31,527 nucleotides of DNA from Collinsella sp. AF08-23 (GTDB lineage: Bacteria; Actinomycetota; Coriobacteriia; Coriobacteriales; Coriobacteriaceae). This document shows, in pieces, positions 1 through 31,527 of this stretch (its first letter is position 1; the number at the start of each line of letters is the position of its first letter). The position numbers were made by a program, and so were the translations under genes. The notes below the pieces were generated by a model, which did not search any database, was not told the origin of the DNA, and saw only the letters and a program-made list of their open reading frames with translations. Where the stretch lies: NCBI RefSeq assembly GCF_003479805.1, contig NZ_QUHV01000019.1:1-31527 (forward strand), given 5' to 3'.

Positions 1-96
1 CTCTCCGCCCGGTCTCCAAGATTTCTGCCGCACGCCCATTTTACGAAGTTTTGTCGAGTTGTGCCACCAATTGAGGGCTCCGGTCCCGGCGCACTC

Positions 97-131
97 GAAA
101 AGAGCCCGGTGCCGCCATGACACCGGGCTCT
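97..131 (-). terminator. Rho-independent terminator after tRNA-Gly
   Basis: An 11-bp perfect stem (arms 101-111 and 121-131, AGAGCCCGGTG and its complement) closes a 9-nt loop. On the minus strand it is followed by TTTT. It lies about 12 bases past the CCA end of tRNA-Gly and fits as its terminator. Confidence 0.85.
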
Positions 132-142
132 CTAGCTCTCAA

Positions 143-217
143 TGGAGCGGGTAACGGGACTCGAACCCGCGAATGTCAGCTTGGGAAGCTGATGCCTTAC
201 CACTTGGCGATACCCGC
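143..217 (-). tRNA. tRNA-Gly (anticodon CCC), CCA encoded
   Basis: The minus strand folds as a full cloverleaf. The 7-bp acceptor stem pairs 211-217 with 147-153, the T arm has the GGTTCGAGTCC-type sequence, and the anticodon stem TCAGC/GCTGA encloses the loop TTCCCAA. The anticodon is therefore CCC, reading the glycine codon GGG. The discriminator base (146) is T and the CCA end is encoded at 143-145. It is the last gene in this direction before the window edge and has its own promoter and terminator. Confidence 0.95.
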
Positions 218-226
218 ATGAGCGGT

Positions 227-256
227 ATCATACCACGCCAGCGTCTCTCTGGGCAA
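227..256 (-). promoter_or_regulatory. Promoter of tRNA-Gly
   Basis: On the minus strand TTGCCC (complement of 251-256) and TATGAT (complement of 227-232) are 18 bp apart. The -10 box ends about 9 bases upstream of the mature tRNA 5' end, which is typical for a stand-alone tRNA gene. Confidence 0.6.
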
Positions 257-332
257 TCTTTCCCATGTTTACGGAACCGAGCCTTGCGCGTCCTTGCAGG
301 AAGGACCCAGAGGAGCCATTGCTGTACTCCAC

Positions 333-357
333 CGGGCCCTTTACCGCTGTGGGCCCG
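333..357 (-). terminator. Possible weak terminator hairpin after the GH31 gene
   Basis: CGGGCCC (333-339) and GGGCCCG (351-357) can pair around an 11-nt loop, about 30 bases past the GH31 stop codon. There is no T tract after it on the minus strand, so termination here is uncertain. Nothing else is recognisable between 233 and 386 apart from the tRNA-Gly promoter. Confidence 0.3.
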
Positions 358-386
358 ACCAGCGTCTCCCCAACCGCCGCAAGCGA

Positions 387-3300
387 CTACTGGTCGCGAC
401 GACGGCGGTGGAAGAACGCGCCGAGCGCAGCGGTCACGGAGCCGATGATGCCCGTGCCGGCCACGGCCACCACGGCCGGATCGCCCGTCTGGGGCAGGCC
501 GGATCCCGGCTTGTTAGTGTTGCCGGGATTGCTGCCGTCCTGACCACCGTTTCCATCCGGGTTCTCCGGCTTGGGATCCTCCGGATCGGGGTTCGGGCTG
601 GGATTCTCCGCCTTGGTCAAGCCAGCGTCGGCCTTGACGAGAGCGTCGAGCGCGGCGTCGACCTCGGACTGGGTGGCCTTCTCGTTGTCGAGGACCGCCT
701 TGGCGCCCTCGAGAGCCTTCTGGAAGGCGTTCCAGGAGTCCTCGGTGTAGCCGTCGTTGGCCTTGCCCTTGAGCTCGTCGTACTTGGCCTGGAGATCGGC
801 CTTGTTCACCTCAGGCACCTCAGGCTTCACGAGGCCGGCGTTGGCGTCGGTGAGGGCCTTGAGCGCGGTGTCGACCTCGGACTGGGTGGCGTCGGCCTTG
901 TCGAGGACCGCCTTGGCGCCCTCGAGAGCCTTCTGGAAGGCGTTCCAGGAGTCCTCGGTGTAGCCGTCGTTGGCCTTGCCCTTGAGCTCGTCGTACTTGG
1001 CCTGGAGATCGGCCTTGTTCACCTCAGGCACCTCAGGCTTCTGATCGCCCTCGACGTAGCGGAAGTTGATCTCGCGCAGGGTGAGCATGCGGTTCTTGGC
1101 GTCCTCGCCCTGATAGCCGGTCGCGGTGCCGTCAGAGGTGAGCGGCGTGATGTCGACGCTCTTGACCTTCTTGGTGTTGTCGGCGGTCAGGGTGTAGACC
1201 TCCTGCTTCTTGGCGAAGTCACCGTCCTTGAACTCTGTGGTGGAACCGTCGGTGTAGGTGATCACGGCCTCGAGGGAGTTGACGGAACCGTTGGAGTTCT
1301 TGCGGTTCAGAATCTGAACATCGCGCAGAACTATCGGGTCCTTGAGCTCGAAGTGCATCGTGGTCGGAAGCTTCACGTAATCGGGCAGCTTGCCGTTCAC
1401 GTAATTGTAGCCGAGGTCCCACTTGAACTCGAAGTCGTTATCCGCGTCACCCTCCTTGCCGTTGAAGAGGCCATCGTACTTCTTGCTCTCGACGAGCTTC
1501 TCAACGTTGGTGCCATCGTCAGTCGTGAGGATATCGTTCGTCATCGTGATGCCGAACTGCTCCTGAGAGACCTCCTTCAGCTCCTCGGGCTTGGGATCCT
1601 CCTCGGTGTAGTTGAAGTTGATCTCGCAGATGGTGAGCATCTGGGTGCCGTTGGCCTCCTGAGGAGAAACGTCAACGCTCTTGACCTTCTTGCCCTTGTT
1701 CTCAGCGGCGATCTGAACAGTGTAGGTGTCCTCCTCGCCGGCGCTGAAGGTCTGCTTGGTGCCATCCTCGAAGAACACGGTAACGTTGAGCTTTTTAACG
1801 CGACCATTGCCGCTCTCGCGGTTGCAAACCTCGATATCACTGAGCGCACGAGGCTCCTTGAGCTCGAAGTGAATGTCAACCGGAAGCTTCACGTACTCGG
1901 GGAACTTGCCGTCGACATAGTTGGGCTCCCAGTTCCACAGGAACTCGAATACCTTACCGTCAACGTAGGTCTCGGTGCCGTTGAACAGGTTGTCATAGCT
2001 CTTCTGCTGAATGAGCTTCTCAACATTGGTCCCATCGTCCGTGGGGAAGTGCTCGTTGGTAATCGTGATGTTGAAGTCGTCACGACCAAGCTCCTTCACC
2101 TCAGGAAGAACTTCAGATCCGGTTGAGGTGATGAAGTCCTGCGTGGGGCCGATGAGCCAGGCCTCGCTCTCGAGGTTGACCTCGCAGTCCTTCTTTGCGG
2201 TGAGCTGGAAGGTCGCCACATCCTCAGAACCGTTCCACAGATCCTTGTCGCCCCTGTTGGCAAGCGCGATATTCACGGAATTGCTCGGCTCGTTGAAGGT
2301 ATACATACCGGAGTGGCTCTCCATACCCTTCGTGCTATCCGCGACCTTGAGGCTGTCCTTAACGAAGTCGAAGTCTGCAACGGGGTACTTAACCAGGGCG
2401 CCCATAGCATTGACGTTCTTGCCGTCCTTGACCTTAACGGCAACCGTGATGGTCTCGCCCGCCTTGACGGAAGTCTTCTCGGGGACAACCGAGATGGCAC
2501 CGGCAACCTTGCCGTCCTTCTTGGTGCCGCCGTTAAGCTTGGACATGGTGAAAGACATGTCGTACACGTCGTAGGCGTTGTTCAGGTTGTAGTCAGCGTT
2601 GGATTGGACGATGTGAGAGGTCCAATCATTCGTACCCGTACCGCGGTTCTCGCGACCATAGCAGTTCGGGAGATGGTTCGCGTCTTCCTCGCCAACCGTG
2701 CCGGGAGCCTTGAGGGAGCCGGTCTCGGCAGCCTCGGTCTTGTCGGCCTTGTAAAGCGCGAGCTCGGTAGCGGAGAAGAAGCCGCCCGTGGACTCCTCAA
2801 CGGTGAGACGCAGGTAGCGAGCTGACTTACCGTTAAGGTCAACGGTCTTGGGCTGCATCTTGCCCTCGCCCTTGTTATCCCACGTCTGAACACCCAGATC
2901 GGTCCAGTTTGCGCCGTCGAGGCTGACCTCGACCTTCATCTTGGACACGTTGCCGTTGCCGCCGTTGTCCTGGCGCGGCGTGTAGACGAACTTATCCAGG
3001 CTGTAGGTCTTGCCGTAGTCGATAGTCATCGGCATGCCGATAACGCTGTCGGTAGAGTGGAAGCTGCTGCCGCTCTTGTCGTCGTGGTCGAACGCAAGGT
3101 CCAGCTTGCCCCACTTCTCGCCGCCTTCCCAATCAACGTGGACAGGCTTGGGGGCATTGCGCCACGGGTCTTCAAGGGTCTTGACCTTGAGGGGCGCGCT
3201 CCACTCGGAGTAGCCGGTAGCGGTGCGAGTGCGAATCTTGAACTCGTGTTCCGTGTTGTACGGCAGGTCCGTCACGTTGAACTCGACGGTATCGCCACTC

Positions 3301-6300
3301 GGGATGTTGTTGACCATGCCATCGATCTCGATGTCGTACGCAGTAGCACCCTCGACCTTATCCCACGTGAGCTTAATGCTCGTGGGGGTCAGGCCATCCT
3401 CGGGAGCAGCAAGGTTCGCGGGAGCCTTGAGGTTCTTGTCGAGCGTGTTGCCCGGCAGCTCGCCCTTATTCTCAAAACCCTTCACCTCGAGCGTCTGCTC
3501 ACTGCTGTTCACATCGGTCTTGGCAAACTTGACGTGCAGCTTGGGCGTGGTGTTAATCGGCTGCTTGGAGAAGTCCTCGTTGCGTACCTGCTCGCTCTCG
3601 GCGGTGGCGCCGTAGTTGAGGTTCGGGGTCTGCTCGTAGAAGTAGACGGCCTTGCCCTCAGCAGGCTCCGCCTTCTTGAAGGCGTCGAAGGAGTCGACCT
3701 TCTCGACAGTGAGCTCCTTATCGCCGTTCTTGGCGACAACGGACTCGGGCTCCTTGGACACGTTCACCGTAAAGACGGTGGTGCGGTTGGAATCGTAACC
3801 ATCGTAGGCACCCTCGGACTTGCCCGCTTTGAAGGTAGCGGTGCCGGACTTGACATCGGCCTCGGACGTGAACGTGGTCTTCACGCTCTTGCCGTAGTCG
3901 ATGTTGTCCTCCTTGCCGTACGCCTCGTTGGAGGAGTCCGACTTGTTCTCGATGTAGGTACCGGTGTCCTCGAACAGGGTGTACTCGCCCTTGCCGGACG
4001 TAGCGAAGAACTCCACCTCGCGCTTGGTGCGATCGATGTCCTCGGGGTTGTCGTTGGGCTCGTACATCGGGACGATAGCGTTAGCCTTCACGAACAACGG
4101 GAGCTTCCACAGCGGGGCATTGAAGTTGTTGAGCACCTGGCCTCCGCGATACTGGTCGCCCGTGAAGTAGTCGATCCAGATGGTCGGCTCCTCCTCGGTA
4201 CCATAGTTGGGCAGGTAGATGCCGTTGCGGAGATCGTTGCCGTCACCAATACCACCATTGGCGGCATCGCCGTCGGTGTTCTGGTACACAGGAGCGACCA
4301 AGAAGGAGCCACCGAAGGTGTACTCGTACTGCGTCTTGGTGCTCTGAGCGTAGGCAGAATCATCGTTCAGCAGGATGGCGCGGATCATCGGCAGACCGGT
4401 GTCACCGTTGCCCGTGTTGATATTCGCCGCGGATGCTGCAGAGGTGTAGATGTACGGCAGGAGCTGGGACTTCAGCTTGAGGTACATACGGGAAATGCCG
4501 GTGTAGGGGTCGCCGTGCGTCTGCGGAGACTTGACGTAGGAGCCCCAGCCGTCCATGTCGAGCATGAGCGGAGTGAAGGTCTTCCACTGATAGTCGCGCG
4601 TGGCAACGACAGGCTGGCCACCGAAGATGCCGTCCATATCGGAGCCGATGTTAGGGTTACCGGAGAGGGACTGACCAATGTAGGTGGGAATGTGGAAGCG
4701 GATGTACTCCCAGTTGCCGCCGGTCTGGTCGCCGGTCCAGATGCCCGCGAAGCGCTGGGTACCCGCCCAACCGTCGAGGGAGATGATGTTCGGACGGAAA
4801 TTGACGTCCTCGGTGATGATGTCGTAGGCCGTCTTGACGCCGTCGAGCGCCATGGAATAGCCGTTACCGACCCATGCAACGTCGGTCTTGAGGGTGGTCA
4901 CGCCGCCGGTGTTGACCTCGGCCTTGAAGTCGCGGAGCAGCTGCCACTGCGTGTCGGGATTGGAATCCGGGGAGAGCTGGGACTGCGTCCACAGACCGGT
5001 CGCAACACCCTTTCCGTTGGCGTAATCAGTGAACTCCTTGAGGTTCTGCACGTTAGCGGCGACCGCGGCGAGGCGCTCGGCGGAGCTGGTGCCGTCATCA
5101 TTGACGCCGCCGGTCTTGCCAAAGCCATTCACGCCGTAGCCCGCGCCATAGCCGTCGTTGGGTAGGAAATAGCCCAGCGGCATATCGTTCTCGAGGTAGT
5201 TGTCCAAACGGGACTGAGCGGAGAACTCCTTGGGGAAGTCAGTGCCCTCGGGGATATTTTCGCCCTGCTCAGTGGCACCGTGGCCGTTCAGAGACTCCAC
5301 GTGAGAGCCGGGCTGCATGGAAGTACCGGTGCCACCCTTCTCATACTGAACCTTACCCGTGCCGGCCCCTGCGGGCTCGCTGCCCTTAATCTGCCATTTG
5401 CCGTATCCGTCCTTGGCCTCGGAGGACCACATGTCGCGGTTCCAGGCATTCAAGTGACCAACATAGAAAGCGTACTCGGGCAGGAGCACCGGATTGCCGG
5501 TGACCTGGAAGTAGTCCTGGAGCAGATCCTGGGCGATCGGCGCGGTGGCCTTGCCCTCCTTAGCATCGGCAACGAAGTAATAGGCGTCGAGCTCGTTCTC
5601 GTTGTGACGGGCAGTCGTAACACCGGCATCGGTCGCGCCAAAATCATACGAGCCGTCGGCAAACGTGTTGCGCATGACGCCGTAGCCGCTATCGGACCAA
5701 TAGAACGGGTTCGGCGAAGCCACGCCACCGTCAACCCAGTTGCTCTCATTGGCGATATTGATGGTGGTGCCCGTGTGGATGAAGCGGCCGTTCTGGGTGC
5801 CACCGCCAAAGAAGTCTTCGCCGTCGTGCTTCTTGAGCGTCTGGACGGTGCCGGCCTTATCTACGTCGAGCGGGGAGGTCTCTTCCATGACAACCTTACC
5901 GCCGCGCTTGACGGTCATGAGGGCGCTATCCTTGGCGAACTCGATGGTGGTATCACCAGAAGTGATGACGAACCTATCGCCCTCCGCCTTTACCTGAGCA
6001 TCGGGGTGATTGTACTTGCTCGAAGAATCCGGCTGTGCCTGAATCCTGGCCTTATGGGCATCGCTCTTCGGCTTCGCATACTCGCTAAACTCACCCGAGG
6101 GATCAACGTTGTAACGGAAGATGTCGTCCTCAAGGAACGTAATCCTACCAGTAACCTCGTTATCACCCTGCTGGAATGTAACGGTAACGACGTTCTTGTC
6201 GGCCTTGGCATCCTTCACACCCGTAAGAGGTGCCGCGCTCGCAGGCACTGCAAGGGCAAGCGAAAGCGCCGCAGTTGCAATAACCGCCGAACCACGCACC

Positions 6301-6332
6301 CAATTGCGTTTCAAGATTGAGCTGTGATGCAC
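387..6332 (-). CDS. LPXTG-anchored modular glycoside hydrolase family 31 protein (probable alpha-N-acetylgalactosaminidase type)
   Basis: This 1981-residue secreted, wall-anchored enzyme begins at a GTG preceded by GAAGGGGAC; no in-frame ATG is nearby. Residues 1-34 are a signal peptide (VPASA/AP cleavage). The GH31 barrel follows, with the likely nucleophile Asp484 in KTDVAWVG and the acid/base Asp535 in GIWTGDQTGG. Then come Fn3 (about 970-1055), an F5/8C (CBM32-like) module (about 1057-1193), one dockerin-like F-hand (about 1249-1268), a cohesin-like domain (about 1278-1403), two related F5/8C-like modules (about 1416-1577 and 1590-1760), two FIVAR repeats (about 1768-1907), LPQTG at 1946-1950, a membrane helix and an RRRR tail. 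The active-site surroundings and Fn3/CBM32 layout recall the GH31 subgroup acting on alpha-GalNAc, as in mucin core sugar. Alpha-glucosidase or alpha-galactosidase activity is not excluded. GH31 membership and wall anchoring are firm; the substrate is an inference. Confidence 0.9.
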   Translation of the reverse strand: MHHSSILKRNWVRGSAVIATAALSLALAVPASAAPLTGVKDAKADKNVVTVTFQQGDNEVTGRITFLEDDIFRYNVDPSGEFSEYAKPKSDAHKARIQAQPDSSSKYNHPDAQVKAEGDRFVITSGDTTIEFAKDSALMTVKRGGKVVMEETSPLDVDKAGTVQTLKKHDGEDFFGGGTQNGRFIHTGTTINIANESNWVDGGVASPNPFYWSDSGYGVMRNTFADGSYDFGATDAGVTTARHNENELDAYYFVADAKEGKATAPIAQDLLQDYFQVTGNPVLLPEYAFYVGHLNAWNRDMWSSEAKDGYGKWQIKGSEPAGAGTGKVQYEKGGTGTSMQPGSHVESLNGHGATEQGENIPEGTDFPKEFSAQSRLDNYLENDMPLGYFLPNDGYGAGYGVNGFGKTGGVNDDGTSSAERLAAVAANVQNLKEFTDYANGKGVATGLWTQSQLSPDSNPDTQWQLLRDFKAEVNTGGVTTLKTDVAWVGNGYSMALDGVKTAYDIITEDVNFRPNIISLDGWAGTQRFAGIWTGDQTGGNWEYIRFHIPTYIGQSLSGNPNIGSDMDGIFGGQPVVATRDYQWKTFTPLMLDMDGWGSYVKSPQTHGDPYTGISRMYLKLKSQLLPYIYTSAASAANINTGNGDTGLPMIRAILLNDDSAYAQSTKTQYEYTFGGSFLVAPVYQNTDGDAANGGIGDGNDLRNGIYLPNYGTEEEPTIWIDYFTGDQYRGGQVLNNFNAPLWKLPLFVKANAIVPMYEPNDNPEDIDRTKREVEFFATSGKGEYTLFEDTGTYIENKSDSSNEAYGKEDNIDYGKSVKTTFTSEADVKSGTATFKAGKSEGAYDGYDSNRTTVFTVNVSKEPESVVAKNGDKELTVEKVDSFDAFKKAEPAEGKAVYFYEQTPNLNYGATAESEQVRNEDFSKQPINTTPKLHVKFAKTDVNSSEQTLEVKGFENKGELPGNTLDKNLKAPANLAAPEDGLTPTSIKLTWDKVEGATAYDIEIDGMVNNIPSGDTVEFNVTDLPYNTEHEFKIRTRTATGYSEWSAPLKVKTLEDPWRNAPKPVHVDWEGGEKWGKLDLAFDHDDKSGSSFHSTDSVIGMPMTIDYGKTYSLDKFVYTPRQDNGGNGNVSKMKVEVSLDGANWTDLGVQTWDNKGEGKMQPKTVDLNGKSARYLRLTVEESTGGFFSATELALYKADKTEAAETGSLKAPGTVGEEDANHLPNCYGRENRGTGTNDWTSHIVQSNADYNLNNAYDVYDMSFTMSKLNGGTKKDGKVAGAISVVPEKTSVKAGETITVAVKVKDGKNVNAMGALVKYPVADFDFVKDSLKVADSTKGMESHSGMYTFNEPSNSVNIALANRGDKDLWNGSEDVATFQLTAKKDCEVNLESEAWLIGPTQDFITSTGSEVLPEVKELGRDDFNITITNEHFPTDDGTNVEKLIQQKSYDNLFNGTETYVDGKVFEFLWNWEPNYVDGKFPEYVKLPVDIHFELKEPRALSDIEVCNRESGNGRVKKLNVTVFFEDGTKQTFSAGEEDTYTVQIAAENKGKKVKSVDVSPQEANGTQMLTICEINFNYTEEDPKPEELKEVSQEQFGITMTNDILTTDDGTNVEKLVESKKYDGLFNGKEGDADNDFEFKWDLGYNYVNGKLPDYVKLPTTMHFELKDPIVLRDVQILNRKNSNGSVNSLEAVITYTDGSTTEFKDGDFAKKQEVYTLTADNTKKVKSVDITPLTSDGTATGYQGEDAKNRMLTLREINFRYVEGDQKPEVPEVNKADLQAKYDELKGKANDGYTEDSWNAFQKALEGAKAVLDKADATQSEVDTALKALTDANAGLVKPEVPEVNKADLQAKYDELKGKANDGYTEDSWNAFQKALEGAKAVLDNEKATQSEVDAALDALVKADAGLTKAENPSPNPDPEDPKPENPDGNGGQDGSNPGNTNKPGSGLPQTGDPAVVAVAGTGIIGSVTAALGAFFHRRRRDQ
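660..1041 (-). repeat. Two near-identical 213-bp FIVAR-coding repeats
   Basis: The units begin at 660 and 873, with a period of 213 bp (71 codons). Bases 685-828 match 898-1041 without a difference that I can see; the only block of changes is at about 678-684. They encode two FIVAR helical modules (starting NKADLQAKYDELKGKAND) joined by a KPEVPEV linker. The near identity in DNA indicates recent duplication or gene conversion, and the array could vary in copy number between strains. Confidence 0.9.
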
Positions 6333-6376
6333 GTGAGTCCCCTTCCCATTAGGTTTCTACGCTGTACACAGGGCAA

Positions 6377-6390
6377 CTGGTATGTACCAG
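6377..6390. promoter_or_regulatory. Operator-like palindrome in the GH31 leader
   Basis: CTGGTA and TACCAG flank a TG centre in the leader of the GH31 gene, about 45 bases before its start and downstream of the proposed promoter. This is a position where a repressor could block transcription. No regulator is identifiable. Confidence 0.35.
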
Positions 6391-6433
6391 CAGACCTATT
6401 AACACTACGTAATGAATTGTGAGGGGACTTTCG

Positions 6434-6462
6434 TATGTACTTGATTATCCTTGGGTTGTCAG
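6434..6462 (-). promoter_or_regulatory. Candidate promoter of the GH31 gene
   Basis: On the minus strand CTGACA (complement of 6457-6462) and TACATA (complement of 6434-6439) are exactly 17 bp apart. The -35 matches the consensus at five of six bases and the -10 at three of six. It would give a 5' untranslated leader of about 95 bases. Confidence 0.4.
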
Positions 6463-6823
6463 CGGCGAATGGTAGGATACCCTCCCCAAACGGTTTTTTG
6501 GAACTCAGACTGGTATTAGTTCAAACAGGCCATTTGACTCAAAACCCATAGCTTCTCTACAAGTGTTCGATTGAACAAGGAGGCCCTTCGGCCGGTTTCG
6601 GCCCAAAACGACGAACCAAAAGGATCCATTTCCAACAACTGGAACCGTGAGAACGTAGGGTGTCACCGAACCAAGGTCAAAGCAAATCAATCCGCCTCGC
6701 TGCGAGGAATTGCTAACCAGAGGATACCGAGACGGCCACTAGAAATCGGCGAATGGTTTTCCATTTCCTCGAGCTTGCCCGTCATGGGACATGAAGAATC
6801 ATTGTGTGGTATTCAGTGGGCAA
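6463..6823. other. Gene-poor interval between the carAB terminator and the GH31 promoter
   Basis: About 360 bases with visibly lower GC content than the flanking genes. Short open frames exist on both strands (for example 61 codons on the minus strand with a TTG start). None has a ribosome binding site or a recognisable product. A GGCC-rich segment near 6585-6605 could form small hairpins. I see no gene that I can support. Confidence 0.5.
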
Positions 6824-6824
6824 C

Positions 6825-6867
6825 AAAAAAAACCGGGGTCGACACCATTGACAGGTGCCGTCCCCGG
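6825..6867 (-). terminator. Terminator of the carAB operon
   Basis: A GC-rich hairpin spans 6833-6867 (outer CCGGGG/TCCCCGG, inner ACACC/GGTG). On the minus strand it is followed at once by eight T residues (6825-6832). It lies about 40 bases past the carB stop codon and is a textbook intrinsic terminator. Confidence 0.92.
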
Positions 6868-6904
6868 CTAAAACACTCATGAAAGCTTGGCTCCCACCCG
6901 CGCC

Positions 6905-9900
6905 TTACAGATCCTGCAGCGCGATGACCTCCATGCCGTCGCCGAACTGACGGGCCTCAAGGGCGGCAATATAAGCATTCGCCGCCGTGAGGGCTGTCAC
7001 GCAGGTCACCCCGCGACGGACCGCCTCGGTGCGCAGGCGGTACCCGTCGCCACGGGATCCAGGACCATACGGTGTGTTGATGATGAACGCGATCTCGCCA
7101 TCCGCGATCATATCGAGGATTCCGCGCTCGGCTTCCTCACCAACAACGAGTTCGGCGCCATCAGGGGCACCGATCTTGCCAATGACCTCGCATGGCACAT
7201 TGCCGCCGCGCAACACGCGCGCCGTGCCGGCCGTTGAGACGATATCGAATCCCAGGTGGCGTAAGATGCGCGCAAGGCTCAGGATATGGCGCTTGTCGCG
7301 GTCGCACACCGAGATGAACACGCGCCCATCCTCAGGCGTGGGCAGCTGGTAGTCGATCGCGAGCTGCGTCTTAGCGTAGGCCTCCGGATAGCTCTTCGCA
7401 ATACCCATGACCTCACCCGTCGACTTCATCTCAGGGCCAAGGATGACCTCGGCGCCGGGGAAGCGGCCCCAGGGCATCACGGCCTCCTTCATGCAGAAGT
7501 ACTCGGGCTCGCGATACTCGCCCGTCAAGCCAAGCGACTCAAGGCTCTCCCCAGCCATGATACGGGCGGCATAGCGCGCCAGCGGCACACCCGTTGCCTT
7601 GGAGATGAACGGCACGGTGCGGCTCGCGCGCGGGTTCGCCTCGATCACGTAGACCGTCTCACCCTTGATGGCGAACTGCACGTTCACCAGACCACGCACG
7701 CCCAGGGCCAGCGCGATGCGGCGCGTAGTCTCGCGGAGCTTCGCCTTGAGGCCCTCGGAGAACGAGAACGGCGGGATGCACGTTGCAGAGTCACCCGAGT
7801 GGATGCCCGCCTCCTCGATATGCTCGAGGATGCCGCCAATATAGACGTTCTCACCGTCGCACAACGCGTCGACATCGCTCTCGTACGCGCCCTCGAGGAA
7901 TCGGTCGAGGTAGATAGGGTGATCGGGACTCACGCGCGCAGCCTCGGCCATGTACTCGCGCAGGTGCTCGGCGTCGTAGGCAATCATCATGCCGCGACCG
8001 CCCAAAACATAGCTGGGGCGGACGAGCAACGGGTAGCCGATGTGGGCGGCGACGGACTCGGCCTCTGCAAACGAGGTTGCCATACCTGCCGGCGGATACA
8101 TGACGCCCAAGCGGTCCAGCAACGCCGAGAAACGCTCGCGGTCCTCGGCGAAATCGATCGCATCGGGCTGGGTGCCCATGATGGCAACGCCGCTCTCGGC
8201 CAGCTTGCGCGTGAGGTTCACCGGCGTCTGCCCGCCGAGCGTCGTGATGACGCCGACGGGGCGCTCGACGTCGACGATATCCATGACGTCCTCGTAGGTG
8301 ACCGGCTCGAAGTACAGGCGGTCGGAGGTGTCGTAGTCGGTCGAGACCGTCTCGGGGTTGCAGTTGACCATGATGGTCTCATAACCACGTTCGGCCAGCT
8401 CGTAACAAGCGTGTACGCAGCAGTAGTCGAACTCGATGCCCTGCCCAATACGATTGGGACCGGCGCCCAAGATCATGACCTTGGGCTTGTCGCAGGGACG
8501 TACTTCGTCTACCGCCACACTGCGGTGAGCGACGGGAGAGACACGCATGAGGTTCTCGTAGGTCTTGTAGTGGTACTCAGTGGCGCTCTCGAACTCCGCG
8601 GCGCAGGTGTCGACCGTCTTCATGCTCGGCACCACACCCAGCCCTTTGCGGTACGCACGCACAAAGCGCTCGTCGCTGCCGGTAAGGTGCGCGATTTGGG
8701 CATCCGAGGTGCCGTATTGCTTAAGCAGGCGCATCGCGTCGGCGTCGATGTCCTCAACACGCAGGCCGCGAACCGCCGTCTGAACCGCGATCATGTCGTG
8801 CATGCGCGAGAGGAACCACGGGTCGATGCGCGTGAGGTCATGCAAACGCTCGACCGACCATCCACGACGCAGTGCCTCCGCCAGGTAGAAAATGCGCTGC
8901 TCCGTAGCGCGGGCGACATGCTCGGCAAGCTCTTCGTCAGACAGTTGCTCAAGCGCGGACGCCTTGGCATCGGCCCCCAGGCCGCGATGGCCGTCCTCAA
9001 GCGAGCGCATGGCCTTGCCGAGCGCCTCCTCGAAGGTACGTCCGATGGCCATGACCTCGCCCACAGCCTTCATACGCGTGGTGAGCGTGGTGTCGGTGCC
9101 TTTGAACTTCTCGAATGCGAACCTCGGCACCTTGACCACACAGTAGTCAATGGAAGGCTCAAAGCACGCCGGCGTGGCACGGGTGATGTCGTTGGTGATC
9201 TCGTCGAGCGTGTAGCCCACGGCCAGGCGCGCGGCCGCCTTGGCGATGGGGAAGCCCGTCGCCTTGGAGGCAAGCGCGGAGGAACGGCTTACGCGCGGGT
9301 TCATCTCGATGACGATAAGGCGCCCGTTCTTGGGGTTGACGGCGAACTGTACGTTGGAGCCGCCGGTCTCGACTCCGATCTTCTCGAGGATGGCGAGCGA
9401 GGCGACGCGCATGCGCTGGTACTCGAGATCCGAGAGCGTTTGAGCGGGGGCGACGGTAATCGAGTCGCCGGTATGCACGCCCATGGGGTCGAGGTTCTCG
9501 ATGGAGCACACGATGATGCCGTTGCCGGCGCGGTCGCGCATGACCTCCATCTCATACTCTTTCCAGCCTTCAATGGATTCCTCGACCAGGACCTCACCTG
9601 CCGGGGACAGCTCAAGGCCCTGCGTCACGATTTGAATGAGCTCTTCCTCGTCGTGCGCGATACCGCCGCCGGCACCGCCCATGGTGAAGCTCGGACGCAA
9701 TACGCAGGGATAGCCGGTGGTTTTGACAATCGAGAGGGCATCCTCAACGGAGTACGCATAACCCGAGCGCGCCACTTCGAGACCCAGGTCAGCCATGGCC
9801 TCGTTGAACAGCTTGCGGTCCTCGCCGCGCTCGATGGCATCAAGGTCGCATCCGATCATCTCGACGCCGTAGCGGTCGAGCACACCAGACTTCGCCAGCT

Positions 9901-10201
9901 CGACGGCGGCATTGAGGCCCGTCTGGCCACCCAGGGTGGGCAGCAGGGCATCGGGGTGCTCGCGCTCGATGACCTTCTCAATGAACTCCGCCGTGATGGG
10001 CTCCACGTAGGTGCGGTCGGCGAGGCCCGGGTCCGTCATGATGGTCGCGGGATTCGAGTTGACCAACACGACCTCGTATCCGTCTTCTTTGAGTACCTTA
10101 CAGGCCTGAGCACCCGAGTAGTCGAACTCGCATGCCTGGCCAATCACGATTGGTCCGGATCCAATAACCAAAATCCGCTTAATATCGGTACGCTTGGGCA
10201 T
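6905..10201 (-). CDS. carB: Carbamoyl phosphate synthase large subunit
   Basis: A 1098-residue protein of full family length. It makes carbamoyl phosphate from bicarbonate, ATP and the ammonia delivered by CarA, for pyrimidine and arginine synthesis. Two homologous ATP-grasp halves are visible, each opening with a nucleotide-binding segment ([19 protein letters not shown] near residue 12; [18 protein letters not shown] near the middle). Each contains the expected NVQFA and EMNPR/EANPR strands. The C-terminal 140 residues are an MGS-like allosteric domain ([22 protein letters not shown]), where UMP or ornithine usually act. The ATG lies one base after the carA stop codon. Its ribosome binding site GGAGGAG is formed by the last codons of carA, so translation is probably coupled. 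Confidence 0.98.
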
Positions 10202-10202
10202 G

Positions 10203-11639
10203 CTAGTTCTCCTCCGTTGCGAAATTCCAGCCGTGCAACCGGTCGGCCGCGATGTCGATGCCCAGGTAATCCGGGTCGCCGTCCATGAGTCGCGTGAAAG
10301 CGGTGAACAGGTAATGAGCGTCGGTGGGGCCAGGAGAGGCCTCGGGATGGTACTGCACGCTAAAGCAGGGGACGTCGAGCAGCTGAATGCCCTCGGCGGT
10401 GCCGTCGTTAAGGTTCACGTGGGTGAGGCGGATACGGCCAAAGCGTTCGTTTCGCACAACGGGTGCCACTCCGCGCTCGACCCAAAAGCGCAGGTCGCTC
10501 TGGGTCGAATGCTCGCTCACGCCGCCAGAGAGCTCGGGTACCAAGTTTCCCAAGCTGGGGAACACCAAACCAAAGCCGTGGTTTTGCGCCGTGATTTCAA
10601 CACGACGCGTGAGCAGATTCATAACGGGCTGGTTGCCGCCGCGATGGCCGAACTTGAGCTTCTCGATCTGCGCACCCGCCGCAAGGCTGATCATCTGGTG
10701 GCCCAAGCAGATGCCGAACACCGGTACCTTGCCAACAAGCTGTTGGACTTGCATGTATGTCTCGGGTACGGCATCGGGATCGCCGGGACCGTTGGAGAGG
10801 AACACGCCGTCTGGGTTCTGGGCAAGAACATCCTCTGCGGGGGTATCCCACGGCACAACGGTGAGGTCGCAGCCGGCACGAACCAGACCTTCGAGAATGC
10901 CCCGCTTGACGCCGCAATCATATGCGACCACACGATACGGAGCGCGACGGGTCGCTGTGGCGGCAAGGGCAAATTCATGGGAGACCGGCAGGTCCGAGGA
11001 GTCGTATGTATGAGGCTGGGGGCAGCTCACCGTTTTGACCAGGTTCTCGCCAACGAGCTGCGGAGCGGCCGCCAAACGATCGGCAAGGACATCGAGGTTG
11101 AATTCCTCGGTGGAAACAATGCCCATCTGCGAGCCATGGTCGCGAAGATGCTGAACGAGGGAGCGGGTATCAACGCCCTCAATCGCGACGACGCCCTGCT
11201 GGGCCAGGTAGTCTGGAACGCTCAACGAGCTGCGCCAATTGGACGGCGTGCGGCACATATCGTGCACCACCATGCCGCGCAACGCGGGGGCAGATGCGGG
11301 ACGGTCGGCGTCTCCGGGATACGCGCTCTGAACATCGGCAAGGTCGATACCGTAATTGCCGATCTGTGGATACGTCATGGTTACGATTTGTCCCGCGTAG
11401 CTGGGATCGGTGAGAACTTCGAAGTAGCCCTCAAGCGAGGTGTTGAAGCACACCTCTCCCGTCGCCGTTCCACATGCTCCGCACGCGCGGCCGTAAAACA
11501 CGGTGCCATCTGCCAGCAGCAGAACAGCGGGGAGCGTATTGCCTTTTGTGGTTGAATCCATGATGCGTTGAGCCAGGGGGCTCATAGCCGTGCGCGGCAG
11601 GGCGGATGCGCAAGCACCCATAGGGTGATTTGAACCCAT
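10203..11639 (-). CDS. carA: Carbamoyl phosphate synthase small subunit (glutaminase)
   Basis: A 478-residue glutamine amidotransferase that hydrolyses glutamine and passes ammonia to CarB. The N-terminal CPSase domain ([29 protein letters not shown]) is followed by a class I glutaminase domain with nucleophile Cys311 in FGICLGHQ and the His/Glu pair in [10 protein letters not shown]. The ATG is chosen because AAGGAG lies five bases upstream. This gives about 35 residues before the conserved domain, so a start further in cannot be ruled out. The protein is about 100 residues longer than usual. The excess comes from the N-terminus, an extra segment of about 36 residues between QNHGF (to 356) and THVNLNDGT (from about 406), and a C-terminal tail after TAFTRLM. 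It forms an operon with carB. Confidence 0.96.
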
Positions 11640-11694
11640 CTCGTCTCCTTTTCGGTCTCTCGGTACCGGCTTAAAGGCCGTATGGTTTCACAGT

Positions 11695-11700
11695 ATTGTA
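11695..11700 (-). promoter_or_regulatory. Candidate -10 box upstream of carA
   Basis: TACAAT on the minus strand lies 56 bases before the carA start. I see no good -35 hexamer at the usual distance. A small hairpin CGGC-CTTTAA-GCCG lies between this box and the ribosome binding site. No pyrimidine attenuator of the PyrR type is evident. Confidence 0.35.
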
Positions 11701-11825
11701 CGCGCTTATCCATCTATGTTGCTTAAAAAGTTCTAATATGCAATTAATGTTACATAATGGCCTGTTCTATTCACTGTCACTGGATTGCCAATTCTCTTCC
11801 GCGTGCATCCCTTACCGTTTACAAC

Positions 11826-11857
11826 AAAAAACGCGAGGGGCATCGCTGCTCCTCGCG
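11826..11857 (-). terminator. Terminator of tRNA-Lys
   Basis: CGCGAGG (11832-11838) pairs with CCTCGCG (11851-11857). On the minus strand the hairpin runs into TTTTTTG. It lies just past the tRNA-Lys CCA end. Confidence 0.88.
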
Positions 11858-11868
11858 ACTTCTCATAA

Positions 11869-11944
11869 TGGTGGGTCATCAGGGGTTCGAACCCTGGGCC
11901 TTGGGATTAAAAGTCCCCTGCTCTGCCAACTGAGCTAATGACCC
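11869..11944 (-). tRNA. tRNA-Lys (anticodon TTT), CCA encoded
   Basis: The minus strand forms a standard cloverleaf. The acceptor stem pairs 11938-11944 with 11873-11879, the D arm starts TAGCTCAGTTGG, and the anticodon loop is CTTTTAA, giving anticodon TTT. The T arm has GGTTCGAACC. The discriminator is A and the CCA is encoded at 11869-11871. A TACAAT -10 box (complement of 11954-11959) lies just upstream. Confidence 0.96.
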
Positions 11945-12102
11945 GCGTGCCGTATTGTAGCAGAATTTGCCACTAAGCGATTCACTGCAGCAAAGGAGCG
12001 GCGACGCAGACGAACCCGTCTGTTACGAATCACCCGCAACCGACTGCGGCGGCTGCCTGAACTGGCTTGCCTGGGATCCCATTCCCCAGCCTGCAGTAAA
12101 AG

Positions 12103-12233
12103 TTGAGGTTTTTCGTATCAATCTCGGAAAATCCGAAGTAGTCACTTACATGCAGCGTCGCGTTCCTGCGGTTTTATGCCGCCCATATGAGAGTGTACTC
12201 GACATATTGGAAAATCAATACGAAAAACCTCAA
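12103..12233. repeat. Wide-spaced 16-bp inverted repeat
   Basis: TTGAGGTTTTTCGTAT at 12103-12118 recurs as its exact complement at 12218-12233, leaving a 99-bp interior. The arms are AT-rich compared with the surroundings. The geometry would suit a small invertible segment, a miniature element or a long RNA hairpin; the sequence alone does not say which. Confidence 0.8.
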
Positions 12234-12299
12234 GAAGTTCCACTCAGTCGCCGTGCGCGCGCATCGATCCGAAGGTTTCCGATATGTCCAAGGTTGCCG

Positions 12300-12343
12300 G
12301 AGGCGAGGGCGTAGCGCACTGGCGCACGCAAGCCCTCGACCTC
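12300..12343 (-). terminator. Long hairpin after the aminopeptidase gene
   Basis: GAGGCGAGGGC (12300-12310) pairs with GCCCTCGACCTC (12332-12343) with one bulged base. Further GCGC pairing is possible inside. It starts about 30 bases past the stop codon. No T tract follows, so it may be a Rho-independent terminator of weak type or a 3'-end stabilising structure. Confidence 0.45.
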
Positions 12344-12373
12344 GTGACGGGTCCGGGCATCTGGTGAACCAAG

Positions 12374-13654
12374 CTACTCCCAGGTCCACTGGCCGTTTAC
12401 GAACACCGGGATCTCCTCGCCGTCGGCGGTGACGCCCATGATGTCCAGATCGTCTGCTCCTATCATGAAGTCCACGTGAGTACCGCTCTTGTTCAGGCCA
12501 AGGTCGCGCAGGTCATCCTGCGTCATGGCGTAACCGCCCTCGTAGCACTCGGGGAAACCAGAACCCAGCGCCAAATGGCAGCTCGCGTTTTCATCGTACA
12601 GCGTGTCGTAGAACAGGGTCTCCGTCTCGCGGATCGGCGTGTTCTTGGAAATCAACGCGACTTCACCCAAGCGGCGGGCACCTTCGTCGGTGTCGAGAAT
12701 GCTCGCCAGGGTGTCGCGACCCACCTCGGCGTCAAAATCAACAACCAGACCGTTCTCAAAGCGCAACCAGAAGCGGTCGATCTTGTTGCCATGTCGCACC
12801 AGCGGCAATGCGGAGTACACTACACCGTCCACGCGCTCGCAATGCGGTGAAGTGAAAACCTCCTCCGTAGGGATGTTGGGGAAAAAGACATGGCCATCGG
12901 GGGTGCTGCTCGAGCCTCCCTCCCACACGTGTTTATCGGTCATGCCCACCCACAAGTCGGTGCCATTCGCGGAGGTATAGTGCAGTCGATCGAAGTGGCG
13001 CTCGTTGAGCAGACGCAAGTTCTTTTCGAACGTCGCATTGTGCAACTCCCAGGCGGCCTCGGGATCGTCCCCGTCAGCGCGGGCAACGGAGAGGATCGCG
13101 CACCACAGACGGTACGTCGCAACCTCGTCCTCGACACCCGGATACACCTGTCGCGCCCATGCCGCAACCGGGGCACCGGCAATGCACCACGGGTTGATAT
13201 TGAAATCCATACCATGTCGGTACTTCACGCATTGGGTGTTACGTGCCTTGGAGGCGGCAGCGGGTTTGGCGGGGTCAATGCCCTTGAGCGCCTCGGGATC
13301 CGCCCCTTCGACGAAGATGAAGCACGCGCCGGCCTCGGCAAGGGAATCGAGCTGCTCGCGCTGCCAGGCGGGGACCGTCTCAAACCATGAGGCATCGACG
13401 TTCTCGTACGTCAGGCGCGTCACCGCATCATCGTTCCAAATCACCGTGACATGTCCGGCACCGACAGCGTAGGCGCGGGCGACAAGCAGCCGCACGAACG
13501 CTGCCACGTCAACGGGAGCCTGCACCACGACCTCCTGGCCAGGCTTGACATTCACCCCCTTGCGAACAATCAAGTCGGCATATCGCTCGAGCTTGGGTTT
13601 GAGGTTCGCCATCCCGGAACGAGCTTCCTCAACGGTTAATTCGGCCCTAAACAT
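12374..13654 (-). CDS. M29 family metallo-aminopeptidase
   Basis: A 426-residue cytoplasmic enzyme of the AmpS/PepS/aminopeptidase T family, which removes N-terminal residues from peptides using two divalent metal ions. The start at MFRAELTVEE is chosen because GAAGGGAA lies just upstream; the open frame extends 30 codons further but without a ribosome binding site and across a repeat. The C-terminal half carries the family's metal-binding stretches: Glu in NIPTEEVFTSP, Glu in RRLGEVALI, His in NASCHLALG, and His and Asp in SGTHVDFMIGADDLDI. Length matches the family (about 410 residues). It lies downstream of the purC/membrane-protein pair but is separated by a palindromic element, so it may be transcribed on its own. 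Confidence 0.93.
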   Translation of the reverse strand: MFRAELTVEEARSGMANLKPKLERYADLIVRKGVNVKPGQEVVVQAPVDVAAFVRLLVARAYAVGAGHVTVIWNDDAVTRLTYENVDASWFETVPAWQREQLDSLAEAGACFIFVEGADPEALKGIDPAKPAAASKARNTQCVKYRHGMDFNINPWCIAGAPVAAWARQVYPGVEDEVATYRLWCAILSVARADGDDPEAAWELHNATFEKNLRLLNERHFDRLHYTSANGTDLWVGMTDKHVWEGGSSSTPDGHVFFPNIPTEEVFTSPHCERVDGVVYSALPLVRHGNKIDRFWLRFENGLVVDFDAEVGRDTLASILDTDEGARRLGEVALISKNTPIRETETLFYDTLYDENASCHLALGSGFPECYEGGYAMTQDDLRDLGLNKSGTHVDFMIGADDLDIMGVTADGEEIPVFVNGQWTWE

Positions 13655-13693
13655 GCTGTTCCCTTCTTTTGCTGAACGCCAGAGACGCAGTGC

Positions 13694-13722
13694 TGCAATT
13701 GGGGTACGCCCCCAATTGCACC
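13694..13722. repeat. REP-like extragenic palindrome, copy 1
   Basis: TGCAATTGGGG (13694-13704) and its complement (13710-13720) enclose a 5-base loop. The 29-base core matches 25145-25173 at 27 positions. It lies between the small membrane protein gene and the aminopeptidase gene, 40 bases before the latter's start. There is no T tract, so it is not a standard terminator. Confidence 0.8.
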
Positions 13723-13791
13723 GCTTTGCAAAAGGCGCACCCACGCCTTCGCGACATGAGTGCGCCTTGAGGCAAATCTCGCAAACGGCGC

Positions 13792-14379
13792 TTATTTCTT
13801 GGACTTCTTATCCTGCACCGATCGGGCAATCACCTCATTAAGCTTGGACTCGCTCATACCCGAAGCGGCAGTACGGCAGGCGTTACGGATGGGACGAATC
13901 TTCATGAAGTCAAAGATGAACGCGATGATGATGGCAGCGTAGGCGACGATGATCAGCCCCATCTGCACCGTCTGGGCAAGCTGGGTATCGGCCCCATCCT
14001 TGCCAAAGACGGCGAGCGCCACCCATGTACCAACCAGCGCCGCAATGCCGATGCCGAGGAGCACCCACCAGATACGGCGAAAACGAACATAGTCCTCGTT
14101 CTCGTTGAGCAGGGCGTTCGATGCCGTATACACCCGGTCCTCTTGACGGCGAAGCTCAGCCTTGCGTGCCTTCTTCTCCTCTTTGGACAAGCCGGAAAGA
14201 TCCTCGCCGCGCTCCGCTGCGGCGCGCTTGGCCTTGGACGACGACGGTACTACGCGCACGGAGCTTCCGGCGGCGCGAGCGGGCTTGGCGGACGAAGCGG
14301 ATTTGCGCGCCATTCCCTGACGGTTTTCGCCCTGCAGCTTTTCCTGGGTACGCTTGTTTTGGGCGCTACGGGTGCTCAC
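13792..14379 (-). CDS. Small membrane protein of unknown function
   Basis: 195 residues, starting at GTG with AAGGAG eight bases upstream. Residues 1-90 are a highly basic, low-complexity stretch rich in Lys, Arg, Ala and Ser and probably disordered. Two hydrophobic segments follow (WWVLLGIGIAALVGTWVALAVF, about 105-125, and GLIIVAYAAIIIAFIFDFM, about 140-160). A short hydrophilic C-terminus ends in DKKSKK. I recognise no domain. The gene starts 21 bases after the purC stop codon and probably shares its transcript, but nothing suggests a role in purine synthesis. Confidence 0.8.
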   Translation of the reverse strand: MSTRSAQNKRTQEKLQGENRQGMARKSASSAKPARAAGSSVRVVPSSSKAKRAAAERGEDLSGLSKEEKKARKAELRRQEDRVYTASNALLNENEDYVRFRRIWWVLLGIGIAALVGTWVALAVFGKDGADTQLAQTVQMGLIIVAYAAIIIAFIFDFMKIRPIRNACRTAASGMSESKLNEVIARSVQDKKSKK

Positions 14380-14400
14380 TTACTCGTTCTCCTTAGATAC

Positions 14401-15285
14401 TTACTTGGACTTCATAGGGACGAACTTCTCGCCCGTGATGATTTCATACGCCTCACGATACCGCGCGGACGTGCCCTCAATCACCTCGGCGGGCAGCTGC
14501 GGCGCGTCACCGGAGAAGTCCCAATTGACCTTGAGCCAATCGCGCACGTACTGCTTGTCATAGCTGGGCTGGACCTTGCCCTCCTCGTAGGAATCGGCGG
14601 GCCAGAAGCGGCTTGAGTCGGGCGTGAGGCATTCGTCGATGAGGGTGACCTTGCCGTCAATCACGCCAAACTCGAACTTGGTGTCGGCGATGATGATGCC
14701 GCGCGTGGCCGCGTACTCCGCCGCTGCCTTATAGATGGTGAGGGAGAGGTCGCGGATCTGAGATGCGATGTCCTCGCCCACAAGCTCCACGCAGCGCTCG
14801 TAGGAGATGTTCTCATCATGGTCGCCGATGGCCGCCTTCGTGGACGGCGTGAACAGCGGCTCGGGGAGCTTGGATGCCTCGGTGAGGCCGGCGGGCAGGG
14901 AGATGCCACATACGGTTCCGTCGGCATCGTAGGTCTTCTTGCCGGAACCGGTGAGATACCCACGAACGATGCACTCGATCATGATGGGCTCGGCCTTCTT
15001 GACCAACATGGTGCGGCCGGACAGATAGTCGCCGTAATCGGCGAAGTCAGCCGGGAAATCGGTCGTGTCGATGGACACCATATGGTTGGGCACGAGGTCG
15101 GCGAACTTATCGAACCAGAACGCGGAGATGCGATTGAGCACCTCGCCCTTGTAGGGAATCTCGTCGGGCAAGATGTAATCAAATGCGGAGATACGGTCGG
15201 AGGCAACCATGAGCAGGTTGTCGCCGGCGTCGTAAATGTCACGGACCTTGCCCCGGGAATCGGGACGGCGCTCCATCGTGGTCAT
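14401..15285 (-). CDS. purC: Phosphoribosylaminoimidazole-succinocarboxamide synthase (SAICAR synthetase)
   Basis: 294 residues. It joins CAIR and aspartate with ATP hydrolysis in purine synthesis. The family signatures are clear: an N-terminal GKVRDIYD loop with MVASDRISAFD, IECIVRGYLTGSG in the middle, and IIADTKFEFG and LIDECLTPDSSRFW near the C-terminus. The length suits the longer, eukaryote-like PurC form. The ATG at 15285 has AAGGAG nine bases upstream; the in-frame TTG three codons earlier would sit directly on that site. No other pur gene is in the window. The small membrane protein gene follows after 21 bases. Confidence 0.97.
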   Translation of the reverse strand: MTTMERRPDSRGKVRDIYDAGDNLLMVASDRISAFDYILPDEIPYKGEVLNRISAFWFDKFADLVPNHMVSIDTTDFPADFADYGDYLSGRTMLVKKAEPIMIECIVRGYLTGSGKKTYDADGTVCGISLPAGLTEASKLPEPLFTPSTKAAIGDHDENISYERCVELVGEDIASQIRDLSLTIYKAAAEYAATRGIIIADTKFEFGVIDGKVTLIDECLTPDSSRFWPADSYEEGKVQPSYDKQYVRDWLKVNWDFSGDAPQLPAEVIEGTSARYREAYEIITGEKFVPMKSK

Positions 15286-15402
15286 GTGCGTCAACTCCTT
15301 ACGCGAATGTCATCGCCGCTGTTGAGAAATCTTCCCTCACAACGGCCTGTTCCTGGCGGAGCGGCAGCGGCGTTGTCCCGCTCCTTTACCGCCATAGCAC
15401 AG

Positions 15403-16941
15403 CTAATATTTCATTGTAGTGGATGACGCCTCCTCTTCCAGCTCACGGGGAAGATGAATCGTAAAAGTCGTACCCTTTTCAAGTTCGCTCTCCACCGCGA
15501 TGAAGCCATGATGGCGCTCTACGATCTGCTTGGTCACGGCCAAGCCAACGCCCAGACCGCCTGCCTCACGAGCGCGGCTGGCATCTGCGCGCCAAAAACG
15601 ACCGAATATCCTCGCAAGATCATCTTTTGCGACGCCAATACCCGTATCTGATACCGTCACCATCACATGTTTGCGGTCGCCATGGATCGAAACAACCACC
15701 CATCCATCTTCGGGCGTATAGCGCATGGCGTTGCTCATAAGGTTGATAATGCATTGCGTGATCATGTCCGCGTCGCACGTGATGACCGCCGAACGACCTT
15801 GCATCTCATTAACGAACCGCAGATGAAGCCCCTTGTTGTGGAAGAGTTGATGCTGATTGTTCACGATGTTTTGCGCCAGCTGCACAATGTCGACCTTGTC
15901 GAGCCTGAGGGGCGCGGTGTGATTCTCCAATCGGGAGAGGTCGAGGGTCTGCTGCACGAGACGTGCCAAGCGGCGAGTCTCCGCGGCGACCGTCTCAAGA
16001 TGCTCGGCGTCTGTGGGATACACTCCGTCTTGCATGGCTTCCACGGTCGCCTGCATGGCCATGAGCGGCGTGCGCAGCTCATGAGCCACGTCGGACGTGA
16101 GACGACGTTCGCGCTTGAGGTCGCGCTCCAAGCTGGCGGCCATCTCGTCGAATGTCTCGCCCAGCTGATCGATTTCATCCTCTCCCCGCATGTTCGTCCG
16201 TGCCGAAAGATCACCCTCGCGTATCCGGCGGGCGGTGTCGGTGATGGTGCGGACGGGATTGGTAAACATGCGCGAAACAAGGAAGCCAATCACCACCGCC
16301 ATAAGGACCGCGATAAAAGCAGCGAGTCCCATGGCGTTGAACGTCCGCTCGCGAAACGCCGTGTCTGCCTTGGTGAGCAGTGCATCACTACCCAACACCC
16401 AAAGACGGAGAGAGCCGATCTCGCCCCCATTGCTATCCACGATGGGGGCGACCACGGCGGACTCGGGATCGGTTGGGGCTTTAGAAACGGGGCTGCGGGT
16501 GCCCAGCCCTCCATCTGACTTGTCGGCAGTACTCGCCATTGCGGCGGCAGGCCACGTGTCGTCATACATGATAGCGCCACCGGCATCTTTGACCTGCATA
16601 CCGATGTCGTCTGACAGGGTGCTTGACTCCGCCACGGTCTTAATGGCATCGACGCTCCACTCGCCGGCATCCTCGTATCGCTCGGCGAGCTTCTCGGCGG
16701 CAACTTGGGCAATCTCCTCGACATTGGCACGTGTGTAATCCGAAAACGCGCCACCCCAAACCACCGTGACCACGAGTGCCAAGATAACGACCGTTACAAG
16801 CGATGTCATGGCGAACGAGAGCGCCATGCGCCCGCCATAGCTCATGCCCGACCGCGGCATGGGATGAGGCGTATTCCAACTCGCTCGCGGCGACGGCTGC
16901 TCCGCCTCGGCTCCGTGTTTTCCAATGACCAGGCGCTCCAT
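15403..16941 (-). CDS. Sensor histidine kinase
   Basis: A 512-residue membrane kinase, partner of the response regulator encoded just upstream. Domains in order: a short cytoplasmic N-terminus, a first membrane helix (about 41-63), an extracytoplasmic sensing region of about 135 residues with no recognised fold, a second helix (about 200-222), HAMP (about 223-276), HisKA with phospho-acceptor His287 in SDVAHELRTPL, then an ATPase domain with N box (NLMSNAMRYTPED), G1 (VSDTGIGV) and G2 (GGLGVGLAV). The start at MERLVIGKHG follows AGGGGG; an earlier GTG in frame has no ribosome binding site. The gap to the regulator gene is 63 bases and contains a hairpin. The signal sensed cannot be told from the sequence. 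Confidence 0.95.
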   Translation of the reverse strand: MERLVIGKHGAEAEQPSPRASWNTPHPMPRSGMSYGGRMALSFAMTSLVTVVILALVVTVVWGGAFSDYTRANVEEIAQVAAEKLAERYEDAGEWSVDAIKTVAESSTLSDDIGMQVKDAGGAIMYDDTWPAAAMASTADKSDGGLGTRSPVSKAPTDPESAVVAPIVDSNGGEIGSLRLWVLGSDALLTKADTAFRERTFNAMGLAAFIAVLMAVVIGFLVSRMFTNPVRTITDTARRIREGDLSARTNMRGEDEIDQLGETFDEMAASLERDLKRERRLTSDVAHELRTPLMAMQATVEAMQDGVYPTDAEHLETVAAETRRLARLVQQTLDLSRLENHTAPLRLDKVDIVQLAQNIVNNQHQLFHNKGLHLRFVNEMQGRSAVITCDADMITQCIINLMSNAMRYTPEDGWVVVSIHGDRKHVMVTVSDTGIGVAKDDLARIFGRFWRADASRAREAGGLGVGLAVTKQIVERHHGFIAVESELEKGTTFTIHLPRELEEEASSTTMKY

Positions 16942-16968
16942 GAATCCCCCTACCGCACCACATAAAAT

Positions 16969-16991
16969 GGGCGCCACGTGATGCGGCGCCC
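16969..16991 (-). terminator. Hairpin between response regulator and kinase genes
   Basis: GGGCGCC (16969-16975) and GGCGCCC (16985-16991) enclose a 9-base loop and are followed on the minus strand by ATTTTATG. It lies within the two-component operon, just after the regulator stop codon. It could act as a partial terminator lowering kinase expression relative to the regulator. Confidence 0.5.
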
Positions 16992-17004
16992 GGCGTGAGT
17001 CGTG

Positions 17005-17724
17005 TTACTTGTCCGCCTTGTCAGGCTGCGCGGGTGCCTCAAAACGATATCCGACACCGTGCACGGTATAGAGCCACTTGGGCTTTTTGGGATCATCCCC
17101 CAGCTTGGCGCGCAGGTTCTTCACGTGACTATCGATGGTGCGCTCATAGCCCTCAAAGTCGTAACCGAGAACCTTCTCCACGAGCTCCATACGGTTGTAC
17201 ACGCGGCCGGGATGGCGAGCGAGCGTGGTGAGGAGCTTAAACTCGGATGCGGTGAGGTCAACTTCCTTGCCCTCAACAAGAATCTTGTGCCCAGAGATAT
17301 CGATGACCAGATCGCCAAAGTCGAGGACCTCGACCTGCGGCTCGTCGGCAAGGTGAGTGCGGCGGAACAAGGCGCGCACGCGCGCCACGAGCTCACGCGG
17401 GGAGAAGGGTTTGATGAGGTAGTCGTCCGCACCGAGCTCGAGACCGATGATACGATCCTCAACCTCCCCCTTAGCGGTAAGCATGATAATCGGCACATCA
17501 GAGGTGTCACGGATGGCACGGCACACACGCTCACCGGAAAGCTTGGGAAGCATAAGGTCGAGCACGATCAGGTCAAACTGGTGCTTCTCGAACTCCTCAA
17601 CGGCGGATTGACCGTCGCCAACACCCACGACCCAATAACCCTCACGCTCAAGATAGGCTGCCACCGCGTCGCGGATGGCCTTTTCATCCTCAACCAACAA
17701 AATCTTACGTGCATCTGAAGCCAT
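17005..17724 (-). CDS. OmpR/PhoB-family response regulator
   Basis: A 239-residue transcription factor controlled by phosphorylation. The receiver domain (about 7-120) has the acidic pair Glu12/Asp13, phospho-acceptor Asp56 in VLDLMLP, Thr83 and Lys105 in LIKPF. The C-terminal winged-helix DNA-binding domain (about 135-230) has the usual LTASEFKLL, ERTIDSHVKNLRAKL and VHGVGYRF signatures. GGAGG lies seven bases before the ATG. It is transcribed with the kinase gene downstream. A pair of 8-base direct repeats sits in its promoter region and may be its own binding site. The regulated genes are unknown; a general envelope or phosphate-type role is possible but unsupported. Confidence 0.97.
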   Translation of the reverse strand: MASDARKILLVEDEKAIRDAVAAYLEREGYWVVGVGDGQSAVEEFEKHQFDLIVLDLMLPKLSGERVCRAIRDTSDVPIIMLTAKGEVEDRIIGLELGADDYLIKPFSPRELVARVRALFRRTHLADEPQVEVLDFGDLVIDISGHKILVEGKEVDLTASEFKLLTTLARHPGRVYNRMELVEKVLGYDFEGYERTIDSHVKNLRAKLGDDPKKPKWLYTVHGVGYRFEAPAQPDKADK

Positions 17725-17760
17725 GGGCGGCCTCCTCGTCTCGCAAACAAACGTCGTTTT

Positions 17761-17787
17761 ATTCTAGCGCACACAAATGGCGCACAC
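17761..17787 (-). promoter_or_regulatory. Candidate promoter and direct-repeat site of the two-component operon
   Basis: TAGAAT on the minus strand (complement of 17761-17766) is a plausible -10 box. Immediately upstream GTGTGCGC occurs twice (complements of 17767-17774 and 17780-17787), 13 bp apart. OmpR-family regulators usually bind direct repeats near the -35 region, so autoregulation is possible. No good -35 hexamer is seen, which would fit an activated promoter. Confidence 0.4.
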
Positions 17788-17859
17788 CTTTAACGAAGTA
17801 TGCCCAATCTGCGGAGTGCTCAATCATTGGCGCGGGCGGCATTGGACAGCAGGCCCGCT

Positions 17860-19107
17860 TTACAGGGCGAACACCCGCAGACGCACCAACGCCGGTAAGC
17901 CGTCGTCACCTCGCACGGTGGCATACGTCACCAGACGATCCGTCGTTCCCTCGCTTGCCGGATAGTCGCCAAAATCAAGCGCCTTATCCGGGGCCGTGAG
18001 GATTGCGTAGGTCTGGGCACTTGTGTCGACCACAAAATGCGAGGACTGGGCCTTGATGACGTACAGACTCCCCTTGCCCGTGACGCAGGCGAGCGGCTCG
18101 CGGCTCAAATATACGAACGGACCACCCGAGTTGCCGATGAACGTGCCCATGTTCCCCAGGCTGCCGCCGTATCCGTAGTTCGCCTCGACAGAAAAGGCAA
18201 AACTTTCGCCCATGAACACAGCTTCGAAGGGACTGACCGTTTCGGGCATGACCAGCTGGGCGGCAACCTTATTGTTATTCTGCAGGTCAAGCGCGGTGAG
18301 CCCGTAATATGTACCATCATCGGAATTGACGCGGGGGGCGATGGTGAGGTAACCGTCGCTCACACGCGGCCACGTCGCAAATCGACCGGGACTCTCGTAC
18401 AGGTCCTCACCCTTTTCGTCTCCCACGTTCCACAGGTAGCAATGGGAGAACTCCGAGCTCTTGGCTCCCGTCGCAAAGGGCATTTTCTGCCAGATGACCG
18501 AAGATCCCGTTGCGGTAAAACGCGCCGGCTCCCAATCGGCGTCGCCTTTGTCGAGCTCAACGGGATCTCCAACAAGCACCCCGTTCTCGAGTGCCTGGGC
18601 AATGAGTACCCAAGCTCCCGCCGCATAATCCATTTCAACCCACGCGTACACCTGCTCCGAGCAGCGAACATCGTGGAACGCATGGGTCTTTCCCGCTACC
18701 GGTTCCGACACCAGAGTCGACGTGTTTCCGCTGGCGAGAGAAATGATGCCGAGCGTGTTGATCGTGCGGGCGCTCGCCGGGGCCTCCAGCAGTGCCGCCC
18801 ACGACCCCTCGCAGTGGAACGGGACAGTGCCCAAGGGAAGGTCCCATTCGTATTGGGCGGTCAGGGTGTTGTCCACCCCCTCGAAGTCATCGGTGACGTT
18901 GGTGATCTTCGAGTCGTCAGTGATGACCTGCGGCTCACCGCTCACATTCGCAGCGCCGCCATCTGATCCACAACCCACAAGGGATATTGCCGTGAGCGCT
19001 GCTCCGGCGGCCGCAGTTCCCTTGAACAGCGTTCGGCGGCTCACGCTGCGAGAAGCAGTGGCACGGCGATCGGTCCGCGAATCGAAATGGTACTCCCTAG
19101 TTTTCAT
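17860..19107 (-). CDS. Tat-exported lipoprotein of unknown function
   Basis: 415 residues. The N-terminus has a twin-arginine signal (VSRRTLFKG, Arg24-Arg25), a hydrophobic stretch and a lipobox LVGC with Cys46, so it is probably exported folded and lipid-anchored outside the membrane. The rest is rich in short beta-type segments with recurring Trp, Gly and Asp, for example GAWVLIAQAL, SSVIWQKMP, GYLTIAPRV and SLYVIKAQ. A beta-propeller is possible, but I recognise no family with certainty. The start MKTREYHF is chosen because the signal peptide then has normal length and because it lies five bases after the stop codon of the TSCPD gene, indicating translational coupling. Confidence 0.85.
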   Translation of the reverse strand: MKTREYHFDSRTDRRATASRSVSRRTLFKGTAAAGAALTAISLVGCGSDGGAANVSGEPQVITDDSKITNVTDDFEGVDNTLTAQYEWDLPLGTVPFHCEGSWAALLEAPASARTINTLGIISLASGNTSTLVSEPVAGKTHAFHDVRCSEQVYAWVEMDYAAGAWVLIAQALENGVLVGDPVELDKGDADWEPARFTATGSSVIWQKMPFATGAKSSEFSHCYLWNVGDEKGEDLYESPGRFATWPRVSDGYLTIAPRVNSDDGTYYGLTALDLQNNNKVAAQLVMPETVSPFEAVFMGESFAFSVEANYGYGGSLGNMGTFIGNSGGPFVYLSREPLACVTGKGSLYVIKAQSSHFVVDTSAQTYAILTAPDKALDFGDYPASEGTTDRLVTYATVRGDDGLPALVRLRVFAL

Positions 19108-19112
19108 GGCAG

Positions 19113-19400
19113 CTACGCCCGAACCTTGGCCTGTGCTTCGCGCAAGGCAAGCGTGAGTTGATCGGCACAAGAGGTCTTACGCGGCCCGCAGGTGTTTCCC
19201 TGCAAAAGCTCGACGATGGAATCGACCGGTTGGCCGGCGACAAGCCTACCGATGGCCTTGAGGTTACCGTTGCAGCCTCCGTCGAACGCCACATTTTCGA
19301 TAGCCGAGCCATCATCCGAGAGTTCCACGTGAATCATACGGGCGCACACGCCGCGCGGTTTGAAATCAAGATCGATCACAAAGGTGCCTTTCCCTAACAT
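19113..19400 (-). CDS. Small TSCPD-domain protein (TIGR03905-like)
   Basis: 95 residues. The protein follows the layout of the uncharacterised TSCPD/TIGR03905 family: FKPRGVCARMIHVEL near the N-terminus, VAFDGGCNGNLKAIGRLV in the middle and GNTCGPRKTSCADQL near the end. The family's Thr-Ser-Cys-Pro-Asp motif is changed to Thr-Ser-Cys-Ala-Asp here. Conserved cysteines suggest metal or Fe-S binding, but the family function is not established. The same domain is found at the end of some ribonucleotide reductases. The ATG has only a weak ribosome binding site. Its stop is five bases before the next gene's start. Confidence 0.88.
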   Translation of the reverse strand: MLGKGTFVIDLDFKPRGVCARMIHVELSDDGSAIENVAFDGGCNGNLKAIGRLVAGQPVDSIVELLQGNTCGPRKTSCADQLTLALREAQAKVRA

Positions 19401-19468
19401 TTTTCACTGCTGCCAGTATGCCACACAGCATGTATCGGCAACATGACTCCATCTTGTCATCGTTATGG

Positions 19469-19497
19469 AAAGGGCGGACCCTAAAGGCCCGCCCTTT
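19469..19497 (-). terminator. Terminator of the ferredoxin-AOR-cytochrome operon
   Basis: A 9-bp stem (AAAGGGCGG at 19469-19477 and CCGCCCTTT at 19489-19497) closes an 11-base loop. Both flanks are T/A-rich, so it could act in either direction. It lies 23 bases past the cytochrome stop codon. Confidence 0.85.
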
Positions 19498-19519
19498 TCG
19501 GTCGTTCTTGTTGAGTGCC

Positions 19520-20194
19520 CTATTCGGAAGCCTCGAACAGGAATGGAGTGGTCCAGCCATCCGGCACGGCACCCTGCTGGCCGTCGCCCAAGTCAACCTT
19601 GCTCCAGCCCTCGGGAATGCCACCTTCGCCCTCCCAGGCACCAACCTGGTGGCAACCGGCACACGTGAAGACGCTCTGGTCGTGCATGCGGTGGCAGGAA
19701 TTGCACTGCTGTACGCCGTGGTAATCGCTATGCGGATCAAACGAGAGGTCCTTCGTGGAAGACTCGCTCGCGCCGGGCATGATGCCGGCACCAGCGTGGC
19801 AACCGCTCTGCAGGCAGAACTCATTGGTGTAGGTCACCTTGGCGAGCGGCGTATCGTGATCGCCGGTCAGCTGGGACTGCACCATGCGGGCAGAGGTGCC
19901 CAGGGTGTTCTCATGGCAGTCAAGGCACTTTCCATTCACAACGGCCTTGTGGGCATACGCCAAAGAATCGGTCTGATTCTCGAACGTGTCGTAATACTTG
20001 CCCATGGTGCTGTGGCACAGAGCGTCGCAGTAACCGGGGGTAGCACGCCAGGCCCAGCCGGCAACGCCGAGAACGGTCGCCGCCACCACGACGGCAATCA
20101 CGATGGGCAGGCGCTTGCCCTTCCAATCGCGCTTCTTCTTGGGAGTCTCGGGCGTGGCCTCGGCCGCGCTCGTCTCCTTGATCTCATCAGCCAT
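19520..20194 (-). CDS. Membrane-anchored multihaem cytochrome c
   Basis: 224 residues. A basic cytoplasmic N-terminus leads into one membrane helix (about 30-49), and the rest must lie outside the cytoplasm where c-type haem is attached. Five haem-attachment motifs are visible: CDALCH (56-61, three residues between the cysteines), CLDCH (90-94), CLQSGCH (127-133, four residues between), CNSCH (164-168) and CAGCH (178-182). Extra His residues (for example His82, His113, His155, His159, His171) can serve as distal ligands. The layout resembles NapC/NirT/NrfH-type quinol-linked cytochromes, though the fit to that family is partial. It is the last gene of the operon, 24 bases after the AOR gene, with GAGGAG before its ATG, and probably exchanges electrons between the AOR/ferredoxin pair and menaquinone. 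Confidence 0.92.
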   Translation of the reverse strand: MADEIKETSAAEATPETPKKKRDWKGKRLPIVIAVVVAATVLGVAGWAWRATPGYCDALCHSTMGKYYDTFENQTDSLAYAHKAVVNGKCLDCHENTLGTSARMVQSQLTGDHDTPLAKVTYTNEFCLQSGCHAGAGIMPGASESSTKDLSFDPHSDYHGVQQCNSCHRMHDQSVFTCAGCHQVGAWEGEGGIPEGWSKVDLGDGQQGAVPDGWTTPFLFEASE

Positions 20195-20218
20195 ACTTGC
20201 TCCTCTAGATCAGACGGT

Positions 20219-22465
20219 CTACGCAGACAGCGCCGGGTTGTCGCCGCAGTACTTCTCAAGAATATGGTCGTACGTGCGCGTGCGCTTGTCGTACGAGGTG
20301 CCACCCTCGGTCAACAGACCGCGCGACTCAAGATCCTCGGCGATATCGCTCATGCCAAGGTCGTTCAGGCACTCCTTGGTGGGGCAGCCGAGCTTTTCGT
20401 CCCAGCCAAAGCGCTTATAGAGCATGGTAAGGGCTTTCTTCCAGTCCTTGCGCTCCATCTTGTCGGTGCCAGGGGTGAAGGGCTCGATATCCGGATCCTT
20501 CTCGAAGACCCACTCGGTAATGACATCATGGACATTGCGCATGTCGTTGCAGCCCACGTTGCCGTCCTTGTCCTTCATGCCGCGCACGGTGTTGGCGCGC
20601 TGGAGCGTCATGATACGCTCACCAGCCTTGTACAGGTCGTCAATGGTGACTTTCTGGCCGGTGACCGCGGTGTAGAACTGGGCTTCGAGGTCCAGGTCGC
20701 CGCGATAGCTGCGCTCCTTGGCGGGGGCCATGGCCATCGGCCATACCCAGTTGCACAGGACGAGGGAGTCGTGCAGAACGTCGGTGACGATGCTCCACCA
20801 GGCGAACTCGGCTTTAGCCTCGTTCATGGGGGTGTAATCCTTGGTGGCGTCGATAGCGCCCTCGCCCCACATCTCGGCAGCCATCTCCTCCTTGAGCTCC
20901 TGCGGCAGACCGCAGCCCTGGAAGTTGACGGCGGAGTGGATCATGTCATCGCGGTTGAACATCATGTTGTACAGACCGCCAGTCTGGCCGAAGCACTCGA
21001 TGGAGTGGTGGACCGGCCAGCCGCGGTAGTTGATGAGCGCGGACTTGGCGTTGTCGAACCAATCCTCGCAGCCCCACTCCTTGGTCCACACGATGGGACC
21101 GTGGCCGAGCCAGGAGATCGGCTTGTTCTCCGTATCGTTGGAAGCGATGTCCAGCAGGATCTTCACAAAGCTGGAGGGATCGCCGCCATGGAGAATCGCG
21201 TCGAAGTTGTACTCGGCCATCTGCTCGGCGGGAACGTGCTTCTCGAGGATGCCCGCGGAGTAGGTGTAGGCCAAGTCGCGGTAGAGCTGGGCATAGTTGC
21301 ACCACAGGCCAAGGTCATCGACCGTGGCGGAGATAAGCATGTTGTAGTTCACGGAGAGGTCGGTCAGGGTCTTGCCATCCTCTTCGTAGATCCCCTCGGC
21401 CTTGAGGAAGGACTGCATATAGGCCGTGAAGGGGAAGTTGGGCACGCAGGTGTTGCCCTGGGACTCGTAACCGGTCTTCTCCTGGACGAACGGCACGTGC
21501 ACCTGTGCGTAGCAACGAACGGGGCAGCCGTGGCAGCCGGCCATCTTGACCGTGTACTTCTCGGCGGCGGGGCCCATGTCCTTGGTGGACTTCATGCAGC
21601 GGTATCCCATGGTGTTGGGCTCAAACGGCTTGGGCTCGCCAGTCTCGATGGGACCACCTTCGGCGGCAGCCCAATAAAGGCCCTTCTTGGCGGTCCAACG
21701 GGAACCGGCGTCGTAGTACTCAGCCCAAGACTGCTGGGTGCTCGGGACGACGTGGTTGTTGTTGGAGCCGATGACCTGGGCGATCATGTAGTCGGAAAGG
21801 TCGGCGACCATCTGCGGGTCGGCCACGTGCACCGCCTTGGTGCCGCGGATAACGACGGCCTTGAGATTCTTGACGCCAAAGACGGCTCCCAGGCCGGCAC
21901 CGGCGGAGTGGGAACGGGTATTCATCACACAGGCGTAAGGCAGCAGGTTCTCGCCGGCGGGGCCGATAGCTGCGACGCAGCACTCGGCACCATGCTTCTT
22001 GCACAGGGCCTCAGTAGTCTCGCGCGTGCCCTTGCCCCACAGGGCGGAGGCGTCCTCAATCGAGATCTTGTCGTCGTCAATGAAAATGTAAACGGGCTTG
22101 TCGGACTTGCCCTCGATAATCAGGCCGTCGTGGCCCGAGTACTTGAGCATGGCACCGAGCTGACCGCCACAGTGCATGTCGACCACGAGATGGTCAGTCG
22201 TGAACGTGGACAGGGACGCCCAGGTGGAGCGGCCCGCCAACGGCACACCGGAACCGGTCAAGGGACCGACGGCGAGAACGGCCTTGTTCTCCTCGTCCAT
22301 CCAATCGACCTCGGGGCCGACCTCGTCGTACATGATCTTGTTCGCGAAGCCCATACCGCCGATGTAGTCCTTCTGCATCTCGACATCGGACTCTTCGGTG
22401 ATATCTCCGCTCGTAAGGTTGACGCGGGCGATCCAGCCAGCCCAACCGTAAGAGGTTTCAGCCAT
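20219..22465 (-). CDS. Aldehyde ferredoxin oxidoreductase family tungsten/molybdenum enzyme
   Basis: 748 residues, somewhat longer than the usual 600 to 700. The AOR N-terminal domain is clear (DYIGGMGFANKIMYDE, GPLTGSGVPLAGRST, GAMLKYSGHDGLIIEG, NTRSHSAGAGLGAVFGVKNLKAV). It is followed by the [4Fe-4S] motif Cys311-x2-Cys314-x3-Cys318, the DDLGLWCN segment corresponding to the DxxGL pterin-binding motif, and a likely fourth cluster ligand Cys639. The family oxidises aldehydes to acids, or the reverse, with a bis-pyranopterin tungsten or molybdenum cofactor. The substrate here is unknown. No signal peptide is present, although the partner ferredoxin is Tat-exported. The gene starts 12 bases after the ferredoxin stop with a strong AAGGAG. 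The closest familiar arrangement is E. coli YdhV with YdhY. Confidence 0.95.
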   Translation of the reverse strand: MAETSYGWAGWIARVNLTSGDITEESDVEMQKDYIGGMGFANKIMYDEVGPEVDWMDEENKAVLAVGPLTGSGVPLAGRSTWASLSTFTTDHLVVDMHCGGQLGAMLKYSGHDGLIIEGKSDKPVYIFIDDDKISIEDASALWGKGTRETTEALCKKHGAECCVAAIGPAGENLLPYACVMNTRSHSAGAGLGAVFGVKNLKAVVIRGTKAVHVADPQMVADLSDYMIAQVIGSNNNHVVPSTQQSWAEYYDAGSRWTAKKGLYWAAAEGGPIETGEPKPFEPNTMGYRCMKSTKDMGPAAEKYTVKMAGCHGCPVRCYAQVHVPFVQEKTGYESQGNTCVPNFPFTAYMQSFLKAEGIYEEDGKTLTDLSVNYNMLISATVDDLGLWCNYAQLYRDLAYTYSAGILEKHVPAEQMAEYNFDAILHGGDPSSFVKILLDIASNDTENKPISWLGHGPIVWTKEWGCEDWFDNAKSALINYRGWPVHHSIECFGQTGGLYNMMFNRDDMIHSAVNFQGCGLPQELKEEMAAEMWGEGAIDATKDYTPMNEAKAEFAWWSIVTDVLHDSLVLCNWVWPMAMAPAKERSYRGDLDLEAQFYTAVTGQKVTIDDLYKAGERIMTLQRANTVRGMKDKDGNVGCNDMRNVHDVITEWVFEKDPDIEPFTPGTDKMERKDWKKALTMLYKRFGWDEKLGCPTKECLNDLGMSDIAEDLESRGLLTEGGTSYDKRTRTYDHILEKYCGDNPALSA

Positions 22466-22477
22466 TGCGCTTCTCCT

Positions 22478-23203
22478 TTACTGGGCGATCTTGCCGCCGC
22501 CGACGAAGTCCTGGACCTCGCTGACGTAGGGCCACTTGATCTCGGAACGGGTGGGACCGGAGGAGTGGTTCACGTTCTCCCACTTGATGAGCTCGAGAGC
22601 GCCGTTGGGGCACTGGTCGGCGCAACGGCCGCAGGCGATGCACTTGGTGGACTTGTGGGTCTCGGTGTTCACCACGGGCATGTGCCACGGGCAGGCGGCG
22701 ACGCAGGTACCGCAGCCCACACACTTGTCGGGGTCGACGGTGCGCGTGCCGTTCTCCATGGTGATGATGGCCCCATGCGGGCACGACGTCTGGCAAAGAG
22801 CGGTTGTGCACATGTGGCAGGCGCGGATCTGCCACTCGCAGGAATAGTAAATGCCGTCGAAGGACTCCCAGTCGGAGCCGAAGTTGAAGCCGTCGTGCAC
22901 GTGGATGCGGGCGGCGGCGGGCTGAGATGCACCATCGTTTTGCAGGGTGCACATCATCTCGCAGCGCTGGCAACCGGTGCAGCGAGCACGGTTGACCTTG
23001 AGCACGTGGGCCGGGGTCGCGTAGTAATCGACCTCGCCCTTTGAGCTCGTGGGGGCCGCGGCGGCGGAATCCGGGAGCAACCCCAGCGCCACCATGCCAG
23101 CCACGAACGCGCCCGACACCTTCACAAACCCACGACGGGTAAAGAAGGAGTCGAGACGATCCGCACCGGAGCCGACCTGCTCCATGGCGGTGTTCTCTTT
23201 CAT
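22478..23203 (-). CDS. Tat-exported ferredoxin-like subunit with four [4Fe-4S] sites
   Basis: 241 residues. A Tat signal peptide (TRRGFVKVSG, Arg23-Arg24) has a hydrophobic core and an Ala-rich cleavage region near 46-51. Sixteen cysteines form four groups: Cys75/78/81/85, Cys122/129/132/137/141 (one of these five is extra), Cys161/164/167/171 and Cys188/191/194/198. This is the DmsB/HybA/YdhY type of electron-transfer subunit, which wires a catalytic subunit to a membrane partner. The start MKENTAMEQ follows GGGAGGGAA; the open frame runs 27 codons further upstream without support. It is the first gene of the three-gene operon with the AOR protein and the cytochrome, and is the only one of them with a cleavable export signal. 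Confidence 0.95.
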   Translation of the reverse strand: MKENTAMEQVGSGADRLDSFFTRRGFVKVSGAFVAGMVALGLLPDSAAAAPTSSKGEVDYYATPAHVLKVNRARCTGCQRCEMMCTLQNDGASQPAAARIHVHDGFNFGSDWESFDGIYYSCEWQIRACHMCTTALCQTSCPHGAIITMENGTRTVDPDKCVGCGTCVAACPWHMPVVNTETHKSTKCIACGRCADQCPNGALELIKWENVNHSSGPTRSEIKWPYVSEVQDFVGGGKIAQ

Positions 23204-23297
23204 AGTTCCCTCCCCTATTTGCTTCACGGGTGAGGCTACACCCGCGGAACCTTGAAGCACTGTGCGCGGCGAAAATGCGCACATGCAGACACGTTCA

Positions 23298-23303
23298 ATT
23301 ATG
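23298..23303 (-). promoter_or_regulatory. Candidate -10 box of the ferredoxin-AOR-cytochrome operon
   Basis: CATAAT on the minus strand lies about 95 bases before the ferredoxin start. I see no good -35 hexamer. A large dyad lies just upstream at 23329-23362, which would fit an activator-dependent promoter. Confidence 0.35.
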
Positions 23304-23328
23304 CCTGAATAAGGCGTTTAAGCCGCAG

Positions 23329-23362
23329 ATGCTCATTATTCTATTTGGAGAATAATGAGCAT
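23329..23362. promoter_or_regulatory. Large AT-rich palindrome upstream of the ferredoxin-AOR operon
   Basis: Perfect 14-bp arms ATGCTCATTATTCT (23329-23342) and their complement (23349-23362) flank a 6-base centre. The arms are AT-rich in a GC-rich genome and no T tract follows, so an operator is more likely than a terminator. It lies about 125 bases upstream of the ferredoxin start and about 60 bases past the stop of the NifU-like gene. Confidence 0.65.
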
Positions 23363-23424
23363 TGTCCTTACGTACCTGAGAAGGGCGACCGTACTCGGAC
23401 ACCAGCCCGTGTCGGCGCGTGGCG

Positions 23425-24018
23425 CTACTCGATCTCTCCGACTTCGCGCAGCTCCTGGTCCACACGCTCGTCGCGCAGGGAGCAATTCTCGGTGAGCAGG
23501 CAGTTAGGGCACATGCTTTCGCACCTGATAACCTCGTTGAGCTGGGCAAGGTTGCACCCCTTGATGCGTAACAGGTAATCGCCGATGATGGCACGCACGG
23601 CCTCGATGGCGTAGGTGAGGGTGTACTTGCGGCCATTCGGCAGGCCACCCACTGCCTCGAGGATGTCCTCCTTACTTATGGCGAGTGCCTCCTCGAACGT
23701 CTTGCCGCGCAACATCGTGGCGAGCGCGGTAGCACAGGCGATGGCCGCGAGGCAGCCGTGGCTGCGAAAGCCCACCTCGACGAAGGTCTCGGTTTCGGGG
23801 TCGATCTGCGCGAACAGTTGCATCTGCACCGTGCCGCGCTTCTCCTTGCCCACGCTGCAAAACGCATTGGCCCCGTCGGGGATGCCGCCGTTTTTGGCAT
23901 CGGCGATGAGGTCGAGCGAACGCTCGGAGTACTCCGTGATGGGCGCGTCGTTCTCGATCTGGTACATGTCGGGCGTGCGCAAAAACGGTGTGTCCTCGGT
24001 CAGACGGCGCTTTGCCAT
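23425..24018 (-). CDS. NifU/IscU-like Fe-S cluster scaffold protein
   Basis: 197 residues. The central region (about 45-150) has the NifU N-terminal fold signature: PDGANAFCSVG, a Cys in GFRSHGCLAAIACATAL, the GKTFEEAL helix, LPNGRKYTLTYAIEAVRAII. The C-terminus adds a Cys cluster (IRCESMCPNCLLTENCSL) not found in ordinary IscU, and this may bind a metal cluster itself. IscU-type proteins build [Fe-S] clusters and pass them to apo-proteins. The start MAKRRLTED is chosen for AAGGGA eight bases upstream. It lies just upstream of the operon whose products need at least five [4Fe-4S] clusters, so a dedicated scaffold role is plausible though unproven. Confidence 0.85.
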   Translation of the reverse strand: MAKRRLTEDTPFLRTPDMYQIENDAPITEYSERSLDLIADAKNGGIPDGANAFCSVGKEKRGTVQMQLFAQIDPETETFVEVGFRSHGCLAAIACATALATMLRGKTFEEALAISKEDILEAVGGLPNGRKYTLTYAIEAVRAIIGDYLLRIKGCNLAQLNEVIRCESMCPNCLLTENCSLRDERVDQELREVGEIE

Positions 24019-24054
24019 AAACGTTTCCCTTCTCCCATTCCCAATCGGGGACGT

Positions 24055-24078
24055 AGTCGTTTGGTAAGTCGTTTGGTA
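24055..24078. repeat. Tandem 12-bp repeat upstream of the NifU-like gene
   Basis: AGTCGTTTGGTA occurs twice head to tail, without mismatch. It is 36 bases before the NifU-like start. A second short direct repeat, AATGGCACG at 24102-24110 and 24114-24122, also has a 12-base period. Possible regulator site or slippage product. Confidence 0.75.
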
Positions 24079-24139
24079 CACATGTCGAGGAGGCGTGCCC
24101 AAATGGCACGTCCAATGGCACGGCAGGCGGCTCGAACTC

Positions 24140-24997
24140 CTATGGATTGCGGAACTTCTCCACGCCGTACCATTCGGCCAACGCCTTCCCCTGCGCAGGG
24201 CTCAGATGGCGCGTGGAATAGAAGAACGACTCGTTCAAGCTGGTCGTGGTGAGCTCAATGTCCGCATACGCGTCGTCGCCTGTCGCGCGCTCGTAGAGCT
24301 CGGTAACCTTCGAGGCGGACCACAAGTAAGGGCTGTTGAGGAAGTCAGACGCCGCCGTAGGCCGCGGATACACGCGAGACTCCGTGCGAATCACATCCGC
24401 AAACGTCGCTAGGTCATCCCCCTCCGCCGTGTTGAACAGTGCATGGGCAAAGCTGTGGGACATGATCGGCTTGGAGTACAGGTACACCCCGGACTTGCCG
24501 TACAGCACCACGATATCCGTCACGTCGGGCTCGGGTAGAGGATCATCCAGGCCCAGCTCATCGAGCTCGGGACGATCATCATACCCCACAGGCACTTCCC
24601 GCCTGCCGATTGCAGGGGAGTCCTCTGCATGCGGATGCTCCTCAATATAGGAGAGCAGCTCGTCCCCGAACGCTTTCGCATCCACGCCCGCCGGCGCGAA
24701 CGCGCGCTTCACCCAGCGCTCGGGAGAGGTGAGCTTGCCGTCCGTCGACCGACGGCGCAGGTCGGCGAGGGCCTGGTCCGCTGCAATCAACCAATCGTTG
24801 CGGGCGTGAATAGCGGCGAGGCCCTCAGGCGTAGGGGCTCCAACGTCCTTTTCACCGTCATCGTTGGGCGTGGATGAGGGGGCGCTGTCGGATCCACCCG
24901 GCGCGAAGTGCGGAGCCTCGACGGCAACCGCATCCTCGACAGCGGTGTTGGCAACGCATCCCGCACACCCTTCTACCGGCTCAAATTCCTCGCTCAT
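24140..24997 (-). CDS. Uncharacterised acidic protein of the AOR gene cluster
   Basis: 285 residues, no signal peptide or membrane segment. The first 55 residues are low-complexity and acidic with a CAGC motif at 11-14. The remainder looks folded, with helix-rich stretches (NDWLIAADQALADLRRR, SPERWVKRAFAPAGVDAKAFGDELLSYIEEHP) and a conserved-looking C-terminal part (VLYGKSGVYLYSKPIMSHSFAHALFNTAEGD and the ending WYGVEKFRNP, cited here only in part). I do not recognise the family with confidence. By position and size it may correspond to YdhW-type accessory proteins of AOR operons. GAGGTGA precedes the ATG. It is separated from typA by a terminator and from the NifU-like gene by 121 bases. Confidence 0.78.
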   Translation of the reverse strand: MSEEFEPVEGCAGCVANTAVEDAVAVEAPHFAPGGSDSAPSSTPNDDGEKDVGAPTPEGLAAIHARNDWLIAADQALADLRRRSTDGKLTSPERWVKRAFAPAGVDAKAFGDELLSYIEEHPHAEDSPAIGRREVPVGYDDRPELDELGLDDPLPEPDVTDIVVLYGKSGVYLYSKPIMSHSFAHALFNTAEGDDLATFADVIRTESRVYPRPTAASDFLNSPYLWSASKVTELYERATGDDAYADIELTTTSLNESFFYSTRHLSPAQGKALAEWYGVEKFRNP

Positions 24998-25031
24998 GAC
25001 TCACCTCAAAACTCCGCCCCGCATGTAATGG

Positions 25032-25097
25032 AAAAGGGACGGGACCGATCCATATGCATGCCAGTGTACCAGCATACCTGTGAATCGGCCCCGTCCC
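25032..25097 (-). terminator. Terminator of typA
   Basis: Arms 25036-25049 and 25084-25097 pair over 14 bp with one mismatch (GGGACGGGACCGAT and its partner). A 34-base interior can pair further. On the minus strand the hairpin ends in TTTTCC. It lies about 90 bases past the typA stop codon. Confidence 0.75.
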
Positions 25098-25144
25098 CTA
25101 TCGTGCGAATGAAGCCAGGCCGGCGCGAAGCCTACCTAAAATGG

Positions 25145-25173
25145 TGCAATTGGGGTACGTCCTCAATTGCACC
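25145..25173. repeat. REP-like extragenic palindrome, copy 2
   Basis: The 29-base core matches 13694-13722 at 27 positions. Here the dyad extends to ATGGTGCAATTGGGG (25141-25155) and its near-complement (25161-25175). It lies 13 bases past the typA stop codon and, like copy 1, just downstream of a minus-strand gene. Confidence 0.8.
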
Positions 25174-25187
25174 ATTGCACTATTCGA

Positions 25188-27017
<1,830 letters not shown>

Positions 27018-27109
27018 GGGCTTCCCCTTATCCTTTAGCTCTTCGATGCGCAAGCCTTCATCCGGCAAAGCGCCCAACATAGTCGGTAATCGGTTTTTGC
27101 ACGGCGGTA

Positions 27110-27133
27110 TTGTATCTGTTGTGACGCTCACAA
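27110..27133 (-). promoter_or_regulatory. Candidate typA promoter with operator-like palindrome
   Basis: TACAAT on the minus strand (complement of 27110-27115) lies about 95 bases before the typA start. Just upstream is the palindrome TTGTGA-CGC-TCACAA (27119-27133), which would occupy the spacer and -35 region. A regulator may bind there; none is identified. Confidence 0.4.
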
Positions 27134-27219
27134 GCTGTTGTATCCAGCGGTTTTGCCGCCCTACACATAAGTGTGACAAAGAATGGGGCGCCTGCACCGC
27201 GCGATGTGGCGCAGACGGC

Positions 27220-27675
27220 CTACAACAGCGGGGGCTCTTCGCCAGCAGGCTCGGGATCGCACCAACGGAAATTCTCACCAGTTCCGGCACCCTCGTAGAG
27301 TACATATGCCGAATAGCCCAGGGACATGCCGCGCTGGTAAAAGCTCACGACGATGGCATCTTGGAACTCGCAGTCGAGCTCCACACCACCTGCGTAGGCG
27401 ATGGCGTAGCGATCGAGCGGGCCAACGTGATCGGACTGGATGCCCGTCGCGTTCGACTCGACAAAATGCTTGGCACCCTCCAGGCACGCCTCGGGGCCAT
27501 CCTCGGTAAAGCAAGCTTGATAGCGATTGGCACGAGCATCCTCGGCAATGAGGACCACACCGAGATCCTCGCCGTCGGCAAGTGCATTGAGATAGCCGTC
27601 GAGCAGATCACACACCATGGAATCGAGCTCGGGGGAAACCTCGTCCTGCTGCACGTCGTTCATCTCGTCTGCCAT
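27220..27675 (-). CDS. Small acidic protein of unknown function
   Basis: 151 residues, starting at MADEMNDV with a strong AAGGAG eight bases upstream. It is acidic, with no signal peptide or membrane helix. The middle holds LVVLIAEDARANRYQACFTEDGPEACL-like alternating strands and helices (quoted only approximately) and the C-terminus ends in a Pro/Glu-rich tail (DPEPAGEEPPLL). I recognise no domain. It sits immediately downstream of tRNA-Ala on the same strand, so it may be read from the tRNA promoter. It is separated from typA by the 200-base typA promoter region. Confidence 0.8.
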   Translation of the reverse strand: MADEMNDVQQDEVSPELDSMVCDLLDGYLNALADGEDLGVVLIAEDARANRYQACFTEDGPEACLEGAKHFVESNATGIQSDHVGPLDRYAIAYAGGVELDCEFQDAIVVSFYQRGMSLGYSAYVLYEGAGTGENFRWCDPEPAGEEPPLL

Positions 27676-27732
27676 GACCTGCTCCTTAAAAGCAAAAAGG
27701 CACCGACTATGCCGATGCCCCATCAGTTCATA

Positions 27733-27808
27733 TGGTGGAGGTTAGGGGGATCGAACCCCTGACCTCAGGCTTGCAAAGCCCGCGCTCTCCCAGCTGAGCT
27801 AAACCCCC
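27733..27808 (-). tRNA. tRNA-Ala (anticodon TGC), CCA encoded
   Basis: A cloverleaf on the minus strand: acceptor GGGGGTT (27802-27808) pairs with 27737-27743 with one G-T pair, D arm TAGCTCAGCTGGGAGAGC, anticodon loop TTTGCAA giving TGC, T arm GGTTCGATCC. The discriminator is A and CCA is encoded at 27733-27735. It follows tRNA-Ile on the same strand. Confidence 0.96.
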
Positions 27809-27817
27809 ACTGTAGTA

Positions 27818-27860
27818 ATAAACACCCCAGCGGCGACTCGGCTCTCGCTGGGGTGTTTAT
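27818..27860 (-). terminator. Strong symmetric hairpin between tRNA-Ile and tRNA-Ala
   Basis: Perfect 15-bp arms (ATAAACACCCCAGCG at 27818-27832 and its complement at 27846-27860) enclose 13 bases. The TTTAT at the end of the stem would serve as a short U tract on either strand. It may reduce read-through from tRNA-Ile to tRNA-Ala or act as a processing signal. Confidence 0.75.
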
Positions 27861-27871
27861 TGCGAAAGAGG

Positions 27872-27948
27872 TGGTGGACCTGACAAGGTTCGAACTTGTG
27901 ACCTCCCGGTTATCAGCCGGACGCTCTGACCAACTGAGCTACAGGTCC
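27872..27948 (-). tRNA. tRNA-Ile (anticodon GAT), CCA encoded
   Basis: A cloverleaf on the minus strand: acceptor GGACCTG (27942-27948) pairs with 27876-27882, D arm TAGCTCAGTTGGTCAGAGC, anticodon loop CTGATAA giving GAT, T arm AGTTCGAACC. The discriminator is A and CCA is encoded at 27872-27874. It is the first gene behind a strong promoter. Confidence 0.96.
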
Positions 27949-27960
27949 AACGCGGGGATT

Positions 27961-27990
27961 AATATAGCCCAGGCACCAAAGGCGCGTCAA
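27961..27990 (-). promoter_or_regulatory. Promoter of the tRNA-Ile/tRNA-Ala unit
   Basis: TTGACG (complement of 27985-27990) and TATATT (complement of 27961-27966) are 18 bp apart on the minus strand. Both hexamers match the consensus at five of six positions. The -10 box ends 12 bases before the tRNA-Ile 5' end. An A-rich stretch upstream could act as an UP element. Confidence 0.8.
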
Positions 27991-28112
27991 CACCTTTTTT
28001 CATTATTTTTGAGGACGGCTTTTTGAGGGCGAATTTCCCACGGGCTCAGAGGGCCCCAATGTGAACAAATACACGGACTGCGATCGAGTCTGGCTTCATC
28101 GCGACATTTGGG

Positions 28113-28118
28113 TATTAT
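28113..28118 (+). promoter_or_regulatory. Candidate -10 box of the DUF151 gene
   Basis: TATTAT lies 46 bases before the start codon. The -35 region (about 28091-28096, TGGCTT) is weak. Confidence 0.4.
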
Positions 28119-28163
28119 GTCTGTTCACCGTCCGCAACTCGCCGTGCACATCTGGAGGTTTGC

Positions 28164-28715
28164 ATGATTCGCGTCGATATCGAAAGCATCGTCATGGCCT
28201 CGGGACCGGTGCCCTCCGTCGTCGTCCTGCGCGAGCGCAAAAACGGCGCCACCGCCGATGCGCCCCTGCGAGCGCTGTCCATCCAAACCGGAGCCTACGA
28301 GGCCGCCTCTATTGGCAATGGCATCGACTCCGACAAGGCGGCTCCGCGACCCATAGCGCACGACCTGCTGCTCAACACCGTTAAGGAGTTGGGAGCCCGC
28401 GTGGAACGCGTGGAGATCAACCGTTGGGATGCACCTGTGTTTTATGCCGACATCGTACTTGAGTGCACGGGGAATGCCGCGGAGTCCAAGGTGTCGGAGC
28501 AAGGCGATGGCGTGCGCGAGATTAAACTCGATGCCCGTCCGAGCGATGCCCTCGCCCTCGCCACGCGCTCAAACGCACCCATTTACGTTGAAGACGATGT
28601 CATGAACCGCGCCGGAAGCATCTCGTACCAAGCCGCGCGCGATGAGCAGTCGTCGCAAGAGGAAATCGAGCGCTTCGATGAGTTTGTCAAAAACCTGAGC
28701 CCCGACGATTTCTAG
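28164..28715 (+). CDS. DUF151 bifunctional-nuclease-domain protein
   Basis: 183 residues, the only plus-strand protein gene in the window. The BFN/DUF151 domain fills about residues 1-145: VPSVVVLRE, RALSIQTGAYEAASIGNGI, RPIAHDLLLNTVKELGARVERVEIN, FYADIVLE and the signature KLDARPSDALALATRSNAPIYVEDDVM. Members have been reported to have DNase and RNase activity in plants, but the bacterial role is not settled. The acidic tail (EEIERFDEFVKNLSPDDF) resembles the linker that in other actinobacterial members carries further regions. TGGAGG stands six bases before the ATG. It is flanked by its own terminator. Confidence 0.93.
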   Translation: MIRVDIESIVMASGPVPSVVVLRERKNGATADAPLRALSIQTGAYEAASIGNGIDSDKAAPRPIAHDLLLNTVKELGARVERVEINRWDAPVFYADIVLECTGNAAESKVSEQGDGVREIKLDARPSDALALATRSNAPIYVEDDVMNRAGSISYQAARDEQSSQEEIERFDEFVKNLSPDDF

Positions 28716-28740
28716 GATTGGGTCATCATCCCAACCATGG

Positions 28741-28775
28741 CGGCCGAGCCCGATGCGGGTTCGGCCGTTTTCTTT
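28741..28775 (+). terminator. Terminator of the DUF151 gene
   Basis: CGGCCGAGCCCG and CGGGTTCGGCCG (28741-28767) form a 12-bp stem, including a G-T pair, with a three-base loop, followed by TTTTCTTT. It is 25 bases past the stop codon and lies just before the 3' end of the convergent GH3 gene. Confidence 0.92.
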
Positions 28776-28789
28776 GTCGTGCGGTCTCC

Positions 28790-31198
28790 TCATCTCTCGC
28801 GAATGCTGCGGACGAGTGCGTGAATGATCCGCATGAACCCTGAGAGGTAGCGCCCGTTCAGCATGTTCACGAACCCCTCAACGGCGCCGAGCGGTACACC
28901 GCTGGTAGTAAGCGACCGCAGCGGCATGTCTGCCGCCATCTCCTTCATCATGGTGCGCTGTATATGATCCATCTTGCTGGTGGGATCTGCCATCACCCAA
29001 TCGATGATGCGAAACATACGGCGACCGAGCCAGCTCGCTTCCATGTCCTCAACGGTAGAATCGACGGTGAACGGGACGACCGGTGGGCGGACGGGCAGCG
29101 GGGAGCTATAAAGGCCCTCAAATGCGGCAATCGCCCCCAACGATGTGAAGCATCCCGGATAAGGTTGAGCATACATGTTAGGAAGGGCCGGAGCCACTGA
29201 GGTGGCACCCCCAGCGTCGCCTTGGGGCGTCGGTGCGGGAACGTCGATCCATCCCGAGAGGCGCATATCTCTGCTCGAGGCGGCGGCGCGTACCTCGTAT
29301 GCGCCGGGCCATACGCGCCACGCATGATCTTGCACGTCCCAAACGCGAAACGCCTCGTCATCAAGAGCGAGTTCGATGCGGTTGGATTCGCCGGGCGACA
29401 ACACGACCTTCTCAAACGCAATCAGGTGCTGCGGCGGGCAGGGAGATGGAACCACGCCGGGGGCGGGAGCCACATAGAGCTGCACTACCTCGGCGCCGCG
29501 GTACGCTCCGGTGTTTTCCACCGTTAGGCGCACGCACCTCTGCGTGAGTTCGAGGTCGCGGTAGGCAAACGACGTATACGACATCCCAAAGCCAAACGGA
29601 TACGCCGGTTCGATATTCGCCGCGTCGTAATATCGGTATCCCACAAATGGCCCTTCGCGATAGTACACCTCGCGGTCCATGTCGGGATACGTTACTCCCA
29701 GCGCGGTGTCTCCCAGACAGATAGGCCAGGTTTCCGCCAGCTTGCCACTGGGGCTGACATCACCCGCAAGGATGTCAACGGCGGCACCGCCGCCCTGGCA
29801 GCCCGAGAGGTACATAAGCAGAATTGCAGCAGGCTTGTCGCGCCAGGGCATTTCCATGGGGGCGCCGCCCTGCAGCACCACCACCGTCCGCGGATTCACC
29901 GCACACACTCGCTCGATCAGCTCGACCTGACCTTTGGGCATGGTCATGAGTTTGCGATCGAAACCCTCGGATTCGTATCGCGCGGGAAGGCCCGCAACCA
30001 CGACCGCAACATCCGCGTGCGCTGCGGCCTGCTCCGCATCACGCAGGAGTCGCTCGCTCGTCTCGCCCATAATCGGTTCGTAGCCGTCCGCATAGCGCGC
30101 GGCAAAACCCCGTTGCCCCAATCGATACCACAGATTGTCGATGAACTTTGGATTGATGCGCGATGAGCCCGAACCTTGGTAGCGAGGCATGCGGGCAAAG
30201 GCACCGATCACCGCCACCGATTGCGAAGTCTCAAGCGGCAGCACGCCCTCGTTTTTAAGGAGCACCGCGCTTTGCGAGGCGGCCTCCCGGGCAAGGTCGG
30301 CATGGGATCGATACAACTCCTCATCGGGCAGCGTACTCGCGGGAACGGCGCGGCGTCCTTCATCAACCCTACATGAGAGATGCGCGATATGACCGACCGC
30401 CTCCGTTACGTGGCGCTCGTCCAGCTCTCCGGCGTTGACCGCCTCTACCAGGGCGCGCGCGTGATCAGCGCGGGGGCCGGGCATGCACAGGTCGAGACCG
30501 GCGCGCACAGAGGAGACGCTCGAGCTCATGGCTCCCCAGTCGCTCACAACTACACCGTCAAACCCCCACTCGCCGCGAAGCACATCCCGCAGAAGCCACT
30601 CGTGCTCGGAGCAATACACGCCGTTAAGTTTGTTGTACGCCGTCATGACGCTCCATGGATGCGACCGGCGAATAACGCGCTCGAAGGGCGCCAGATACAG
30701 CTCGCGTAACGTACGCTCGTCGATAACGGAATCGGAGACCATGCGTGCGTGCTCCTGGCTATTGCCAGCCAGATGTTTAAGGCATGCGCTGACTCCTTTG
30801 CTTTGGATGCCGCACACCATAGCGGCACCCAACTCGCCGGATATCAGGGGATCCTCACTGAAATACTCAAAATTGCGGCCACATAGTGGGTGACGCTTGA
30901 TGTTCACCCCCGGCCCGAGGACTACGTCGACTCCCTGCCTGCGGGCCTCCTCGCCAATAGCCGCGCCAACACGCCGGACGAGATCGGGGTCGAACGAGCA
31001 CGCGAGCGCCGAGGCCGTGGGAAAACATGTTGCCTGACGACTTTCGGCAATGCCCAGGTGGTCAGCGTTCCCCTCCTGCTTACGCAGACCGTGCGGACCG
31101 TCGGAAAGTACAAGCGACTCGATGCCGCATGCACGCAGTGCGTGCGTACGCCAATGCGATGCGCCGGCCAGCACCCGCGCTTTTTCTTTGAGCGTCAT
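28790..31198 (-). CDS. Glycoside hydrolase family 3 protein (beta-glucosidase type)
   Basis: 802 residues, no signal peptide, so probably cytoplasmic. The N-terminal GH3 barrel has LSDGPHGLRKQ, FPTASALACSFDP, GPGVNIKRHPLCGRNFEYFSEDP (in part), KHLAGNSQE and the nucleophile Asp220 in VVVSDWGAM. The C-terminal alpha/beta sandwich (SAVLLKNEGVLPL, GSGSSRINPKF, VVVAGLPARYESEGFDR) is followed by an Fn3-like domain (about 590-665). A further tail of about 128 residues (from Met675) has no recognised family. Substrates of such enzymes are beta-linked oligosaccharides or glycosides, including plant and steroid conjugates; the exact one is not evident. The start MTLKEKARVL has GGGAGG upstream. The open frame runs 83 codons further but through an inverted repeat. 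Confidence 0.94.
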   Translation of the reverse strand: MTLKEKARVLAGASHWRTHALRACGIESLVLSDGPHGLRKQEGNADHLGIAESRQATCFPTASALACSFDPDLVRRVGAAIGEEARRQGVDVVLGPGVNIKRHPLCGRNFEYFSEDPLISGELGAAMVCGIQSKGVSACLKHLAGNSQEHARMVSDSVIDERTLRELYLAPFERVIRRSHPWSVMTAYNKLNGVYCSEHEWLLRDVLRGEWGFDGVVVSDWGAMSSSVSSVRAGLDLCMPGPRADHARALVEAVNAGELDERHVTEAVGHIAHLSCRVDEGRRAVPASTLPDEELYRSHADLAREAASQSAVLLKNEGVLPLETSQSVAVIGAFARMPRYQGSGSSRINPKFIDNLWYRLGQRGFAARYADGYEPIMGETSERLLRDAEQAAAHADVAVVVAGLPARYESEGFDRKLMTMPKGQVELIERVCAVNPRTVVVLQGGAPMEMPWRDKPAAILLMYLSGCQGGGAAVDILAGDVSPSGKLAETWPICLGDTALGVTYPDMDREVYYREGPFVGYRYYDAANIEPAYPFGFGMSYTSFAYRDLELTQRCVRLTVENTGAYRGAEVVQLYVAPAPGVVPSPCPPQHLIAFEKVVLSPGESNRIELALDDEAFRVWDVQDHAWRVWPGAYEVRAAASSRDMRLSGWIDVPAPTPQGDAGGATSVAPALPNMYAQPYPGCFTSLGAIAAFEGLYSSPLPVRPPVVPFTVDSTVEDMEASWLGRRMFRIIDWVMADPTSKMDHIQRTMMKEMAADMPLRSLTTSGVPLGAVEGFVNMLNGRYLSGFMRIIHALVRSIRER

Positions 31199-31379
31199 CC
31201 CCACGGCCTCCCCCGCGCCTGTCGACCACAGAAACCTTGTACCCACGTATGAACACCCGGCGCGAAAGCGCGCACCCTTTCCCGCGGAGGGCGGGGCCGT
31301 CGCCCCCTGGCGACGCTTAAGGCACGAAGGGATGCCGGGTCCGTACGCAAAATCACCCTCAGGAGCCACGAGGCGCACG
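31199..31379. other. GC-rich leader of the GH3 gene
   Basis: No gene is seen. The minus strand can form several compact hairpins, the clearest being CGTCGCC-AGG-GGGCGACG near 31298-31318 and a GCGC-rich one near 31260-31275. No promoter is convincing. The stretch may be a structured 5' leader. Confidence 0.4.
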
Positions 31380-31518
31380 GAAATACGCAAATGCGGGGAT
31401 AATCTCGGGATCTGCAGAGCATATGCGGTTCCCAGGATGAAAAACATGCAGGTCAGGGAATTGATGCATTTCTCCTATACTTCCACCTTCGCCTTTTATC
31501 CCCGCATTTGCGTATTTC
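31380..31518. repeat. Perfect 23-bp inverted repeat with 93-bp interior
   Basis: Bases 31380-31402 (starting GAAATACGCAAATGCGGGG) recur as the exact reverse complement at 31496-31518 (ending CGCATTTGCGTATTTC). The interior of 93 bases holds no gene. It lies about 180 bases upstream of the GH3 start, at the window edge. Geometry and position would suit an invertible promoter segment or a miniature element; no recombinase gene is in the window. Confidence 0.88.
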
Positions 31519-31527
31519 GGCGGGGGG

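Follow-up and report, generated by a model that had tools for sequence, protein, structure and literature searches.

A Collinsella operon in which an aldehyde oxidoreductase (AOR)-family protein lies between a twin-arginine ferredoxin and a multihaem cytochrome c raises the question of where its enzyme acts, what feeds it and in which direction it runs. We addressed this question within a window of 31,527 nucleotides (the whole stretch of DNA analyzed here, from Collinsella sp. AF08-23, contig NZ_QUHV01000019.1). With a probability of about 0.6, the operon encodes an exported Class V (clade 41, YdhV-type) reductase fed by a pentahaem cytochrome.

Organization of the operon

The operon comprises three minus-strand genes, encoding a WorS/YdhY-like ferredoxin with a Tat signal (positions 22478–23203, 241 aa), a YdhV-type catalytic subunit of the AOR family (WorL; 20219–22465, 748 aa) and a membrane-anchored pentahaem cytochrome c (19520–20194, 224 aa), separated by gaps of 12 and 24 bases. 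A terminator-like hairpin lies 3′ of the cytochrome gene on the same strand (19469–19497; fold −24 kcal/mol, z −2.9); it is absent from the output of a consensus terminator scan, probably because of its short T tail. The architecture described in the original prediction, that is, the close spacing, the Tat ferredoxin, the AOR protein devoid of a signal, the cytochrome and the terminal hairpin, was confirmed. The order ferredoxin-ydhV-cytochrome is kept in all 23 cytochrome-containing loci that extend upstream, and the C. stercoris operon shares 90.4% DNA identity with that of the window, whose organism is a close Collinsella relative. An inverted repeat upstream of ydhY, considered as an operator, was discarded, as it is confined to the nearest relatives.

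The module is probably larger than three genes, as two further genes lie upstream on the same strand. The first encodes a NifU_N-domain protein (23425–24018, minus strand, start codon inferred from relatives), a probable maturation partner; 50 of the 62 close loci hold a relative in the neighbourhood of ydhV. The second encodes a YdhW-family protein lacking a signal (24140–24997, minus strand), which matches NF007411 with an E value of 5e-25 over its C-terminal 130 residues, at 88.7 bits versus a cut-off of 203; among its 92 relatives, 88 have a precomputed PF27264 assignment. This protein is a possible assembly or quality-control factor.

Assignment of the subunits

The large subunit contains AFOR_N and AFOR_C domains, scored 974 bits against the NF007354 equivalog (cut-off 868) and shares 52% identity with its E. 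coli counterpart YdhV. Tungsten/molybdenum oxidoreductases of Class V (clade 41, YdhV) were published in June 2026, their small subunit being defined by a Tat signal and/or a transmembrane segment (PMC13328260). By its profile score and its identity to the E. coli protein, the window protein falls into the YdhV clade of this class. The ferredoxin carries the Class V small-subunit hallmark, namely a twin-arginine motif (TRRGFVK; 23120–23140, minus strand), after which come a hydrophobic segment and a cleavage-like site rich in alanine. Its cysteine motifs correspond to four iron-sulphur clusters, it scored 180 bits against the YdhY-like family NF007382, under the cut-off of 213, and 8c0z_C and 9mqx_E, both small subunits of AOR enzymes, are among its best matches of solved structure.

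The adjacent cytochrome, a candidate further subunit for Class V by gene position and sequence, is anchored by a single hydrophobic segment at its N terminus and contains five haem motifs (CX3CH, CX2CH, CX4CH, CX2CH and CX2CH). Its nearest named family is the Cgr1-like NF051471, against which it scored 94 bits, under the cut-off of 340; a Gordonibacter relative also stayed under that cut-off, at 164 bits. Against the NapC/NirT family TIGR02161, it reached 13 bits (E value 0.061) versus a cut-off of 311, which places it outside that family. The predicted structure was too poor for comparison (pLDDT 44.5).

Co-occurrence with cytochrome c maturation

We searched 43 Collinsella-genus genomes for the accessory genes of the operon and for the cytochrome families PF14537 and PF02335. 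Genes for YdhV, YdhW, CcmF/CcmC and a five-haem cytochrome (PF14537 above the cut-off) occupied an identical set of 14 genomes, while the whole set was absent from the other 29 (Fisher's exact test, P = 1.3e-11, kinship ignored). This co-occurrence is reported here for the first time. Much of it is explained by kinship: on the best TatC tree it takes five changes, of which well-supported branches force only two, and excluding four long-branch genomes brings the total to two. Only two contrasts are well supported as independent.

In 13 of the 14 bearers, the operon cytochrome is the sole PF14537 match above the cut-off; the remaining bearer (G036) has a genuine second pentahaem cytochrome, which limits any single-client statement to those 13. 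NrfA was found in none of the 43 genomes. Matches to PF14537 below the cut-off in two genomes (G051 and G055) proved on inspection to be no multihaem proteins. In C. stercoris, genes for CcmE, CcmF, CcmB, CcmC and an ABC ATPase are grouped together. The Ccm system looks to be retained in Collinsella for the YdhV operon.

Absence of cytochrome c maturation and pterin cofactor genes had been named as evidence against the original prediction; no such absence was seen in the relatives, where CcmF/CcmC was present in 14 of 14 bearers, TatC in 42 of the 43 genomes and MoeA in 13 bearers, with one bearer (G038) giving no MoeA match. MoeA does not set the bearers apart, being found in 37 of the 43 genomes, including 24 of the 29 non-bearers.

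Electron donor and direction

The electron exchange with menaquinone originally proposed for the cytochrome now appears doubtful. MenB was found in none of 17 Collinsella-genus genomes examined, MqnA/D gave no match above the cut-off in 43 genomes (weak matches below it occurred in 11), and UbiA/MenA was present in seven of the 14 bearers, the four nearest relatives all lacking it. Menaquinone supply for the operon is doubtful, synthesis being absent or incomplete, and this counts against the reading as a reductase fed by the cytochrome. If a quinone is the donor, it is probably taken up or built from an imported precursor. We tentatively propose, as a possibility well short of an even chance, that Ccm is kept in Collinsella for one client, the operon cytochrome, and that the resulting minimal respiratory chain feeds an exported YdhV reductase with a new class of substrate; with no menaquinone synthesis, or no more of it than MenA, this chain would run on quinone, or on its precursor DHNA, taken from other bacteria of the gut.

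The same exported complex could also run in reverse, oxidizing an external substrate and passing electrons through ferredoxin and cytochrome to the membrane or to an external acceptor. Aldehyde oxidation in most characterized AOR-family clades (PMC12096430) would suit such a direction, and incomplete menaquinone synthesis would suit an acceptor other than a home-made quinone. Against this stand the catalytic site, which groups with YdhV/BamB and not with aldehyde oxidases (see below), and the related Cgr1, modeled as electron donor to an exported reductase, with the quinone pool as one possible source (PMC5953540). We consider the reversed direction unlikely. In favor of the reductase reading, the E. 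coli ydh operon belongs to the FNR regulon and shares its table there with reductases for nitrite and fumarate (PMC3688515).

Proposed export through the Tat pathway

The AOR fold begins directly at the N terminus of the window YdhV, and none of the YdhV rows compared showed a signal of its own. The accompanying YdhY ferredoxins carry the RR pair in 60 of 61 rows. The proposal that the AOR subunit is carried out through Tat together with the ferredoxin gained support from these patterns and from the published Class V concept, in which the enzyme is described as membrane-associated with the Tat signal on WorS (PMC13328260). The only row without RR is E. coli YdhY; the Tat rule for YdhY is thus not universal, which counts against export.

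Alternatively, YdhV might stay in the cytoplasm, with only ferredoxin and cytochrome exported, either as an exterior relay or with no single three-protein complex being formed. The missing signal on YdhV fits this arrangement, as does a 2014 survey, which predicted the Gordonibacter/Eggerthella YdhV to be cytoplasmic (PMC4257093) and in this respect also counts against export. Moreover, when the Cetobacterium large and small subunits were co-expressed, the purified tungsten peak was reported to hold only the large one (PMC13328260). However, the solved AOR entries 8c0z and 9mqx, both large–small pairs, match both window proteins, the gene order is fixed, and the published membrane association of Class V enzymes points the same way. 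This alternative, in either form, seems quite improbable.

For the exported reductase, we infer the following route. Cytoplasmic maturation of YdhV and the four-cluster ferredoxin would probably involve the NifU-like protein and YdhW; YdhV would then leave through Tat together with the ferredoxin, on the ferredoxin signal. Outside, the pair would meet the membrane-anchored five-haem cytochrome, and electrons would pass from a membrane donor through cytochrome and ferredoxin to the metal-pterin site, where a small molecule may be reduced.

The catalytic site

Cys340 of the window YdhV (codon at 21446–21448, minus strand) aligns with Cys336 of E. coli YdhV and is invariant in all 14 aligned sequences. 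The E. coli residue has been proposed as a metal ligand and equated with BamB Cys322, a ligand common to YdhV and benzoyl-CoA reductase (PMC12096430). In turn, the second-shell Glu313 of aldehyde oxidases is replaced by Gln336, and its column holds no conserved Glu across the 14 clade sequences. The AOR-like cluster cysteines are present in the 14-sequence alignment. The regions of the further second-shell residues Thr243, Tyr427 and His448 of AOR lay outside the aligned parts of a separate comparison, the one also used for BamB; the YdhV clade is reported to lack the conserved second-shell residues (PMC12096430). Likeness to BamB covers the N-terminal domain and short C-terminal pieces, with the part around BamB Cys322 outside the alignment. 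The BamB Zn-site motif (Glu251, His255, Glu257, His260) was not seen by eye in the 14-sequence alignment, its region lying outside the BamB alignment.

Judged from these residues, aldehyde chemistry is unlikely for the window YdhV because the AOR glutamate is gone and the YdhV/BamB cysteine is kept; a partly purified Cetobacterium clade-41 large subunit, without its small subunit, was also reported as inactive on 46 aldehydes (PMC13328260). The aldehyde oxidation or acid reduction of the original prediction consequently found no backing. Location outside the cell of a conventional aldehyde oxidoreductase, or of a carboxylic acid reductase, has the AFOR domains and cluster cysteines in its favor but is very improbable given Gln336, the extra invariant cysteine and the inactivity of that large subunit alone.

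Comparison with known systems

The operon shares with the Class V systems E. coli YdhYVWXUT and Cetobacterium CsWOR41 a YdhV-type large subunit, a four-cluster Tat small subunit, a nearby YdhW-family gene, at least one further candidate subunit and the lack of a known substrate. Where the window has its pentahaem cytochrome, E. coli has ydhX, ydhU and ydhT, whereas in a Gordonibacter locus (L033) the place is occupied by a molybdopterin enzyme, a DmsB-like ferredoxin and NrfD. With its anchored cytochrome in the position of NrfD or of YdhU, a putative cytochrome, the operon would represent a third membrane wiring of the YdhV–YdhY pair. For Coriobacteria, the accessible part of the Class V report names transmembrane and pyranopterin subunits and no c-type cytochrome (PMC13328260). 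The Collinsella YdhV-cytochrome operon was not found in the literature among the matches listed, which covered titles and abstract openings, with subscription papers and preprints mostly outside.

Many gut bacteria possess Class V enzymes, and the class is functionally unexplained. Collinsella offers a clean system, with one operon, a single PF14537 cytochrome in 13 of the 14 bearers and the whole set missing from 29 genomes, in which Class V export, the Class V electron donor and respiration on borrowed quinones are testable.

Among more distant systems, BamB is cytoplasmic, and we know of no cytochrome partner for BamB/BamC. This Class II benzoyl-CoA reductase shares the AOR-family fold with the window enzyme, and its metal-ligand cysteine is reported to be common to YdhV (PMC12096430). 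In Eggerthella lenta Cgr1/Cgr2, an anchored Cgr1-like multihaem cytochrome likewise adjoins a Tat-exported redox protein, but the catalytic unit there is a flavoprotein and here the YdhV–YdhY pair. The NapC/NrfH quinol dehydrogenases resemble the window cytochrome in their N-terminal anchor, several haems and proposed membrane-to-enzyme electron transfer; unlike them, it has five haems and a first motif of the form CX3CH.

Operon structure and conservation

The ydhY-like ferredoxin gene (22478-23203; 241 residues, with a TRRGFVK motif and cysteine motifs for four clusters), the AOR-family gene (20219-22465; 748 residues, without a signal) and the cytochrome gene (19520-20194; 224 residues, with a single anchor at the N-terminus plus five haem motifs) lie on the minus strand, separated by 12 and 24 bases, respectively, and a hairpin with a 13-pair stem is found at 19469-19497. 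Matching against family models identified the AOR protein as a YdhV equivalog, above the NCBI cut-off, while the best families for the ferredoxin and the cytochrome were YdhY and Cgr1, both with scores under cut-off. A NifU_N-domain gene and a gene of the YdhW family precede the three genes in the same orientation. As ydhY, ydhV and ydhW adjoin one another in E. coli, we regard the ferredoxin, AOR protein and YdhW-family gene as a relative of ydh.

A scan of species genomes yielded 69 loci, that is 62 close relatives (at least 58% identity) and seven distant AOR-family genes. A cytochrome directly 3' of ydhV was found in 24 of the 62, by title all Collinsella, Enorma, Candidatus Limicola or Coriobacteriaceae. 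In 23 of these, ydhY directly precedes ydhV (the remaining locus starts inside ydhV). The three-gene operon is real and conserved. In the remaining 38, whose titles mostly name Eggerthellaceae genera, no such cytochrome occurs within the locus DNA examined; ydhV is divergent from ydhY wherever that DNA includes both genes, and 35 carry a DmsB/YdhX-like gene. A NifU-like gene lies near ydhV in 19/24 cytochrome-bearing and 31/38 other loci, several misses being on short contigs.

Downstream of the operon, 22 of the 24 cytochrome-bearing loci hold a Tat-type lipoprotein gene; in the window (17860-19107) it encodes about 415 residues from an inferred start, for which a Pfam search gave nothing beyond a weak TAT_signal match. 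A TSCPD-domain gene (TIGR03905; 19113-19400) separates it from the terminator hairpin, a position usually conserved across loci. A perfect 14-base inverted repeat (23329-23362) lies between the NifU-like gene and ydhY; its core is retained at -154 to -163 in loci L002, L003 and L004, and the outer arms in L003 differ by paired substitutions.

Probable export and cytochrome c maturation genes

Twin arginines were found in 60/61 YdhY rows, the sole exception being E. coli, and the N-terminus of YdhV lies at most a few residues from its fold wherever the true start is visible. In hydrogenases, a signal-less partner is co-exported. The portions of PMC13328260 used here describe Class V WORs (clade 41) as having a WorS with a Tat signal and/or transmembrane segment and no known function, and name Collinsella among their genera. 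The window operon's export features match that description. The original prediction of a Tat-exported module is probably right in outline. For Coriobacteria, the same text names transmembrane and pyranopterin subunits, an arrangement that fits the cytochrome-less locus L033, where ydhY is followed by a Nitrate_red_del-domain gene, a Tat molybdopterin enzyme, a ferredoxin and an NrfD subunit, but not the window's cytochrome operon. The latter represents a new wiring variant of this published class.

Among 43 genomes of the genus of C. stercoris, 14 carry ydhV, and exactly these 14 carry CcmF and CcmC, YdhW (scores under its cut-off) and PF14537 cytochromes above cut-off. TatC was present in 42/43, MoeA in 37/43 and NrfA in none. 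In C. stercoris, ccmE, ccmF, an ABC ATPase in ccmA's place, ccmB and ccmC are clustered, some 110 kb away from the operon, and all 18 ydhV-bearing genomes of the initial search, Eggerthellaceae among them, hold PF01578 genes. Co-occurrence gave a Fisher p of 1.3e-11, kinship ignored; a tatC tree covering 42 genomes requires five changes for the operon, two of them forced by well-supported branches, and two changes once four long-branch genomes are removed. As the p value disregards this change count, the link is strong by count and modest by independent events.

Reaction direction and electron source

Glu313 of Pyrococcus AOR aligned to Gln336 of the window protein, in a column where the clade does not conserve Glu, and Cys340 (E. 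coli Cys336) was invariant in all 14 sequences compared, which came from the window, E. coli and 12 loci. According to a review (PMC12096430), the YdhV Cys is a ligand of the metal, and the second shell typical of aldehyde oxidases is missing from this clade, as it is from benzoyl-CoA reductase. In PMC13328260, none of 46 aldehydes was oxidised by the large subunit of a Cetobacterium clade-41 enzyme after partial purification. On this evidence we prefer a reductase, by inference, and the aldehyde chemistry originally proposed is probably wrong.

MenB was absent from all 17 Collinsella-genus genomes tested and above cut-off in 6/8 Eggerthellaceae-type comparison genomes; classical menaquinone synthesis was not found in the former. 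MqnA/D gave no match above cut-off in the 43 genomes, with weak matches in 11. UbiA occurred in 7/43, all ydhV bearers without a MenB match; three of these genes (L114, L116, L117) were judged MenA-like by eye, with no men genes beside them in their short stretches of DNA. This pattern suggests that UbiA-carrying genomes use imported DHNA. UbiA is absent from C. stercoris, C. intestinalis and two further genomes (G043 and G044, containing L003 and L005 by contig coordinates), which form one well-supported clade in the tatC tree and hold the window's four nearest operons. The cytochrome would be supplied either through scavenging of quinones or DHNA, or by a different donor; this weakens the predicted exchange with menaquinone in its simple form.

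Cytochrome haem motifs

The first haem motif of the window cytochrome (P0050; 20012-20029) is CX3CH (CDALCH) and the third CX4CH. All 24 orthologues inspected have CX3CH or CCX3CH as their first motif, and the corresponding motif of a Gordonibacter Cgr1-like protein is CNAICH. An atypical first motif of this kind might help to explain why, according to PMC5953540, maturation of Cgr1 in other hosts did not succeed; the motifs compared here were those of the window cytochrome, its orthologues and Cgr1-like proteins. A second pentahaem cytochrome, carried by one of the 14 bearers (G036; L096:1024-1866), is Cgr1-like, and its first motif is also CX3CH.
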